Of a DNA stretch of 64,000 nucleotides, positions 1 through 64,000 are shown one piece after another. The notes beneath the pieces are model-generated. The model saw only the letters and a program-made list of their open reading frames with translations, made no database searches and was not told where the DNA came from. Position numbers and translations under genes: made by a program. How positions within the stretch are numbered: position 1 is the first letter of the stretch; each line of letters begins with the position of its first letter. The stretch is from Haloterrigena salina JCM 13891 (GTDB lineage Archaea > Halobacteriota > Halobacteria > Halobacteriales > Natrialbaceae): contig NZ_AOIS01000067.1 in the NCBI RefSeq assembly GCF_000337495.1, positions 62,001-126,000 on the forward strand. Direction: 5' to 3'.

Positions 1-922
1 CGCCGTCGCCGAGCGTCTGCCCGACGACGATGCTCGTGCCGGTCCGATACCCCCGCGAGAGCGGGCTGGTCAGTTGCTGGTAGACCCGCCGACCGATCTG
101 GTAGGCCGCGTTGACGTCCGTCCCGAAGACCAGCAGGATCGAGTTGAACGGGAACTCGAGGACGGTCGTCACCAGCCCCTCCGCGATCCGCGGGGCGCTG
201 ATCGCGAGCAGTTGCTTCGTGACCGTCCACTGGCGGGGACGGACGAAGTTCGCCGGCGTCCACGGCCCGCGGATCGCGGCGACGAGCGCGAGCGCGGAGA
301 AGACGTTGCCGAAGGCGGTCGCGACGCCGACGCCGAGGATGTGGAGCCGCGGTGCGGGCCCCAGCCCCAACCCGAGGACGAGCGTGCCGACGATGTTGAG
401 GCCGTTCGAGACGACGTTGAGGTACATCGGCGTCCGCGTGTCGCCGGCACCCTGAATCGAGCGCGCGGCGACCAGCGCCACGTGGCGGGCGGGGCTGGTC
501 GCGAAGATGATCGCGAGGTAGAGCCCGCCCATGCGGGCCACTTCGGGCTCGGCGCCCAGCACGCCGATCGCCCGCTCGCCGAAGAGGACACCGAACAGCA
601 CGAACGGGAGCCCGGCGACCGCGCCGAGCAGTATCGCCTGCGTGATGGCCTCGTCCCGGTTGCCCGTCGCGCCGCTGCCCGTGTCCTGACTCGAGAGGGC
701 GATGACGCCGCTGCCGAGACCGAGCCCGATCCGCAGCGGCAGTCTGGCGTACAGATCGGCCAACCCGACGGCCGCGACCGCGGCGGGCGAGAACAGTCCG
801 GTGACGACGACGTCCGTCGTCCGCATCATCGTCCGGAGGAACTGCTCGATCATCACCGGCCACGAGAGGTCGAACACGCGCCGCCAGACGGCGAACAGTC
901 GCCGTCGTCCTCCGGAGAGCAC
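1..922 (-). CDS. MATE family efflux transporter, N-terminal part (runs off the window)
   Basis: The reverse strand encodes the first ~300 residues of a multidrug/toxin extrusion transporter, a 12-helix membrane antiporter that expels cationic compounds using an ion gradient. Visible family features are the early WPVMIEQFLRTMMRTTDVVV segment, GLADLYARLPLRIGLGLG, ALSSQDTGSGA and, near the left edge, FGTDVNAAYQIGRRVYQQ. The protein continues beyond base 1. I take a GTG at 922 as the start because the hydrophobic LFAVWRRVFDLSW segment follows shortly after it; the frame stays open further upstream without an ATG, so the start is uncertain. Family assignment is firm, substrate unknown. Confidence 0.85.
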   Translation of the reverse strand, partial: MLSGGRRRLFAVWRRVFDLSWPVMIEQFLRTMMRTTDVVVTGLFSPAAVAAVGLADLYARLPLRIGLGLGSGVIALSSQDTGSGATGNRDEAITQAILLGAVAGLPFVLFGVLFGERAIGVLGAEPEVARMGGLYLAIIFATSPARHVALVAARSIQGAGDTRTPMYLNVVSNGLNIVGTLVLGLGLGPAPRLHILGVGVATAFGNVFSALALVAAIRGPWTPANFVRPRQWTVTKQLLAISAPRIAEGLVTTVLEFPFNSILLVFGTDVNAAYQIGRRVYQQLTSPLSRGYRTGTSIVVGQTLGDG

Positions 923-1059
923 GCTTCGAATTCGGGTCGTCCGGTGTTTGAACTTGTTGCAACCGGCACTCGAGGGAAGTCCGCTCGCTCGAGACAGCGC
1001 AACGACTGTGCGGTTCGCGACACGCTTATCAGCTTGCTATCCGAAACGATATTCGAAAA

Positions 1060-1257
1060 ATGAGCGAGTGGATCGCCCGGAACGTCGCGCTCTCGTTCGC
1101 GTTCTGGGCGATCGTCGCCTTCGTTCTCCTCGGCGGTCTCGAGGTCCTCGTCTTCGGTCGGTTCGAACCCCTCGAGTACGTCGGCCAGATAATCGGGTCC
1201 GGAATCGGGTTGACGGTCGCTATTCCGCCGCTTCCGCTGCGGACCGCCGACGCGTAG
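1060..1257 (+). CDS. Small predicted membrane protein, 65 aa
   Basis: A 65-residue protein with two hydrophobic stretches, about residues 8-30 (ALSFAFWAIVAFVLLGGLEV) and 40-58, so probably a two-helix membrane protein. It lies between the divergently oriented MATE exporter and the convergent pabC gene. I recognise no family. Hydrophobic segments of this kind are unlikely by chance in GC-rich DNA, which is the main argument that it is real; no function is proposed. Confidence 0.55.
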   Translation: MSEWIARNVALSFAFWAIVAFVLLGGLEVLVFGRFEPLEYVGQIIGSGIGLTVAIPPLPLRTADA

Positions 1258-1280
1258 GCAGCCGCAATCGCCTCGCGAAG

Positions 1281-2180
1281 CTACCTCGAGGAGTAACAGG
1301 CCCGTTCGACGCGCTCGTCGTACAGCCGCGAGAGCCGCTCCGTGACGGGACCGCCGCCGATCTCTCGGTCGTCCAGCGACGCGATCGGTCGGAGCTCCCA
1401 GGTGCGGTTCGTCAGGAACGCCTCGTCGGCCGCGAGGACGTCCTCGAGGTCGTACCGTCCTTCCTGCGTCGGAACTCCGTTCTCTGCGGCCGACTCGAGG
1501 ACGATCTCGCGGGTGATCCCCGCCAGCACGTCCCCGTCGGTCGTCGGCGTGTGGAGGGTGCCGTCGCGGACGAAAAACAGGTTACTCGTCGCGCCTTCGG
1601 CGACGTGTCCCTCGAGGTCGCACATGAGCGCCTCGTCCGCTGTCGCCGTTCCGTCCTCGTTTCGCAGTTCCGCGCGCGCGAGGATCCCGTTCAGGTAGTT
1701 GTGCGTCTTTGCCCCGGCCGGAAGCGCCTCGTCCGGCGTCCGTCGCGTCTCGACGGTCCGCACGGTCGCGGGCTCGTCCCAGACCGAATCACCCTCGAGC
1801 CCCCCGCGAGGTAACGGTTTGGCGTAGACGACCACCGTCGGATCGACCTCGGGCTGGGGCGTCAGCTTCCCCGGCTGGACGCCGCGCGTGACCGAGAGCC
1901 GCACGTAGGCGTCCGCGAGGTCGTTCGCGGCGAGGGTTGCATCGATCCGCTCGCGGAGGTCGGCGTCGGTCACCCCGTGCGCGAGCGAGAGGGCGTCGCA
2001 GGTAGCCTCGAGGCGCTCGAGATGGCGCTCCCACGCGAAGACCGTCCCGCCGTAGGCCCGCATGGTCTCGAAGGCGGCGTCGCCGTACCGGAAGCCGCGG
2101 TCGTCGACGCTGACGGTCGCCTCGCTCGCGGGGACAATTTCGCCGTCGACGTGGTAGTAGCGGTCGTCTTCGTCAGTCAT
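1281..2180 (-). CDS. pabC: Aminotransferase class IV, probable aminodeoxychorismate lyase
   Basis: A 299-residue fold-type IV PLP enzyme. Family features include the N-terminal VSVDDRGFRYGDAAFETMRA block, the probable PLP lysine in AGAKTHNYLNG near residue 157, and EGATSNLFFVRDG. Class IV contains branched-chain aminotransferases, D-amino-acid aminotransferases and 4-amino-4-deoxychorismate lyase. Placement directly after pabA and pabB argues for the lyase, which releases p-aminobenzoate and pyruvate for folate synthesis. The ATG at 2180 overlaps the pabA stop by 8 bp, so translation is probably coupled. An upstream in-frame start would add an arginine-rich out-of-character extension and was rejected. 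Confidence 0.85.
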   Translation of the reverse strand: MTDEDDRYYHVDGEIVPASEATVSVDDRGFRYGDAAFETMRAYGGTVFAWERHLERLEATCDALSLAHGVTDADLRERIDATLAANDLADAYVRLSVTRGVQPGKLTPQPEVDPTVVVYAKPLPRGGLEGDSVWDEPATVRTVETRRTPDEALPAGAKTHNYLNGILARAELRNEDGTATADEALMCDLEGHVAEGATSNLFFVRDGTLHTPTTDGDVLAGITREIVLESAAENGVPTQEGRYDLEDVLAADEAFLTNRTWELRPIASLDDREIGGGPVTERLSRLYDERVERACYSSR

Positions 2181-2886
2181 TCCGCGTCTCCTCCTCCCCC
2201 GCCGCCGTCGCTTCCGCGGCGAACCGACAGAAGTTCGCGACCATGCGCTTTCCAACTCGCAGCGAGATGCCGTCGCCGCCGGCCGCGTCGTCGTGGCCCC
2301 GCGTCAGGATGCTCTCGGGGTGGAACTGGACGCCGACGTGGGGTTTCTCGCGGTGACGGACCGCCATCAACACGCCGCGCTCGTCGGTCGTCCGCGCCGT
2401 CTCGCGGAGGGCGTCGGGCAGGTCCGCTCGGTCGACCGCCAGCGAGTGATACCGCCCGACCTGGAACGTCTCCGGCAACGCCGCGAAGATCCCGTCGCCG
2501 TCGTGTTCGACCGTCGAGGGCTTGCCGTGGACGACGTGGGGCGCGCGGACGACCGGCGCGCCGTTGGCCGCACAGAGGGCCTGGTGGCCGAGGCAGACGC
2601 CCAGAATCGGGTACTCCGTCTCGGCGAACAGCGGGATCGAGATGCCGGCCTCCTCCGGCGTTCCCGGTCCCGGCGAGACGACGATCCCTGTGGGATCGAT
2701 CGACTCGAGATCGGCGAGATCGATCTCGTCGTTGCGCCGGACCACGACCTCGTCCGCCACCTCGCCGACGTACTGGACGAGGTTGTACGCGAACGAATCG
2801 TAGTTATCGACTACCAGCAACCGTTTGCTGCGGTCACTCGCCGACGCTCGCTCTCGGGAGTCACGTCCGTCACTCACGCTGCTCAC
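2173..2886 (-). CDS. pabA: Glutamine amidotransferase subunit of aminodeoxychorismate/anthranilate synthase
   Basis: A 237-residue class I glutamine amidotransferase that supplies ammonia to the chorismate-binding partner. [20 protein letters not shown] near the N-terminus is diagnostic of the TrpG/PabA family; [13 protein letters not shown] forms the oxyanion region, [10 protein letters not shown] carries the nucleophilic Cys (about residue 97) and VQFHPES supplies the catalytic His-Glu pair. The gene sits between pabB (17-bp overlap) and pabC (8-bp overlap), a compact p-aminobenzoate operon. The PabA versus TrpG choice rests on this context, since the sequences are interchangeable by motif. 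Confidence 0.9.
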
Positions 2887-4468
2887 CTCCGCATTCGGCC
2901 TCGAGCGCCATTCCGGCTCGCTCGCCCAGCGCCTCGTCGACGGCCGCGATCAGCGCGCGGGCCTTGTCGAGGGTCTCGTCGTACTCGCTGTAGGGATCGG
3001 AATCGTGGACGATCCCGGCGCCGACGCGGAGGTGGTACTCCTCGGCGTGGCGGACCAGCGTCCGAATGATTATGTTCAGCGTCGCTCGTCCGTCGAAGCC
3101 GAAGATGCCGATGCTGCCCGTGTAGGGGCCTCGTCGGGTCGCCTCGAGTTCGTCGATGATCTCCATCGTCCGCGGCTTCGGCGCGCCGGTGATCGTGCCG
3201 CCCGGGAAGACCGCCGCGATAGCGTCGGCGAGCGTTTCGTCGTCGCGCAACTGCCCGGTCACGTTCGAGACGAGGTGCATCACCTCCGAGTAGCGATCGA
3301 TCCGCCGGTACTCGTCGACCGCCACGGAGCCGTACTCGCAGACCTTTCCGAGGTCGTTGCGCTCTAAATCGACCAGCATCGAGTGTTCGGCCCGCTCCTT
3401 CTCGTCGCTCAGGAGGTTGTCCTCGAGTGCCCGATCGTCCGTCTCCGTCTCGCCGCGGGGACGCGTGCCCGCGATGGGCTCTGTCCGAACGAAATCGCCG
3501 TTCCGCTCCAGGAGCAACTCGGGACTCGCGCTCACCAGATCGGCCGCGCGCAACTCGAGGAGCCCCGAGTACGGCGCGGGGTTGACCCGCCGGAGGGCGT
3601 CGTAGGCCGCGACGGGGTGGACCGCCGCGGGGGCGACCAGCCGCTGGGAGACGTTCGTCTGAAAGGTGTCGCCGTCCCGGACGTACTCCTTGACCCGGCG
3701 GACGCGCTCGGCGAACGCTTCGCGACCGCAGTCGCTCTCGAACGTCGCTTCGGATGTCGCGACTGGCGGCTCGCCGACCGCCGGATCGCCCTCGAGGGCG
3801 GCCGTCGCGAGTTCGAGCGCTCGGTCGCGGCCGCGTTCGTAGGCCGCCTCGAGCGCCTCATCGGAGCCGCCGTCGTCGACCGCGACTCGCGGACAGGCCG
3901 TCACCCGCAGCGTCACCTCCCCGTCGTCGGTCGGCGCTTCCCAGGCCGCCAGTCGGTCGTAGACGCCGACCTCGAGGCGCGGTAGTCCTCGATCGTCGAC
4001 GGCCGACTCGGGAAGGGACTCGAGTTCGCGGGCGACGTCGTAGGAGAGCCAGCCGATCGCTCCGCAGGGGTAGGGTATCGAGCAGTCGCCGCGAACCAAC
4101 CGGTCTCGCTCGAGGAGTCCCTCGAGGGCGGTCAGCGTCGGAGACTCCCCGTCGTCCGTTCGCGCGACCGCGTCCGGCCCGACCGTCAGCCGGTCAACGG
4201 GATCGACGCCGAAGTAGCCCCAGCCGGGCTGGCCGCCGGTCGTCTCGAGGAAGGCGCCGCCGGAATCGGAATCGCGTGCCCGTCGATAGGCGAGAAACGG
4301 ATCGTCGACGGCGACGCGGACCTCGACGGGAATCCGAACGCCGGGTGCCCGTGCCGTCGTGTCGTCGGTCGGCGCGTCCTCGGTCGACGTAGCGTCGTCA
4401 CCTTCGAGGCGCTCGCGGGCGGCGGCTCGAAACGACGCGAGCGAGGTGACGACGCGCGGATCGCTCAT
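2870..4468 (-). CDS. pabB: Chorismate-utilising component I (aminodeoxychorismate synthase, anthranilate-synthase-like motif)
   Basis: A 532-residue chorismate-binding enzyme that would convert chorismate plus ammonia from PabA to aminodeoxychorismate. The C-terminal chorismate-binding domain shows [31 protein letters not shown], and [20 protein letters not shown] (about residue 420). The signature near residue 329 reads [10 protein letters not shown]: the lysine of typical PabB (PIKGT) is an alanine as in TrpE. Operon context with pabA and pabC favours a folate role, the motif favours anthranilate synthase chemistry; both are possible. The ATG at 4468 gives a typical N-terminus. Confidence 0.85.
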
Positions 4469-4597
4469 GCCTCTCGGAAGGGGGCGAGAGCCTAATCCTC
4501 TTGCGGTTTCGAGAGTGGCGAAAAACGAGAGTGCCGAGAGCGGCCGTCGGGAGAGCGGGGGTTTCGAACGACCGAGCGCGGGGAGAGGGTTCGTCGA

Positions 4598-5404
4598 CTA
4601 GCGGACGTCCGCTCTGTCGATCCAGCCCTGAATGCGCTTTTCGGAGATGTCGGTCTGCTCGGACAGGTCGGCGGCGTCGGCGGCGGCGAGTTCGCTGACC
4701 GTTTCGACGCCGGCGGCGGCGAGGCGGTCCGCGTAGGCGGGGCCGATCCCTTTGATCGAGTTGACCGGCTCCTGGGTGGCTTCGTCGTCTGTCGCCTCCG
4801 TCGGTTCGGCCGCCGCCTCCGAGTCCGTTTCCGCGGATTCGTCGGCCGTCTCCGGTTCGGCTGGTTCCTCGTCGGGTTCCGCGGCGACTTCCGGTTCCGG
4901 CTCGGGTTCCGGTTCGACCGCCGCATCCGTGTCGGTCGATTCCTCGTTCGCCGCGTCGGTCGAGTCGTCCGGTTCCGCCTCCTTGATGGCGGCGTCCGCG
5001 GCGCTGTCGGGCAGGTCCTCGACGTCCGCCGTTTCGTCTTCCGCGTCGGAGGCGGTCGCCTCTTCCACTTCGGAGCCGTCGGCCGACTCGGTGGCTGTCG
5101 ATTCCTCGACGTCGACGGCCGATTCCTCGGTGTCGACGGACGGTTCGTCGGACTCGACGGCCGGCTCCTCGGTTCCGGCGGCCGTTTCGTCCGCGCCGCT
5201 CGTCGAACTCGAGGGCGCCGGCGTTTCCGTTGTCGAGGCCGTCTCCGTTTCCGGTTCCGGTTCGGTCTCAGTCGGTTCGGCGTCGGCCTCGTCCTCCCGC
5301 GACCCTTCCCGTTCGACCGTTACCCCGACCTCTCGACCGCGTCCTCGCTCCGGGTCCGAATCACCGAACCCGAGCAGCGACTTCAGCTTTTGGAGGATTG
5401 CCAT
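4598..5404 (-). CDS. Acidic low-complexity protein with C-terminal helix-hairpin-helix domain
   Basis: A 268-residue protein in three parts: a short N-terminal helix (MAILQKLKSLLGFGDSD), about 170 residues of Glu/Asp/Ser/Thr/Ala/Pro-rich low complexity, and a C-terminal helix-hairpin-helix domain of about 55 residues containing VNSIKGIGPAYADRLAAAGV and TVSELAAADAADL. Such domains bind DNA non-specifically or mediate protein contacts; the tail ends EKRIQGWIDRADVR. The ATG at 5404 was chosen because upstream codons in this frame only mirror aroE. The gene lies 80 bp downstream of aroE on the same strand. Function unknown. Confidence 0.85.
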   Translation of the reverse strand: MAILQKLKSLLGFGDSDPERGRGREVGVTVEREGSREDEADAEPTETEPEPETETASTTETPAPSSSTSGADETAAGTEEPAVESDEPSVDTEESAVDVEESTATESADGSEVEEATASDAEDETADVEDLPDSAADAAIKEAEPDDSTDAANEESTDTDAAVEPEPEPEPEVAAEPDEEPAEPETADESAETDSEAAAEPTEATDDEATQEPVNSIKGIGPAYADRLAAAGVETVSELAAADAADLSEQTDISEKRIQGWIDRADVR

Positions 5405-5484
5405 TGTGGCGATATAGTCGACTCCCTCACTTAAATTCGCCTGATACTCGGATCTCGACCGTCGATTCCGGCCGTAGAACCGGC

Positions 5485-6294
5485 TCAGAGCCGATCGCGA
5501 AGCGCCGCGTTCATCGCGTCGACCGGCGCCTCTCGCCCGGTCCAGCGCTCGAACGCTTCGACGCCCTGGTAGAGCAACATCCACGCGCCGTCGACGGTCG
5601 TCGCCCCGGCCGCGGTCGCGTCCCGAAGGAGTCGCGTCTCGAGCGGCTGGTACACCGCGTCCAGCACGGCCAGGTCGCCGTGGAGCGCGTCGGCCGGCAC
5701 CGGCGTCTCGTCTTCCTCCATGCCGACGCTGGTGGCGTTGACGAGCACGTCGGCGTCGGAAAGCAGGTCGACGAGCGTCTCGTTCTCGAGACCGTGACCC
5801 GTCGCGCCCGGAACCTCGTCGGCGAGCTCGCGGGCCGTCGACGCGGTCCGGTTGGCGATTTCGACGGTCGCGCCCGCGTCCGCGAGACCGAAGGCGACGG
5901 CTCGGCCGGCGCCGCCGGCGCCGACGACGACGGCGCGTGCGCCGTCGACCGTCACGCCGTGATCGCGCAGGGCGCGCAGGGCACCGACCGCGTCGGTGTT
6001 GTGGCCCGTCGGGGCGCCCTCGCCCGTGAAATCGATCGTGTTGACGGCACCGATCCGGGTCGCCAGTTCGTCCGCCTCGACGCACTCGAGGACGTCCCGC
6101 TTGAACGGAATCGTCACGTTCAGTCCCGCGATACCCAGCGCTTCGGCGCCGTCGATCGCGTCCTCGATCGCCGAGGGCTCGGGCTCGAAGGTGACGTAGC
6201 GGGCCTCGAGACCGAGTTCGTCGTAGGCGGCTTCGTGCATCGGCGGCGACAGCGAGTGTCCGACCGGGTTGCCGAGCAACCCGAAGACGTCCAT
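5485..6294 (-). CDS. aroE: Shikimate dehydrogenase (NADP+)
   Basis: A 269-residue enzyme that reduces 3-dehydroshikimate to shikimate in aromatic amino acid and folate precursor synthesis. The substrate-binding N-terminal domain shows [20 protein letters not shown] and [12 protein letters not shown] with the catalytic lysine; the Rossmann domain shows [20 protein letters not shown] and [23 protein letters not shown] is the usual C-terminal motif. Another ATG two codons upstream (6300) is equally possible. It shares its strand with the downstream helix-hairpin-helix gene, and the pab genes that consume the same pathway's product lie beyond it. Confidence 0.93.
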
Positions 6295-6434
6295 AGCCAT
6301 ACCACACAGTCGCGTCGAGGGGACTATAATCGGTGCGACTTCAGCGACGGGGCCTCCGCGCGCGATCTACAACCGACTCGCCGACGCCAGATGCTTTCGG
6401 GTTTCTTTTACCCCCCTCTCGAGTAGCCGCCGCT

Positions 6435-7379
6435 ATGCTCACCGGCATTCCGCTGTATCTCGTCCTGCTCGCGGCCGGTATCGTCGCGCTCTACGGCGGC
6501 GCGGAACTGCTCGTCGCGGGCGCCGGCCGGCTCGCGCTGGGGATCGGCCTCCGGGCGGCGACCGTCGGCGTGACGGTGGTCGCCTTCGCGACGACCGCGC
6601 CGGAACTGTTCGTCTCGACGATCGGCGCGCTGAACGTCTCGACCGACATCGGCCTCGGCGCGGTCATCGGCTCGAACATCGCCAACATCGGGCTGGTGCT
6701 CGGTATCTCCGCGCTCATCAAACCCCTGCAGGTCAGTTCGATCGTCATGCGCCGCCACGTCCCGTTCATGGTGTTCGCGGCGATACTGCTGGTCGCCCTC
6801 GGCGCCAACGGAACGATCGGTCGCCTCGAGGGCGCGGTCTTCCTGCTGGTTCTGGCCGGCTTCACCGGCTACCTGCTCTACTACGTCAACGCCGACCCGG
6901 CGCCGATGATGGACGATCCGGACGCCGGAGACGGGATCTCGCCCCGGGACGTCGCACTCGTCGTCGGCGGACTGATCGCGCTCGTCATCGGCTCGCGGTG
7001 GCTGGTCTCCGGTGGCACCGGGCTGTTGTCGGCGCTCGGCTTTTCGGACCTCTTTATCGGCCTGACGGTGCTCGCACTCGGCACCTCGCTGCCGGAACTG
7101 GCGGCGTCGGTCGTCAGCGCCGTCCGCGGCGAGACCGCGTTCTCCATCGGCAACGTCGTCGGCTCGAACATCTACAACATCCTCGCGGTGCTGGGGATCG
7201 TCGCCCTGATCACGCCGATCGATATCGCCTCGAGCACGCTCCGACTCGAACTCCCGTTCCTGATCGTCTTCACGGTGCTCTTAGTCGCGATGATGGGGTA
7301 CGGGCGGCGGCTCACGCGACGCGACGGCGCCGCGCTCGTCGTCGGGTACGGCGCGTTCATCTACTTGCTCCTTCCCTGA
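6435..7379 (+). CDS. Calcium/sodium antiporter, CaCA family
   Basis: A 314-residue membrane exchanger of the YrbG/K+-dependent Na+/Ca2+ type. Two inverted repeats are clear: ATTAPELFVS plus GSNIANIGLVLG near residues 52-85, and GTSLPELAAS plus GSNIYNILAVLG near residues 215-252; the acidic residues and GSN motifs form the ion site. About ten transmembrane helices are apparent. The ATG at 6435 begins just before the first hydrophobic helix; an upstream in-frame start would add 34 unrelated residues. Divergent from aroE. Confidence 0.9.
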   Translation: MLTGIPLYLVLLAAGIVALYGGAELLVAGAGRLALGIGLRAATVGVTVVAFATTAPELFVSTIGALNVSTDIGLGAVIGSNIANIGLVLGISALIKPLQVSSIVMRRHVPFMVFAAILLVALGANGTIGRLEGAVFLLVLAGFTGYLLYYVNADPAPMMDDPDAGDGISPRDVALVVGGLIALVIGSRWLVSGGTGLLSALGFSDLFIGLTVLALGTSLPELAASVVSAVRGETAFSIGNVVGSNIYNILAVLGIVALITPIDIASSTLRLELPFLIVFTVLLVAMMGYGRRLTRRDGAALVVGYGAFIYLLLP

Positions 7380-7440
7380 TCGATGCGCGGTCGACCGGCC
7401 GGTTCGCGAGTGGCCTCGACGCCAGTCTCCGATTCAGCCG

Positions 7441-7617
7441 TTAGCTGCGGAAAAGCGTGGCCGAAAGTGCCGCGACGATGGCGATGGCGACGACGGTATC
7501 CAAGACGAGCGCACCGGACTCCGAAAGGAATCGCCACGACGCTACCGCGATTCCGATACCGACGATAACCGCGAGTATGTTGGACGTTTCGAAGCGATTG
7601 TATCTCACTGTACTCAT
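7441..7617 (-). CDS. Small predicted membrane protein, 58 aa
   Basis: A 58-residue protein with two hydrophobic helices, ILAVIVGIGIAVASWRFL and ALVLDTVVAIAIVAALSATL, following a polar MSTVRYNRFETSN start. The ATG at 7617 is preferred; a second start 13 codons upstream is possible. It lies convergent to the calcium exchanger. No family recognised and no function proposed. Confidence 0.55.
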   Translation of the reverse strand: MSTVRYNRFETSNILAVIVGIGIAVASWRFLSESGALVLDTVVAIAIVAALSATLFRS

Positions 7618-7729
7618 TATGGAGTTAATTTGACATATGGTTTTTACGATACTCAATCGAATCTACTCACAGGCGATACAGTAGTTGGACCGTCGTCTCG
7701 AGTCTTCATCACCAGCGTGGCAGCGACAG

Positions 7730-8992
7730 CTAAAGCGGGAGCGGCGCCGATTCCGCGTCCGGGAGCTCGTCGGCACACCGAGACTGCAGCCGGTCCAGCC
7801 GCGGCCCGACGTGTTCGCGGACGAGCCGTACCAGCGCGTTCTCCGAACCGTCGCCGGTAATGGCGGCCGTCCCCGTCGGCGCCGACGGCTCGTCGGCGCG
7901 CGTGACGAGCAGCACGCGTTCGCGGTCGGCGAAGACGACGTGTCCGTGGTTGACCCGTCCGGCGGGGAAGTTCAGCCAGTCACACTGGGGCTCGCAGATG
8001 GTCGCCCCGGGAACGGCCGACCTGACGGTGTCCCGAACGCGGGGCGACCGCGAGCCGACGTAGACGTCCACCCCGCGGTCGGCAGCGGCCCGCCAGCGCT
8101 CGAGACAGCGCCGCTCGAGCAGCCCCGCGTCGGGCACCGTCACGACCAGTTCCTCCTCGGCGCTGTCCGCGATCTCGCAGTTCTTGGCGACGACGGTTTC
8201 GGTCCCTTCGAGCGTCCGGCAGGCGCCCTCGCTCGGCGAATCGTCGGCAGGTTCGCTCTCCCCGTCGATATCGTCTCTCTCCGACCGGTCCCCGCACAGG
8301 AGGGAGCACACGTCCGCGAGCGGCCCTTGGGCCAGCCACTCGGCTCGCCACTGAGCCGCGTCGGTCTCGATCGAGGCGGTTCCGTCCGCCCGATCGTACG
8401 CGACGAGACCGGCGTTCTCGAGCGCGGGCAGATCGTCGTGGACGAGTTGCGTCTCGACCGGTGCCCGTACGGATTCGTCGACGTCGACGAGTCGCGTCTC
8501 CTCGCTGCGCGCCGCGAGGATCGCGGCGAGGTCCGCGACGGCGAACCCGTCGGGGTGTCTCGCGAGGACGCGACAGATCTCCCGGCGGCGGGCGGGACCC
8601 AACGTCTCGAGCGTTCGGTTCACCCGCTGTTCCTCCCAGTCCCGTCCTCCGGTCGGGTTCTCGAGCAGGAACGTCACCCAGTCGGCGTCGAACAGCGACC
8701 GCTCGGCGAGGGCGATCCGCCGCGTTCCGTCGGTAGTCGGTTCCTCGACCAGCAACTCGTCCTCGAGCAGTCGGGGGACGTGGTTGTGAACGAGTTCGAC
8801 GTGCGCGGTCCGAACTTGCTCGTCGGTGACGATCGGCGAAGCGTGTTCGCGGACGGCCACTTCCGTCGCGAGCGTTTCTAGCGACGTGGGCTCCTGTCGG
8901 TCGTAGAGGACCGAAAGGAGATACCGCCGTCGGGGGGCGGAGAGACCATCGAACGCGACGGTTGTTCCGTCGAGAGCAGCGCGGGAATTCAT
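7730..8992 (-). CDS. Haloarchaeal winged-helix regulator with two helix-turn-helix segments and a C-terminal sensor-like domain
   Basis: A 420-residue cytoplasmic protein. Residues ~15-115 (LSAPRRRYLLSVLYDRQEPT onward) and ~130-215 (ARRREICRVLARHPDGFAVA onward) each resemble the tandem winged-helix (DUF7344-like) DNA-binding domains common in haloarchaea. The C-terminal half (VTVPDAGLLERRCLERWRAA, DVYVGSRSP, VNHGHVVFADRERVLLVTRA) resembles the ligand/effector domain of TrmB-like or phospholipase-D-like regulators. It lies 82 bp downstream of the Bat-type regulator on the same strand. Targets are unknown; assignment as a transcription regulator is by domain type. Confidence 0.75.
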   Translation of the reverse strand: MNSRAALDGTTVAFDGLSAPRRRYLLSVLYDRQEPTSLETLATEVAVREHASPIVTDEQVRTAHVELVHNHVPRLLEDELLVEEPTTDGTRRIALAERSLFDADWVTFLLENPTGGRDWEEQRVNRTLETLGPARRREICRVLARHPDGFAVADLAAILAARSEETRLVDVDESVRAPVETQLVHDDLPALENAGLVAYDRADGTASIETDAAQWRAEWLAQGPLADVCSLLCGDRSERDDIDGESEPADDSPSEGACRTLEGTETVVAKNCEIADSAEEELVVTVPDAGLLERRCLERWRAAADRGVDVYVGSRSPRVRDTVRSAVPGATICEPQCDWLNFPAGRVNHGHVVFADRERVLLVTRADEPSAPTGTAAITGDGSENALVRLVREHVGPRLDRLQSRCADELPDAESAPLPL

Positions 8993-9074
8993 TGATTGAT
9001 AAAGACAGTCGACGCTGGAAAGGACTGTACCAGCGTGCTCTGGTATGACCGAGAGATACCGCGACGGAATTTGC

Positions 9075-11186
9075 TCATTCTCCCCGTAGAGGGCCGTTCC
9101 CGCCCTCGAAGTATGCCGTGAGTAACTTCGCCTGAGCGACCCGGAGGTGCTGGTGGAACGTCTGGCGGGCGATCCCGAGCCGATCGGCGATCTCGCCGGC
9201 GTCGCTGCTTCGCGTCGGCCACTCGAAGTAGCCGCCGTAGAAGGCCACCTCGAGGGCCGTCTGCTGTTTCTCGGTCAACTCCTCGGCGACCCGCCGGCGG
9301 AAGTCGCCGCCGGTCTCGACGGGCCGCTCGACGGACCGTTTCGACACGAACTCCGTCTCGGGGTAGGCCGCGGTGACGGCGTCGACGAGGTCGCGGATCT
9401 CGACGTCGGGACTGGTCTGGACGACGGTCGTCGAGACGCCGCGGTCGGCGACTCTCGAGCGCACCCGAGCCCCGTAATCCGCGAGCAAGCCGGTGATCGT
9501 CGGCCCGGCGACGACGACCTCCCAATGGCTTTCGTCCCCGTCGGTGTCGACCGCCCGGAGCTCCTCGACCACGTCGTAGTCGGCCACGACCGACCGGACC
9601 CTGTCGGGATCGGCGCCGGCGACGGTCACGTAGTGGACGAACTGCTCGTCGGTCAGCGGCAACACGTGATCGATCGTGAGCCGGCAGTCGAGGCGGGCCG
9701 AGCAGTCGACGTAGATGTCCCGCCGGTCGGTGGACTCGAACTCGAGTTCGACGACGGTGTCCTGATAGAGGAGTCGCCGGACCGCCATCGCGTTGATCGC
9801 GTGGCCGATCGTGCCGCCGAACTCCTGGAGGACTTCCCGTTCGCGGTCGGTAAACGCCGCGGACTCGGCGGCGCCGACGACGAGCAGCCCGTAGGTGCGA
9901 CCGCTCGCGGTGATCGGGACAACCGCGACCGCGCCGTAGTCGCGCTCGCGAGCGTCGCGGCGCCAGTCGTCGACGTCGCTCTCGCGGAGGCCGTGATAAC
10001 ACCGTATAGACTCCGTCTCGAGCGCCGATTCGAGCGACTCGTCAGCGGGCTCGACGAACGACGGAAGGACGGTCTCGACCGCGCTCGCGTCGATCCCGTC
10101 CCACACCTGGGGCTCCCAGAGCTGCCGGTCGCTCGTCACGGCCCGATCGACGCGACCGATGGCGGCGAAGCGGTAGGCCGCCGCGTCGGCGAACGTCTCG
10201 ACGATCGCGGATTCGATCTCGTCGCGGGTCTCGGCGGTGACCATCGCCTCGTCGATCGTCCTGATCGTCGCGTTGAGCCGCTCTAACCGCTCGAGTTCCC
10301 GCTCGCGGGCCTTGCGGCCGGTGATGTCGCGGCCGACGCCGGTAAAGCCCAGGACGGAGCCGGTGTCGTCGCTGATCCGGGACGTGTTGAACTCGTAGGG
10401 GATCCGACAGCCGTCTTTCGTGAGGAGATCCGCCTCGACGGAGACGTACCCCGCTTCCTCGAGGATCTGCTGGATCGCCTCGGCGATGCGCTCGCGGTGT
10501 TCCGGTACGACGAACTCGGTGGGCCCCATCTCGTCCAGTTCCGACGCCGTGTATCCCGTCACCTCCAGAACGCGGTCGTTCCACTCGAGGAAATTTCCCT
10601 CTGCGTCGAAGGCGTAGACGACGTCCGGCTGGGCCTCGAAGATGCTCTCCGCGAACGTCTTCTTCTCGCGGAGAGTCCGTTCGCGTTCGTACTCGTCGGT
10701 CCGGTCCTGGAGGAAGCTCGCGTAGGCCACGACGTCGCCGGCCGACTCGTCCGCGCCGCGCGAGGTCGCGTCGGGGTTGAACGCCCCCGAGTCAGCGATC
10801 TCGTTCTCGCGGACCGGGACGATCACCTCGCGAGCCCGGTACCGGCTGCCGTCGCTCCGACAGCGCCAGCCCTCGTCTTCGACGCGCCCTTCGGTGCGTG
10901 CGCGCTCGAGTATCTGCGTCGGCCGACCGGTCGTGCGCTCTTCGGACGGGAAGAAGATCCGGTAGTGGCGACCCACGACCTCGGCTTCCTCGTATCCCGT
11001 GAGCGCTCGGACGCTCTCGTTCCACGTGGCGACGCGACCGTCCGCGTCGAGTATCGAGACGGCGTAGTCGGGGAGGCGCGTCGCCAGCCGGCGAACGTCC
11101 AGGGTGAACTCGGGGCAGTCGTCGCCGTCCGGTCCAGTCGTCGTTCCGTTCGCCTCGCCGTCGCATTCCGGAGGAGAGTCTGTCAT
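9075..11186 (-). CDS. PAS-PAS-GAF-Bat regulator with C-terminal HTH_10 (bacterio-opsin activator family)
   Basis: A 703-residue one-component sensor/transcription regulator. The order is PAS 1 at ~30-150 (ILDADGRVATWNESVRALTG), PAS 2 at ~175-290 (VVYAFDAEGNFLEWNDRVLE), a GAF domain at ~300-465, a Bat-specific domain at ~480-630, and a C-terminal HTH_10 (LTEKQQTALEVAFYGGYFEW; IADRLGIARQTFHQHLRVAQ). The family is named after the activator of the bacterio-opsin gene; members respond to light, redox or small ligands. No opsin gene is visible nearby. A 13-nt palindrome just upstream may be an operator. Confidence 0.9.
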   Translation of the reverse strand: MTDSPPECDGEANGTTTGPDGDDCPEFTLDVRRLATRLPDYAVSILDADGRVATWNESVRALTGYEEAEVVGRHYRIFFPSEERTTGRPTQILERARTEGRVEDEGWRCRSDGSRYRAREVIVPVRENEIADSGAFNPDATSRGADESAGDVVAYASFLQDRTDEYERERTLREKKTFAESIFEAQPDVVYAFDAEGNFLEWNDRVLEVTGYTASELDEMGPTEFVVPEHRERIAEAIQQILEEAGYVSVEADLLTKDGCRIPYEFNTSRISDDTGSVLGFTGVGRDITGRKARERELERLERLNATIRTIDEAMVTAETRDEIESAIVETFADAAAYRFAAIGRVDRAVTSDRQLWEPQVWDGIDASAVETVLPSFVEPADESLESALETESIRCYHGLRESDVDDWRRDARERDYGAVAVVPITASGRTYGLLVVGAAESAAFTDREREVLQEFGGTIGHAINAMAVRRLLYQDTVVELEFESTDRRDIYVDCSARLDCRLTIDHVLPLTDEQFVHYVTVAGADPDRVRSVVADYDVVEELRAVDTDGDESHWEVVVAGPTITGLLADYGARVRSRVADRGVSTTVVQTSPDVEIRDLVDAVTAAYPETEFVSKRSVERPVETGGDFRRRVAEELTEKQQTALEVAFYGGYFEWPTRSSDAGEIADRLGIARQTFHQHLRVAQAKLLTAYFEGGNGPLRGE

Positions 11187-11561
11187 TGGTTGGCTGGTGT
11201 GTTCAGAACACGTTCGGTCCGGCCGTGTTCGGCCCGGTGGTTCCCGTTACCAGTTACCATTCGGAGCGCGGAAAAACCGACGGTGACCTGTGCCACGTAC
11301 TTATACTGGTCTTCGATTATCGCTATGAGAGGCCGGTATCGAAACGAGGCACGACGACAATCCCGGGTGGCAGCCGATCGACCGAGTGAGCGACCGTCGG
11401 CTTCGTTATTTGCCGAAACGGTCGCACGCCCAGACGAACCGGACGGACAGAAGCGGCTCACACCCCGAGTTGGGAAAACGCTCTTCGAACCGACGGGCCG
11501 GATCCCGCGGATCCGACTCGAAAACGCAGACTATTCGTCCGCTCGGTACCGACGCTCTCGC
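11187..11561. promoter_or_regulatory. Intergenic region between the Bat-type gene and dtdA, with a perfect 13-nt palindrome
   Basis: This 375-bp stretch holds no gene I can support. At 11199-11211, 13 bp before the Bat-type start, it reads GTGTTCAGAACAC, a perfect 6-1-6 palindrome. A second half-site GTGTTC lies at 11225-11230. The position suits an operator for the leftward gene, possibly autoregulation, but this is inference. Near 11301 an ACTTATACT sequence could be a promoter element for a rightward transcript. Confidence 0.4.
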
Positions 11562-12890
11562 GTGATCGCTATCGTCGAGAGCCGGGCCGACCGCGCGTCG
11601 GTCCACGTCTGCGACCAGCTCCGCGACCTCGCCGACTGGGAGACCCTCGAGGACGGCTCCCGACCCGACGCCGACGGCGGCGGGACCTACTACCGACTCG
11701 AGAGCGCCGAACTCCGGTCGTTCGAGGACTTTCACCTCGAACTCGAGTCCCCGGTCGACGCCTTCGACTGCGACCCCGACCTGCTGGTCTTCGCCTCGCG
11801 CCACTCCGGCGACACGGGACCGCTGCTGACGGGCCACTTCACGGGGAACTTCGGCCCCGCGGAGTTCGGCGGCGAGCCCGACGCCGTCGCCGACGCGTGT
11901 CCGAACGCGCTGGCGCGCCTGCTCGAGGCCTTCGACGAACACGCCCCCGAGGGGTACGACGTGGGCATGGAGTGTACCCACCACGGCCCGACGGCGGTCG
12001 GCTGCCCGTCGCTGTTCGCGGAACTGGGCAGCGACGACGAGCAGTGGGACGACCCCGCGGGCGCCGAAGCGGTCGCCCGCGCGATTCTCGACCTTCGGGG
12101 CGTCGACCCCCATCAGCGGAGGCAGATCGTCGGCTTCGGCGGCAACCACTACGCGCCGCGGTTCGAGCGCGTCGTCCGCGAAACCGAGTGGGCGGTCGGC
12201 CACGTCGCGGCCGACTGGGCCCTCGAGGCGATGGACCACCCGACGACCCACCGCGACGTGCTCGACGCCGCGTTCGCGGCCAGCGAGACGGAGGTCGCCC
12301 TCGTCGACGGCGAGTGGCCAGTCCTCGAGGAGACGCTCGAGGATCTGGGGTACCGGCTCGTCAGCGAGACCTGGCTCCGCGAGGTGGACGATCGCCCGCT
12401 CGAGTCGGTCGACGCCGTCGAGGCGGACCTCGGGCGCATCGACGACGGGATTCGATTCGGCGACCGACGCGCGGACGCGTTCGACGTCGTCGACCTGCCG
12501 GCCGAACTGGTCGCCGCCGCACAGGGGATCGATCCCGATCGCGTGCGAGAGATCGTCGAATCGAACGCCGTCGCCTTCGCCACCGAGAACGGCGGCAGTC
12601 GCGTCGGGTCACGCGCCGCGGTTCCGGCCGCGGACGAGGCGGCCGCCCGCGAGACCATCGTCGCGGCGCTCGCGGCCGTCCTCGAGGAGAAGTACGACGA
12701 CGTGACCGTCGCGGACGACGCGGTCGTCGCCGAGCGGACGGCGTTCGATCCCGAACTCGCGCGCGAGATCGGCGTTCCCGAGGGGCCGAAGTTCGGCGCG
12801 CTCGCCGATGGCGAGCCCGTCACCGTCGACGGTGAAACGGTCAGCCCGCAGAGAGTTCGGCGTCAACAAACCGATCGGTTCCCGAAGTAA
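11562..12890 (+). CDS. dtdA: D-aminoacyl-tRNA deacylase, archaeal type
   Basis: A 442-residue enzyme that hydrolyses D-amino acids mischarged on tRNA, as DTD does in bacteria but with an unrelated fold and zinc. Family landmarks are FASRHSGDTGPLLTGHFTGN, MECTHHGPTAVGCPSL and GFGGNHYAPRFERVV, which supply the conserved histidines. The C-terminal ~200 residues are more acidic and variable. The start is GTG at 11562 (VIAIVESRADRAS), giving the usual N-terminal strand; the open frame extends much further upstream, but there it only mirrors the Bat-type gene. Confidence 0.92.
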   Translation: MIAIVESRADRASVHVCDQLRDLADWETLEDGSRPDADGGGTYYRLESAELRSFEDFHLELESPVDAFDCDPDLLVFASRHSGDTGPLLTGHFTGNFGPAEFGGEPDAVADACPNALARLLEAFDEHAPEGYDVGMECTHHGPTAVGCPSLFAELGSDDEQWDDPAGAEAVARAILDLRGVDPHQRRQIVGFGGNHYAPRFERVVRETEWAVGHVAADWALEAMDHPTTHRDVLDAAFAASETEVALVDGEWPVLEETLEDLGYRLVSETWLREVDDRPLESVDAVEADLGRIDDGIRFGDRRADAFDVVDLPAELVAAAQGIDPDRVREIVESNAVAFATENGGSRVGSRAAVPAADEAAARETIVAALAAVLEEKYDDVTVADDAVVAERTAFDPELAREIGVPEGPKFGALADGEPVTVDGETVSPQRVRRQQTDRFPK

Positions 12891-13047
12891 CCGGACAGAA
12901 CGAACGCAGTAAGCGCCGGTTACTGCACCCGGTGACGGGATTCGTGGAATCGGGTAGGTGATAGATACCCTTCCCGGATTGTGTCAGACATGCGTCCGAC
13001 GTGTAGGGGAAAGGTAATTATGCTCCATCTTCTAGACAGTGCCAAGA

Positions 13048-14223
13048 ATGGACTCCATCATCGACGATGCGATCGACGAGGCCGAAACCGGGGAACAGTC
13101 CGAGGTCCCCGACGACGCTCCGCCCCAGGGCGACCAGTCCGCGGGCGACGCGTCGGACGGCCACCGAACAGGGACGATGACCGACGACGAACTCGAGGAC
13201 GTTCTCCAAGATCTCCAGACCGATATCACCGTCGTCGGCTGCGGCGGCGCCGGCGGGAACACGGTCAACCGCATGCACGAGGAGGGCATCCACGGCGCGA
13301 AACTCGTCGCCGCCAACACCGACGTCCAGCACCTCGTAGAGATCGAGGCCGACACCAAGATCCTCATGGGCGAGGAGAAGACCGGCGGCCGCGGCGCCGG
13401 CTCGCTCCCGCAGGTCGGCGAGGAGGCCGCACTCGAGAGCCAGCAGGACATCTACGACGCCATCGACGGCTCGGACATGGTGTTCGTCACGGCGGGACTG
13501 GGCGGCGGGACCGGGACCGGTTCCGCGCCCGTCGTCGCCAAGGCCGCCCGCGAGGCCGGCGCGCTGACGATTTCGATCGTCACGACGCCCTTTACCGCGG
13601 AAGGCGAGGTCCGACGGACGAACGCCGAAGCGGGCCTCGAGCGCCTGCGCGACGTCTCGGACACCGTCATCGTCGTCCCCAACGACCGTCTGCTCGACTC
13701 GGTCGGCAAACTGCCCGTCCGCCAGGCGTTCAAGGTCTCTGACGAGGTGCTGATGCGTAGCGTCAAGGGTATCACGGAACTGATCACCAAGCCCGGCCTC
13801 GTCAACCTCGACTTCGCCGACGTTCGCACCGTCATGGAACGCGGCGGCGTCGCCATGATCGGTCTCGGGGAATCCGACTCCGAGGCGAAAGCCGAGGACT
13901 CGGTCAAGACCGCGCTGCGCTCCCCGCTGCTGGACGTCGACATCTCCGGCGCGAGCTCCGCGCTGGTCAACGTCACCGGCGGCAACGACATGGCCATCGA
14001 GGAGGCCGAGGGCGTCGTCGAGGAGATCTACGACCGGATCGATCCCGACGCGCGCATCATCTGGGGGACCTCGATCGACGAGCAACTCGAGGGCAGCATG
14101 CGGACGATGATCGTCGTCACCGGCGTCGAGTCGCCACAGATCTACGGTCGCCCCGACGAGGAGACCGTCCAGCCGGAGATGACCGGCCAGGCGGGCGGCG
14201 ACGACATCGACTTCGTCGACTGA
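13048..14223 (+). CDS. ftsZ1: Cell division protein FtsZ, type 1
   Basis: A 391-residue tubulin-like GTPase that forms the division ring; in haloarchaea FtsZ1 scaffolds ring assembly together with FtsZ2. The nucleotide-binding start [17 protein letters not shown], the signature [12 protein letters not shown] (about residue 152) and the T7 loop NLDFADV (about residue 252) are intact. The N-terminus [13 protein letters not shown] and the acidic tail ending DDIDFVD are typical of FtsZ1. The ATG at 13048 is preferred over a GTG three codons earlier. Not in an obvious operon. Confidence 0.96.
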
Positions 14224-14497
14224 CCGCGATCGCGAGCCGTTCGACCGCAGAGAGGATCGGGAGGGAGTCCATCTTCACCACTTCTAGCCGTTTGGACTCG
14301 CGGTTGGGGACCGCGGGCCGTAAGTGGGAACTGTGCCGAATCCGTCCGCGCGGTCTCGTTCACCTTCTGTACCGTTTCGATCGCATAGTCGAGTTCCGCT
14401 CTATGAGACGTTCTCGGAGGACTTGTGAGGTGTCAGGCGATAAGTGAGTTAGCGTACCGGCCGTATAAGTGTGAAATCAGGTAGAGAGTTCCAATAA

Positions 14498-14899
14498 CTA
14501 TGTAGACTGATACTGTCGTACTGTTCTAAAAAGAAGGAACGCACCGATTCCACTGCCTATGAGAAGAATGAATTGAGATATCGAACCTGGTTTCTGAGTC
14601 CCGGCTGTTTTAAAAGAAACTCCGGTCATGAGAGTGAGAACGAACAATTTCGTTCTACTAGAGACAGTCCCTATTTCAATAATAGACGAATATAGACCAG
14701 ATTCGGTTTTCTTAAACTTCGCTCTTTTACGCATATAATACGGCAGTACTACAAAACCGCCAAGAGGAACGAGAACGGCTAGATCATACCGCTGACGTTT
14801 ATTAAGGTCAAACTGACACATGTCCCTATATATGAAAATAGCGATTGAAAACTGAACTAAATATAGAGAAAGGAGTATAATCTCTGCTTGACTACCCAT
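14498..14899 (-). CDS. AT-rich orphan membrane protein, 133 aa
   Basis: A 133-residue protein with hydrophobic segments at ~6-26, ~40-58, ~85-100 and ~112-130, a lysine/arginine-rich stretch (MRKRAKFKKTESG) and none of the acidic bias of its neighbours. The gene and surroundings (about 14,380-15,060) are visibly AT-rich compared with ftsZ1 on the left and the ferritin-like gene on the right, so it looks horizontally acquired. I recognise no family. Confidence 0.65.
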   Translation of the reverse strand: MGSQAEIILLSLYLVQFSIAIFIYRDMCQFDLNKRQRYDLAVLVPLGGFVVLPYYMRKRAKFKKTESGLYSSIIEIGTVSSRTKLFVLTLMTGVSFKTAGTQKPGSISQFILLIGSGIGAFLLFRTVRQYQST

Positions 14900-15159
14900 A
14901 TCTTCGATAAGTATTGGTTAGAAATCACTCCTTCGATTCAGAAATTTTTACGGATGGGATCTCTGCTGGTCACTATAGGATATCCCCCTAATAAGTGCTA
15001 TTGGTGATAGTTCAGTGCCATCCAACCCAGTATCAAAAAGTCCGGACCGCTGTGGATGGATTCCAAAGAATCGCTCGCTCCCGATGATCCCTCACAGAGA
15101 TGATGCGTGGCCCGAGCGGAGCACGCCGTCGGACTCGAGGAACACTCGCCGTTCCCGCC

Positions 15160-15798
15160 TCAGCAGATCGGTTTCGGGTCGATTCCCATCTCGTCCAGCG
15201 AGCCCGCGTACGCGTCGTACGCGACCTCGATCGCCTCCTCGGCCGCCGCTCGAGCGCGATCCCGGTCTCCGTCTTCGTCGCAGACCTCCTCGAGTAGCTC
15301 GAGCGCCCGGTCGCCCTGTGCCGCCGTCTCGCTTCGCAGTTCCCGGAACTGATCGGCGCGGCGTTCGTCGCCCTCGTTGACGAAGAAGCTCACGACCTGC
15401 AGATGCGTCCGTTCGCCGACCATCGACCGCCCGACGAGTCCGCCGAGGCGGGAAGACGTGTCCTCGAGCGATCGGAGGGTCTCGTGCATCGGTCCGCCGG
15501 TCGCGTCGGCGTCGGCCTCGCCCTCGCCCTCGAGGAGGTCCGCGACCCGTTCGTAGTGGTCGCGCTCCTGGTCGCGGAACTCGGCGAACAGTTCCTGTGC
15601 GTCCTCGTGGCCCTCGTCGTCGGCCCAGCCCTCGAAGGTCTCCATCGCGGCGCGTTCGCTGTCGGCGACCGTTCGGAGGACCGTTTCGACCGTCAGATCG
15701 GCATCGGTGAGCGCGACGAGCAGTTTGGACGACCCGAGTCGCTCGAGTTCGCTATCCATCGACTCCTCGATTGCGTCCCGGAATCCGTCGGCGTTCAT
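15160..15798 (-). CDS. Ferritin-like/rubrerythrin-type helical protein
   Basis: A 212-residue acidic all-helical protein. SERAAMETFEGWADDEGHED and LFAEFRDQERDHYERVADLL carry spaced glutamates and an ExxH-like motif as in rubrerythrin/ferritin-like four-helix bundles; a second half repeats the pattern (RADQFRELRSETAAQG). The likely role is iron binding or oxidative-stress protection, but diiron ligation is only inferred. The ATG at 15798 is chosen because upstream codons run into AT-poor non-coding sequence. The divergent neighbour is a rhodanese/metallo-beta-lactamase gene. Confidence 0.75.
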   Translation of the reverse strand: MNADGFRDAIEESMDSELERLGSSKLLVALTDADLTVETVLRTVADSERAAMETFEGWADDEGHEDAQELFAEFRDQERDHYERVADLLEGEGEADADATGGPMHETLRSLEDTSSRLGGLVGRSMVGERTHLQVVSFFVNEGDERRADQFRELRSETAAQGDRALELLEEVCDEDGDRDRARAAAEEAIEVAYDAYAGSLDEMGIDPKPIC

Positions 15799-15903
15799 AC
15801 CCCTTCGACACCACGGATCGTGTTGAACGTTGGTGGCGGTTCGACGGGTCAATAACTCCGCCTCGAGCCACGACTTAACCGTCGCGGCGGCGTACCGACG
15901 TCC

Positions 15904-17082
15904 ATGACCGACGGGAGCGAGTCTGCGGAGCCGGCGGCCGAACGCGAACAGGTCTCGATCGAACCCGAGGCGTTGGCCGACCGGCTGCGTTCCGGCAACG
16001 GGTTTACCGTTATCGACGTCCGCGACCGGGACGAGTTCGAGCGCTGGCACCTCGATGGCGAAGGGGTCGAAGCGGTCCAGATTCCCCACACGAAGTTCAT
16101 CCAGGCGCAAGCGACGGGCGGCGTGACCGACCTCGTCGACGACCTCGAGGAACCGATCGTCGCGGTCTGTGGACGCGGGGAGGCCAGCGCGCACGCCGTC
16201 GGGCTCCTCCGGGACGCCGGTCTCGACGCCGGCAACCTCGCCGGCGGGATGGACGCCTGGGCCGACCTCTCCCTCGCCCGCGAACTCGAGGTCGACGCGC
16301 CCGCGACGGTCGTCCAGTACGATCGGCCCTCGAGCGGCTGTCTCGCCTACGCGATCTACAGCGACGGCGAGGCGGCGGTGATCGACCCGCTCCGCGCGTT
16401 CGCCGATCGATACGTCGACGACGCTGCGGACCGGGACGCGGCGCTCCGGTACGCCGTCGACACCCACGTCCACGCCGACCACGTCAGCGGCGTCCGCGCC
16501 CTCGCCGACCGGACCGACGCGGAGCCGGTCGTTCCCGCGGGCGCTCGGGACCGCGGCCTCGCGTTCGACGCGACGACCCTTTCTCCTGCTGATGAGCTCG
16601 AGATCGGTTCGGCGACGCTGACCGCGGTGGCGACGCCGGGCCACACGACCGAGTCGCTCTCCTTCCGGCTCGGCGACGTGTTGTTCACCGGCGACACGCT
16701 CTTTCTCGAGGGCGTCGGACGGCCGGATCTGGAACGCGGCGACGACGGGGCACCCGATGCGGCCCGACGACTGTACGAGACGCTGCACGAGCGACTCGGA
16801 GACCTCCCGGCCGAGACGACGATCGCGCCGGGCCACTACAGCGACGCCGCGGACCCCCGGGACGACGGGAGCTACACCGCTCGTCTCGGCTCGCTGCGCG
16901 ACCGACTCGCGGCGTTCTCGATGGACGAAGCCGCGTTCGTCGAGCACGCTACGGGCAACCTCCCGCCGCGGCCGTCCAACCACGAGCGCATCGTCGCGAC
17001 GAATCTCGGCCGCGAGGACGTCGACAGCGAGACAGCGTTCGAACTCGAGCTCGGGCCGAACAACTGCGCGGTCGCCGAGTGA
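15904..17082 (+). CDS. Rhodanese plus metallo-beta-lactamase fusion (persulfide dioxygenase-like)
   Basis: A 392-residue protein with an N-terminal rhodanese domain (FTVIDVRDRDEFERWH; active loop CGRGEAS, about residue 90) and an MBL-fold domain with the metal motif THVHADH near residue 190, plus TPGHT and FTGDTLF. In the usual ETHE1-like fusions the order is MBL then rhodanese; here rhodanese comes first. The expected role is sulfane-sulfur (persulfide) or thiosulfate metabolism in the cytoplasm. The start at 15904 is the first ATG before the domain. Confidence 0.88.
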   Translation: MTDGSESAEPAAEREQVSIEPEALADRLRSGNGFTVIDVRDRDEFERWHLDGEGVEAVQIPHTKFIQAQATGGVTDLVDDLEEPIVAVCGRGEASAHAVGLLRDAGLDAGNLAGGMDAWADLSLARELEVDAPATVVQYDRPSSGCLAYAIYSDGEAAVIDPLRAFADRYVDDAADRDAALRYAVDTHVHADHVSGVRALADRTDAEPVVPAGARDRGLAFDATTLSPADELEIGSATLTAVATPGHTTESLSFRLGDVLFTGDTLFLEGVGRPDLERGDDGAPDAARRLYETLHERLGDLPAETTIAPGHYSDAADPRDDGSYTARLGSLRDRLAAFSMDEAAFVEHATGNLPPRPSNHERIVATNLGREDVDSETAFELELGPNNCAVAE

Positions 17083-17137
17083 GCGGCCCGCTCGTCGGAC
17101 GACCGCGCGAGAAGGAACGAGTGGTAGTCGCGAACGG

Positions 17138-17473
17138 TCAGTCGTCCGCAGTTGCGCCGGCGTTCGGGCCGTCGGCCTCGAGGTCGCTCTCGATGCTCGG
17201 CGGGTACTTGCCGCGGTCGAGTGTGAGATCGGACTGCGGGCGCGCCATGCAGGTGAGCGCGTAGTTTTCGGCCTCTTCCTCGGTCAGTCCGCGGGCCGCG
17301 GGCTGGGTGACCTCGCCCTCGACGATCTCCGCCGAGCAGGCCAGACACATCCCGACGCGACACGAGTACTCCTGGGCGATGCCCTCCTCGAGACACCGGC
17401 TGAGGATCGTCTCCGTGTCCGAACAGGTGATCGTCTCACCCGTCCCGACGAATTCGACCGTATACTCAGTCAT
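17138..17473 (-). CDS. Plant-type [2Fe-2S] ferredoxin
   Basis: A 111-residue electron carrier. The cluster ligands are visible as C-x4-C-x2-C (YSCRVGMCLACSAEI) followed about 30 residues later by the fourth cysteine in YALTCMARP, the arrangement of chloroplast-like ferredoxins. The haloarchaeal form is acidic and somewhat shorter than the major ~129-residue halobacterial ferredoxin. The start is ATG 17473 (MTEYTVEFVGTGE); an upstream start would add 8 residues. It lies convergent to the rhodanese/MBL gene. The redox partner is unknown. Confidence 0.92.
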   Translation of the reverse strand: MTEYTVEFVGTGETITCSDTETILSRCLEEGIAQEYSCRVGMCLACSAEIVEGEVTQPAARGLTEEEAENYALTCMARPQSDLTLDRGKYPPSIESDLEADGPNAGATADD

Positions 17474-17689
17474 AGCAACCGATACGGACGACCTCACTAA
17501 AACTCTTTATTCACATCTGTGTCGTGATAGGAGCAAGGAGACTCGCACGGCGGAACCTGTTCGGACCCACGATGCCGTCTCGCGACCGAACGGTGACGGA
17601 CACCGGGCCGTCGGCTCCCGCTTTTGGCCTCGCGATGCCGACAAATAACACATAAAACGTTTTCTCCCCGTGGTGTAGACACTGTTAGT

Positions 17690-19093
17690 ATGAGTACGCA
17701 GGAGCAGTCGACGGCCGCCGCGTCCGAGACCCACTCGCCGGACGTGGTCGTCGTCGGCGCGGGGACCGCAGGGTGTTACGCCGCAGCGACCGTTGCACGC
17801 GAGGGGTACGACGTCGTCGTCCTCGAGCGCAAGACCGAGGACGAGGCCGGCCACATCGCCTGCGGGGACGCCCTGAAGGGCGCGGACGCCTTCCCCGAAT
17901 CGATCCCGAAATCGCAGATCGAACCCGCCTTCACCAACACGGGCGTCGACCACGGCCGCTTCGAGATCCCCCAGGAGGACACCGTCCTCGAGATCCCGAT
18001 CCCCGGCGAACTGGCGGTCATCGACCGCTGGGAGTACGGTCGCCTGATCATCGAGGGCGCGGCGGACGCGGGCGCGGCGTTCCACTACGACACGGTCGTG
18101 AAGAACGTCACGCAGGCCGACGACGGGCAGGTCACCGGCGTGGAAGCGATCCGGAAGGGCGAGCCCCGTACCTACGAGGCCGACGTCGTCATCGACGCCG
18201 CGGGCTCGCTGTCGGTCCTGCAGGACCACGTCGACTTCTCGGCGTCGACGTTCGACACGAACGTCAACTACAGCCACTTCTGCTCGGCCTACCGCGAGAT
18301 CGTCCACGTCGACGACCCCGTCGAGTGGGACGACGCGCTCGTGTTCAAGCCGACCGAACGCGCCGCGGGCTACCTCTGGTACTTCCCGCGAACCGACACT
18401 GAGATCAACGCCGGACTCGGCTTCCAGATGACCGAGGAGCCGATGAAACTCGTTGACGACCTCAAACGCGACCTCGAGAACCGCTCCGAGTTCCGGGGCG
18501 CCGAGGTCGAGGACAAACTCGGCGCGGCCCTCCCCACCCGCCGGCCCTACGACTCCGCGGTTCACCCGGGCTACATGGCCGTCGGCGACGCCGCGGGCCA
18601 CGTCAACCCCACCACCGGCGGCGGCATCGCCGGCGCCGCCTACGCCGGCAAGTACGCCGCCGAGGCCGCCGTCGAGGGCCTCGAGACCGGCGACGTCAGC
18701 GAGAAGACTCTCTGGGAGTACAACGAGCGCGTCATGGACCACTTCGGCGCGCGTTACGCGGCGCTGGACGTCTACAACATCCTCTCGACGGCCGTCGACG
18801 TCGACGATCTGATGGGGCTGCTCGCCGCCATGCCCGGTGAGAAACTCGCCGAAGCGCTGTACTCCGGCAGCACGAGCATCGGTCCGAAACTCGCCGCGGA
18901 GAGCCTCTACGAGAGCTACGGCCACTGGGGCACGATCATCAATCTCTTCCGGACCAAGCGCCGCGCCGACGACCTGCTCGAACTCTACGAGGAGTATCCC
19001 CACCACCCCGCCGCCCTCGAGCACTGGCAGCAACGGCGCGACGACCTGATGGAGACGGTCTACGAGACGACCGGGGCCGATCCGAAGTACTGA
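17690..19093 (+). CDS. Digeranylgeranylglycerophospholipid reductase (geranylgeranyl reductase)
   Basis: A 467-residue FAD enzyme that saturates the isoprenoid chains of archaeal membrane lipids. The N-terminal FAD fold shows VVVVGAGTAGCYAAATVARE, HIACGDALKGADAF matches the family's cysteine/substrate region, and GYMAVGDAAGHVNPTTGGGI is the second FAD motif. The C-terminal third is the family-specific helical part. The start is ATG 17690 (MSTQEQST). AT-rich sequence (aacacataaaacg) just upstream probably holds the promoter. Confidence 0.9.
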   Translation: MSTQEQSTAAASETHSPDVVVVGAGTAGCYAAATVAREGYDVVVLERKTEDEAGHIACGDALKGADAFPESIPKSQIEPAFTNTGVDHGRFEIPQEDTVLEIPIPGELAVIDRWEYGRLIIEGAADAGAAFHYDTVVKNVTQADDGQVTGVEAIRKGEPRTYEADVVIDAAGSLSVLQDHVDFSASTFDTNVNYSHFCSAYREIVHVDDPVEWDDALVFKPTERAAGYLWYFPRTDTEINAGLGFQMTEEPMKLVDDLKRDLENRSEFRGAEVEDKLGAALPTRRPYDSAVHPGYMAVGDAAGHVNPTTGGGIAGAAYAGKYAAEAAVEGLETGDVSEKTLWEYNERVMDHFGARYAALDVYNILSTAVDVDDLMGLLAAMPGEKLAEALYSGSTSIGPKLAAESLYESYGHWGTIINLFRTKRRADDLLELYEEYPHHPAALEHWQQRRDDLMETVYETTGADPKY

Positions 19094-19417
19094 GAAACGA
19101 ACTTTTACGCTGCGTGCGGTCGCTATGCGACCGCACTCGGTAAAACTTCGATGAAAAGCACTCCTCTCTCCCCTCCACTGCGTTCCGGGTCAGTCGTCGG
19201 CCCGCTCGCTCGGCCTGCGGCCTCGCTCACGGTTACTAACGGGCAACAGCCTGCCCTTCCCCGGGTCACGGCCAGAGAACGCAGACCGAACCGAGATGAG
19301 TTGTGACATATCCGTTCATCTGAGGACGTTCCTCAACTCGTGACGTAAACGAGTCCTGGCCGAAACCCTCCACTGTTAGGGGAACTCGTGATTCACGACT
19401 GTCTGATATATAGTATC
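19094..19417. other. Intergenic region with a strong stem-loop after the reductase gene
   Basis: No gene is apparent in this 324-bp stretch. Twenty bases after the reductase stop, 19114-19136 form a perfect 10-bp stem with a 3-nt loop (GTGCGGTCGC-TAT-GCGACCGCAC), followed by a short A-rich run; this may be a transcript-end or RNA-stability hairpin. The remainder contains GC-rich direct and inverted short repeats common between haloarchaeal genes. Confidence 0.5.
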
Positions 19418-20233
19418 GTGACACGAGATCACACACGCCGACGCGCACTGTCTCTGATCGGCTCCACCGGCATCGTCGCGATCGCCGGCTGTACGGGTGG
19501 CGGCGACGACTCGGAGGGCGAGGAGATGTCCGACGACGGGGCGAACGGCGACATGGAGAACGGAACCGAGAACATGAACAACGAGTCCGAGAGCGACGAG
19601 ATGGGCGCGGCTATGGGGAACGTCCGCGTCGCCCACCTCTCCCCGGACGCGCCGAACGTCGACGTCCGGGTCGACGGCGATGCCGTCCTCGAGGATGTCC
19701 CCTACCGGGCCGTCAGCGACTACCTCGAACTCGAGCCCGGGACCTACGCGGTCGAGATCACGGCCGCGGGAGATCCCGAGACGGTCGTCTTCGACGACGA
19801 CCTCGAGGTCGGCGAGGGCGACTACACCGTCGCCGCGGTGGGCGAACTCGCCGAGGAGAACCAGCCGTTCGAGGTGATGGTTTACGAGGACGATCTGAGC
19901 GATCCCGGCGATCAGGCCCGGATCCGACTCGTCCACGCCTCGCCGGACGCCCCCGCGGTCGACGTCACCGCCGGCGACGGCGAGACGGTGCTGTTCGAGG
20001 GCGCCGCCTTCGGCGACGCGGCCGCCGTCGAGGTCCCCGCGGACACGTACACCCTCGAGGTCCGGCCCGCGACCGACGCCAACGACGGCGACGTCGTCGC
20101 GACGTTCGACGTCGAACCCGACGCCGGGACCGTCTCCTCGGCCTTCGCGGTCGGCTACCTCGCGCCAAAATCGGCGCCGGTCGACGAGCCGTTCGACCTC
20201 GAGTTCGTCGTCGACCGCGACGGCGACCACTGA
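19418..20233 (+). CDS. Exported DUF4397-domain lipoprotein
   Basis: A 271-residue secreted protein. An arginine-rich start (VTRDHTRRRALSLIGSTG) and lipobox VAIAGC indicate a Tat-exported lipoprotein. An acidic, Asn/Glu/Met-rich linker follows. Then come two repeated DUF4397 units, opening with VRVAHLSPDAPNVDVRVDG and IRLVHASPDAPAVDVTAGDG. DUF4397 is a surface beta-sandwich of unknown binding partner. The GTG at 19418 puts the twin-arginine motif at the N-terminus; another GTG ten codons upstream is possible. Confidence 0.88.
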   Translation: MTRDHTRRRALSLIGSTGIVAIAGCTGGGDDSEGEEMSDDGANGDMENGTENMNNESESDEMGAAMGNVRVAHLSPDAPNVDVRVDGDAVLEDVPYRAVSDYLELEPGTYAVEITAAGDPETVVFDDDLEVGEGDYTVAAVGELAEENQPFEVMVYEDDLSDPGDQARIRLVHASPDAPAVDVTAGDGETVLFEGAAFGDAAAVEVPADTYTLEVRPATDANDGDVVATFDVEPDAGTVSSAFAVGYLAPKSAPVDEPFDLEFVVDRDGDH

Positions 20234-20311
20234 TCCGACGACGGTGGCGGCGCCGAGCCGCCTACCGTCGGTCGAAGTCGTTCGGTCCGTTTTTTCACCG
20301 CCGGAACGCGT

Positions 20312-21595
20312 TCAGGGCCGTCCGCGCCCGAGCCGCTCGATCACGCCGGAGACGACGTCGACGCCGTGGTCGATGCTCGCCTCGTCGACGTCGAACGTCG
20401 CGCTGTGGTGGCCGCCGGGGTGGTCGGTTCCGATGCCGACATAACACGCCTCGCCGCCGTTCTCCTGGACGGCCCGCATGAGGTACGTCGCGTCCTCGCT
20501 ACCGCCCAGTTCGTCGCGCTCGAGGACGTTCTCGACGCCCGCGGTCTCGCCGGCGACGTCGGCGACGATATCGACGAGTCGCTGGTCGCTCGTCGCGCTC
20601 GGCGCCTCGGCCCCGACACCGAACGAGACCTCGCACTCGTGCATCTCGGCTGCGTTGCGGACCACGTGGCGCGCCTTTCGATCCATGTACTCCATCAGCT
20701 CGGTCGTCTCGCCGCGGACCTCCGCGAGGATGCGAGCCTCGTCCGGGATGATGTTGGCGGCGCTTCCGCCCTCGGCGACGCCGGCGTTGATCCGGGTCTT
20801 GCCGTCGTTGTGCCGCGGGATCCCGTAGAGATTTTGCACTGCGGTCGCCATCGCCTGGACGGCGTTGCGCCCCTGTTCGGGGTGGCCGCCGGCGTGAGCC
20901 GACTCGCCCGTGAACTCGGCCTCGAGGTGACGGACGGCGAGGAAGCCGTCGATGCCGGCGACGATCTCGCCGGTCGGGTGATCGAGTCCGATATGGATCG
21001 CGAGCAGGTGGTCGACGTCCGCGATGTGCTCGCTTTTCGCCATCGACTTGCCGCCGCCGACGACCTCCTCGGCGGGCTGGAAGAACACCTTCAGCGTCCC
21101 CGAGAAGTCGTCGCTCGCAGCGATCCGCTCTGCGACGCCGATCCCGATGGTCGCGTGGGCGTCGTGGCCACAGGCGTGCATCGCACCCTCGTGTTCTGAG
21201 CGGAAGCCCTCCGCGGCGGGTGCGTGGTCGGAAGCGTCGCTCTCCTCGCGCGGGAGCCCGTCGATGTCGACGCGCAGGCCCACCGTCGGGCCCTCGCCGC
21301 ACTCGAGGACGGCAACGGCGCCGGTGTAGCCGCCCGCGAGGGACTCGAGAACCTCCTCGTCGGCGCCGGCCTCGCGGGCCCGCTCGAGCCAGCGAGTCAG
21401 TTCCGCCTCGTCGGGGACGGCCATCCGGTGGTCGCCCGCGATGACGTCGGGGCCGACGTGGAGTTCGTCGAGGTCGTCGCCAAGTCTGGACTCGAGTTCG
21501 TCGACGAGTCGTGCGGTGGTGTAGAATTCGCACCAGGCCGGTTCGGGTCGTCGGTGGAGATCCCGGCGCAGCGAAACGAGGTCGTCCGTGCTCAT
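20312..21595 (-). CDS. M20 family amidohydrolase resembling p-aminobenzoyl-glutamate hydrolase subunit A
   Basis: A 427-residue zinc amidohydrolase/carboxypeptidase. HACGHDAHATIGIG (about residue 137), FFQPAEEVVGGGK, AHAGGHPEQGRNAVQ and GSEDATYLM are M20D metal/catalytic motifs. The N-terminal insertion MAVPDEAELTRWLERAREAG, with GGYTGAVAVLECG after it, is characteristic of AbgA rather than of IAA-amino-acid hydrolases. AbgA cleaves the folate catabolite p-aminobenzoyl-glutamate. The start is ATG 21595 (MSTDDLVSLRRDLHRRPEP). Substrate is inferred by similarity. Confidence 0.82.
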   Translation of the reverse strand: MSTDDLVSLRRDLHRRPEPAWCEFYTTARLVDELESRLGDDLDELHVGPDVIAGDHRMAVPDEAELTRWLERAREAGADEEVLESLAGGYTGAVAVLECGEGPTVGLRVDIDGLPREESDASDHAPAAEGFRSEHEGAMHACGHDAHATIGIGVAERIAASDDFSGTLKVFFQPAEEVVGGGKSMAKSEHIADVDHLLAIHIGLDHPTGEIVAGIDGFLAVRHLEAEFTGESAHAGGHPEQGRNAVQAMATAVQNLYGIPRHNDGKTRINAGVAEGGSAANIIPDEARILAEVRGETTELMEYMDRKARHVVRNAAEMHECEVSFGVGAEAPSATSDQRLVDIVADVAGETAGVENVLERDELGGSEDATYLMRAVQENGGEACYVGIGTDHPGGHHSATFDVDEASIDHGVDVVSGVIERLGRGRP

Positions 21596-21705
21596 ACCTG
21601 TCCCTCGTCGTGACGGGTCAAAAGTACTGCACCTCTTCGCACGGTTCGCGGGCGACGGGCACGTCACGACCGACCGCTCGAGACGAGCGGCGCGGCATCG
21701 ATCGG

Positions 21706-22299
21706 TCAGTCCTCGCTGGCGTTGGATCCGGTACCGGCGACCGCACTGGCGAGATCGGCCAGTGCGTCGGCGACGGCCGTCAGCTGGTCGTCGACTCCCT
21801 CGAGGTCGTGCCGGCGAGCCAGATACTGCGGGTCGTTGTAGGTCACGTACACCTGCCCGTCGGCCTCCCAGACGAGCAGTTTCTGCGGGAGGTCGATCGC
21901 GACCGAGCGGCTCGCCCGCATCAGCGGCGTCCCGGCCGCGGGATTGCCGAAGAGGAACAGCGTCGTCGGCGGGAGGTCCATGTCGGCCGATTCGGCGTTT
22001 TCCGCGTGGTCGATCGTCGCGACGAGCAGCAGGTCTCGCTCCTCGAGGGCTGGTTCGACGCGCGCGACGGTCGTCTCGAAGTCGTCGTCGCTCTCTGCGG
22101 TTATCAGTCCCGGATCGTCGAGTGCCGTCTTCGGGCCGTCGGCGGCATCGTCACCGGTTGCGGCCGTCGTCGTCATCGCAGATTTGTCGCCGTCGCCACT
22201 GGTGGTAGCTGTCGTCGATGCGCCGATACCGAGCGCCGTTCCCGCGCCGAGCGCCTGCAGGAAGCGTCGTCGCGCCGTGTCGGATCGATCGTCCGTCAT
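21706..22299 (-). CDS. Tat-exported DUF302 protein
   Basis: A 197-residue protein with a Tat signal (TARRRFLQALGAGTALGIGA), a Thr/Asp-rich linker and a C-terminal DUF302 domain: SDDDFETTVARVEPALEERD, TTLFLFGNPAAGTPLM and LPQKLLVWEADGQVYVTYND. DUF302 is a small alpha/beta domain often linked to sulfur or metal stress; its biochemical role is unknown. No lipobox is evident, so the mature protein is probably released or held by the uncleaved signal. Confidence 0.85.
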   Translation of the reverse strand: MTDDRSDTARRRFLQALGAGTALGIGASTTATTSGDGDKSAMTTTAATGDDAADGPKTALDDPGLITAESDDDFETTVARVEPALEERDLLLVATIDHAENAESADMDLPPTTLFLFGNPAAGTPLMRASRSVAIDLPQKLLVWEADGQVYVTYNDPQYLARRHDLEGVDDQLTAVADALADLASAVAGTGSNASED

Positions 22300-22434
22300 C
22301 GTCCCGACGGTCCGGCGAGCCGGTGGTAGTTATGCGGACGTATGCTCGGCTAACGGAACGTTTGGCGGTGAAACGATCGCAAACGGGGTCGAGAGAGACT
22401 CGAGATCGAAACCGCAGTCGCGTCGTGGGCGCGC

Positions 22435-22770
22435 TCAGTTACTCTGGCCGGCGCCGCGGATCTGCTCGACCTCGGCCTCGATGTGGACCGAATCGGGGAA
22501 GTTCTGCGAGGCGATGTTGCGCGCGAGGTTGTCGTGACCGTGAATCTCGAGTTCGCGGGTGAAGACGGTGTAACTCCACGAGGAGAATCGCCGCTCGTCG
22601 TCGGCGTGGAGCCGGCAGTGCTGGGGAACGGAGTGTTTCTTCGGGGGATGAGAGTGGGGGCCTTTCAGCGCGGCGCCCTTGCGTTCGGCGGTCGATTTGA
22701 TGTCGTCGACGATGGCGTCAAGCGCGGCGCGATCGCCGCTCTGGAGCGTCAGACGGGTCACGAAGGTCAT
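22435..22770 (-). CDS. Ribosomal protein uS10-like paralogue
   Basis: A 111-residue protein with the uS10 fold: LTLQSGDRAALDAIVDDIKS at the start, GPHSHPPKKHSVPQHCRL corresponding to the S10 loop, and SWSYTVFTRELEIHGHDNLA. Haloarchaea encode the canonical S10 next to elongation factor EF-1A; this copy stands alone and is more acidic, so it is a paralogue whose ribosomal incorporation is uncertain. The start is ATG 22770; an upstream extension is arginine-rich and implausible. Confidence 0.8.
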   Translation of the reverse strand: MTFVTRLTLQSGDRAALDAIVDDIKSTAERKGAALKGPHSHPPKKHSVPQHCRLHADDERRFSSWSYTVFTRELEIHGHDNLARNIASQNFPDSVHIEAEVEQIRGAGQSN

Positions 22771-22997
22771 GGCTGGTCGTCCATTCGTCAACGGCCGGGG
22801 CGTAAAAGCTTGCTGAGATGGCGCGCGGGCGACGCTCGAGTCGGGCGCGCTGATGGGCGAACGATTCGTGAACCGGGCCGAACGCCCCGGAAACGGCGAG
22901 CGTTCGACCGCGACGGCCACCGAATTGGCACGGCAAACCGTATACGCTGGACGAACAGTCCGATATTCTCTTAACGTCGCACCTGTTAGCCCAGTTA

Positions 22998-23432
22998 ATG
23001 GCAGTCGAAGCTACGAGCGCAGGCGCGATCCTCTTCCGCGATACGCGGGGCCGGCGCGAGTATCTTCTACTCAAGAGCCGCCCAGGCGATTGGGAGTTTC
23101 CCAAGGGCGGTGTCGAAGGAGATGAAGAGCTACAGCAGACGGCGATCCGCGAAGTAAAGGAAGAGGCAGGTATCGAGCAGTTCCGGCTCCTCGACGGCTT
23201 TCGCGAGGACTACGACTACGTCTTCGAGGCGAACGGCAAGACGATCCACAAGACCGTTCACCTCTTCGTGGCGAAGTCCTTCGAGGCGAGCGCGGAACTT
23301 TCGAACGAACATCGCGACCTCCAGTGGCGCGATTACGAACAGGCAGTGAACACCGTCACACAGGACGGTCCGCGGGAGATCTTGGAGCAGGCCCACGGTT
23401 TCCTCGACGAACGGGAGGAGGACGAGGAGTAG
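22998..23432 (+). CDS. Nudix hydrolase, diadenosine tetraphosphatase-like
   Basis: A 144-residue pyrophosphohydrolase. The Nudix box runs from GGVEGDEELQQTAIREVKEE onward with the REVKEEAGI core; SAGAILFRDTRG and GDWEFPKGGVE match bis(5'-nucleosyl)-tetraphosphatase-type members that clear Ap4A. Acidic C-terminal tail. The ATG at 22998 follows an AT-rich promoter-like stretch (gatattctcttaacg). Confidence 0.88.
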   Translation: MAVEATSAGAILFRDTRGRREYLLLKSRPGDWEFPKGGVEGDEELQQTAIREVKEEAGIEQFRLLDGFREDYDYVFEANGKTIHKTVHLFVAKSFEASAELSNEHRDLQWRDYEQAVNTVTQDGPREILEQAHGFLDEREEDEE

Positions 23433-23540
23433 GACCGGTTCGAACGGCCGCGAGGCCGACGGAGGTTCTCGATCTCGCCGACGGCAGTCGGCGGCGTTCT
23501 ATCGAGTAGCGCTTTTGCTCGCGCGGTCCGAAGCCGAGTC

Positions 23541-24593
23541 GTGGATCGGTACACGACCGAGTTCGCGTTCGAACTCCGGACCTGTCGCTGGGCGGAACGC
23601 GCCTGGCCGCCCGACGAGTCCGCCAGTGACGACCACGCGGTCGTCGTCGCCCGGCAACTCGGGACGAAACGCCGCCGCTGGGACACCATCGTCCTCGAGT
23701 GTGACCCCGAAGCGCTCCGCGAGCGGGCGAACTTCGGCGCGGAACGCCTCGGCGGCGACCTCCTGCACGTCGTCCGCAACGCCCCCGCCGAATGGAGTTA
23801 CTACCGCGACTGTCTCCCCCATCCCGGCTACCCGTGGCGCTACGTCCGCGAGGCCATCCATCAGGCCGACGACCGCGAGATCCTCGAGACTCGCAAGAAC
23901 GGGAACCGCATCGAGATCCGCCGGAAGTGGCCATATCCCGACGACTGGGTCCGGCGAATCGTCGCGATCGAGAACAAGCCCGACCTGGACGCGAGCGCCG
24001 CCCGCGCGCTGGGGGCCCAACTCGAGTACGACGTCGCCGTCGGGCTGGCCGACGAGGTCTGGGTCGCCACCCGAAAGACGGGCGATCCCGTCGAGCGCGC
24101 GCTGTTCGAGGACCTGCCCGTCGAGGCGGGCATCCTCGCGCTCGAACCCGAGACCCTGACCGCCGAGGTCGCGTGGTTCCCCCGCTCGCTGGCCGTCGAC
24201 GAGCCGGGAACGCGGATCACAGAGCGCCCCGACGGCGGTCGGCGCGACGGCTCGGCGGCGCGGTTCGAGTACGTGGATTCGGACGCGAAGTCCAGCAAGC
24301 GCCTCGAGATCGCCGAACGCGCCTACGAACGCGGCTGGCGCTCGTTCGCCGGCACCATGCGCCCCGACTGTCGGCACTTCGAGTTGCGCGCGAGGGAGGG
24401 CACCCACCTCGAGCCCCACTGCGCCGCGAAGGGACGGTGCCAGACGGCCGCGGAGTGTTCCGGCGGCTGTGCCGAGTTCGAGCCTGAGCCACCCGTCTGG
24501 CGGACTCGAGGGTGGCCGATCGAGGGCGGACCCGGGAAACGGTGTCAGCAGTTGCTCGAGAATCGACGACGACGACACCGACCGGGATTGTAG
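23541..24593 (+). CDS. DUF5787-like protein, possible nuclease-type fold
   Basis: A 350-residue haloarchaeal protein. It begins EFAFELRTCRWAERAWPP with VVVARQLGTKRRRWDTIVLE. The central part RRIVAIENKPDLDASAARAL and QLEYDVAVGLADEVWVAT carries the E-x-K pattern of PD-(D/E)XK-type folds, so a nuclease-like core is my inference. The last third has a cysteine cluster (CAAKGRCQTAAECSGGC) that could bind metal. The start is GTG 23541, directly before the conserved first strand. Family name from memory, function unknown. Confidence 0.7.
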   Translation: MDRYTTEFAFELRTCRWAERAWPPDESASDDHAVVVARQLGTKRRRWDTIVLECDPEALRERANFGAERLGGDLLHVVRNAPAEWSYYRDCLPHPGYPWRYVREAIHQADDREILETRKNGNRIEIRRKWPYPDDWVRRIVAIENKPDLDASAARALGAQLEYDVAVGLADEVWVATRKTGDPVERALFEDLPVEAGILALEPETLTAEVAWFPRSLAVDEPGTRITERPDGGRRDGSAARFEYVDSDAKSSKRLEIAERAYERGWRSFAGTMRPDCRHFELRAREGTHLEPHCAAKGRCQTAAECSGGCAEFEPEPPVWRTRGWPIEGGPGKRCQQLLENRRRRHRPGL

Positions 24594-24723
24594 CAGTAGA
24601 TCGGAGCGCGATTTCGTATTCAGAATTCTGCCTGAAATTGAGTCGGACAATTCCCTAGGTACATGACGTACTGAACGCTCCCCTTCCCGAAAACAGTTAT
24701 ATTACACATCGGTAGGGGAGAAT

Positions 24724-25194
24724 ATGAAACGGCGGACACTTCTTGCAGCTATTCCGAGTACAACCCTCATCGCTGGCTGTATCACAAGCGACGCAGAGCC
24801 AACAAATAATACCGATGACACGAATGATGACCCGTACAATCAGCCTGCACAGTACGATGAAGTAAAGCAGCTGACTGTACACAATAGCCTGAACGAAAGT
24901 ATAACCGCCACGATCGTCGTTAGGGACCTCGACACCGGGACTATCCTTTCAGAGACGAATATCACAGCCCCCGAACCGCAAGGAGACGATCGGAGTGTAC
25001 GAGCAGACAAACGCATACCAACGGCTGATGAGAGCGGAAACTACACAGCAGAGATTACGATTGAGGGCCGAGGAGCCGTGACTACTGAGTTTAATCTTCG
25101 AACCCCTGTCAGTGACCCTGTTCTATACATCGGCCTCGCTCGTGATGATGGCGAACCGTTCAGTGCTAGTGTAGATGGGGCCCCTGCTGTCTGA
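24724..25194 (+). CDS. Hypothetical lipoprotein, 156 aa
   Basis: A 156-residue secreted lipoprotein: KRRTLLAAIPSTTLIAGC is a short arginine-pair signal with lipobox, followed by an Asn/Asp/Thr-rich linker and a beta-rich domain (VKQLTVHNSLNESITATIVV, TAEITIEGRGAVTTEFNLRT). Composition is more AT-rich than flanking genes, suggesting acquisition. The fold resembles other haloarchaeal immunoglobulin-like lipoproteins; no specific family recognised. Confidence 0.8.
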   Translation: MKRRTLLAAIPSTTLIAGCITSDAEPTNNTDDTNDDPYNQPAQYDEVKQLTVHNSLNESITATIVVRDLDTGTILSETNITAPEPQGDDRSVRADKRIPTADESGNYTAEITIEGRGAVTTEFNLRTPVSDPVLYIGLARDDGEPFSASVDGAPAV

Positions 25195-25349
25195 TCGCTC
25201 GTTAGTACGAACGATAGGTGTGGCTCCTGTACTGAACGCGAGTTCCCCGTCTCTCTTTGAATACCGAAATCGTCTCACCAACTACTGGGAGCGTCTTTTT
25301 CGCGAAACTCGCGATACGTCCATTACCACGCTGGCCCGAGAAACTGGCC

Positions 25350-25853
25350 CTACTCCGACGACTCGACCTCGAGGTCGTCGCGGTCGACGGTCAGGCGGAA
25401 CGTGGGGACGGTGCGGTACTCGACCTCGACAACGCCCTTGCGGCGCAGGCTCTGGAGCCCCGAGCGGACGTCCTCGGCCTCGGGGTCGACGTTGAACTCC
25501 TCGCGCAGTTTGTGGAGGACCGAGACGACGCTTTCGGACTCCTCCTCGGGGCCGGCCAGCACGGCGACGATCTGCGTCTGCAGCTCCGGTACCCGGATCC
25601 GGGAGGGGACGCCCTCGTCCTCGGGATCGCTCTCGATGCCGGGTTCGACGTCGACGAGGTCGTTCGCTTCCGCCGTCGCGCGGATCAGGCTGTTGTCGTC
25701 CCGGAAGTAGTAGTCGCCCAGTTCGTTCTCGAGGTACTGGTGGACCTCGCTGCCGCTCTCCATGTCCCACCGCTCTTGCAGTTCCGAGTTCTTCGTCGGC
25801 TGTAGCTCCACCACGTCCGCCAACCGTTCTGTGGCCTCCTCCGAGAGCGTCAT
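25350..25853 (-). CDS. DUF5797 family protein (winged-helix-like)
   Basis: A 167-residue cytoplasmic protein. The start MTLSEEATERLADVVELQPT followed by KNSELQERWDMESGSEVHQY, DNSLIRATAEANDLV and a C-terminal VRSGLQSLRRKGVVEVEYRT is the DUF5797 pattern conserved across haloarchaea. The two helical halves look like winged-helix modules, so DNA binding is plausible but unproven. Confidence 0.85.
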   Translation of the reverse strand: MTLSEEATERLADVVELQPTKNSELQERWDMESGSEVHQYLENELGDYYFRDDNSLIRATAEANDLVDVEPGIESDPEDEGVPSRIRVPELQTQIVAVLAGPEEESESVVSVLHKLREEFNVDPEAEDVRSGLQSLRRKGVVEVEYRTVPTFRLTVDRDDLEVESSE

Positions 25854-25929
25854 CGTCGCATCGTATGCGGATCCGCTACTTTTGCGTTGCGTCCTGCGGT
25901 GTGATCGCGGTCCCGCGGTCGACCGCCGC

Positions 25930-27219
25930 TCAATCGTCGCCGACGACCGGCACGGACCGCGTCGACTCGAGGGTCTCCTCGACCTGCGTGTAGACGAGGA
26001 TGGCCCCGAGGGCGGCCAGCGCCGTTCCGAAGAGAAACGGCGTTTTGAACCCGTAGCCGATCAGCGCGCCGGATGTCAGCGGCCCGACGGCGATGCCGTA
26101 GCCGAAGGCCATGGTGAGAATCGAGAGCTTCGACCCGGACTCGCCCTCGCCCGCGAGGTCGCCGGCCAACGCGAGCGCGGGCGCGAACACCATCGCGGCG
26201 GCGACGCCCTGACCGAGACGGGCGAGGAACATCGGCGCCGACGACGTGAGAAAGCCCTGGATAAACGTCGTCGGGATCAGGAGGAGCATCCCGGCGAGGA
26301 TGAACGGCCGGCGGCCGTACCGGTCGCAGGCCCGGCCGATCGGCGTCTGCAGGGCCACCTGCGCGAGGATGAACGCCGCGAACTGGAGGCCGAACCACGT
26401 CGATCCCTGCTCGAGGCGGGCGTTGACCTGCGGCTGGATCGTCGCGAACAGCGCGATCGCCGCGGCCATGAACAGGGAGACGACCCCGAGGGTGAAGATC
26501 GGATCGAACAGGTGTTCGCCCGACGGATCCCGGATGTCGATCGAGAGGTCGGCGCCGGCGTTCGCTTTCGTCGCGTCTGGATCGGCGACGAGCAACGTCA
26601 CCAGCCCGTAGCTGATCAGCGCCGTCGTCGTCGCGAGGTAAAAGGCCGCGTCGAAGCCGCTGAGCGTTACGTCCGCGGGGAGCCGGTAGGGACCCAGGTT
26701 GACGAGCGCGCCGGCCGCGATAGGGCCGGAACCGAACCCGACGAGCCGGAACGTGTTGTAGACGCCCATGTTCCCGCCGCGGTCCTGGCTCGTCGCGAGT
26801 TCGTTGACCAGCGCGATCGACGCCGGAATGATGAAGGCGACGCTGACCCCCTGCAGCCCGCGGACGACGAGCAGCGAGAGGTACGTGTCCGCGAACACGT
26901 AGGAGATGTTCGTCACCGCGAGGCCGGCGAGCCCGATCAGGATGAACGACTTGCGCCGCCCCGTCCGATCCGAGAGCCGACCGGTCAACGGCTGGAAGCT
27001 GCTGTTGAGAAAGCCGAACAGCGAGAGGATGACGCCGATGAGCATCGACTCGCCCAGTCCGAACGTCGCCCCGCCGACGACGTCGCTGGTCACGTACAGC
27101 GGAATGACGATAATGAGAAACGAGTTGCCGATGCCGTCGGCCATCCGGGCGAAGGCCAGCGCGAGGACGCGACGGTCGACGGCGAACTGGGCGACGATTC
27201 GGCGACGAAGCTCCCGCAT
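25930..27219 (-). CDS. Major facilitator superfamily transporter
   Basis: A 429-residue, twelve-helix transporter. Landmarks are PLTGRLSDRTGRRKSFILIG between helices 2 and 3 (the MFS motif A), VRGLQGVSVAFIIPASIALV, and a repeated second-half motif TPIGRACDRYGRRPFILAGM. The long loop around residues 215-235 is acidic. The substrate cannot be read from sequence; drug:H+ antiporters look most similar. The start is ATG 27219; a GTG two codons upstream is possible. Confidence 0.9.
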   Translation of the reverse strand: MRELRRRIVAQFAVDRRVLALAFARMADGIGNSFLIIVIPLYVTSDVVGGATFGLGESMLIGVILSLFGFLNSSFQPLTGRLSDRTGRRKSFILIGLAGLAVTNISYVFADTYLSLLVVRGLQGVSVAFIIPASIALVNELATSQDRGGNMGVYNTFRLVGFGSGPIAAGALVNLGPYRLPADVTLSGFDAAFYLATTTALISYGLVTLLVADPDATKANAGADLSIDIRDPSGEHLFDPIFTLGVVSLFMAAAIALFATIQPQVNARLEQGSTWFGLQFAAFILAQVALQTPIGRACDRYGRRPFILAGMLLLIPTTFIQGFLTSSAPMFLARLGQGVAAAMVFAPALALAGDLAGEGESGSKLSILTMAFGYGIAVGPLTSGALIGYGFKTPFLFGTALAALGAILVYTQVEETLESTRSVPVVGDD

Positions 27220-27363
27220 CGACACTACGTGCGGTATCGCGTCCGATTAGCGTTTCGAACCGAAACCCGCTCGAACCGGTTCGAGCCGACCCGAAGCGTT
27301 CGACGCGCGTCGCGGACGGTCGAAAACGGGGGTCGACGCTCGAGCACTCGAGTGACCGAGTAG

Positions 27364-27882
27364 CGGTCCGCGAGTCCGTCGGACGCGCGGTCGGCGTCAG
27401 TGCTCGAGAATCGCGAGACGCCACACTCGGAGTATTTGTTTACCGACGACTACGAAGTGACGGGCGCAGAACTGCACTACCGCGACGGTGAGTTCTACCT
27501 TCACGTCCGAACAAAGGCGGACGTGGAGTTCGAGACTGCCGGCGAAGGCAACGAGGAGCACAGCACAGTCCTCGGCGTTGACCTCGGCATCGAAAACGTC
27601 GCCGTCACATCCACGGGCACATTTTGGAACGGGTCGGAGTTGAACCATTGGCATCGAGAGTTCGAGAAGCGACAGAGGTCACTCCAGCAGCGTGGCACGC
27701 GTGCCGCCCACGAACTCATCCAATCGGTCGGACGCACCGAGACGGGACGCTATGACCACTTCTTGCACACCGTCTCGAAAGAACTCGTCGCGGAAGCTGT
27801 CGAACACAACTGCGACGTAATCGCGTTCGAGAACCTGACAGGGATTCGTAAGCAGATGCCTCGTGCCACGGTGAAGCCGTGA
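27364..27882 (+). pseudogene. Internal fragment of an IS200/IS605-type TnpB (OrfB) nuclease
   Basis: The frame encodes a piece of TnpB, the RNA-guided nuclease of IS605-type elements. Similarity begins abruptly at TPHSEYLFTDDYEVTGAELH. It includes the RuvC-I aspartate in VLGVDLGIENVAVTS and the RuvC-II glutamate in VIAFENLTGIR, then ends after KQMP. The N-terminal domain, zinc finger and RuvC-III aspartate are missing, so it is inactive. It is wedged between the MFS gene and phoU-like gene. At 27867-27881 a CACGG/CCGTG hairpin follows the break, possibly a remnant of the element's 3' RNA region. Confidence 0.85.
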
Positions 27883-27901
27883 GCGAGTAGGGTGGGGTAG
27901 T

Positions 27902-28933
27902 TTACTTGATCGTCGTGTGCTCGGACTCCTCGTTGAGCGCGAGGTTGGCCGCGATTTCGGCGTTTCGCATGGCGTACTGTGCGGTCTGCTGGAGGCTGAC
28001 GAGCACCTCGCGGACCCGCAGCAGGTCCTCGTTGTCCATCTCCGGAAGCTCGTCGAGGATCTCCTGTTCCTTACTGGAGACGTCGTGGAACATTTTCCGA
28101 ACCTGATTCGATTTGTCGTAATCGCGCTCAACGGCCGCCTCGACGGCGATCGAGGTGATCTCGTCGACCAGGTCGTTCAGTTCGCGGATGTCCCGCATCA
28201 CCGAGCTATCGACGTTCAGGCTGTGGCCCTCGGTCTCGATGACGATCTCGGCGATATCCTCGGCGTTGTCCGCGGTGAGCTCTAAGTTCTTCGCGATCGA
28301 GCGGTAGCCGATCAACGGGAAGCCGCTGTTGAGCCCGACCGCGCGGGCGAGGTTCGGATTCTGGTACGCAGTGAAGATCAAGCGCAGCAGAAGGACGAAA
28401 ATCTTGTTGGCCTGTCGCTCCCGGTTGAGGGCCCGCTGGGCCAGGTCGGGGTTGCCGTGGGCCAAGGCCTTGATCCCCTCGCCGCGCATCGTCTGGCCGG
28501 TACGCTCGAGGCGCTCGAGCAAGTTGTTCAGCGTGAAGTCCTCCGGGTCGACCGAGCAGCGGATCGAGATACTCTCGGGCGTCTCCTCGATGACGCCCAG
28601 CCCCATCAGCTGGGTCTCGGCCTGGTAGACGGCGTTGATGTGGTCGGACTCGAGGGCGCCGTCCTCGGTGTCGATGCGGATGACGCGCCGCCCGAGGACG
28701 TACTGGGCGACGATCGCGCGCTCGACGGCGTCGGCGTCCAAATCGTCCGCGTGGATGATCGCTTCCGTCTCCTCGGAGCTGGCGGATTCGGGCATGACGG
28801 TCAGCGTCCCCTTCCCGCTGGTCCGGAGGGAGACCTCGTCGCCCTTCTCGACGGCGTGTTCGGACGCCCATTCGGCGGGGAGCGTCATCGCGAGCGTCGA
28901 CGGCCCGAGTCGTTGCACTTTCCGCGTTTCCAT
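27902..28933 (-). CDS. AbrB-PhoU domain phosphate-uptake regulator
   Basis: A 343-residue regulator: an N-terminal SpoVT/AbrB swapped-hairpin DNA-binding domain (METRKVQRLGPSTLAMTLPA) and two PhoU helical bundles, recognisable by RQANKIFVLLLRLIFTAYQN, GYRSIAKNLELTADNAEDIA and QEILDELPEMDNEDLLRVRE. Haloarchaea use such fusions to control phosphate transport genes; no transport genes are adjacent here. The 119-bp upstream region is AT-rich (ttatatgg, tatatgtacc) and probably contains its promoter. Confidence 0.9.
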   Translation of the reverse strand: METRKVQRLGPSTLAMTLPAEWASEHAVEKGDEVSLRTSGKGTLTVMPESASSEETEAIIHADDLDADAVERAIVAQYVLGRRVIRIDTEDGALESDHINAVYQAETQLMGLGVIEETPESISIRCSVDPEDFTLNNLLERLERTGQTMRGEGIKALAHGNPDLAQRALNRERQANKIFVLLLRLIFTAYQNPNLARAVGLNSGFPLIGYRSIAKNLELTADNAEDIAEIVIETEGHSLNVDSSVMRDIRELNDLVDEITSIAVEAAVERDYDKSNQVRKMFHDVSSKEQEILDELPEMDNEDLLRVREVLVSLQQTAQYAMRNAEIAANLALNEESEHTTIK

Positions 28934-29052
28934 ATGACATCCTAAGGAAAGACACGACCTTAATCTTGACTATATGTACCTTATATCCGGGTCGGATAGT
29001 TATATGGATGATTGTGTAGGACGGAATCGCACGTACCTTAAACAACTAGCCC

Positions 29053-30213
29053 TCAGACGACCTTCACGAGCCGCGTCGTGAACCGGCCGGTCCGCACCCG
29101 CAGCCAGCCCCGCAGCTCCTCGTCGATCGCCTCGTCGTCCGTGTCGACGTGCAACGCGTCGATTCCGTCGAGTTTCTCCCCCGACGCGACGACCTCGATC
29201 TCGTCCGCCCGCTCGATGACTGCCGGCGAAATCTGGTGATTGCCACGCCCGAAGACGAACCCCTGGCCGCCGATCGGCGAGACGACGATCGTCGCCGGCG
29301 CCTCAAGGACGTCCAGAATATCGCTCTCGGCCGCGTCGCGAGCCAGCACCTCACCGTCGCGCCAGACGTCGACGCCCAGCGGCGACGGGTCGATCTCCAG
29401 CTCTCGCTCGATCGCGCCCACGGTGCTGCCGGGGCCGAAGACGTACGTGCGTTCGGGGTCGACTTCGCGGGCGAAGCCCGCGGCCAGCGAGTCGACGCTG
29501 CCGCTCGAGACCTGCTTGCTCGACTGGACGTCCGGCGCGACGGGGACGGGGACGATGGCCTCGAGTTGCGAGCGGACTTCCCCCTCGCGGTAGGCGTCCT
29601 CGTCGATGTCGTTGACCTCGCGGTCGGCCGCGCGGTCGAACTCGGCGGCGATCCGGCCCGCGTCCGCGGGCGTCACGGCGAACACCGACGAGTAGATTTT
29701 GACGCCCGCGGGGACGCCGAGCATCGGCGTCTCGTCGCCCGCCGTCTCCTCGAGCACGTCGGCGACGTCGACCGCGGTGCCGTCGCCCCCGACGAACAGG
29801 ATCAGGTCGACGTCCCGCTCGAGGAAGGCCCGGACGGCGGCCCGCGTGTCGGCGGCCGTCGTCGCGGCGGTCGCCGGATCGACCGGCCGCGACGTGTCGC
29901 TCGGATCGGTATCGGCGTTCACGGAAACGGTCGCGTCGGCCGGGTCGGCGTCGTCGGCCGTCGGCTCGTAGACGACGATCGGTTTGTAGCCGGCGTCGCG
30001 GACCGCCCGCTCGCCCATGACCCCCGCCGCGGTGTAGACGGCGACGTCAGGCGCCCGCCGATGCAGCGACCGCAGCGCCTCGCGCGCCCGTTCCGGCGCC
30101 CGCGGTTCGGCCCCGCGGCGGCGCGCTTCCTCGAGTTTGCCGTCGGTTCCCTTCAGTCCGACCCGACCGCCCATTCCCGCGATCGGATTGACGACCACGC
30201 CGAGCGAGTCCAT
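29053..30213 (-). CDS. ATP-NAD kinase-like protein (AcoX-type)
   Basis: A 386-residue member of the NAD-kinase-like/AcoX group. The N-terminus LGVVVNPIAGMGGRVGLKGT and LFVGGDGTAVDVADV (GGDGT near residue 141) are kinase motifs, and LGVPAGVKIYSSVFAVTP is typical of this subgroup, which is longer than the housekeeping NAD kinase. An acidic Asp/Thr-rich insertion lies around residues 85-115. It probably phosphorylates a nucleotide or related substrate; which one is not certain. Confidence 0.85.
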   Translation of the reverse strand: MDSLGVVVNPIAGMGGRVGLKGTDGKLEEARRRGAEPRAPERAREALRSLHRRAPDVAVYTAAGVMGERAVRDAGYKPIVVYEPTADDADPADATVSVNADTDPSDTSRPVDPATAATTAADTRAAVRAFLERDVDLILFVGGDGTAVDVADVLEETAGDETPMLGVPAGVKIYSSVFAVTPADAGRIAAEFDRAADREVNDIDEDAYREGEVRSQLEAIVPVPVAPDVQSSKQVSSGSVDSLAAGFAREVDPERTYVFGPGSTVGAIERELEIDPSPLGVDVWRDGEVLARDAAESDILDVLEAPATIVVSPIGGQGFVFGRGNHQISPAVIERADEIEVVASGEKLDGIDALHVDTDDEAIDEELRGWLRVRTGRFTTRLVKVV

Positions 30214-30402
30214 GGCGGACGTAGGCGAAGCCGATCAATAAGCCGTATGGTGTTTCGAGCACGCTGCCGGCGTCTCGCTCGGCTCAGCACGCCCCGACGG
30301 GCGCGGCGGCGCGGCCCGCGCCCGCGGACCGCGATCGAACGTCCGCCGAACGACGCGCCGATTTTCTGAAAGGTTAAGGGGGCAGGGGACGGACCGCGGA
30401 GC

Positions 30403-30528
30403 ATGGACACAGTTACGCAGGTCGTACTCGCGGAAGGGGCGGAGCTACCGATGGACGTCGTCGGCTGGGTTGCGTTGGTCCTCAGCCTCCTCGTAACGAT
30501 CGTCTGGCTCGCGTACCTCTACCGATAA
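30403..30528 (+). CDS. Small single-helix membrane protein, 41 aa
   Basis: A short gene reading MDTVTQVVLAEGAELPMD, then the hydrophobic helix VVGWVALVLSLLVTIVWLAY ending LYR. A purine-rich stretch lies upstream (gaaaggttaaggggg). The clean amphipathic start and one 20-residue transmembrane segment support coding. It lies between the NAD-kinase-like gene and the convergent CinA-like gene. No function can be assigned. Confidence 0.65.
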   Translation: MDTVTQVVLAEGAELPMDVVGWVALVLSLLVTIVWLAYLYR

Positions 30529-30572
30529 CGCTACCGGCGGCTACCGACGGCCGTCGACGGCCGACCGCCGTC

Positions 30573-31259
30573 TCACTCGGCGAGTTCGACGCGTTCGCGG
30601 AGCCACGCGGCCGCCTCGGCGACCGTCTCCTCGTCGGTCCCCTGAACGGCGAGTCGGACGGAATTGCCCGGATAGCTCCCGACGCTGACGTCGAATCGAT
30701 CGCGAACGCCGGCGATCCGGTCGAGCAGCGCGCTCTCGGGTTCGTCGGCGACGACTTCCTCGCGGTAGGTCGGCGCGCCGGCGAACTCGGATTCGATCGA
30801 CTCGAACATCCGCTTCATTTCGGCCGGTACGCCGGGGAGGACGTAGATGTCCTCGACGACCGCGCCCGGGGCGACCCCCTCGTCGTTGTCGACGGCTCGA
30901 GCGCCGGCCGGCAGGTCCGCCGTCCCCGCGGTCAGATCGTCCCGCGAGTAACCCGACTCCTCGAGCCAGGCGAGCGCCTCGGCGTGTTCCTCGAGGTCGC
31001 GCCCGAGCGCGGCGGCGACGCCCTCCATGGTGACGTCGTCGTGGGTCGGTCCGAGGCCGCCGGTGACGACGACCGCGTCGTACTCGGCGCGGTACTCGTT
31101 GACGACGCGGGCGATATCGCCGATTCGGTCCGGGACCGTGGTGACGCGTTCGACCGAGACGCCGCGCTCGTCGAGTCGTTCGCCGAGCCAGGCGGCGTTC
31201 GTGTTCGTCGTCTGCCCGGCGAGCAGTTCGTCCCCGACCGTGACGACCGCGACGTTCAT
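30573..31259 (-). CDS. CinA-like molybdopterin-binding-domain protein
   Basis: A 228-residue protein corresponding to the N-terminal MoCF/CinA domain without the C-terminal amidase. VAVVTVGDELLAGQTTNTNA and VVVTGGLGPTHDDVTMEGVA (about residue 66) are diagnostic; GAVVEDIYVLPGVPAEMKRM follows. In bacteria this domain acts as an ADP-ribose pyrophosphatase in NAD repair; here only the domain family is certain. The start is ATG 31259; an upstream extension is arginine-rich and unlikely. Confidence 0.87.
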   Translation of the reverse strand: MNVAVVTVGDELLAGQTTNTNAAWLGERLDERGVSVERVTTVPDRIGDIARVVNEYRAEYDAVVVTGGLGPTHDDVTMEGVAAALGRDLEEHAEALAWLEESGYSRDDLTAGTADLPAGARAVDNDEGVAPGAVVEDIYVLPGVPAEMKRMFESIESEFAGAPTYREEVVADEPESALLDRIAGVRDRFDVSVGSYPGNSVRLAVQGTDEETVAEAAAWLRERVELAE

Positions 31260-31361
31260 ACGCGATCGTTCGGGCCCCGGATTGAAACGAGTATCGAGGC
31301 GCCGGTCCGCGGTCGGCTCTCGAGATCCCTCGTCGAGGCGCAATCAGTTGCTTTTCAGACT

Positions 31362-31405
31362 GGTATATAACTGGACCGGTCAGGTAACCACAAGATTCAA
31401 TCTTG
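31362..31405 (+). promoter_or_regulatory. TATA-like element and 15-nt palindromic operator candidate
   Basis: GGTATATAA at 31362-31370 is a good archaeal TATA box for the downstream winged-helix gene. About 25 bases later, overlapping the expected transcription start, 31391-31405 read CAAGATTCAATCTTG, a perfect 7-1-7 palindrome. A repressor bound there would block initiation, so autoregulation by the adjacent regulator is plausible (inference). Confidence 0.5.
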
Positions 31406-31427
31406 ATAATTCAGTAGTGAGTGAACG

Positions 31428-31784
31428 ATGTCTCAGAGTCGGACGGATGGAACCGAGGCGGATTCGAGCGCGATCCTCTCGGCACTCGGGAACAAGTACA
31501 GCGCAGAGATCCTCTGCGCGGCGGGAACACCGAAGTCGGCACAGGCCTTGAGCGAGGATATCGAGATTCCGATTGCGACGTGCTATCGGCGCATCGAGGA
31601 ACTCGTCAACGCCGGACTGTTGACCTGCGAGGGGCGACAGCTCTCCGAAGAGGGACGCCGCACGAATATCTACCGGCGAACCTTGGACGAGATCGACGTC
31701 GACTTCTCGAAGGATCGCCCGCAGCTCTCTCAAAAGCGCCGAACGGAGGCCAAGAACAGACTGCAAGATCAGCTCAGGGACTAG
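31428..31784 (+). CDS. ArsR-like winged-helix transcription regulator
   Basis: A 118-residue one-domain regulator. ALGNKYSAEILCAAGTPKSA leads into the recognition helix IPIATCYRRIEELVNAGLLT and the wing around GRQLSEEGRRTNIYRRTLDE. This resembles haloarchaeal ArsR-type repressors without obvious metal-binding cysteines. The charged C-terminus QKRRTEAKNRLQDQLRD may mediate dimerisation. It lies 187 bp before the queD start; a regulatory link to the que genes is not shown. Confidence 0.8.
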   Translation: MSQSRTDGTEADSSAILSALGNKYSAEILCAAGTPKSAQALSEDIEIPIATCYRRIEELVNAGLLTCEGRQLSEEGRRTNIYRRTLDEIDVDFSKDRPQLSQKRRTEAKNRLQDQLRD

Positions 31785-31970
31785 CCGAACCGTCTCGAGC
31801 GAGAGGATCGACGAATCGAACCAGGGATGGGAGACGTCGGTCGGACTCGACCGACGAGTCGAACGGTCGTTTTGACCTGTGACTCGAGTCGACGCCAGTA
31901 GACGATCGTCCGAACGGATCGCCGCCGACGGTTCGGTCATCCTTAAGTAATCTCGCGGGAATACTGTGGT

Positions 31971-32489
31971 ATGACCGAACCGTCCGACGGAGCCGATCCA
32001 GCGGCTGCGACCGACGAGACCTCGACGGTAGCGAGCGGTGACGCCGCGAGCCGCGAGCGGGACCCCGTCGCCGGCACCGAACGCGTCCTCCGGGTCGGCC
32101 ACGACCGACCGATCAGGATCAGCACCGGCCACCGGATCCGCCACCACGACGGCAAGTGCGCGCGCCCGCACGGCCACAACTACGAGGTCGCCGTCACCGT
32201 CGTCGGCGAACTCGCCGCGGAAGGCTGGGTCGCCGACAAGGGCGATATTACCGACGTTATCGACGAGTGGGATCACCGGTTCCTCCTCGAGGCGGGCGAT
32301 CCGCTGATCGAGGCCTTCGAGGCCTCGGGCGATGGCGACGCGGTCGTCGCCCTCGAGCATCCGCCGACGGCGGAGGTGATGAGCGTGCTCTTGGAGCGAA
32401 AGCTCCTGGCTGCGCTCCCCGAGAACGTCTCGGACGTCCGGGTGCAGGTCAACGAGACCAGCGAACTCTGCGGGGGCGGCCGATTCTGA
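31971..32489 (+). CDS. queD: 6-carboxy-5,6,7,8-tetrahydropterin synthase
   Basis: A 172-residue pterin enzyme that converts 7,8-dihydroneopterin triphosphate to carboxy-tetrahydropterin, the first committed step toward preQ0 and archaeosine in tRNA. Zinc histidines and the catalytic cysteine lie in HRIRHHDGKCARPHGHNYEV (Cys near residue 63); DWHD-equivalent chemistry is in VIDEWDHRFLL. The first ~45 residues are an acidic halophilic extension. It is followed by queE after a single base and then queC, so the three genes form an operon. Confidence 0.93.
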   Translation: MTEPSDGADPAAATDETSTVASGDAASRERDPVAGTERVLRVGHDRPIRISTGHRIRHHDGKCARPHGHNYEVAVTVVGELAAEGWVADKGDITDVIDEWDHRFLLEAGDPLIEAFEASGDGDAVVALEHPPTAEVMSVLLERKLLAALPENVSDVRVQVNETSELCGGGRF

Positions 32490-32490
32490 G

Positions 32491-33315
32491 ATGCCGGTCT
32501 CCGATTCCGTCGATCGCGACGGCGAGGGCGAGGGCGCCGACGCTCGAGACGGTGCGGGAACCCGCGGTGAGCGTCCCGACGACGGTCTCCCGATCAACGA
32601 ACTGTTCTACTCGCTGCAGGGCGAGGGCACCCTCGCCGGCGTCCCGTCGGTGTTCGTCCGCACGAGCGGCTGCAACCTCCGGTGTTGGTTCTGCGACTCC
32701 TATCACACCTCCTGGGAGCCGACCCACGCGTACATGTCTCTCGAGGAGATCCTCGCCGAGATCGAGCGCCACGACGCCGACCACGTCGTGCTCACGGGCG
32801 GCGAACCCCTGATCCACGAGGAGAGCGTCGCGCTGCTCGAAGCGCTCGACGACCGGGGCTATCACACCACCGTCGAGACCAACGGGACGATCGATCGCGA
32901 CGCGCCGATCGATCTCGCCTCGATCAGCCCGAAACTCGAGAGCAGCACGCCGACGCCGGAGCGCGCGCCGGACGACGCCGACGAGGCCGACGCGGAGCAG
33001 TGGGCCGAGCGCCACGAGCGCGACCGGATCGATCTCGAGGCGCTGGCCGGTCTCGTCGAGGACTATGACTTTCAACTGAAGTTCGTCGTCACCGACGGCG
33101 ACGATATGCCTGAGATTCTCGACCTGCTCGCGGAGCTCCGGGACGTCGCGGACGTACCGATCCGCGACGACGACGTCCTCTTGATGCCCGAGGGCGCGAC
33201 TCGAGAGCGCCTCGCGGAGACCCGCACCCGCGTCGCCGACCTCGCGATGGAGCACGGCTTCCGATACACCCCGCGGCTCCACGTCGACCTCTGGAACGAC
33301 GCGCCTGAGACGTAG
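32491..33315 (+). CDS. queE: 7-carboxy-7-deazaguanine synthase (radical SAM)
   Basis: A 274-residue radical SAM enzyme producing the deazaguanine ring. The iron-sulfur motif is VRTSGCNLRCWFCDSYHTSW (C-x3-C-x2-C from residue ~61), preceded by NELFYSLQGEGTLAGVPSVF and followed by HVVLTGGEPLIH and TVETNGT. An acidic insertion occurs around residues 150-185. Its ATG is one base after the queD stop, implying translational coupling. Confidence 0.93.
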   Translation: MPVSDSVDRDGEGEGADARDGAGTRGERPDDGLPINELFYSLQGEGTLAGVPSVFVRTSGCNLRCWFCDSYHTSWEPTHAYMSLEEILAEIERHDADHVVLTGGEPLIHEESVALLEALDDRGYHTTVETNGTIDRDAPIDLASISPKLESSTPTPERAPDDADEADAEQWAERHERDRIDLEALAGLVEDYDFQLKFVVTDGDDMPEILDLLAELRDVADVPIRDDDVLLMPEGATRERLAETRTRVADLAMEHGFRYTPRLHVDLWNDAPET

Positions 33316-33347
33316 CGACCGACGACCGTTCGACCACGAACACTACG

Positions 33348-34079
33348 ATGACCGACGCGACCACCGCAACTGACGGAGACGAATCGACCGAGAAACGCGC
33401 CGTCGTCCTCCTCTCGGGAGGCATGGACAGCGCCACCGCCGCCTACGAGGCCCGGGACCGGGGCTACGACATCTACGCCCTGCACACCTCCTACGGCCAG
33501 CGCACCGAGGACCGCGAGCTCGAATGCGCCCGTCGACTCGCCGACGAACTCGACGCCGCGGACTTCCTGCAGATCGAGACCGGACACCTCTCGGCGATCG
33601 GCGCCTCGAGTCTCACCGACGACGAGATGGCCGTCGCGGACGCCGACATGGACAGCGACGAGATCCCCACTTCGTACGTCCCCTTCCGGAACGCGAACCT
33701 GCTCGCGATGGCGGTCTCCTACGCCGAGGCTAACGACTGCGAGGCCGTCTTCATCGGCGCCCACAGCGAGGACTTCTCGGGGTATCCGGACTGTCGTCCC
33801 GAGTTCTTCGAGGCCTTCGAGAACGTGGTCGACGTCGGGACCAAACCCGAGACCGACGTCTCGATCGAAGCGCCGTTCGTCGAATGGTCGAAAACGGATA
33901 TCGCCGAGCACGGCGTCGGTCTCGAGGTCCCCTACGAACACACCTGGAGCTGTTACCGCGAGAACGAGCCCGCCTGTGGCACCTGCGACGCCTGCGCGTT
34001 CCGCCTGCAGGCGTTTCAGAACGTCGGCGTCCGCGATCCGATCGAGTACGCCGAGCGACCGTCGTACGTGGACGAGTGA
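33348..34079 (+). CDS. queC: 7-cyano-7-deazaguanine synthase
   Basis: A 243-residue ATP-dependent ligase that makes preQ0, the base inserted into archaeal tRNA by ArcTGT. The PP-loop is VVLLSGGMDSATAAYEARDR (about residue 20); the zinc cysteines are in WSCYRENEPACGTCDACAFR near the C-terminus. Conserved GAHSEDFSGYPDCRPEFF is also present. It is the last gene of queD-queE-queC; the tRNA transglycosylase is not in the window. Confidence 0.95.
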   Translation: MTDATTATDGDESTEKRAVVLLSGGMDSATAAYEARDRGYDIYALHTSYGQRTEDRELECARRLADELDAADFLQIETGHLSAIGASSLTDDEMAVADADMDSDEIPTSYVPFRNANLLAMAVSYAEANDCEAVFIGAHSEDFSGYPDCRPEFFEAFENVVDVGTKPETDVSIEAPFVEWSKTDIAEHGVGLEVPYEHTWSCYRENEPACGTCDACAFRLQAFQNVGVRDPIEYAERPSYVDE

Positions 34080-34166
34080 CCGGTTTCTACGGGTGTAACT
34101 GAACGGTAATTCACCTCGGGACGTGCCCCCTCATATTTTATGGGCGGCCATGAGTAGTTGCTACCA

Positions 34167-36533
34167 ATGTACCAGCGGGCGGATCGTGACGACCGCCAGC
34201 GACTGCCGGCGCTCGGAATCGCGTCCGATCTCGAGTCTTCGCGGGGGAATCCGGCGTTTCACGGGCTGGTCGGATCGCCTGACGAGTCCGATCACGATCA
34301 CGACGAGTCGACCGATCACGTCGCGCTCCTCTACGAGGACCACGACGAGCAGTTCAGCGCCGTGATCCCCTTCGTCCGGCGAGGACTCGAGCGCGGCGAG
34401 CGCTGTCTCTACATCGCCGACGAGAACGACAGGGCCGACGTCCTGTCGGCGATGCGGGAGTACGGCATCGACGTCGACGACGCCCTCGAGTCGGGCGCGC
34501 TCTCGGTGGTGACGCCCGCGGACACCTACCGTCGGACCGGCGAGTTTGACCGCGACGCGATGGTGCGGTTCTGGGAGGAGTCGCTCGCGGAGGCGACCGA
34601 GGAAGACGACTTTACGGGTATCCGTGCGGCCGCCGAGATGACGTGGGCCCTGAACGACGGCGATACCGACCTCGATCACCTCGTCGAGTACGAGGCGATC
34701 CTCAACTCGATCTACGAGGGCGAGCCGTACGCCGTCTGCTGTCAGTACAACCGCGAGCGGTTCCCCGCCGACGTCATCCACGAGGTGATCCGCACGCACC
34801 CGCTGCTCGTCCACGACGGCGTCGTCTCGGAGAACATCTACTACACGCCCCCGGCGGAGTTCTTCGGCCCGGATCGGCCCGCTCGCGAGGTCGAACGGAT
34901 GACGACCACGTTGCGCGAGCGAACGATCGGGAACGCGGCCCTCGAGCGCGCGACCGAGCGGTTCCGGAAGATCTTCGAGCACAGCCAGGACGCGATCTTC
35001 ATCAACGATCCGTACGCCGACGAGATCCTCGAGGCCAACCCGGCGGGCTGTGAGATGCTGGGCTACTCCCGCGAGGAACTGCTCGAGCTCGGGCCGTCGG
35101 ACTGCCATCCCCACGAGATGGAGGCGTTCCGCGAGTTCGTCGGCACCGTCTTCGAGGAGGGGGCCGGCTGGACGGACGAGCTGAGCTGTCTCCCGAAGGA
35201 AGGCGAGCCGATTCCGGCGGAGCTCTCGGCGTCGAAGATCACGGTCGACGGTCGGCCGTGCATGCTCGCGATCGCCCGCGATATCAGCGAGCGGAAGGCA
35301 CGCGAGCGCGCACAGCGGCGCCTCTACGAGATCGCCGCCGATCCCGACCGCTCGTTCGACGAGAAATTGCGGGCCATCTTCGACCTCGGCTGCGACCGGT
35401 TCGACCTCGAGCTCGGCGGGCTGGCCCGGATCGACCCCGAGACCGATCGGTTCGTCGTCGAGGCCGTCAGCGGCGACCACGAGCGCCTCCGACCGGGCGC
35501 CGAGGTTTCCCTCTCGGAGACCTACTGTCGCGTGTTCGCCGACGAGACGGACGCGGCCGGGGAGGACGCGGCGACCGACACCGCGTCGATCACAGATCCC
35601 GAAGCCACCGGGTTCGAGGGAACGACGGCCTACGAGGAGTTCGGCGTCGAGTCCTATTTCGGCACGCGGCTCTCGATCGCGGACGACCTCGACAGGACGT
35701 TCTTCTTCGTCTCGACTGCGCCCCGCGAGGAGCCCTTCACCGAGGCCGAGCGGACGTTCCTCGACCTGATGGGCCAGTGGGTTCGGTACGAACTCGAGCG
35801 CAAGCGCTACGAAGTGACGTTAGAGGAGACGATCGAGCGCCTCGAGCAGTCCAACGAGCGGCTCGAGCAGTTCGCCTACGCGGCCAGCCACGACCTCCAG
35901 GAGCCCCTGCGGATGGTCTCGAGTTACCTGCAGCTGATCGAGAGCCGGTACGCCGATCGACTCGACGACGACGGCGAGGAGTTCATCGACTTCGCGGTCG
36001 ACGGCGCCGAGCGGATGAAGGCCATGATCGAGGCCCTGCTCGCGTACTCCCGGATCGAGACGCGGGGCGAGCCATTCGAGTCGGTCGATCTCGAGGCCGT
36101 GGTCGACGACGTCCTGGCGGATCTCCGACTCCGAATCGCGGAGTCCGACGCCGAGATCGACGTCGGCGACCTGCCGACCGTCGCCGGCGACCGAAACCAG
36201 CTCCACCAGCTGTTTCAGAACCTGCTGACGAACGCGCTCGAGTACAGCGGCGACGAGCCGCCGCGGGTGGAGATCGCGGCCCGACGGGACGGTCGGCAGT
36301 GGATCGTCTCGGTCAGCGACGAGGGGATCGGCATCGAGCCCGGGGAACGAGAGCGGATCTTCGAGGTGTTCGAACGACTGCACAGCCGCGCGGAGTACGA
36401 CGGCACCGGGATCGGGCTGGCGCTCTGTCAGCGGATCGTCGAGCGCCACGGCGGCGACATCTGGGTCGAGTCCGAACCCGGCGAGGGGTCGACCTTCTCC
36501 GTGGCGTTTCCCGACCCGACCGTTCGTGAGTGA
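34167..36533 (+). CDS. Hybrid sensory histidine kinase: MEDS, PAS, GAF, HisKA, HATPase
   Basis: A 788-residue soluble kinase. The order is a MEDS domain at ~45-215 (DHVALLYEDHDEQFSAVIPF, a DcmR-type sensor), PAS at ~270-380 (RFRKIFEHSQDAIFINDPYA), GAF at ~390-540, HisKA with ASHDLQEPLRMVSSYLQLIE (His near residue 575), and HATPase with LFQNLLTNALEYSGDEPP and YDGTGIGLALCQRIVERHGG. No transmembrane segment, so it senses cytoplasmic signals. No response regulator is adjacent. The ATG at 34167 is preferred to a TTG three codons upstream. Confidence 0.92.
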   Translation: MYQRADRDDRQRLPALGIASDLESSRGNPAFHGLVGSPDESDHDHDESTDHVALLYEDHDEQFSAVIPFVRRGLERGERCLYIADENDRADVLSAMREYGIDVDDALESGALSVVTPADTYRRTGEFDRDAMVRFWEESLAEATEEDDFTGIRAAAEMTWALNDGDTDLDHLVEYEAILNSIYEGEPYAVCCQYNRERFPADVIHEVIRTHPLLVHDGVVSENIYYTPPAEFFGPDRPAREVERMTTTLRERTIGNAALERATERFRKIFEHSQDAIFINDPYADEILEANPAGCEMLGYSREELLELGPSDCHPHEMEAFREFVGTVFEEGAGWTDELSCLPKEGEPIPAELSASKITVDGRPCMLAIARDISERKARERAQRRLYEIAADPDRSFDEKLRAIFDLGCDRFDLELGGLARIDPETDRFVVEAVSGDHERLRPGAEVSLSETYCRVFADETDAAGEDAATDTASITDPEATGFEGTTAYEEFGVESYFGTRLSIADDLDRTFFFVSTAPREEPFTEAERTFLDLMGQWVRYELERKRYEVTLEETIERLEQSNERLEQFAYAASHDLQEPLRMVSSYLQLIESRYADRLDDDGEEFIDFAVDGAERMKAMIEALLAYSRIETRGEPFESVDLEAVVDDVLADLRLRIAESDAEIDVGDLPTVAGDRNQLHQLFQNLLTNALEYSGDEPPRVEIAARRDGRQWIVSVSDEGIGIEPGERERIFEVFERLHSRAEYDGTGIGLALCQRIVERHGGDIWVESEPGEGSTFSVAFPDPTVRE

Positions 36534-36636
36534 GCGACTCAGGGGCCGCTATCCGGGTCCGAACACAGCGGTACCTCGAGAACCGACCAGTCGTTAGATT
36601 AGTAACACGACGGGTCGAACGTCGATACCGAGACCG

Positions 36637-37092
36637 ATGCTCTCGCTCCGCGAGTGGTTCCGCGACGAGGACGGGTGGACGACGCCGGACGGTCGCCGCG
36701 GCGAACTCGTCGAACTCGTCGTCGCTCTCCCGGTGTTCGCTTTCTTCGCGACGCGCGAGACCGGTGTGCCGTCGCCGACAGACCACCCGATCGCCGTACT
36801 TCTCGGCGTCTGTTGTGGCTTCGGGTACGCGGTCTACTGGCGCGAGCGACTTCTCTCGCGGATCCCCGAGCAACTGCGCACGTTCGCCGTGACCTTCGTT
36901 CTCGGCGGTGGAACGGGTCTTTCCCTGCTCCAACTCGTCCACCTCGCGGCGCCGACGATCGTATTCGTCGTCGCGGCGGGGACGACGATCGCCGCGATCT
37001 ACGCGACGTGGCTCTGCTCGCCGCTCGAGAACGGGCTGCGACCGCCGCGTCGGGGCGTCGAACCGCCGTCGTCGCTCGAATCGTCCGAGTAG
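36637..37092 (+). CDS. Hypothetical membrane protein, 151 aa
   Basis: A 151-residue protein with a hydrophilic start (MLSLREWFRDEDGWTTPDGR) and four likely helices: VVALPVFAFF, HPIAVLLGVCCGFGYAVYW, TFAVTFVLGGGTGLSLLQL and IVFVVAAGTTIAAIYATWL. It follows the histidine kinase gene by about 100 bp. The family is unfamiliar; membrane location is the only inference. Confidence 0.68.
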   Translation: MLSLREWFRDEDGWTTPDGRRGELVELVVALPVFAFFATRETGVPSPTDHPIAVLLGVCCGFGYAVYWRERLLSRIPEQLRTFAVTFVLGGGTGLSLLQLVHLAAPTIVFVVAAGTTIAAIYATWLCSPLENGLRPPRRGVEPPSSLESSE

Positions 37093-37193
37093 CCCGAGTC
37101 GTCGGCACCGGCGGCCTCGAAGTCGTCGGTATCGGAACCGAACGCCTGACGCCCGCTCGTTCGATCGCCCGGTCGGCACCGACGAACTGGCTT

Positions 37194-38423
37194 CTACCAC
37201 GCCGCCTCGAGGATCCCCTCGATCTCCGCGACCGACGGCTCGAGTCCCGGCGGCGCGTTTGCCATGAACGCGTCGTCGAGGATGACCTCCGCGACGGCGG
37301 CGAACTCCTCGGGCTGGGGGCCGTCGACCTCGCGCAACTGCGCGGGGAGGTCGAGCCCGTCCCGAATCTCCGCGACCGCCTCGACGACCGCCGCACCGCG
37401 GTCCGCGGCGTCGCCGACGCCGAGCGCGTTCGCGAGCATCCCCGATCGCGCGTCCACGTCCTCCCGTTCGAAGAGATACTCGAAGACGTGCGGGACGACG
37501 ATCCCGTGGGCGGCCCCCTGCTGAACGTCGTAGCCGGCCGTCAGCCCGTGGCCGAAGGCGTGGACGATCGAGAGCGTCGTCTCGTCGGGTCTGGAGATGC
37601 CGTACTGGACGAGGACGATCCCCTCGAGGAGCGTCTCGAACGTCGCGACGTCGCGGTCGCCGTCGCCGAACGCCCGAAGGCCGTCCTCGAGTTTCTCGAG
37701 GCCGTGTCTGGCCGTCGCGTCGGTCACGGGCGTCGCGTTGGCCGCGTAGAGCGTCTCGATGCCCTTGTCGAAGCCGTTCATCGCCGACCCGGCGAGGACC
37801 GAATCCGGCGTGGTCGCGACCAGTTCGGGGTCGTAGACCGCCGCCGCGGGCATCAGATCGGGGTGGGAGACGCTGCCGCTGACCGGTTCGTCGATGGGCC
37901 CCTCGTCGGGATCGGCGGCGATGCCGGCGACGGTCGAGAGGTCGGCGCCCGCGAGCGTCGTCGGCACCGCGACGACCGGCACCAGCCCCTCGACGGGGAC
38001 CGGAAGCGTCCCCGTCTCGGCGAGTTCCCGGCCGGCGGCCGCCGGGCCGTAGCCGTTGGCCGCGAGGACGCTGATAACCGTCGCGACGTCGAGGCTGCTG
38101 CCGCCGCCGACGCTTACGATCGCGTCAGCGTCCTCGGCCTCGAGGCGGTCGCGCCCCGCCAGCGCCGTCGAGAGCCGTTTCGCCGCCGACGTCTCGTCGA
38201 ACACGCCGGCCAGCCGGTCTCCCAGCCCCGATTTCACCGGCTCGATCACCGTCGACGTCGCCCCTACCGTCGAGCCGCAGACGACCAGCGCGCGCTCGAG
38301 ATCCAGGGCCTCGAGTTCGGCCTCGAGGTCGTCGACGCTGCCGGCGCCGAAGCGGATCGTCGCCGGGTCGTAGTCGAAACGGAAGGACGGATCGCGGTCG
38401 CTTTCGCTCGAGCGAGAACTCAT
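37194..38423 (-). CDS. Iron-containing alcohol dehydrogenase family protein with non-canonical metal site
   Basis: A 409-residue group III dehydrogenase-like protein. The cofactor-binding GG[GS]S motif is present (DAIVSVGGGSSLDVATVISV), as is VPTTLAGADLSTVAGI. The usual metal motif D-x3-H (MDALAHAIE) aligns with MNGFDKGIE, giving Asn and Lys in place of Asp and His. Downstream, IVHAFGHGLTAGYDVQQGAA keeps one histidine but has Gln where the last ligand is expected. It may use another metal arrangement or none. Substrate unknown. Confidence 0.82.
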   Translation of the reverse strand: MSSRSSESDRDPSFRFDYDPATIRFGAGSVDDLEAELEALDLERALVVCGSTVGATSTVIEPVKSGLGDRLAGVFDETSAAKRLSTALAGRDRLEAEDADAIVSVGGGSSLDVATVISVLAANGYGPAAAGRELAETGTLPVPVEGLVPVVAVPTTLAGADLSTVAGIAADPDEGPIDEPVSGSVSHPDLMPAAAVYDPELVATTPDSVLAGSAMNGFDKGIETLYAANATPVTDATARHGLEKLEDGLRAFGDGDRDVATFETLLEGIVLVQYGISRPDETTLSIVHAFGHGLTAGYDVQQGAAHGIVVPHVFEYLFEREDVDARSGMLANALGVGDAADRGAAVVEAVAEIRDGLDLPAQLREVDGPQPEEFAAVAEVILDDAFMANAPPGLEPSVAEIEGILEAAW

Positions 38424-38555
38424 GGGCGGCCGTACGGGTCGCGGGCTGTTAAAAGCGAGAGCAGCGGAGATCCAGTAGTAAGGAGTCGTATCGGAATCCG
38501 GTTCGCCGGTTCGTTCGCGTCCGGCGGTCCGCTCGTCGTCCCCGGGCTCGCGGCG

Positions 38556-39194
38556 TCAGTGGCCAACGCCGAGGTACGTGTGAACCGCCTCGTCGTTTTC
38601 CAGTTCGTCGGCGAACGCGACGGCGAAGTCCTCCATCGAGATGTAGCTCTCGCCGTCCCCGTCGGCGACGAGTTGGCGGTCCGCGGTGCGGTACTCGCCC
38701 GTCCGCTCGCCGGGCTCGATCACCGCCGCCGGTCCGAGGTAGGTCCACCGCAGATCGTCCGCCTCGCCGATGACCCCGTACGCGTCGATGGCCGCCTGCG
38801 CGAGGGTCTCGAGTTCGTCCGGGAACTCCTCGGTCTCGATGAGCATCGTGTCCGGGCCGACGCGGAGACCGCCCGCGCCGCCGGTCCAGACCAGGCGGTC
38901 GGTGTCCGTCCGCTGGAGTCCCTCGACGACCGCCGCGGCCATCTCGACGAGGACGTCGACGTCCGCGTCGTCCGATGGGCCGAGCGCCGACGCGACGGCG
39001 TCGCGATCCGCCGCCAGGGACGCGATTTCGTCCGCGTCGGTCGCGTCGGCGGCGGCCGCCTCGAAGTCGGGGTTGTCGATCCCGTCGATCTCGCCGCTGC
39101 GGGAGGTTCCCGTCACCTCGTGGCCGCGCTCGAGGAGTTCGCTCGCGATTCGTCGTCCGATCCGTCCGCTCGCACCGAGTAGGAGTACGTTCAT
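38556..39194 (-). CDS. NAD(P)-binding oxidoreductase, SDR-like (NmrA/RfbD-type)
   Basis: A 212-residue Rossmann protein: MNVLLLGASGRIGRRIASEL carries the Gly-rich cofactor loop, VTGTSRSGEIDG, LVWTGGAGGLRVGP and a C-terminal SYISMEDFAVAFADELEN match haloarchaeal atypical short-chain dehydrogenases. The start at 39194 removes an implausible extension. It is divergently transcribed from an HxlR regulator 144 bp away, a common pairing in which the regulator controls the reductase. Confidence 0.85.
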   Translation of the reverse strand: MNVLLLGASGRIGRRIASELLERGHEVTGTSRSGEIDGIDNPDFEAAAADATDADEIASLAADRDAVASALGPSDDADVDVLVEMAAAVVEGLQRTDTDRLVWTGGAGGLRVGPDTMLIETEEFPDELETLAQAAIDAYGVIGEADDLRWTYLGPAAVIEPGERTGEYRTADRQLVADGDGESYISMEDFAVAFADELENDEAVHTYLGVGH

Positions 39195-39261
39195 GATCGT
39201 GGTGGCGGTGATTGGTCGCTGGTAGTCGGCACGCGATACGCAGATGCGCAACCGGACAGCC

Positions 39262-39338
39262 GGTCACATCACCATACCTGCTATTGGGACGTAACTGTGA
39301 TATAGTTCAGCGAACGTCGGTATGAGCAGGTCACATCG
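39262..39338. promoter_or_regulatory. Divergent promoter/operator region between SDR and HxlR genes
   Basis: The 144-bp divergent spacer contains AACT-gtgatat-AGTT at 39293-39307, a short inverted repeat over an AT-rich core that could be both TATA region and HxlR operator. GGTCACATC occurs twice, at 39262-39270 and 39329-39337. These are candidate sites only, judged by symmetry and position. Confidence 0.35.
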
Positions 39339-39698
39339 ATGTCACCGCACTCGGATCTCGAAGCGAAATACGCCAGCTGTCCGGTGATCAAGACCCTCGA
39401 GGAGGTCGGCTCGCGGTGGCGGCTGACCGTCATTCACGTCCTCCGAGAGGGCGAACTCCGCTTTAACGAACTCAAGCGCGCGACGGACGCGAACTCGCAG
39501 ACGCTGTCCCGCGTGCTGGACGACCTCAAGGAGACGGGCTACGTCGAGCGGCGAGTCGAGGAGGAGAGCCCGATCGCCGTCTACTACTCGCTGACGCCGA
39601 AGGGTGCGGACCTCCTCTCGGCGTTCGACGAGATCCTCGAGTGGGGCGAGAAGTGGATCGACGACGACCGCGCCGACGGCGAGGAGCGCGACCCGTAG
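39339..39698 (+). CDS. HxlR family winged-helix regulator
   Basis: A 119-residue MarR/HxlR-type DNA-binding protein. The N-terminal single cysteine in YASCPVIKTLEEVGSRWRLT is typical of the family and is sometimes redox-active; LRFNELKRATDANSQTLSRV is the helix-turn-helix and VYYSLTPKGADLL the wing. It is divergent from the SDR gene, its probable target. Confidence 0.9.
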   Translation: MSPHSDLEAKYASCPVIKTLEEVGSRWRLTVIHVLREGELRFNELKRATDANSQTLSRVLDDLKETGYVERRVEEESPIAVYYSLTPKGADLLSAFDEILEWGEKWIDDDRADGEERDP

Positions 39699-39917
39699 CG
39701 AGACGAAGCGCTCGGTACGCGCCTCGAGCGCCGTATCGTGTGCGACGGTGTTGTCTCCGCAATTCTATATCTGCGTCGTCATGCGCCGCGACTCGACCGC
39801 TACACCCGTGGCTCTGCGACGAGACGGCGCCGGCGAGAAAAATCGATCTCGGTTGTCGATCGCGACTCGAGAGTCGGACTCGCTTCGAATTCGAGTCTGA
39901 GTCTGAGTCCGGGCCGC

Positions 39918-40556
39918 TTATTCGGCCGCGACGTCGTCTTCGTCGACGTCGACCGCGGTCGCTTCCTCTTCGGCGACCTCTTCGGGGTGGGCCTCGAGGG
40001 TGGCCTTCTGGATCTCGACGCGGCGCAGCGGGTAGATCGTCTTGGCTTCGCCGTAGATCCCCGAGGAGAGTCGACCCTCGACGACGCTGTCGATGAGCTC
40101 CTCGAAGGAGCGCTCGGCGGCGGCCTCCTCGATCATCTCGACCATCTGGTTGCGGATGGCCTTCTCCTGGCTCGCGTCGGCCTTCTTGGTCGTGAAGGCG
40201 ACGGGCTGGATCTGGACGCGGTAGTCGTCCGTCGTGAGGACGGTGACGTAGGCCTCGACCTTCGAGGCGCCCCGTCGGACCAGCGAACGCAGGTAGTCCC
40301 GGGTCAGGGAGTGCTCGACGAACTCCGTGTACGCCGAGTCGCTGCCGACGTCGGTGATCTTGAAGGTCAGCTTGGTGTTGTTCTCGCTGGCGTTGTTGTT
40401 GAGTTCGCCGAGCGTCGTTTCGATGGTTCGGTCGTAGACCTTTTCCGGTTCGTCAGCGGGGGTTTCGCCGAGTTCCTGGCGGTCGAACTGCTCGGGTGCC
40501 AGGACGGTGTACCACCGCTTCTCCTGTTTCGCGCGTGAAACTGATCGTTCACTCAT
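39918..40556 (-). CDS. Small-subunit ribosomal protein S3ae (eS1)
   Basis: A 212-residue archaeal/eukaryotic ribosomal protein of the 30S subunit. Recognisable stretches include KRWYTVLAPEQFDRQELGET, GRTIETTLGELNNNA-type sequence and VRRGASKVEAYVTVLTTDDY. The C-terminal tail is acidic. Its start overlaps the stop of the Pcc1 gene by 4 bp, so it is co-expressed with the S15/RecJ-like/Pcc1 cluster upstream. Confidence 0.93.
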   Translation of the reverse strand: MSERSVSRAKQEKRWYTVLAPEQFDRQELGETPADEPEKVYDRTIETTLGELNNNASENNTKLTFKITDVGSDSAYTEFVEHSLTRDYLRSLVRRGASKVEAYVTVLTTDDYRVQIQPVAFTTKKADASQEKAIRNQMVEMIEEAAAERSFEELIDSVVEGRLSSGIYGEAKTIYPLRRVEIQKATLEAHPEEVAEEEATAVDVDEDDVAAE

Positions 40557-40879
40557 GATGTATCTGTAGTGTCGCTGTCCGCATCGGACGCGGGCCCCGC
40601 GTCCGCTGGTTGCTCGCGCTGTTCCCGTCGGTCCCGTCCGGAGCGGGCCACGTCGATCGCCACCTCGAGATTGACCACGTAGTCGTCGATGTTCGAGTGG
40701 AGGCCGCCGGTCGTCTCGCGTTCGATGTGCGTGACGACGGTGCCCCCGGTCTCGGTCTCGCTCTCGTTGCCGTCGCGCTCGACGACCGTCTCCATCTCGT
40801 CGGTGTTGTCCGGGCGAAGCGTCCGCGCGACGAGTTCGGGGTCGTCGTGGCGCGTTCGGATGGTCGCGCGCCGACTCAT
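40553..40879 (-). CDS. pcc1: KEOPS complex subunit Pcc1
   Basis: A 108-residue dimerisation subunit of KEOPS, which makes the t6A modification of tRNA. ATIRTRHDDPELVARTLRPD and THIERETTGGLHSNIDDYVV match Pcc1, including the conserved leucine-ser/thr strand around the dimer interface. It overlaps the RecJ-like gene by 4 bp and the S3ae gene by 4 bp. The acidic tail is a halophilic adaptation. Confidence 0.88.
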   Translation of the reverse strand: MSRRATIRTRHDDPELVARTLRPDNTDEMETVVERDGNESETETGGTVVTHIERETTGGLHSNIDDYVVNLEVAIDVARSGRDRREQREQPADAGPASDADSDTTDTS

Positions 40880-42069
40880 CGTCGGTCCCTCACGATCTGG
40901 ATGAGCGTCGACTCGTCCACGGCGGGATCGTACCGCAGGTAGCCGCGGCGGCGGCCGCCGTCGTAGGCGACCCCCTCGATTCCGACTTCTTCGAGTTCGC
41001 GCGCGACCGCCTCGACGGTCGCCCCCAGCGGCTCGCCGCCGCGGGTGGCGATCGCCGCCTCGCCGTCGCCGACGGCGAGGACGGTCGCTTCTGGCGACCG
41101 GTAGGCCGCGGCGATCCCGGCGACCGCTTCGACGGGGCCGTCGTCGATACCGACGACGAACAGCCCGTCGTAGCGTCCCGTCGAGCCGGCCTCGAGGGCC
41201 GCGTGGGCGCGTCGGCCGTGCTCGCGCCAGGCGTCCAGTGCCGGCTCGCGGGCGTCGTGGCCCATCGCGAGCGCGGCGCCGGTGCCCGGCTTGGTGCGGG
41301 CGGTCGCCTCCAGGACGTCCGCGTAGCCGCCGACGGTCGCAAACGGAGCGTCGGGCGTCGCGTACGGCCGGAGCACGCGTTGGACCGTCTCGGCCGCGGC
41401 CGGTACGGCCTCGTCGTCACCGACGATATCGAGGGCGACGGCGGAGCCGATCGTCCGGCGTGCGTCCGCGTCGAACTCCTCCGGCGCGGTGAGGTCGACG
41501 CCGAGTTCCTCGAGTGCGGTCCGCGTCGCGCTCAGGTCGCCCGACCACGGCGCGCGAAGGCGCGTCGAGTGGGCGAGGCCGTCGACCGGATCGGTCGTCG
41601 GCACCGCGACGCCCGGTCGGCGATCGACCAGACCCTGCGATCGGGCGGTCTCGAGGACCCACTCGCTCTCGCCGGCGCCGGGTTCGACGCCGGCGGCCAC
41701 GAGCCCCGCGAGTGCGAGGACGTGATCCGGCGACGCCTCGAGGCCGCGAACGGCCTCGAGCGCCGCGAGCGTGGCGGGTCGGTCGTCAGCATCGAGCCGC
41801 GTCGCGTCCGCGTCGACGGCGCCGATCGCGACGGTGACGTCGTCGGCCGCCGCCTGTCGGTCGCGAACGCGCTCGGTTCGGTCGGCGACCGTGGGGCCGA
41901 CGCTCACCTGGAACGGCGTCCCGCGGTCGGCCAGGGCCCGCGCGAGCAGGCCGCTGGCCGCCAGCGCGTCGCCGTCGGCGCGCGCGACGAGATGGACGAA
42001 GCCGGCGCTCCCGATCGCCTCCGCGGCGGGGGCAGACGCCGGCTCGGCGGACCGACTATCGGTGGCCAT
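40876..42069 (-). CDS. RecJ/DHH-like protein lacking a recognisable DHH motif
   Basis: A 397-residue member of the archaeal RecJ-like family. VHLVARADGDALAASGLLAR corresponds to motif I, where HxDxDG has become RADGDA. I see no DHH motif III, but the C-terminal DHHA1-like part (GGEPLGATVEAVARELEEVG, DGGRRRGYLRYDP) is retained. It may be an inactive, Cdc45-like paralogue or a scaffold. Placement between S15 and pcc1 is a conserved archaeal arrangement. Activity needs testing; function is not asserted. Confidence 0.8.
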   Translation of the reverse strand: MATDSRSAEPASAPAAEAIGSAGFVHLVARADGDALAASGLLARALADRGTPFQVSVGPTVADRTERVRDRQAAADDVTVAIGAVDADATRLDADDRPATLAALEAVRGLEASPDHVLALAGLVAAGVEPGAGESEWVLETARSQGLVDRRPGVAVPTTDPVDGLAHSTRLRAPWSGDLSATRTALEELGVDLTAPEEFDADARRTIGSAVALDIVGDDEAVPAAAETVQRVLRPYATPDAPFATVGGYADVLEATARTKPGTGAALAMGHDAREPALDAWREHGRRAHAALEAGSTGRYDGLFVVGIDDGPVEAVAGIAAAYRSPEATVLAVGDGEAAIATRGGEPLGATVEAVARELEEVGIEGVAYDGGRRRGYLRYDPAVDESTLIQIVRDRR

Positions 42070-42083
42070 CTAGATCCGGTGGG

Positions 42084-42554
42084 TTACTCCTCGTCGAGGA
42101 GCTCTTTCGCGACGTCGTAGGAGTACGTGAAGTCCGGTTCGACTTCGTCGCCGCGGTAGTAGTCGACGAGGCGTCGGACCTTCGACTCCGTGTTCTGCAG
42201 GGCGCGCTTGTTCTGGTAGTCCTGCGGGTTCTGCTGGATGTGCTCGCGCAGGCGCACGGCGCGTTCCATCAGGTTATAGAGGTCCTCGGGGAACTCGGAT
42301 CGCGCGTCGTTCTCCTCGAGGATCTCGGTGATCTTCTTCCCGGTCGCCAGCTTGACGTCCGGGACGGGCGTGCCCGTGACGCCCTCGTCGCGCAGCTTCA
42401 TCCCGATCTGACTGGGATCGTAGCCCTGCTCTGCCAGTTCGACGACGCGGGATTCGATATCGTCCGCGTCGACGTCGCTCCACTCCGGCGGGTCGTCTGC
42501 CGTCGGCTTGTCCGATCCGGACGAGCCGCGACGGCGGGTGTGCATTCGTGCCAT
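42084..42554 (-). CDS. Small-subunit ribosomal protein S15 (uS15)
   Basis: A 156-residue ribosomal protein with the archaeal N-terminal extension (MARMHTRRRGSSGSDKPT) and the S15 core: DPSQIGMKLRDEGVTGTPVP, LYNLMERAVRLREHIQQNPQ and NTESKVRRLVDYYRGD. It begins the leftward cluster S15, RecJ-like, Pcc1, S3ae. The start is ATG 42554, the standard MARMHTRRRG N-terminus. Confidence 0.95.
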   Translation of the reverse strand: MARMHTRRRGSSGSDKPTADDPPEWSDVDADDIESRVVELAEQGYDPSQIGMKLRDEGVTGTPVPDVKLATGKKITEILEENDARSEFPEDLYNLMERAVRLREHIQQNPQDYQNKRALQNTESKVRRLVDYYRGDEVEPDFTYSYDVAKELLDEE

Positions 42555-42781
42555 TGGTGAGGATAGGAACCGCACTGACCGCTGAAGTCGTGTGACAGTC
42601 GCCGCTGCGACCGTCCGTGCACTTCCGCAATCCCAAGCCGTCCGAAACAGTGGACGGCGCAGTCAGATTTGCGGCCGTGCGCTTCCCACCAGTGTCTTCG
42701 CTCGGACGGACTAAAGGGTTTCTAGACTGGGTTGCTCGAGTCGCCTCTATAGAATACGCAGGTGTTGATTGACGTATCGCA

Positions 42782-43056
42782 AACACCACGAAAGCCCCTG
42801 GCGCTATCGAGTCGGGCGACTCGCTGCGCGCCTCACTTCGCTCGGTGCTTGTGTCGTCGGCCTTCCTCGATAGCGCCAGCCCCTTTCATTCCCACCCGTG
42901 CCGGCTGGCCGGTCAAGCCACCGTGGGTGGGAATGAAAGGGACTGCCTCGGTCGATCCGGTGAAACGACGCAAGCACTGGACTGAGCGAGCCTGCGAGCG
43001 AAGGAAGCGCGCAGCGAGTTGCAACCGGTCGACGAGGCAGGGGCTTTCGTGGTGTT
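42782..43056. repeat. 275-bp nested inverted-repeat element with three internal arms
   Basis: No coding region is supported here. The ends are a perfect 19-bp inverted repeat (42782-42800 and 43038-43056; it contains CACGAAAGCCCC). Inside lie three more inverted pairs in tandem: 42800-42811 with 42866-42877 (12 bp perfect), 42881-42897 with 42925-42941 (17 bp perfect, CCCTTTCATTCCCACCC), and 42943-42961 with 43024-43040 (imperfect). The single strand would fold as a closing stem with three arms, like a large cloverleaf. It could be a non-autonomous mobile element or a structured RNA. Confidence 0.75.
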
Positions 43057-43131
43057 CTCGAGCGAGCCAGTACTGAAAGAGAGGGATCCGATCGCGGTCG
43101 ATTATCCGATCACAGCAGAGCGACCGATCGA

Positions 43132-44730
43132 TTATTGCTGTCCCACGCGCGTCTCTTCTTCGTCCCAGTACTCCTCGCGGAGTTCGTACTTCTGGACCTT
43201 GCCGGTCGCGGTCTCGGGGAGGTCCTCGACGAAGTCGACGCTTGAGGGCTTCTTGTAGCCCGCGAGGTGTTCGCCGACGAACTCGAGGATCTCGTCCTCG
43301 GTCGGCTCGGCGTCGCTGCGCGGGACGACCAGCGCCTTCGGCGTCTCGCCCCACTCCTCGCTGGGGACGGGGATGACCGCGGCCTTCCCGACGTCGGGGT
43401 GGTCGTAGAGGACGTCCTCGACTTCGATGCTCGAGATGTTCTCGCCGCCGGAGATGATGATGTCCTTCTTGCGGTCCTGGATCGCGACCATCCCGTCCTC
43501 GTCGATGGTCGCGAGGTCCCCGGTGTGGAAGTAGCCCTCGAGGCGCTCGGAGAAGGCCTGCTCGGTCGCGTCGGGCTTCTCGAGGTAGCGGTCCATCACC
43601 TGGTTGCCCCGGACGACGATCTCGCCGATGGTCTCGCCGTCGCGGGGGACCTCTTCGCCGTCCTCGTCGACGACCCGGACGTCGGTACAGAGGGTCTGGC
43701 TACCCTGTTTGACCTTGAGTTCGCGGCCGCGCTCGGCGAGTCGGCGCGGCGAGTTGCTCGTCGTGATGATCGGCGCGGTCTCGGTCAGCCCGTAGATGTG
43801 GATGATCCGCCAGCCGAACTCGTCCTCGACGGTCTCGATGGTGGCCGTCGCGGGGGCCGAGCCCGCGGTCGCAATTCGAACGTCGCGGTCGCCGGTGGTC
43901 TCGAGGTCGGGATGTTCCTCGTGGTATTGGATGAGGTTGTTCAGCACCGTCGGCGCGCCGCACATGAACGAGACGTCGTGCTCGCGCACGCGCTCGAAGA
44001 CGCCTTCGGCGTCGAAGGTGCGCTGGCAGACGTGGGTCCCGCCGGTGCCCGTGATCGCGTACGTGTGGCCCCAGCCGTTGCAGTGGAACATCGGCAGCGT
44101 CCAGAGATAGGTGTCGTCGTCCCGGATCTCCATGTGCTGGTTGAGCACCAGCGCGTGCCAGTGCTCGGTACGGTGGGTGCGGACGACGCCCTTCGGATTG
44201 CCCGTCGTCCCCGAGGTGTAGTTGATGCTGGCGTCGTCGTCCTCGCTGATCTCGGGACGGTCGGGTTCCTCGGTGGGCTGGCCCTCGAGGAGGTCCTCGT
44301 AGTCCTCCCAGTGGCCCTTGATCTCGTCGGCTCGATAGCCCACGAACGTCTCCGCCGGCACCCCATCGCGGATCGCCTCGATCTTCTCGGCGTAGTCGTC
44401 GTCCGCGACGATCGTATTCGCCGCGCAGTCCTCGAGGATGTACTGATACTCGCCCGCGGCCAGCCGATAGTTCAGCGGGACGAACACGGCGCCGAGCTTG
44501 TTCGTCGCGTACAGCGTCTCGATGAAGTAGTGCGTGTTCGGCGCGAGCAAGGCCACGCGATCCCCCTGTTCGACGCCGCGCTCCTCGAGGGCGTGTGCGA
44601 GCTGATTCACGCGGTCGTTGACCTCCTCGTAGGTGTACTCGGTCCCGTCGTGGGCGACGACGCCGGTGACGTCGCCGTAGCTGTCGACCGCCCGCTCGAG
44701 GAAGTCCGTGGTGAGCATCTCCTGTTTCAT
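43132..44730 (-). CDS. Long-chain acyl-CoA synthetase (AMP-forming)
   Basis: A 532-residue ANL-superfamily ligase that activates a fatty or other carboxylic acid via an acyl-adenylate. The P-loop is NYTSGTTGNPKGVV (about residue 169); IIHIYGLTETAPIITTSNSP, YFHTGDLATIDEDG and the C-terminal lysine motif ETATGKVQKYELRE are intact. MFHCNGWGHTYA is typical of medium/long-chain members. The start is ATG 44730 (MKQEMLTTDFLERAVDSYG). It is a stand-alone gene; substrate length is not evident. Confidence 0.92.
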   Translation of the reverse strand: MKQEMLTTDFLERAVDSYGDVTGVVAHDGTEYTYEEVNDRVNQLAHALEERGVEQGDRVALLAPNTHYFIETLYATNKLGAVFVPLNYRLAAGEYQYILEDCAANTIVADDDYAEKIEAIRDGVPAETFVGYRADEIKGHWEDYEDLLEGQPTEEPDRPEISEDDDASINYTSGTTGNPKGVVRTHRTEHWHALVLNQHMEIRDDDTYLWTLPMFHCNGWGHTYAITGTGGTHVCQRTFDAEGVFERVREHDVSFMCGAPTVLNNLIQYHEEHPDLETTGDRDVRIATAGSAPATATIETVEDEFGWRIIHIYGLTETAPIITTSNSPRRLAERGRELKVKQGSQTLCTDVRVVDEDGEEVPRDGETIGEIVVRGNQVMDRYLEKPDATEQAFSERLEGYFHTGDLATIDEDGMVAIQDRKKDIIISGGENISSIEVEDVLYDHPDVGKAAVIPVPSEEWGETPKALVVPRSDAEPTEDEILEFVGEHLAGYKKPSSVDFVEDLPETATGKVQKYELREEYWDEEETRVGQQ

Positions 44731-44842
44731 TCTATGGTACCCGTTACCACCGACCACGCTATGGGCCAAATGTTTACCCCCGCCTCCCAGCGAGTGCCGG
44801 GGTGGTGTGCTAATGCGTGGGGTGGCTCGAGAAATTCGAGGG

Positions 44843-44850
44843 GTTTATCT
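44843..44850 (+). promoter_or_regulatory. TATA box of the tRNA-Ala gene
   Basis: GTTTATCT lies about 32-39 bases before the tRNA start, the usual archaeal TATA distance for a tRNA transcript with a short 5' leader. Just upstream, CTCGAGAAATTCGAG (44826-44840) forms a 5-bp hairpin. Confidence 0.5.
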
Positions 44851-44881
44851 ATTCCCGCAGAAAACGAAGAGATGCGTACGA

Positions 44882-44953
44882 GGGCTCGTAGATCAGAGGT
44901 AGATCACTCCCTTGGCATGGGAGAGGCCCCGGGTTCAAATCCCGGCGAGTCCA
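44882..44953 (+). tRNA. tRNA-Ala (anticodon GGC)
   Basis: A 72-nt cloverleaf: acceptor GGGCTCG pairs with CGAGTCC (one G-T pair) plus discriminator A; D-arm GATC/GATC; anticodon stem CTCCC/GGGAG around TTGGCAT, so anticodon GGC reads GCC/GCT alanine codons; T-arm CCGGG-TTCAAAT-CCCGG. No intron, and no encoded CCA beyond the discriminator. Its 3' end is the probable target of the integrase gene that follows. Confidence 0.95.
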
Positions 44954-45024
44954 TTTCCTTCCGCTCACTTCGTTCTCTCCAGTCAATGGACTCTCCGTAG
45001 TCACACTCGCTTCGCTCGCGTGAC

Positions 45025-45038
45025 TCCCGGCGAGTCCA
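45025..45038 (+). repeat. Direct copy of the tRNA-Ala 3' end (attachment-site-like)
   Basis: TCCCGGCGAGTCCA repeats the last 14 bases of tRNA-Ala (44940-44953) 72 bp beyond the gene. Duplicated tRNA 3' ends next to a tyrosine integrase are the normal trace of site-specific integration; this copy may be an attachment-site remnant from an earlier event. Confidence 0.6.
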
Positions 45039-45047
45039 CTCGAAATT

Positions 45048-45093
45048 TGGCTCTTCAGATCTTTTGAGTGCTCTTTTCAGCACTTTAGAGCCA
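45048..45093 (-). terminator. Nested stem-loop downstream of the integrase gene
   Basis: TGGCTCT (45048-45054) pairs with AGAGCCA (45087-45093), enclosing AGTGCT (45067-45072) with AGCACT (45079-45084). It begins about 66 bases after the end of the leftward integrase frame, with T-rich loops, and may act as its terminator or an RNA-stability hairpin. Confidence 0.4.
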
Positions 45094-45159
45094 TTCTTAC
45101 AGCTACCGAGAGTCGACTATATGCAGTTTCGCGCGGAATTATCATGATCTTGGTATTGG

Positions 45160-46148
45160 CTAGAGGTCTTCGATGAAGTCGCGTCGCTGTTCCATCTTTT
45201 CGCGGTCGGTGCGTCTGTCGTAGTGGCGCTCGAGGATGTCCGAAGAGACATCGCAGCGGTCGCTGAGGATCTTCTCGGGGATGTCCTCGCGGAGTGGGTA
45301 GGTGATCGCTCCACGCCGAATCGTGTGCGGCGAGAGGCTACTGGGACTCCTTGAGTAGTGTCCGTACTCGGTCGCTTCGCAGTCCGATGGCTCGCGGCCG
45401 TGCGGGCAATCCTTGATCATACAGGGCTGTGTGAGTCGGTATACCTCCGACCGAATCTGCCCGGAGCTCAGCCGGCCCTTGCGGCTCGTCACGAGCGGTT
45501 CTCGTCCGTGCTCGTCCACGACATCGTGCCGGTGGAACCGGATGTACTCGTCAAGGACGTCGCAGTAGTAGTCGTCGAGCGCGATCGGCCGCTCCGCTGG
45601 CTCCTGCTTCTTCAGCGGCGTCTCGGTATCGGGACGGTGTCGCAGCCAGAAGCACTGCTCGTCTGGCTCGTAGTCCTCGAGGTCGACCGCTCGTAGACTC
45701 CCAAGGCGAATCCCGTGTGCCAGAGGATCGCCATGATAACGTGCTCGCGGCTCGCGTGCTTGTACCGCTCGAGGTAGCCGATGATCTTCTTCGCGCGATC
45801 GTCGTCAAGCAGTTCGTCGCGCGCTTCCTCGCTGCGGTCGACATCGGGGAGCTTCACGCACTCGCGCATCCCCGGTTCGACAGCGTCGATCGACGCGCAG
45901 AACTCGAGGAAGACGCGCAACGTCGCGGGCTGGCCGCCCAGCGTGACGATGTTCACGTCCTGCTGTCGCCAAACGCGGTAGCGATGCAGGCCGCGGCCGG
46001 TGAGATCGTTGAGGTTGTCGATTCCCTCCTTAGTACACCACTCGACGAACGCGTCCAGCCGGTACTTGTGGTTCTGGAGGGTTTTCTTGCTGATCTCGAG
46101 TTCACGGTGCGAGACGTAGAGTTCCACCGCCTCGCGTGGTGAGGTCAG
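45160..46148 (-). pseudogene. Tyrosine recombinase/integrase with a frameshift in the first catalytic-arginine motif
   Basis: Two frames together encode one XerC/D-type integrase. The N-terminal part runs from TSPREAVELYVSHRELEISK, through the SAM-like binding region, to IMAILWHTG. The next bases (around 45712-45714) lack one G, so the expected GIRLGSLRAVDLEDY reads out of frame. The second frame continues through LSPHTIRRGAITYP (HxxR) to the Tyr nucleophile in ILERHYDRRTDREK. The shift removes the first catalytic arginine in frame. A clear start codon is also lacking: upstream codons overlap the next, opposite-strand gene. It lies just beyond the 3' end of tRNA-Ala, as integrases do. Confidence 0.85.
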
Positions 46149-46213
46149 CCCAAGGGACGGCCCGACCGCAATTGGAACCTCTGAATCGTAATGAACCGAA
46201 ACCCGCCTGCTGG

Positions 46214-46534
46214 ATGTGTACGCTTGACGAGCGAATTCTTGAGCATCTGGCAGATGATTCGTGGTCGACACTGCGGCATATATCTCGGACAATCAATCTT
46301 ACTGCTTCACGCGGGCAGGTTGAAGAGCGATGTCAGTTACATTCTCAGGTTGGGTTAGTTGCTCCGATATTTGAGAACAGCAATATGTACGAGATTACTT
46401 ATGAAGGTCAAGAATATCTCGCTGGGAACTCGACGTTGAGAATCGATTCTACCCGTCACCTCAATTCAGTTGACTTTCAGATGTCGAAGGAAACAAGTCA
46501 TATTATTGTAGTTCTAGTTCATCATGAAGATTGA
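46214..46534 (+). CDS. PhiH1-repressor-like winged-helix protein
   Basis: A 106-residue protein beginning MCTLDERILEHLADDSWSTL, with recognition region TASRGQVEERCQLHSQVGLV and wing MYEITYEGQEYLAGN, as in haloarchaeal virus PhiH1 repressor-like regulators. Relatives usually start with a short ...KPAxWM segment; here an ATG at 46190 would give it if one A were present in the following AAA run, so the start may be damaged. It stands beside the integrase as expected of an integrated element's regulator. It overlaps the next gene by 11 bp. Confidence 0.7.
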   Translation: MCTLDERILEHLADDSWSTLRHISRTINLTASRGQVEERCQLHSQVGLVAPIFENSNMYEITYEGQEYLAGNSTLRIDSTRHLNSVDFQMSKETSHIIVVLVHHED

Positions 46535-47198
46535 ACGTCGAACTGTGGTAGGTAGCGCAGGAACAGTATTACTGTCTACCTTTGCAGGCTGTCTGGGAAA
46601 TGATAATGAAGAGCAAATAACCAATAATTCGAATGAAAACGATGACGAACAACTAACCAATGATGGAGAGCAATCTAGCGACAATAAGAAAAGTGAATTA
46701 CCCGCTCCTCACGTTGTTAACCGATATTATCCTGAGCCGCGTGCGGCCTCAATTAGCAATCATCACCAAACAGGTAACACATACGAATTCACAGTTGAAA
46801 TAGAAAATACAGGAGATGGTGGTGATATTAGTACGATGATGGTTTGGTTAGATAATCCGAACGACAACGTATATGGACCCAATAGTCACCCAGTACCAGA
46901 AACAGAACGGACACGGTACTTCAGTTCAGGGGAACGGAAGAAAATATCAGTCACTTCGGAAGGACGAGACGAATATGGGGGATACGGATTCCGGATCTGG
47001 AGCGCTGAAATCAGCGTTGAGGTCAAAAATGAGGGTGGAAGAGGAGCGGTAGAAATTCGATTGATGGATGGTGATAATGTTGTCAAATATGCTGAACCGA
47101 TAATAGAGGCTGGAGCAACTGAATCTTTCAAATTTGATAGGAACTTTTCAGATCCTGCTCCTAGTGAAGTAAGTATTGAAGTAGAATCTGCTGAGTAA
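46524..47198 (+). CDS. AT-rich hypothetical lipoprotein, 224 aa
   Basis: A secreted lipoprotein with KIERRTVVGSAGTVLLSTFAGC (signal and lipobox at residues 2-23, shown in part), an Asn/Asp/Glu/Gln-rich linker, then beta-sandwich-like strands (TYEFTVEIENTGDGGDISTM, AEISVEVKNEGG, EVSIEVESAE). The arrangement resembles CARDB/FxLYD-type surface domains. Base composition is clearly AT-rich against the chromosome. It is probably cargo of the integrated element; function unknown. Confidence 0.8.
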   Translation: MKIERRTVVGSAGTVLLSTFAGCLGNDNEEQITNNSNENDDEQLTNDGEQSSDNKKSELPAPHVVNRYYPEPRAASISNHHQTGNTYEFTVEIENTGDGGDISTMMVWLDNPNDNVYGPNSHPVPETERTRYFSSGERKKISVTSEGRDEYGGYGFRIWSAEISVEVKNEGGRGAVEIRLMDGDNVVKYAEPIIEAGATESFKFDRNFSDPAPSEVSIEVESAE

Positions 47199-47204
47199 CT
47201 ATTA

Positions 47205-47440
47205 CAACCAATTGACCTTCTCTCGTTATCGTTTCTGAGCCTCGGGGCTGTAGCTTCCTCGATAATGCTTAAAAAAACGTCTCGAGATCGTTCCAGTCAC
47301 CCCAGTCGCACACTAGATGCGGATCGACATCAGCAGAAGCGAGCGCGGTCGCCCAAGTCCGTCGAAGATCGTGGAAGCCGAGATGGTCCCATCCGGCATC
47401 TTCCGTCTCGTCATACAGGCGGTTGACCGTTGAGCGAACC
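47205..47440 (-). pseudogene. C-terminal remnant of a second tyrosine integrase
   Basis: On the reverse strand the sequence reads STVNRLYDETEDAGWDHLGF then HDLRRTWATALASADVDPHL and VCDWGDWNDLETF. These are the HxLR and WG motifs of haloarchaeal integrases. After LETF a run of seven T creates a stop; with six T it would continue FKHYRGSYSPEAQKR, which includes the Tyr nucleophile. A further stop follows KR. It is thus a decayed integrase tail, distinct from the one beside the tRNA. Confidence 0.75.
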
Positions 47441-47566
47441 CACCGTCAGAGTGACCGTGTACTTGTAATCTTAACGGGCGACGAGTTGGACGGTGCGTCG
47501 CGCACGTCGTCGACCGTTCGGATAGTCGTCGCGAGATCTAAACACATACCTCACGTAGGACGGTAT

Positions 47567-48514
47567 TTAGCGATACACTGCAATCGGGGAGATAGCCACA
47601 TCTGGATATGAAACTTTAAATCCAAAGTCTTTACCAAGATCCCCAATCACTTGTAGCATATCACCTAGATCAGAATCATCTTCTTCGACTGGATCATCAG
47701 TTGGCGGTTCAGTAATGGTGTCTACCCTAGCAATTATTGTAGCACTAGGTATGGAATTGTTTTGATATTTCGCGATCAGCTCAACTGGTTCTGTTTCCAA
47801 TTTCTCCTCCTGAAGCAATGCCCAAAAATCCATATTCGTGTCTCCTCCAATAGGCGCCTTACCAACAACCATCTCACTGTACGCCTGTGGCAAAACGTTT
47901 TCAAACATTTCAAACAAAGGGCCGAGTGTCTCAAACATTTGTTGAGCATCCCTCAATTCTTTCCATTCTTCAACATCAGACTCGTCCATCATATCGCCTC
48001 CCTCTATCTCGCTTATTTGACCGATGAAACGCTCCAAATCATCTGCTGAATCTAAAAATCCGTTTAGAAGTTCAAAGCTAGACTGGAAATCTCGAAGTTG
48101 TAGTTCTATATTAATTCGGATGATGTCTCCTTCACATATATCTCTTTGAAGGGCAGCCTGTATCTCTTGTTCGTTTAGGTCATTGATATCATGGAACCAG
48201 TCATCTTCGTATCCTTCTAACCATTCTTCGAGCAAGGTGAAATGGTAGTGGTGAAGTGCCTTATTATCTTCAGTTCGTGAGGTTGACCCTTCAGTTGTCA
48301 TCTGTTCTCCTTTAACCGATGAACTAACCCCACCTCCAGGTCCGAAGAGGAAACCTCGAACTCGGCCCATTATCCTTTCAGTCTCTTGTTCTGATTCACT
48401 TTCTGCTTCTATTCGCTCTTGCACATATCCCTGATCTAATCTAGCCGAGATAGATTTTACTCGATCCATGTCTAGATACACAAAGCCGGGAACTCGTTCA
48501 CTTGAAGTGGTCAT
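47567..48514 (-). CDS. DUF6414-like protein in AT-rich accessory DNA
   Basis: A 315-residue cytoplasmic protein. The start VPGFVYLDMDRVKSISARLD followed by QGYVQERIEAESES resembles DUF6414 (a conserved 'YLD...V.S..A....G' opening). A Gly/Ser segment (FLFGPGGGVSSSVKGEQ) and a Glu-rich helical centre follow, ending SYPDVAISPIAVYR. The gene is AT-rich, between an integrase relic and a truncated small ORF. DUF6414 members often sit in accessory regions of bacteria and archaea; a defence or phage-related role would be speculation. Confidence 0.65.
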   Translation of the reverse strand: MTTSSERVPGFVYLDMDRVKSISARLDQGYVQERIEAESESEQETERIMGRVRGFLFGPGGGVSSSVKGEQMTTEGSTSRTEDNKALHHYHFTLLEEWLEGYEDDWFHDINDLNEQEIQAALQRDICEGDIIRINIELQLRDFQSSFELLNGFLDSADDLERFIGQISEIEGGDMMDESDVEEWKELRDAQQMFETLGPLFEMFENVLPQAYSEMVVGKAPIGGDTNMDFWALLQEEKLETEPVELIAKYQNNSIPSATIIARVDTITEPPTDDPVEEDDSDLGDMLQVIGDLGKDFGFKVSYPDVAISPIAVYR

Positions 48515-48585
48515 ATTTCTACTAATGATTAGTATGTTAAGATACCTGTGGTAGGAGGCCGCATAACCAGATAGTTGATTCTCTT

Positions 48586-48663
48586 TTATCTTTTGGAAAA
48601 GTCAGCGACAAACTGTAGGTGACAGATAGAGTACGTTCCGTCTGGAGCCGAATTGTCTGTCAT
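48586..48663 (-). pseudogene. Truncated small ORF (25 codons) behind a copy of the shared promoter motif
   Basis: An ATG at 48663 opens a short frame, MTDNSAPDGTYSICHLQFVA, stopping at 48586 as the sequence turns AT-rich. A good copy of the shared promoter core (48712-48733, reverse strand) lies 70 bases upstream of this ATG, and the mirror gene behind the paralogous promoter at 58.9 kb is the DUF7123 gene, 66 bases from its core. I infer a small gene cut off by insertion of the AT-rich segment. Confidence 0.4.
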
Positions 48664-48711
48664 GTGTTCGTTCAGCGCTCTGCCACCACCGTGACCAAGG
48701 AACCCTTCCGT

Positions 48712-48820
48712 TCGAGGAACGCGGCCCTCAATACCACAACCGGCGCTCGAGGTGACGATGCTCAGTATCTAGGGGTACCCACGCGACCGTCGCTTCGACT
48801 ATTGAGAGCCCGGTTCTTCG
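48712..48820. promoter_or_regulatory. Divergent promoter module of the curlin-like gene (two cores around a CTAG box)
   Basis: A rightward core TATTGAG (48800-48806), N9, CTTCGA (from 48816) lies 75 bases before the curlin-like ATG. A leftward core TATTGAG (48733-48727), N9, CCTCGA points at the truncated small ORF. Between them CTCAGTATCTAGGGGT (48761-48776) starts 39 bp before the rightward core. The layout matches 58.89-59.0 kb almost base for base in spacing. The TAYTRAG part may be the TATA-like element and the CTAG box an activator or repressor site (inference). Confidence 0.6.
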
Positions 48821-48874
48821 AACGATGCGGGTCTGGATCCACGTGGAGTTCGACGGAACTCCGAAGAGACGACC

Positions 48875-49498
48875 ATGAAACGAACCCTACGCATTACGGT
48901 TGCACTGGTGTTCGCCGTGGCACTCGTCGGTGCCCTGGCGAGCGGCAGTGCGCTCGCATCCCCGAGCGATTGTACGTACACCGACTACTGTAACGACGCC
49001 GACGTCGATCAGTCCAACGCCGCCGACGTCTTCCAGAACGGTTTCGGAAACGACGCTGACGTCGACCAGCGCAACAAAGCAGGCGTCTTCCAGGACGGCA
49101 AGTACAACGACGCTGACGTCGACCAGCGCAACAAAGCAGGCGTCTTCCAGGACGGCAAGTACAACGACGCCGACGTCGATCAGCGCAACAAAGCAGGCGT
49201 CTTCCAGGACGGCAAGAACAACGACGCCGACGTCGACCAGCGCAACAAGGCGCTCGTCGATCAGGACGGCAAGAACAACAACGCTGACGTGACCCAGCGC
49301 AACGAGGCGCTCGTCGATCAGGACGGCAAGAATAACGACGCCGACGTCGACCAGCGCAACAAGGCGATCGTCGACCAGGACGGCAAGAACAACGACGCCA
49401 GCGTCGACCAGCGCAACACCGCCACCGTCGACCAGGACGGCAAGCACAACAACGCCGACGTCGATCAGGAGAACACCGCCGTCATCGATCAGCGCTAA
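48875..49498 (+). CDS. Secreted curlin-like repeat protein (putative amyloid subunit)
   Basis: A 207-residue protein: Sec-type signal peptide (residues 1-28, ending GSALA), a short segment with two cysteines (CTYTDYC), then nine 19-residue repeats from residue 40 to the end. The unit is NDADVDQRNKAGVFQDGKY, so each repeat holds two N-x-A-x-V-x-Q strands and a Q-x-G-x-x-N turn, the hallmark of CsgA/CsgB curlin repeats. Curlin subunits form extracellular amyloid fibres for adhesion and biofilm. No CsgG, CsgE or CsgF homologue is visible, so export would be by the general secretory route. Two similarly exported genes follow. Confidence 0.85.
   Translation: MKRTLRITVALVFAVALVGALASGSALASPSDCTYTDYCNDADVDQSNAADVFQNGFGNDADVDQRNKAGVFQDGKYNDADVDQRNKAGVFQDGKYNDADVDQRNKAGVFQDGKNNDADVDQRNKALVDQDGKNNNADVTQRNEALVDQDGKNNDADVDQRNKAIVDQDGKNNDASVDQRNTATVDQDGKHNNADVDQENTAVIDQR
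48992..49495 (+). repeat. Nine tandem 57-bp coding repeats
   Basis: These encode the 19-residue curlin-like units, eight full and one partial. Units two to four (about 49049-49219) are nearly identical in DNA, indicating recent duplication; later units diverge at the strand-2 position (AGVF, ALVD, AIVD, ATVD). Confidence 0.9.
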
Positions 49499-49508
49499 TC
49501 CGATAGCC

Positions 49509-49570
49509 GACGCTCCCCGTAGCGAACTCGCGAAGCACCGCGACCGAGAGCCCGTCTCGAGGGGAGCGTC
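49509..49570 (+). terminator. Inverted repeat after the curlin-like gene
   Basis: GACGCTCCCC (49509-49518) and GGGGAGCGTC (49561-49570) are perfect 10-bp complements eleven bases beyond the curlin-like stop, enclosing 42 nt. It could terminate most transcripts, giving more curlin mRNA than downstream mRNA, or act as a processing or stability element. No T-run follows. Confidence 0.4.
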
Positions 49571-49595
49571 CGGACTATCGACCGAGAGACCCCCG

Positions 49596-50372
49596 ATGAC
49601 GAAGAAGACGAAAGCGACAGCGACCGAAGACGAGCCGACTCGCATCGGTGATTCGATTCGTCGTCTGATGCCCGGAGCCACAGCCGTCCTGCTGCTACTC
49701 GCCGTCGCAGGAGGGACCGTGCTGGGGCTGCCGGCAGCGGGGACCGGTCCCGCGGACGACCCGACGAGCGGCGCGACGGACGCGGAGGCTGCTGACGACG
49801 TGAACGTAACCGTCGAGATCGACTGTGACGAGAGCGCCGTGCTGGTTACCGCACCCGACGACGCCGAGTACGGACTCAGCGTCGTGAACGTGGGTCCGTC
49901 GGGGACCAGCACGAGCACCGCGAAACGGGCCCCGCTCGCGGGGAACGCGACGGTTACGGTAGACGACGCCGACATCGTATACGCGTTCGTCACTGACGCG
50001 TTGACCGGGGAGCCGATCACGTCGGCCGTAGCACAGTGCGTCGAAGAACCGCGAACGGAGACGACCGACGGGCCGTCGATAGCCGTCGACTGCAACGAGA
50101 GCGCCGTCCGGTTTACGGCGCCCGACGCCGTCGCGTACACGGCTCGGGTGTCGTCAGTCGACGTCTCGCCGACGGGTGCGTCGACCGGCACCGTGAGCGG
50201 AACCGTGACGGGGAACGCGACGGTACCGATCGGAGACGAGCTGATCGTCGCGCTCGCGTCGACCGACGACGCCGACGACCCGATCGTGGCGATCCGAGAC
50301 TGCGGTCGGACCGCAGGCGACGAGCGCTCGCCGGCAGCGGAGCCGTGCTCGAGCGACTCGTCGGACTCGTGA
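49596..50372 (+). CDS. Exported/membrane-anchored protein with two cysteine-bracketed repeats
   Basis: A 258-residue protein with a polar N-terminus, one hydrophobic segment (ATAVLLLLAVAGGTVLGLPA, about residues 28-47) and an acidic extracellular part of two homologous units. Unit one begins VEIDCDESAVLVTAPDDAEY and unit two begins IAVDCNESAVRFTAPDAVAY; each ends near a second cysteine (VAQC, IRDC). Same strand and 98 bp behind the curlin-like gene, so probably part of the same system: anchor, nucleator or partner are possibilities, none shown. Confidence 0.75.
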   Translation: MTKKTKATATEDEPTRIGDSIRRLMPGATAVLLLLAVAGGTVLGLPAAGTGPADDPTSGATDAEAADDVNVTVEIDCDESAVLVTAPDDAEYGLSVVNVGPSGTSTSTAKRAPLAGNATVTVDDADIVYAFVTDALTGEPITSAVAQCVEEPRTETTDGPSIAVDCNESAVRFTAPDAVAYTARVSSVDVSPTGASTGTVSGTVTGNATVPIGDELIVALASTDDADDPIVAIRDCGRTAGDERSPAAEPCSSDSSDS

Positions 50373-50514
50373 GCGACCGGTCGGCATCCCGCCGCGCACG
50401 CGGTGTGATCCCGACGGCGCTCTCTCCCCAGGTAGCGCTTCGGCCCCGAAAATTCGCATTTTTCAGGGCGATCGTTTCCGAGGCGCCCGCTATCGCTCCC
50501 CGCTGAAAGCGCAA

Positions 50515-50541
50515 CAGTCGCCCGCCGACGACCGGCGACTG
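50515..50541 (+). promoter_or_regulatory. Stem-loop 14 bases before the third gene of the curlin-like set
   Basis: CAGTCGCC (50515-50522) pairs with GGCGACTG (50534-50541) across an 11-nt loop. It ends 14 bases before the ATG at 50556, so it could affect translation start or mark an RNA end. Confidence 0.35.
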
Positions 50542-50555
50542 ACGACCGACGACCA

Positions 50556-51095
50556 ATGTTCGAACACGACACGTCCGATTCGGTTTCGAAACGCAGCGTC
50601 CTCAAAGCGGTCGCGACGCTCCTTAGCGGGGCGACGCTGCTCACCGCACGAACCAGCGCTCGGACCGGGGAGCGATTCGACTTCGAGATCACGGAGCTGA
50701 CCGCGGAGACCGTCACCGCTCGCGTGCGCGTCTCGGCGGCGCTCGCGACGCACCTCCGGGAGGTGCCGAGTCAGATCGTTCTCGGACACCGCGACCAGTT
50801 CGGTCTCTCGGAAACGGACTCGACCGCGATCGACGACGCGACCGTCGAACGAACGTCCGAGGACGGCGTCGCCACGCCAGACGTAATGGCCAGCTTCGAA
50901 CGCACGGACGTGAACGCGAACGCGAATCGGTACGTCGTTACGATGCAGTTTCGCACTCGAGAGATCGATTTCTCCGGAGCCGAGATCGAGGACGGGATGC
51001 TGACGATGGGGCTGTTCGTTCCCCGGCTCGGATCGGAAACGGAATCGGCCGTGGTCACAGACGAGATCGAGAGCAGTCCGATCGACCTCGAGTAG
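50556..51095 (+). CDS. Hypothetical secreted protein, third gene of the curlin-like set
   Basis: A 179-residue protein with a Ser/Lys N-terminus and hydrophobic signal (KRSVLKAVATLLSGATLLTA), then a beta-rich domain: FDFEITELTAETVTARVRVS, RYVVTMQFRTREIDFSGAEI and MLTMGLFVPRLGSE. No cysteines and no lipobox. It follows the two preceding exported genes on the same strand after 183 bp. Family unknown. Confidence 0.7.
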   Translation: MFEHDTSDSVSKRSVLKAVATLLSGATLLTARTSARTGERFDFEITELTAETVTARVRVSAALATHLREVPSQIVLGHRDQFGLSETDSTAIDDATVERTSEDGVATPDVMASFERTDVNANANRYVVTMQFRTREIDFSGAEIEDGMLTMGLFVPRLGSETESAVVTDEIESSPIDLE

Positions 51096-51194
51096 GCCTC
51101 CGTCTCCGCGATGACGTCCGCCGCGGTCTCGACGCGGACTCGAGTGCTGCGGTTCCGGACCTCGCGTCGCCGGCGTCGCGTTCGATCGCGATCT

Positions 51195-53096
51195 CTACGC
51201 GGGCTCGTACTCGTACCCGGAGGTCGTGTGTTCCGCGAGCAACTCGCGGGCCCGGTCCTTGTTGTACGACTCGTCGACCCCGAACGGCGTAATTTGCGAG
51301 TCGTCGTACCAACTCGACCACCGCGGCTGGAACGTGTGGGTCCACTCGGCGAGTCCGCGGAACGCGTCCTCGGTGATCGCCGGTTTCTCGACGGCCATGG
51401 AGAGGGCCTGTCGGACCTCGCGGGTCCGCAGTTCCGCCCACCCATTTGCGCGTTGATTGTACGCGACGATCGTCAGGAACGGCTGCGGAATCTCGTAGAT
51501 CTCGACGGCCTCAGTCCCTCGAATATCCGCGTAGCGCTCTGGCGGGACCGACGTCGCCGTGAGCTCCCCGTCCGCGAGCGCCTCGAGACGATCCGCTCGG
51601 TCCCCGATCACTCGGTAGCGGTAGCGTTCGAAATACGGCGCGTCGCGCCACGCGTCGTCCATATCGTCGTCATCGGCGTGTTCGCGCATGTAGTACTCCT
51701 CGTTGCGCACAGTGACGAACTCCCGCGTGCGATCCCATCGCTCGAGCGTGTACGGGCCGAGGTTCCCCGTGAAGCTGAGTTCGGCGAACGCGTCGCTCGC
51801 GCGGAGCGCGTCGGCGTCGGGAACGTGCGCCTCGTAGAGTTCCTTCGGCGCGCAGTACGATCCCCAGAGAACCGGTTCCAGCGGAAAGTCGGGGTTGACC
51901 GACTCGAGTTCGAGCTGGAACTCGAACTCGCCCGTTCGCTCGACGTTTTCGACCGCCGCCCAATCGTCAACTCGGTTCGAGGGCGGGGTGGGCTCGTTCC
52001 AGGGGTGGTCACGCCCGCCGTCGATGGTGTGGACGTTCTCGATCTGGTACACCCAGTCGTCGGCGGTCATCCGGCCGTAGTCGTCGCCCCACCGGAGGGT
52101 GTCCCGGAGTTCGCAGACGTATACTTGGCCGCTGCCGGCGTCGGTGATGTCCATCCACAGCGGTCGGACGGTGTCATTTTCGTCGACGTCGTAGGCGCCG
52201 TCCAAGGTCAGGCCGATCCGCGCGGTGGCCCTGCTGTCGGTGCGCTCGGGAAAGTACAACCCTTCGGCCTCGCCTTCCACGCCCCAGACCCACTCGTCGG
52301 AGGCGGTGGGTCCGCCCTCGTTTCCGTTCCCGTTCCTGTCCTCGCCCACGTACCAGGTCGCGCGGTCCCAGTTCCCCCCGTAGGCTTCGACCGGACCGCG
52401 AACCGAGCGTCGGTACCCGATAACGTCGTCCGACATCGCGAGGAAATTCACCGGCTGCTCCTCGCTCAACGCGCCGAGGACCTCCGCGATCGGCGCTCGC
52501 CGCTCGTCCGGATCGGTCGTCGTACGGAACGCTTCGAGCCGCGACTCGATGTCGGCCTCGGGAACGTACCCGTAGTAGTTGGTCGGCGCCCGCTCGAGCC
52601 AGAACGCGTCGATCGCGGCGGGCGTTCGCGGATACGTGTTGAACGCCACCCCGAACATGAGGTCCCAGGCCGATTCGCTCGCGGTCTCCTCGCGCGGTCC
52701 GGCGTTGTTCGGTCCCGCAGTCCACTCGGGGTCGCCGTCGCCGAGGTACCGGTTTCGCACGTACTGCCGGAGGAGCCGATCGTAGCTGACGCGCTCGAGG
52801 GAGACCGCGACGCCGAGATCCGCGACCTCCGCCGCGATGATCTCCGCGGCTGTCTCCACCGCGTCGTTCCCCTCGATACACGCGAGTACCAGTTCCACTT
52901 GCGTTCCGTCGGGTCCGATCAACTCCACGTCGCCGCTGTCGTCGTCTCCGTCTTCGTCCTCGTTACCGCCGTCGCGCCCGCAGCCGGCGATGCCGACCGT
53001 CGTTCCGACCCCGACCGCCTTCAGAAGCCGTCGTCTGGCCACTGCGTCGCCGCCGGGATCGATCCCGTCCCCGCTGACTGTGGTACCCAGTGGCAT
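51195..53096 (-). CDS. Oligopeptide-type solute-binding lipoprotein (SBP_bac_5) with circularly permuted halves
   Basis: A 633-residue exported lipoprotein (ARRRLLKAVGVGTTVGIAGC; Tat motif and lipobox). Residues ~50-270 look like the usual C-terminal lobe: AAEIIAAEVADLGVAVSLER, NYYGYVPEADIESRLEAFRT, and DERRAPIAEVLGALSEEQPV. Residues ~275-633 look like the usual N-terminal part: LRDTLRWGDDYGRMTADDWV through VRQALSMAVEKPAITEDAFR to SYNKDRARELLAEHTTSG, where the protein ends. Thus family halves are in reversed order. No permease or ATPase genes are adjacent, so it may serve as a receptor or sensor for peptides. Confidence 0.8.
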   Translation of the reverse strand: MPLGTTVSGDGIDPGGDAVARRRLLKAVGVGTTVGIAGCGRDGGNEDEDGDDDSGDVELIGPDGTQVELVLACIEGNDAVETAAEIIAAEVADLGVAVSLERVSYDRLLRQYVRNRYLGDGDPEWTAGPNNAGPREETASESAWDLMFGVAFNTYPRTPAAIDAFWLERAPTNYYGYVPEADIESRLEAFRTTTDPDERRAPIAEVLGALSEEQPVNFLAMSDDVIGYRRSVRGPVEAYGGNWDRATWYVGEDRNGNGNEGGPTASDEWVWGVEGEAEGLYFPERTDSRATARIGLTLDGAYDVDENDTVRPLWMDITDAGSGQVYVCELRDTLRWGDDYGRMTADDWVYQIENVHTIDGGRDHPWNEPTPPSNRVDDWAAVENVERTGEFEFQLELESVNPDFPLEPVLWGSYCAPKELYEAHVPDADALRASDAFAELSFTGNLGPYTLERWDRTREFVTVRNEEYYMREHADDDDMDDAWRDAPYFERYRYRVIGDRADRLEALADGELTATSVPPERYADIRGTEAVEIYEIPQPFLTIVAYNQRANGWAELRTREVRQALSMAVEKPAITEDAFRGLAEWTHTFQPRWSSWYDDSQITPFGVDESYNKDRARELLAEHTTSGYEYEPA

Positions 53097-53131
53097 AGAT
53101 AGAGGTACGGAACGGAGTATGAAAGTCGTTG

Positions 53132-54856
53132 TCAGGGACGATCATCGACGCGGCTCGACGGGTCCGGGGCGTTCGCGTCGCCGCGTCGGGGCGCCGCTCG
53201 CGGGAGGTCGATGATCACGATCGACCCGCGCGGGTCGTTGTCGTCGAACCGGAGCGTTCCGCCGGAGTTATCGACCACCCAGTAGGTCAGCCAGAGGCCG
53301 AGCCCGCTCCCGTGCTCGAGCGCCGTCTCGCGCCCCTCATCGATCGCGGCGCGATCCTGTTCCGGAATTCCGGGGCCGTTGTCCGCCACCTCGATGCGAA
53401 CTCGCCCGCCGTTCTCGTCGGCCGGATCGCGGTCGACGTCCGGTTCGGGGCCCGTCGCGGTCACCGCTATTTCGACGCGCGGGTCGGCGCTGTCGTTGTG
53501 TTCGCAGGCGTTCTCGCAGACGTTCTCGACTGCCAGCCGCACTGAGGGAAGCGCCATCGCCCACGCCTCGTCCGGCAGCGACGCGGTCACGGTAACGTCG
53601 GGATATTCCTCGCGAAGCTCCGCGACCGCGTCGGCCGCGAGCGAGGCCACGTCGACGGGCCTCCGATCGGGATCGGCCTCGAGCGCGTTTTTCATCTGTC
53701 GCGCCTTCCGACTCAAGCCCGTGATGTCTCGCCCGGTCCGGTGGATCGTCTCCGCCGCGCCGACGACCGTTTCGTCCGCGGCCTCGTCGGTGATGAGATC
53801 CGCGTAATTCAGAACGATGCTCATTCGGTTGCGGATATTGTGCTGCAACACGCGATAGAGGACGTCGAGGCGCTGCCGCCGCTCTCGGAGTTCCGACTCG
53901 CGCGCTCGCAGCGTCGCCGCCAATTCGTTGAAGCCGTCGCTCATCCGTTCCCACTCGGCGCCGCCGCGCAGCGACACCGTACTGTCGTAGTCGCCCTCGC
54001 CGAGTCGGTCGAATCCGTCGAGTAACCGCTCGGTCTGGCGGAGGCTCACGGCGTACTGCCAGTACCCGAACCCGACCATGACGAGCACCACGATGACCAG
54101 CACCAGCGTCTGGAGCGCGGCTAACCGATCCAATCGATCCGCTAGCAGCGTCCGATCTCGAGTGACCGTGACCTCCCACCCGGTCGACTCGACGGTCGAG
54201 GAGCTTTCGATCCCCTCGTCGAACGTCCGCTCGTTCTCGTTGAGAACCACCCCGTCTCCAACGATAGTGACCGTCTGCGAACTCGTCTCGAGCGGCGGGA
54301 TCGCGTCGAAGATCGTCTGCCGATCGAGGTACATGGCTCCCACGAGGACGCCCCGAACCCCCGAGCCGTCCAGGATGGGCGCGCTGAACACGAGAACGGG
54401 CCTGTCGGCTCGCTCGGCGTATTCGACGTCGCTCACGTACGTTTCGCCCCGAAGCGCCCGCTCCACGTACGGCGTTTCGCTTCGGTCGGATCCGATCACC
54501 GAGCGTCTCGTCCCTGCCGTAACGGAGCCGCGGAAATCGACGACCGTTCCGTTGGCGTCGACGAGTTGCGCCGAGTAGAATCGAGAGTTGTCGAGAAACG
54601 CGTCGAGGAACGGGCCGCTCCGATCGAACTGCCGGGCCTCGGGCCGCGACGCGACCAACCCGATCCGATCTCGGTGTTCCCAGATCGTTTCGTCGATCTG
54701 CTCGGCGACCAACGAGGCCGTCTCGTCGGTTCGCCGTTGTTCGTCGTCGACGACGTCGCGTTTGTACGACTCGAGCGTCCAGTGAACCGTCCCGCTCAGC
54801 ACGAGCGTGATCACGACGAGGATGACGACGAATTTCGTTCGTAATCGGACTCTCAT
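53132..54856 (-). CDS. Membrane sensor histidine kinase with extracellular Cache-like domain
   Basis: A 574-residue kinase: transmembrane helix 1 (FVVILVVITLVLSGTVHWTL, about residues 8-27), extracellular dCache-like sensor (to ~260; VEYAERADRPVLVFSAPILD), helix 2 (TLVLVIVVLVMVGFGYWQYA), HAMP, then RVLQHNIRNRMSIVLNYADL with the phospho-histidine and an HATPase domain (VENVCENACEHNDSADPRVE; DNGPGIPEQDR). It lies 35 bp downstream of the peptide-binding protein gene start on the same strand and is divergent from a HalX response regulator, so these three may form a signalling set. Confidence 0.88.
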   Translation of the reverse strand: MRVRLRTKFVVILVVITLVLSGTVHWTLESYKRDVVDDEQRRTDETASLVAEQIDETIWEHRDRIGLVASRPEARQFDRSGPFLDAFLDNSRFYSAQLVDANGTVVDFRGSVTAGTRRSVIGSDRSETPYVERALRGETYVSDVEYAERADRPVLVFSAPILDGSGVRGVLVGAMYLDRQTIFDAIPPLETSSQTVTIVGDGVVLNENERTFDEGIESSSTVESTGWEVTVTRDRTLLADRLDRLAALQTLVLVIVVLVMVGFGYWQYAVSLRQTERLLDGFDRLGEGDYDSTVSLRGGAEWERMSDGFNELAATLRARESELRERRQRLDVLYRVLQHNIRNRMSIVLNYADLITDEAADETVVGAAETIHRTGRDITGLSRKARQMKNALEADPDRRPVDVASLAADAVAELREEYPDVTVTASLPDEAWAMALPSVRLAVENVCENACEHNDSADPRVEIAVTATGPEPDVDRDPADENGGRVRIEVADNGPGIPEQDRAAIDEGRETALEHGSGLGLWLTYWVVDNSGGTLRFDDNDPRGSIVIIDLPRAAPRRGDANAPDPSSRVDDRP

Positions 54857-54998
54857 CACTGATTCGTGGTAACAATTAACAAAGTACTCGGTACGCGCAC
54901 TTAAGCGCACGCAACGAACGTCGTCGGACACCCGCGACCGGCCGCGCACGAAAGCTATAACTCGGTCACAGGCGAACCTCTCTAGGACATTCGTTAAC

Positions 54999-55571
54999 AT
55001 GGGTCACGATCAGAACCCGACACTGCTCGTCGTCGACGACGAGCGCGAGGTGGCGGACGCGTACGCGCTCCGTCTTCGGCGGCGGTACGACGACGTCCGG
55101 ACGGCGTACGGGGGCGAGGAGTGCCTCCAGGAGATGGACGACACCGTCGACGTGGTACTGCTGGATCGACGGATGCCGTTCTCCGGCGACAAGGTGTTAA
55201 CGGAGATCCGCGATCGGGGACACGACTGCCAGGTCATCATGGTAACGGCCGTGAATCCCGGGTTCGATATCGTCGATATGCCGTTCGACGACTACCTGTG
55301 TAAGCCGATCGAGAAGGACGATCTCTTCGCGGCGGTCGAACAACAGGCGACCGCCGCGTCGTACGACGACCCGCTCTCGGAGTTCTTCAGCCTCACGGCG
55401 AAACTCTCGGTGCTCGAAGCCGAACACACGCCCGAACAGCTCGAGGAGTCGAGCGAGTACGTCCGCATGCAACGTCGGGTCGCGAAACTTCGCGAGGGGC
55501 TGGAGGTGCCGCGGGAGGATTTCGAGCGAATGGTCGAGACGTTCACCGCGATCAATCGGGGCGAAGGGTAG
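54999..55571 (+). CDS. HalX-type response regulator
   Basis: A 190-residue protein: receiver domain (TLLVVDDEREVADAYALRLR, acid pair D13-D14; VVLLDRRMPFSG with phospho-acceptor D56; LCKPIEKDD lysine) followed by a HalX domain (SEFFSLTAKLSVLEAEHTPE, RVAKLREGLEVPREDFERMV), found almost only in haloarchaea. No DNA-binding domain. Divergent from the adjacent kinase, its likely partner. Confidence 0.92.
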   Translation: MGHDQNPTLLVVDDEREVADAYALRLRRRYDDVRTAYGGEECLQEMDDTVDVVLLDRRMPFSGDKVLTEIRDRGHDCQVIMVTAVNPGFDIVDMPFDDYLCKPIEKDDLFAAVEQQATAASYDDPLSEFFSLTAKLSVLEAEHTPEQLEESSEYVRMQRRVAKLREGLEVPREDFERMVETFTAINRGEG

Positions 55572-55587
55572 CCGTCACGGCGGCCGT

Positions 55588-56766
55588 CTATGGCGCTCTC
55601 TCGTCGGTCTCGGCCCCGCGGAACTCGAAGCGCGCGCCCCCGGCATCGCCGGCCGTGAGCGTCACGTTCCAGCCGTGGTCTTCGACGAGTTGGCGGACGA
55701 TAGCCAGTCCCAATCCGGTGGTACCGTCTCCGCTCGAGTAACCGGGTTCGAACACTCGCTCGCGCTCCGCGGGGGGAACGCCCGGCCCGTCGTCGGCGAC
55801 GTAGAACCCGCCGTCCAGGCCGCCGACCGTCACGGTCGCGTCCCGACCGCCGTGTTCGACCGCGTTTCGGAACACGTTCTCGAAGACCCGCTGGAGCCTC
55901 TCGGCGTCGGCCTGAAGCGTCGGGAGGTCGTCCTCGAGACCGAGCGCGGCATCGGCCGTTTCGACGGTTTCCCACGCCGTTTCGGCGATATCGCCGACGG
56001 CCACGCTACCGCTCGGTTCGACCTCCGTCCCGCCGACCGAGAGCGCGTCCCGGATCAGCCGCTCGATCCGATCGAGCGCACCCTCGACTTTCTCGAAGTG
56101 AACGTCCTCGCCCGTATCGCGAGCCGCCTCGAGGCGGATCTTCGCAACCTCCAGCGGGTTTCTGAGATCGTGCGCCGCGACGGCGACGACTCGCTCGAGC
56201 CGGTCGGCGCGCGTCGTCACGCGGTCGACGCGCCGGCGTAACTCCGTCACGGTCGTGTAGACGACGTAGCCGCCGGCGTCCCCACCCCCGTCTCCGTCCT
56301 CGTCCGGAGACGGGATGGCCTCGAGACGGAAGTACCGCCGCTCGTCGTCGGCTCCGCGGCGAATCCCGACGGTGACGCGTTCGCCCGCGTCGAGTCGTTC
56401 GAGGACCGCCGCTCCGGTCGCGTCTGCGTCCGGTTCGTCTCCCTCGGACGGTCGCGTCGCGTTTCCCGCGGCGGTCGCCAGTTCCCAGCGCGGACCGGAG
56501 TCACGGTCGGTCGGCCCGGGAAGCAGGCGTTCACGGAGGGGAGCGTCCCTGATCGCCGCTTCGCCGACCTCGAAGGCCGTCTCGAACGCGGGATTGACCG
56601 CGCGCACTACGGCGGTTCCACCTTCCACCTCGTAGTAGAGGAGCGGGTCGGGGAAACGCCGAAAGAGGCATCGCGTCGGTCCGCCGTCGGCGACGAGCGG
56701 GGCGGGCAGGTCGTCGCGTCGCCGTTCGAAGGGGCACCCGTCCCGCCGGTTGCTGCGACCGGTCAT
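55588..56766 (-). CDS. Soluble PAS-domain histidine kinase
   Basis: A 392-residue kinase with PAS (~30-180; VVRAVNPAFETAFEVGEAAI), HisKA (VAVAAHDLRNPLEVAKIRLE), and HATPase (FENVFRNAVEHGGRDATVTV; GTTGLGLAIVRQLVEDHGWN). No membrane segments. The ATG at 56766 overlaps the stop of the Bat-type gene upstream by 4 bp, indicating co-translation. It converges with the HalX regulator. Confidence 0.87.
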   Translation of the reverse strand: MTGRSNRRDGCPFERRRDDLPAPLVADGGPTRCLFRRFPDPLLYYEVEGGTAVVRAVNPAFETAFEVGEAAIRDAPLRERLLPGPTDRDSGPRWELATAAGNATRPSEGDEPDADATGAAVLERLDAGERVTVGIRRGADDERRYFRLEAIPSPDEDGDGGGDAGGYVVYTTVTELRRRVDRVTTRADRLERVVAVAAHDLRNPLEVAKIRLEAARDTGEDVHFEKVEGALDRIERLIRDALSVGGTEVEPSGSVAVGDIAETAWETVETADAALGLEDDLPTLQADAERLQRVFENVFRNAVEHGGRDATVTVGGLDGGFYVADDGPGVPPAERERVFEPGYSSGDGTTGLGLAIVRQLVEDHGWNVTLTAGDAGGARFEFRGAETDERAP

Positions 56767-58364
56767 TCGTTTCGCCTCGGTTGGCGGTCGTCGACCGCAA
56801 CCGGCCGTTCGTGCTCCGCGTCGTCGTCGAAGAAGGCGTCGAGGAGTTTCCGCTGCCCCGCTCGCAGATGATAGTGAAGCGTCGGCGAACTGATTCCGAG
56901 CGTCTCGGCGAGCTCCTCGGCGGTGCTGTCTCGCGGCGATTCGAAGTACCCGCCGTAGTACGCCATCTGGAGGGCGTTTCGCTGGCGGTCGGTCAGGCGG
57001 TCGCGGAGCCCGCTCCGGAACTCCTGGACCGTTTCGATCGGTCGTTCGCGGTCGAGTTTCGACAGTAGTTCCGATCTGGGAAACCGCTCGCCGACAGCCT
57101 CGACGACTTCTCGGATGTCGCTGCTGGGCGCTACTTCCGCGACGATCAGGCCGGTTCCGCGATCGAACTCCGCCGTTCTGACGGTTGCGCCGTACGTGGC
57201 TAACGTGACGATCGGCGACCGTCCGGACACCGTAACCTCGGTGAAGCCGCCGGTCTCGGTCGCGGACTCGTGGATCACGCGACCGGCGTCGACGTCGGAT
57301 CGATCGTCGGCCAGCTCGCGGAGCGCATCGGGTTCGGCACCGTCGACGCGAACGTAACAGAGTAACGATGCAGCGTCTAACGGGACGATGCCTTCGACCG
57401 CGAGTTCGCAATCGAGTCGCGCGGACGCCGTCGCGAAGAAGGCGTCGGCGATACGGAACGTGAGTTCGATGACCGTATCCGAGAGCAACAGATTGCGCTG
57501 GCGAGTCGCGTTGATGACGAACCCGGTGGTCACGCCGAGCGTTTCCAGGCTCTCCCGTTCGCGCTCGCTGAAGGCGTCCGGATCGAGTGCGTAGACGCTC
57601 AACACCCCGTAGGTGGTGTCCCCGTACCGGAGCGGAACGACGACGCTCGACTGCAATCCGCGAGCGAACGCCTCTCGGCGGACCGGCTCCGGAACCGACT
57701 CGTCGTCCACGAGGTGGCGGACGACTCGCGTTTCCCCCGTCTCTAGCGTCGCGTACTCCGGCCCCCTCGAGCCGTCGGCGTCGGCACCGCTCTCGACGAT
57801 GAGATCGAGAATCCCGTCGTGCTCGCCGGCCGCGGTTCGACAGACGAGCCGCTCGCCCGTCATCTCCCGCTCGCCGATCACCGTGAATTCGTACAGGTCG
57901 GTCTCCGCGAGCCGCTCACAGACCAGTTCCTCGACTTCCTCCCGGGTCGTGGCCCCGACGAGGTCCCGAATGATCTTCTGGACGATGTTGTTAATCCGCT
58001 CGAGACGAGCCAGCTCCGCCTCCCGATCCTCGAGGTCGCCCTCGAGGGCTTTCCGGTCGGTGACGTCTCGATAGTAGACCGTGACCCGCTCTCCGATCGT
58101 CGTCGTCCGAACGCGAAGCCAGACATCTAGCTCCGGGAAGTACTCCTCGAAGGAAATCTCGGCTGGCTCCGGATCGTCGCCGCCGAAGTGCTCGTGAAAC
58201 GTCGCCGCGAACGATCGCGGGAACACGTCCCTGATATCGGTCCCGACGAGGGTGTCGCGCTCTCGCTCGAGCAGGTCCGCCGCGACAGCGTTAGCCGTCG
58301 TAATCTGCCAGTCGGTGTCGACGACGAGCACGCCGTCGGTGACCCCGTCGAGGACCTCACCCAT
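56763..58364 (-). CDS. PAS-GAF-Bat regulator with HTH_10
   Basis: A 533-residue one-component regulator: PAS at ~1-110 (GVTDGVLVVDTDWQITTANA), a linker coiled coil, GAF at ~130-290 (LQSSVVVPLRYGDTTYGVLS), Bat-specific domain ~300-455, and HTH_10 (LTDRQRNALQMAYYGGYFES; ELAETLGISSPTLHYHLRAG). The start is ATG 58364; a GTG 13 codons upstream is possible. It is translationally coupled to a PAS kinase and lies in the middle of the surface-protein block, so it is a candidate regulator of the shared promoter module (inference). Confidence 0.9.
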   Translation of the reverse strand: MGEVLDGVTDGVLVVDTDWQITTANAVAADLLERERDTLVGTDIRDVFPRSFAATFHEHFGGDDPEPAEISFEEYFPELDVWLRVRTTTIGERVTVYYRDVTDRKALEGDLEDREAELARLERINNIVQKIIRDLVGATTREEVEELVCERLAETDLYEFTVIGEREMTGERLVCRTAAGEHDGILDLIVESGADADGSRGPEYATLETGETRVVRHLVDDESVPEPVRREAFARGLQSSVVVPLRYGDTTYGVLSVYALDPDAFSERERESLETLGVTTGFVINATRQRNLLLSDTVIELTFRIADAFFATASARLDCELAVEGIVPLDAASLLCYVRVDGAEPDALRELADDRSDVDAGRVIHESATETGGFTEVTVSGRSPIVTLATYGATVRTAEFDRGTGLIVAEVAPSSDIREVVEAVGERFPRSELLSKLDRERPIETVQEFRSGLRDRLTDRQRNALQMAYYGGYFESPRDSTAEELAETLGISSPTLHYHLRAGQRKLLDAFFDDDAEHERPVAVDDRQPRRNE

Positions 58365-58583
58365 GCTAGTCAATAGCACACTGTTGTACGTGAATCTTTC
58401 CACGCTGGCGGTGGGAGACGGGGCGAACGGACGCCTCGAGTCGACGGGGACGTTCGTCGGGAGCCGGTCGTCAAACGAGACGGCTCGTCGCCACTGTCCG
58501 CTGGGCGCGACCGATACGGGCCCAGATGGATCGGTCGTCGAGAGAAACGAGGGCGCGTGTGACCGGTGCGCCGTGCGATGCGG

Positions 58584-58844
58584 TCAGGTCGTCACCTTCC
58601 ACGTCGTCGAACTGGAGTAGCCCCACTTCTCGACGGTCACGTCGAACTCGCCGTCGACGAGCGCCGGCATGTTCACGCCGACTTCCTTGGCGCTCATACC
58701 CAGGTCGTCGCCGATGAGACGGGACTTGAAGTAGGTGTTCGTCTGGCTCTGCTCGCGGAGGTATCGAAGGATACGACGCTGCTTGTCGCTCAGCGCGGCC
58801 GCGGTCCGGGTCGCGGTCGGATCGGACGTGTCGGATTCGCTCAT
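58584..58844 (-). CDS. DUF7123 family small protein
   Basis: An 86-residue protein with a Ser/Thr/Asp tail at the start and the conserved core LSDKQRRILRYLREQSQTNT, YFKSRLIGDDLGMSAKEVGV and VTVEKWGYSSSTTWKVT, a winged-helix-like fold conserved across haloarchaea. Its leftward promoter core (58889-58910) belongs to the duplicated divergent module. Probably DNA-binding; target unknown. Confidence 0.85.
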   Translation of the reverse strand: MSESDTSDPTATRTAAALSDKQRRILRYLREQSQTNTYFKSRLIGDDLGMSAKEVGVNMPALVDGEFDVTVEKWGYSSSTTWKVTT

Positions 58845-58888
58845 GATCTCGGGTCACCCGTTTGCGTACGATCGGACGGCTGGCGTCT

Positions 58889-58997
58889 CCGAAGGAACCC
58901 TTCCTTAGTATTCCAATTGCCGCTCGCCGCTCCACGCTCAATAGCTAGGGGTCTGGATGCGACCGCTGGTTTGGATACTAAGCGGCTGATTCCTCGA
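58889..58997. promoter_or_regulatory. Divergent promoter module between DUF7123 and DUF7331-like genes
   Basis: A leftward core TACTAAG (58910-58904), N9, CTTCGG serves the DUF7123 gene. A rightward core TACTAAG (58976-58982), N9, CCTCGA lies 65 bases before the ATG at 59041. Between them, CTCAATAGCTAGGGGT (58937-58952) starts exactly 39 bp before the rightward core, as at 48761. The leftward core to box distance is 27 bp here and 28 bp there. AAGGAACCCTTCC also recurs in both regions (58892 and 48697). Confidence 0.6.
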
Positions 58998-59040
58998 GGC
59001 TCCACTCCGTAGCACCACGTGTAGTTACGAGGGACCACCA

Positions 59041-59205
59041 ATGACCGAACACGATTCGACCGCTTCGGCCGCGGAGCACGACCCCTTCGAACAGTACCGC
59101 TACATCGAGTACACGATGGATGACGAATCGGTGTCCGTCATTCAGGACACGGAGAACGACCGGGCGTGGATCCAGTCAACGCACGCCGTCCTGGCCTCTC
59201 GGTAA
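59041..59205 (+). CDS. DUF7331-like small acidic protein, 54 aa
   Basis: A short gene reading MTEHDSTASAAEHDPFEQYR, then a strand-rich middle, ending DTENDRAWIQSTHAVLASR. The DR-x-W-x-QST ending recurs in the convergent small protein at 59459-59635 (DPDRWVQSTASISL) and is typical of haloarchaeal DUF7331 proteins of 50-60 residues (name from memory). Function unknown. Preceded by the rightward core of the divergent module. Confidence 0.75.
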   Translation: MTEHDSTASAAEHDPFEQYRYIEYTMDDESVSVIQDTENDRAWIQSTHAVLASR

Positions 59206-59458
59206 TCGGCATCTTTCGCAGCGAATCGGCGATCGATTGTGACGTCCGAAACCGCCGGTATTCCGATCGTCCGATACCCACGGAGAGCCTGGCGAACGCC
59301 GATGCCACTCGCGATCCGTCCTGCTGGCTCTCGAGACTATTCACGTGATGCGCAGACTGTCGACGATGTCGCTTTCTCCGACCGACTCCGTGCCGATCGG
59401 TGCCGAGAAGGCGCCGCTCAGGTGGGGGGACGTCGACGTCGTTCGCCGGCGTCGGTTC

Positions 59459-59635
59459 TCACCGGAACTCCTCCAGGGAGATGCTCGCCGTCGACTGCAC
59501 CCACCGGTCGGGGTCTCTGCGGTCGTAGACGAGCATCTCGTCGCGAAACTCGATCGCATCGTGCGTCGCCGGGATCGACGATACCGGCTCGCTCACGAAT
59601 TCGTCGGGGTCGCGGGTGTCGGTGGTGTCGGTCAT
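59459..59635 (-). CDS. DUF7331-like small acidic protein, 58 aa
   Basis: A 58-residue gene reading MTDTTDTRDPDEFVSEPVSS, then EFRDEMLVYDRRDPDRWVQS and TASISLEEFR. It shares the D-R-x-W-x-Q-S-T ending with the small protein at 59041 and faces it. A promoter core in the same style lies 56 bases upstream. Overlapping frames in the same region are arginine-rich and not coding-like. Confidence 0.72.
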   Translation of the reverse strand: MTDTTDTRDPDEFVSEPVSSIPATHDAIEFRDEMLVYDRRDPDRWVQSTASISLEEFR

Positions 59636-59951
59636 TGTCGTTCTCCAATTGGACGATGGACCTCCGTTACCGAAGCGTACCTAGCTAAATAGCCGAGTGC
59701 GCGATCTCGCGACCCGCTCTAGACAGCTAGCACTACCGGCCCGGACACACGTTTCCGCCGGAGACATTGCTGCGCGGAGCCGTCTCTGGCCACGGTGCAC
59801 GCCTCGAGACGCCGACAGCAACCCACAGCGTCCACGACCGATTCCGTCTTTCGTGGCTACTGTCACCGCGATAACGAATTGTAATCGCTCGAGCACACCC
59901 CTTCATCTAATAATCGGCTGATCGTAGCCCCGGTCAAGGGGCAAGTTAACA
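59636..59951 (-). promoter_or_regulatory. Promoter module copy upstream of the 58-aa gene; rest of the spacer without genes
   Basis: On the reverse strand, TATTTAG (59691-59685), N9, CTTCGG (59675-59670) form a core 56 bases before the 59635 start. A degenerate CTAG box, CTAGCTGTCTAGAGCG, begins at 59730, 39 bp upstream as in the other copies. The remaining spacer to 59951 shows no gene. TAATAATCGGCTGAT (59908-59922) before the next rightward gene is a weak core-like match. Confidence 0.45.
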
Positions 59952-61625
59952 ATGATCACAGCCATTGGGGACCGTTCGAGGAGGCTGTTGGTGTGTCTCA
60001 CCGTCCTTTCGGTGACGGGTGCGCTGACCGGCGGCGTCGTCTGGGCGGCCGACGATGCAGCCGGTGCCGCGCCGAGCGAACCGTCGATCGAGAACGCACA
60101 GAAGCAGTGTGCGTGCGATTCCGGTGCCGCTCGCCTCGCCGGCGCCGGCGAAGCGAAGGCACTCGAACCGGGTTCGAACGCTGCACGCGTCGCGTTCGGT
60201 ACCGCCCAGACGGCGGATTTCGGCCGGATCGCAGTCGGATCGAACGCGACTCGCGAAGTGCCAATCCTCAATATCGGGCCGGATCCCGTGTCGGTGACTG
60301 ACGCGACGATCGAGGGGGACGACGCCGGCGCCTTCACCGTCACCGACGACTCCGTCTCGCCGATCGAACCCGGCGAAACGGAGCACGTAACGGTCGTCTT
60401 CAGCCCCGACCGCGACGGTACTCATCGCGCGACGCTTCGGCTCGAGCAGGCTACCGGACCGCTCGCGACCGCCGATCTGATCGGGACTGGCGTCACACCG
60501 GACATCGAAGTCGACCGGGAGCAGCTCCGGTTCGCGAATGTGACAGACCAGACGGTTGCGGAGACGTTCACCCTCACGAACGACGGGACCACACCGCTGA
60601 CGGTCGACGCGTTGCGAATCGTCGGTCCCGATCGAGCCGCCTTCGAACCGGCGGCTAGCAGTCCGTTCACGATCGAACCGGGACAAAGTCGGGAGGTTCC
60701 CGTGCGATTTACGCAGTCGGAACCGGCGGCGCGGTTCGCGACGATGCACATCCTGAGCGACGACCCCGAGCAGCCACAGCGAAACCTGTGGCTCACCAAC
60801 ACGCCGACGGTGGCCCGCGTCTCGCCGTCGCACATCAAAACGGACCGGACGCACGTGAACGCATCCGTCGTCGACGCGGCGCCGAACACGACGCAGTCAC
60901 TCAACATCTCGTGGCCGGCCACTCGAGACGATACCGTCGCGATCGACGCACTCTCGTACACCCCCGAGCGGGGCGGGGAGTTCTCGATCAACGTCACGAA
61001 ACGGGACGCGCAGTTCGAAGGGGCGCCTGCGTTCGAGCCCGCCGACGGAACGGAGGAGGTGGCGTTCGTCTCGATGGACAGCACCATCGCGAACGAGGAC
61101 CTTCAAGACGTCACCGTCACCTTCCGCGTGAGACAGGATCAACTGGCCGGAGACGAGGCTCCGGACGACGTGGCCCTGTACACGCATCGAAACGGCCAGT
61201 GGGTCGAGCTTCCGACGACGCTCGTAGACGAGAGTCGAACGCACTACTTCTTCGAAACGGAGTCGCCGGGACTGCTGGACTTCGCGACCGGGATCAAACA
61301 GGCGAACTTCCGCATCGACGACGCGGCCGTGAGCGTCACGGAGATCAGCGCCGGCGAAAGCGTCGACGTCGTGGTACGCGTCACCAACGTCGGCGGCGCT
61401 GACGGCACGTACACCGTGCGGCTCATCCGTGACGATACCGTCGTCGACCAGCGGGAACTGTCGATCGCGGCGACCGGAAGCCGCCAGACGATCCTCACAG
61501 AGTCATTCGACAATCCCGGAACCTACGAGTTGTACGTTAACGATCACTTAGTCGGAACTATCACGGTCCACGGATCTGCGGATTCGCTAACCGATCTGGC
61601 GTTCACGGCGCGCTCACCCGCCTGA
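59952..61625 (+). CDS. Large exported surface protein: choice-of-anchor-D-like repeats, PGF-pre-PGF-like and CARDB-like domains
   Basis: A 557-residue secreted protein. Signal peptide at 10-33 (LVCLTVLSVTGALTGGVVWA); two ASH/choice-of-anchor-D-like units (DFGRIAVGSNATREVPILNI at ~70-160; LRFANVTDQTVAETFTLTND at ~185-275); a PGF-pre-PGF-like segment (DVTVTFRVRQDQLAGD through FFETESPGLLDFATGI); and a CARDB-like domain (SVTEISAGESVDVVVRVTNV). No PGF-CTERM sorting helix is present at the end, so retention must be by other means. Possibly an adhesion or scaffold protein for the neighbouring system. Confidence 0.82.
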   Translation: MITAIGDRSRRLLVCLTVLSVTGALTGGVVWAADDAAGAAPSEPSIENAQKQCACDSGAARLAGAGEAKALEPGSNAARVAFGTAQTADFGRIAVGSNATREVPILNIGPDPVSVTDATIEGDDAGAFTVTDDSVSPIEPGETEHVTVVFSPDRDGTHRATLRLEQATGPLATADLIGTGVTPDIEVDREQLRFANVTDQTVAETFTLTNDGTTPLTVDALRIVGPDRAAFEPAASSPFTIEPGQSREVPVRFTQSEPAARFATMHILSDDPEQPQRNLWLTNTPTVARVSPSHIKTDRTHVNASVVDAAPNTTQSLNISWPATRDDTVAIDALSYTPERGGEFSINVTKRDAQFEGAPAFEPADGTEEVAFVSMDSTIANEDLQDVTVTFRVRQDQLAGDEAPDDVALYTHRNGQWVELPTTLVDESRTHYFFETESPGLLDFATGIKQANFRIDDAAVSVTEISAGESVDVVVRVTNVGGADGTYTVRLIRDDTVVDQRELSIAATGSRQTILTESFDNPGTYELYVNDHLVGTITVHGSADSLTDLAFTARSPA

Positions 61626-61870
61626 ATCTCCGCTGCGTTACGCCCCAAGATTCCCTCGACGGCCAGCGGATGTCCCGTGTGTGGAAGTACATTCTGTAGG
61701 TCCGTTCATCGAGGCGTTCCGTCTCGACGGGTCGGACGAGTCCCTTGGAGTCCTCGAGAAGTGACGCGGAGCCCTCGCGAACGATGACGCCGAGGCCCAT
61801 GAAGGTGCCGTCGAGGCGAACCTCGGGGTCCGCTGGGTCAGTACGTAACCTCGGATACAGGACGCGCTCC
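61603..61870 (-). pseudogene. Probable frameshifted C-terminal continuation of the small Tat protein
   Basis: Directly after the 87-residue Tat gene's stop, another reverse-strand frame carries coding-like sequence: RVLYPRLRTDPADPEVRLDG, TFMGLGVIVREGSASLLEDS and ERLDERTYRMYFHTRDIRW. A single-base loss near 61855-61865 (around GGAGCGCG) would separate it from the upstream frame. It overlaps the 3' end of the convergent surface-protein gene by 23 bp. No family recognised. Confidence 0.45.
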
Positions 61871-62101
61871 GGGGGCAATGACTTCCTCGTTTGTGTCTTC
61901 GATTTCGAATTGAGGTTCTGGCTCTGCCTCAGTCTCAAATTGGGGTTCTGGTTCCGCCTGGGTCTCGAATTGAGGTTCTGGTTCCGCCTCGGTCTCGGCG
62001 ACCCCAGACCCGGCGAGCGTTGTCGTCCCGGCGAGCAGCCCCCCGGTTGCTTTGAGTACGTTCCGTCTCGACATCGCATCGGTAGCGTTGTGGTCGGCCA
62101 T
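61838..62101 (-). CDS. Small Tat-exported protein with three EPEPQFE repeats
   Basis: An 87-residue protein: MADHNATDAMSRRNVLKATG with a twin-arginine-type signal (to about residue 38, GSGVAET), then three tandem copies of a ten-residue unit, EAEPEPQFET, and a short tail. No lipobox. The open frame ends soon after the repeats; the coding-like sequence downstream in another frame suggests truncation. Behind a copy of the shared promoter module. Confidence 0.65.
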   Translation of the reverse strand: MADHNATDAMSRRNVLKATGGLLAGTTTLAGSGVAETEAEPEPQFETQAEPEPQFETEAEPEPQFEIEDTNEEVIAPGARPVSEVTY

Positions 62102-62501
62102 CGGTGGGTCCTCCGTGTTCCATTTCGACCAATGACCCCTCTCACCGAAGAACCAGGCGCTCAATACTACGATCGACGGTCGCCGAGGAGGGCTAATTAT
62201 TTAGCGTCCCGTCCGGGTCTCTACCACCGAACGGTCTCGGACAGAGAATGGATCGAACGCTCTGTACCTACCGATTCGGTTCGGCTTCGACTGTGATTGT
62301 CGACGTACTGAATATATTTGTATTCAGCACGGTTCTATCAACATCCTCGAGGGAGTGTAGCGACTGAGGGGTTCCATTCCACGCAGAAACAGTGTCCGTT
62401 CGACCATAGCTTCCGCAGGCATCTGTATTGCGTAAGCCTCGGCGAGTCCACTTCTACTTCACTCCAATTACATGGTGCCGGTGGCGTGCGATTTTGATAC
62501 A
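62102..62501 (-). promoter_or_regulatory. 400-bp spacer with promoter module copy and a tRNA-end-like repeat
   Basis: No gene is seen. On the reverse strand, TATTGAG (62166-62160), N9, CTTCGG lie 65 bases before the 62101 start, with a degenerate box CTAAATAATTAGCCCT beginning at 62204, 38 bp upstream. Farther right, the sequence becomes AT-rich near 62310-62330 and holds the tRNA-Ala-end-like repeat at 62440. Confidence 0.5.
62440..62450 (+). repeat. CGGCGAGTCCA, partial copy of the tRNA-Ala 3' end (candidate distal attachment site)
   Basis: Eleven bases identical to the end of tRNA-Ala (44943-44953), with further scattered matches on both sides (AAGCCTCGGCGAGTCCACTT here against AAATCCCGGCGAGTCCATTT). 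It would bound a 17.5-kb segment starting at the tRNA. The short length makes chance possible. Confidence 0.4.
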
Positions 62502-63050
62502 CTATCGTCCAATCTCTAAGTCGAACTCGACAGTAACGACATCGTTGCTAAAATTAGTTGGTGGGGATGCCTCTCCGAGATTCGAATTGTCCAACAGTAG
62601 GCGGTAGGACCCCTCTGTGACCGTGCCGCTGACTGTCGTTCCAGCGCTCTCAAACGCACTGAGTGCCGACTTGTACGAAAACCGGTCCTCGTTAGTAAAG
62701 TACGTGTACTCGGATTCGTCCATGAAAATGACGTCGATCTCCGGTCCCTCGCGAACGATGAAATCGTACTCGATGAACCCGCTGCCATCGAAATCGAACT
62801 CGTAATAGATCCATTCGTCTTCCTCGATTTTTCGGGTATCTGACTTCGTTTCTTTTTGACTCAAGTCGGGGTCGTTGGGATAGTCGTCGTTCGCATCTAG
62901 AATACCGTCGTCGTCGGCATCCGAATTTGCCGACCCGCTAGTTTCATCAGTTCCGTTACTATCAGCAGTTTCATCGCTACTAAGACATCCCGCGACCCCG
63001 CTGAGACCGATGGCGCTCATCCCTAATACCGCCCTTCGTGAATAGTCCAT
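62502..63050 (-). CDS. Hypothetical lipoprotein with calcium-binding-like repeat, 182 aa
   Basis: A secreted protein: SRRAVLGMSAIGLSGVAGC (signal, lipobox), a Ser/Asp/Thr linker, a thrombospondin-3-like acidic loop (DADDDGILDANDDYPNDPD) that could bind calcium, and a beta-rich C-terminal domain (WIYYEFDFDGSGFIEYDFIV, GSYRLLLDNSNLGE). Moderately AT-rich. A start two codons upstream (63056) is equally possible. Upstream, GTGAA...TTCAC flanks an AT-rich core (about 63085-63101). Confidence 0.8.
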   Translation of the reverse strand: MDYSRRAVLGMSAIGLSGVAGCLSSDETADSNGTDETSGSANSDADDDGILDANDDYPNDPDLSQKETKSDTRKIEEDEWIYYEFDFDGSGFIEYDFIVREGPEIDVIFMDESEYTYFTNEDRFSYKSALSAFESAGTTVSGTVTEGSYRLLLDNSNLGEASPPTNFSNDVVTVEFDLEIGR

Positions 63051-63056
63051 ATTCAT

Positions 63057-63394
63057 GCGGAGAAGCAGGTAGTAATGTGCTTTGTGAAATAATTCTTCAC
63101 ATGAACGATACCATATGTGCGAATTAAATTCAAGTAAAGTTGAATATATCCGAGTGCGATACTGAAACGTCGTCAGAATAGCTTGGGTTCAATTCTGAGC
63201 GAAGAGTTCAAATCCCGAACAGACGCGACAGTGAGTCTGAGCCGTCGCTCCCGGCCTGGATCCGAGAACCCCGGCCCTATCGTCCGCCGTCGACAGACGG
63301 TCGTTTTCCGTGAGACGTATCGATCGGTCGCGACCGTCTCATCCGATGCAACCGAATAGAGTGCCCGCCGCATGGTGCCGGAGGAAATCAACTG
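63057..63394. other. Intergenic region, no supported gene
   Basis: 338 bp between the lipoprotein and the CBS-domain gene. The left third is AT-rich and likely holds the lipoprotein promoter, with a GTGAA-ataattc-TTCAC inverted repeat. A 72-codon reverse frame in the rest is arginine-rich with no recognisable signal, so I do not call it. Confidence 0.4.
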
Positions 63395-64000
63395 CTAGCT
63401 CGAGGCGGCGACACCGGAACCGTCCGCTACCGACGGGCCAGACTCGCTGATGCGCACCCGTCTGATACGCGTATCGTCGACGCGTTCGACGGTCAGTTCG
63501 GCGCCGTCGTAGGCGAACGTCTCGCCGGGCTCGACCAGTCGACCGGCGCGGTTGAAGACGAAGCCGGCGATCGTTTCGAACTCCTCGCCCTCGGGGAACT
63601 CGACGCCGGTGACGTCGTTGACGTCCTCGACGTTCACCTCGCCGTCGACGCGGACGGTTCGCTCGTCGACGGTCTCGATCGGTTCCGCCTCCTGGGTGTC
63701 GAGGATCTCGCCGACGACCGCCTCGACGATGTCCTCGGTGGTAACGATCCCCTCCGTCGTCCCGAACTCGTCGATGACGACGACCTGCTCGACGCGCTCG
63801 CGGCGCATCTCGCGGAACAACTCGTCGATCTGCTTGCTCTCCGGGACGTGCAGCGTCTCCTCGACGCGGGCCTCGAGCGAGCCGTCGTCGGTCGACTCGC
63901 GATCACCGACGAGGTCGCCGAGCGCGACGATCCCGACGACGGTATCGAGATCGCCGTCGTAGACCGGCAGGCGGGTGTGGCCGCTTTCGACGCAGTTCGC
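63395..64000 (-). CDS. CNNM/CorC (HlyC)-type CBS-domain transporter, C-terminal part
   Basis: The last 201 residues of a membrane protein whose start lies beyond the window. SGHTRLPVYDGDLDTVVGIV and EQVVVIDEFGTTEGIVTTED are the paired CBS domains; GEVNVEDVNDVTGVEFPEGE and VFNRAGRLVEPGETFAYDGA form the CorC/HlyC C-terminal domain. Family members transport or regulate Mg2+/Co2+. The transmembrane domain should be to the right of base 64000. Confidence 0.88.
   Translation of the reverse strand, partial: ANCVESGHTRLPVYDGDLDTVVGIVALGDLVGDRESTDDGSLEARVEETLHVPESKQIDELFREMRRERVEQVVVIDEFGTTEGIVTTEDIVEAVVGEILDTQEAEPIETVDERTVRVDGEVNVEDVNDVTGVEFPEGEEFETIAGFVFNRAGRLVEPGETFAYDGAELTVERVDDTRIRRVRISESGPSVADGSGVAASS

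Follow-up and report, generated by a model that had tools for sequence, protein, structure and literature searches.

The window analyzed here, a 64,000 nt stretch of the genome of Haloterrigena salina JCM 13891, contains a gene for an exported protein with curlin-type repeats, followed on the same strand by genes for two further exported proteins, P2 and P3, and then by a convergent gene and putative regulatory genes. The features of this locus are the following:

48875..49498, + strand: curlin-repeat protein, 207 aa, proposed fibre subunit (PF07012, match to 8C50, repeat layout, AF2)
48959..48991, + strand: mature N-terminal segment SPSDCTYTDYC, with two Cys ahead of repeat 1 (sequence)
48992..49495, + strand: nine repeats, N-x-A-x-V-x-Q-x-N-x-A-x-V-x-Q-x-G-x-x, eight of 19 aa, the last of 16 aa
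49596..50372, + strand: P2, tandem FnIII/Ig-like protein, secreted or N-terminally anchored, 258 aa (co-occurrence, Cys, AF2, Foldseek and VIA)
50556..51095, + strand: P3, exported, Tat-like signal, 179 aa; association with the curlin gene uncertain
51195..53096, − strand: SBP_bac_5 substrate-binding protein, convergent neighbour
53132..55000, − strand: dCache/HAMP histidine kinase, possible regulator
54999..55571, + strand: response-regulator-like protein, paired with the kinase

A preliminary description of this DNA had proposed a nine-repeat exported protein followed by two exported proteins on the same strand, one of them with a duplicated two-cysteine unit, and the gene layout agrees with it, the duplicated unit being that of the first protein, P2. 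The ORF at 48875-49498 starts with a Sec-type signal (...ASGSALA, followed by SP) and continues with the segment SPSDCTYTDYC and the repeats, the ninth of which stops at the final Q-R and leaves the C-terminus without a cap. All nine repeats have N at positions 1 and 9, A at 3 and 11, V at 5, V or I at 13, and Q at 7 and 15, and G occupies position 17 in all eight repeats that have this position. The protein is acidic and Asp-rich (22% D+E), and Cys33 and Cys39 are conserved across the four curlin-bearing genomes.

An antisense reading was also considered because a 609-aa open frame (48887-50716, − strand) lies over the curlin and P2 genes. It was ruled out since the protein-level conservation falls in the + frame: dN/dS of the curlin gene in this frame is 0.06-0.39, and P2 shares 32-36% identity with its homologs from another haloarchaeal family. 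Thus, the + frame is the coding frame, and the antisense frame is no gene but a by-product of high GC content and repeats.

Directly upstream of the curlin gene, an insertion (45038-48766) carries an integrase-like fragment, a lipoprotein gene and a DUF6414 gene, and the region from 46 to 49 kb is AT-rich, with a GC content of about 0.47. The orthologous loci differ to the left of the curlin gene, which makes the cluster variable at its left edge. The motif TATCTAGGGG, a possible regulatory element, occurs in a conserved non-coding stretch preceding the curlin gene, both in the window (48625-48874) and upstream of the orthologues (L022-L024), and is present twice in G025 and in G027.

Curlin repeats with an unusual spacing

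A Pfam scan of the repeat protein yielded a match to PF07012 (Curlin_rpt) with 124.5 bits (E=1.4e-36) in 8 stretches, compared with a curated cut-off of 20.7. Eight controls, in which the repeat region was shuffled or its repeats were permuted, gave not a single match to this profile, which excludes a low-complexity artefact as the cause. The curlin profile search that had been suggested earlier is thus clearly positive, with clean controls. Furthermore, when the PDB was searched with a sequence profile of four orthologues, curlin fibre subunits came out on top (8C50, E=8e-18; E. coli CsgA 8ENQ, E=7e-4). The NCBIfam equivalog cut-offs were not reached, neither for CsgB (81.8 vs. 165 bits) nor for CsgA (50.7 vs. 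160 bits).

Published curlin repeats consist of N-$-Psi-$-Psi-$-Q motifs that are connected by a 4-residue X-G-X-X arc and a second arc of 4-5 residues, and total 22-23 residues (PMC10192328). The Haloterrigena protein contains 18 N-x5-Q motifs, including N-x5-Q-x4-N-x5-Q units, and the linkers between them strictly alternate between 1 and 4 residues. This is not the canonical two-arc spacing of 4 and 4-5 residues, as the other linker is a single residue in nine of nine repeats. Nearly all short linkers of four bacterial relatives are 4 residues long, and periods of 11 and 22 peak in three of the four. The claim that the spacings seen here are those that define curlin therefore holds for the N-x5-Q motifs with 4-residue linkers and fails for every second linker. 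Taken together, the protein is, by its sequence, a curlin-repeat protein, but the alternating linkers and the scores below the CsgB and CsgA cut-offs set it apart from CsgA/CsgB in the strict sense.

The single-residue linker leaves the in/out alternation unbroken over 15 residues (N.A.V.Q.N.A.V.Q), suggesting that each repeat forms one long strand and not two. Structure prediction of the repeat region with AF2 (four sequences) yielded one usable model of five, of the beta-solenoid type, with a mean pLDDT of 74.6 and values of about 76-87 over the repeats; the pLDDT of the other four models ranged from 54 to 27. The usable model has nine strands of 14-17 residues, one per repeat. Its top three Foldseek matches were Pontibacter CsgA, E. 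coli CsgA and FapC, with TM-scores of only about 0.2, and VIA-align superimposed it on E. coli CsgA (8enq) with a Z of 12.9 and an rmsd of 1.4 Å for 99 residues spread across model residues 46-207. This count and span would fit 4.5 coils of 38 residues, with about 22 residues overlaying each CsgA coil. Matches to SufB/SufD were dismissed (rmsd near 9 Å). In addition, the H. turkmenica protein has Cys at positions 39 (the common one), 77 and 115, that is, at two steps of exactly 38. The model, the CsgA superposition and this Cys spacing lead us to favor a wide curli solenoid in which two 19-aa repeats may build one 38-aa coil; with one confident model of five and TM-scores of about 0.2, support for this coil geometry is modest.

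The N-x5-Q core motifs match those of curlin exactly, every second linker has the canonical XGXX form and the PF07012 match is in register. These features would equally suit a narrow curlin solenoid of the standard kind, in which each 19-aa coil has two 7-residue strands per repeat and a one-residue arc on one side. Such a protein would still be a curli-like fibre subunit. However, we consider the narrow coil unlikely: the one-residue linker retains the in/out parity, Q7 and N9 both belonging to the core pattern; its two peptide steps reach at most about 7 Å, short of the distance from sheet to sheet; the AF2 model has a continuous strand at this position; and the Cys of the H. turkmenica protein are spaced by 38 residues, not by 19.

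The acidic, Asp-rich composition speaks for another reading, in which the protein would not be amyloid but a secreted beta-solenoid that does not polymerize, for example an ion-binding protein or a surface adhesin, and its N/Q ladder would have arisen by convergence. Weak VIA matches of the model to ice-binding and Ca-dependent antifreeze solenoids point in the same direction, whereas curlin is clearly the best match of both sequence and fold, and the last repeat is uncapped. We judge a non-polymerizing solenoid to be improbable, and fibre formation by the curlin-repeat protein, as far as can be judged from sequence, to be likely.

Distribution of the locus and its companion genes

Matches to PF07012 were present in four of the 125 genomes of the family, all of them from Haloterrigena; no further genome had a match above the cut-off among 391 sampled Halobacteria or among 393 sampled genomes of the phylum. 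Sub-cut-off candidates in G196, G282 and G322 were rejected, the first because the protein is unrelated and has no curlin arrays, the other two because their frames are interrupted by stops. No curlin-like proteins were found in phages or viral contigs, and the plasmid matches were bacterial only. Within the genus, the distribution is patchy: the curlin gene occurs in four of six genomes, including that of the cultured type strain H. turkmenica DSM 5511 (G027), with 9, 10, 9 and 11 repeats and a conserved core. P2 and P3 strictly accompany it, which is the co-occurrence for which a survey had been proposed. Of the six Haloterrigena genomes, P2 was found in the four with the curlin gene, with just chance-level matches elsewhere in the family, and P3 in the same four of the 125 family genomes.

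The preliminary description had also assumed that the bacterial accessory proteins are replaced, and CsgG is indeed missing from all four curlin-bearing genomes at E<=1, in a search that detects the E. coli control. Among the neighbouring proteins scanned at the locus, none had a Pfam match to CsgE, CsgF, CsgC or CsgH, and a second, CsgB-like curlin was not found in the genome.

P2 consists of a duplicated unit with two Cys per module, and these four Cys are invariant in all seven P2 proteins. According to AF2, it folds into two beta-sandwich modules (pLDDT of about 55-84 within the modules), and Foldseek places the model close to tandem FnIII domains. The Vibrio cholerae biofilm scaffold RbmA, which likewise has two tandem FnIII-type modules, is the match that covers both P2 modules among the matches listed (VIA, 161 residues, Z 7.9, about 11% identity), at a level below that trusted for kinship. 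RbmA may thus be a lead to the function of P2, not a trusted relative, and differs from it in that each P2 module has a candidate disulfide.

A class-wide profile search revealed one strong relative of P2 outside of Haloterrigena, in genome G235 of another family (E=3e-29), and a follow-up in the genus of G235 added two more, in G410 (E=1.5e-50) and G731 (E=6.6e-47). Weak matches in G075, G064, G053, G065, G061, G303, G380 and G327 appear to be due to signal peptides or chance, and plasmids and viral contigs contained no P2. Each of the three foreign P2 genes is closely adjoined by a gene for a large repeat protein:

L049:4570-7386, L057:10444-13119 and L058:10476-12950: secreted alternating N/Q repeat proteins of 824-938 aa, near the P2 relatives

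These proteins consist almost wholly of N/Q/A/V/S alternating with D/E. The repeat units, N-x-Q-x-A-x-Q-...-Q-x-[AV]-x-(x)-G-x-x, are 23 and 24 residues long; 19 residues make up an alternating strand and 4 or 5 a G turn. A period of 46-48 is found in two of the three proteins, and the turns mirror the curli coil with its one 4-residue and one 4-5-residue arc. Near its N-terminus, each of the three proteins carries exactly two Cys, separated by 48-50 residues, and its C-terminus is short, hydrophobic and APLAL-like. They matched nothing in Pfam or NCBIfam, and their profile similarity to the curlin protein stayed within that of shuffled controls, that is, it did not exceed what composition explains. 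Sequence homology between the two kinds of proteins was therefore dropped, and only a similar design is claimed.

In a search of 17 genomes from the genus of G235 and the six Haloterrigena genomes, the N/Q repeat protein was found in exactly three of the 17, those with P2, a coincidence with a probability of 1 in 680 if the two were independent, and weaker under shared descent. Gene order and strand differ between the three loci, so that the linkage of P2 and repeat protein is not just that of an unbroken inherited block. All three loci also contain, in rearranged order, genes for a large FG-GAP (integrin-like propeller) protein and a CAP-domain protein, both secreted. Second copies of acidic alternating repeat proteins lie elsewhere in G731 (L070:7836-10241, − strand) and G410 (L071:6750-8780, + strand), without an adjoining P2. 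A frame of 1509 aa at L044, in a genome from the family of Haloterrigena, has many TVTQIQxAAxGAAxGA repeats and encodes another secreted repeat protein; a weak P2 match at L044 is probably spurious.

P3 had no family match and no PDB match. Its sole distant relative, in genome G369 of another family (E=9e-10), shares the Tat-like signal (SRRSVLR, SKRSVLK in the window) and adjoins a histidine kinase, a response regulator and two PAS kinases; no curlin-like array is present within 19 kb. These four genes are 45-76% identical to their counterparts at 53132-58364 of the window, with 60% for the dCache/HAMP kinase and 76% for the response regulator. The dCache kinase, the response regulator and the two PAS kinases (window 53132-58364; L050:10007-17298) are thus conserved next to P3 in two haloarchaeal families. 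P3 may be a member of this kinase/regulator group and not of the fibre gene set; alternatively, these regulators may control the fibre.

The SBP_bac_5 gene shares the distribution of the curlin gene within Haloterrigena, the same four genomes of six, and probably belongs to the same gene block. This distribution raises the question of whether the whole block is just co-inherited, with the three genes being neighbours by chance or through a shared mobile history; the curlin protein might then form a fibre while P2 and P3 have unrelated jobs. The distant P3 relative beside kinase and regulator genes, without curlin, fits this view, which nevertheless appears to us to have a low probability, given that, in another family, three loci with differing gene arrangements again have P2 next to a repeat protein and that both coincide in exactly three of 17 genomes. 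That P2 recurs in a different family, next to a second kind of solenoid-like N/Q repeat protein, supports its proposed role as an accessory protein (anchor, scaffold or chaperone), and P2 is probably a real partner of the repeat protein. Of the two novel accessory proteins that had been postulated, P2 can therefore be retained, whereas the case of P3 is weakened by its distant relative.

A proposed fibre system and its relation to curli

Curli are described as a machine of diderm bacteria that is built around an outer-membrane exporter. For Haloterrigena, the best explanation of the results, which we hold to be probable although far from certain, is that the gene product is the subunit of an extracellular, wide-coil, curli-like fibre, with P2 as a dedicated partner and without CsgG. 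Judging from the signal peptide, the protein would be exported unfolded by Sec and would fold outside of the single membrane into an open-ended beta-solenoid, the uncapped ends of which would stack head to tail. A 38-aa coil would consist of two strands of about 15 residues joined by canonical Q-X-G-X-X-N arcs, and the Q-R-N junction would be a position within the strand and not a turn. CsgG would be dispensable because there is no outer membrane to cross. P2, with one predicted disulfide per module, might anchor, nucleate or cross-link the fibre, and the related P2 proteins might likewise serve the larger, more acidic N/Q solenoid proteins of other haloarchaea. We infer the export route, the coil geometry, polymerization and the role of P2, as well as a biological purpose in surface adhesion or biofilm formation.

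With bacterial curli (CsgA/CsgB; E. coli 8ENQ, Pontibacter R15.5 8C50), the Haloterrigena protein shares the N-$-Psi-$-Psi-$-Q motifs, the XGXX arcs, the Sec signal, uncapped repeats, the PF07012 match and the predicted overlay on CsgA coils. It differs in the 19-aa unit, the alternating 1- and 4-residue linkers, the proposed 38-aa coil with strands of double length, the absence of CsgG and of a second curlin, the archaeal host and the P2 partner. FapC (9U4U), a functional amyloid of Pseudomonas and the third Foldseek match, has a different repeat motif, and no Fap-type profile was matched in Pfam. The sheath proteins of Methanothrix (MspA) and Methanospirillum are likewise archaeal, extracellular, amyloid-like assemblies (PMC6242892, PMC10593813); the sheaths are tubular and made of a different protein, and no sequence link to curlin was found.

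Archaea may have a curli-like fibre system of their own. In a wider version of this proposal, to which we give somewhat less than an even chance, the haloarchaeal system would comprise wide-coil acidic N/Q solenoids (strands of 15 or 19 residues, coils of 38 or 46-48 aa), a four-Cys tandem FnIII P2 and no outer-membrane exporter. The Haloterrigena curlin would be the member that still resembles bacterial curli, and the 824-938-aa proteins would be hyperacidic members that escape the profiles searched. If true, an archaeal curlin without CsgG and with a different partner would mean that curli-type fibres are possible with much simpler machinery. It would also represent a new surface structure for archaea and a natural curli solenoid of a different width, working in very high salt.

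The statement that no established description of such a system exists in haloarchaea needs a qualification. In the openly licensed literature, no description of a curli- or amyloid-type system of haloarchaea or Haloterrigena was found. A 2023 structural survey of curlins leaves archaea unmentioned (PMC10192328), and a large update on curli from 2025 required another csg gene within 5 kb and would therefore pass over the Haloterrigena locus (PMC12822426). However, the curli survey of Dueholm (2012) devoted one sentence to a single protein from an archaeon, with curli-like repeats at regular intervals, giving no name, neighbours or analysis, and then set it aside (PMC3521004). This protein is possibly the H. 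turkmenica orthologue, the genome of which was public in 2010. P2, a probable partner that adjoins similar repeat proteins in other archaea, had not been described previously.
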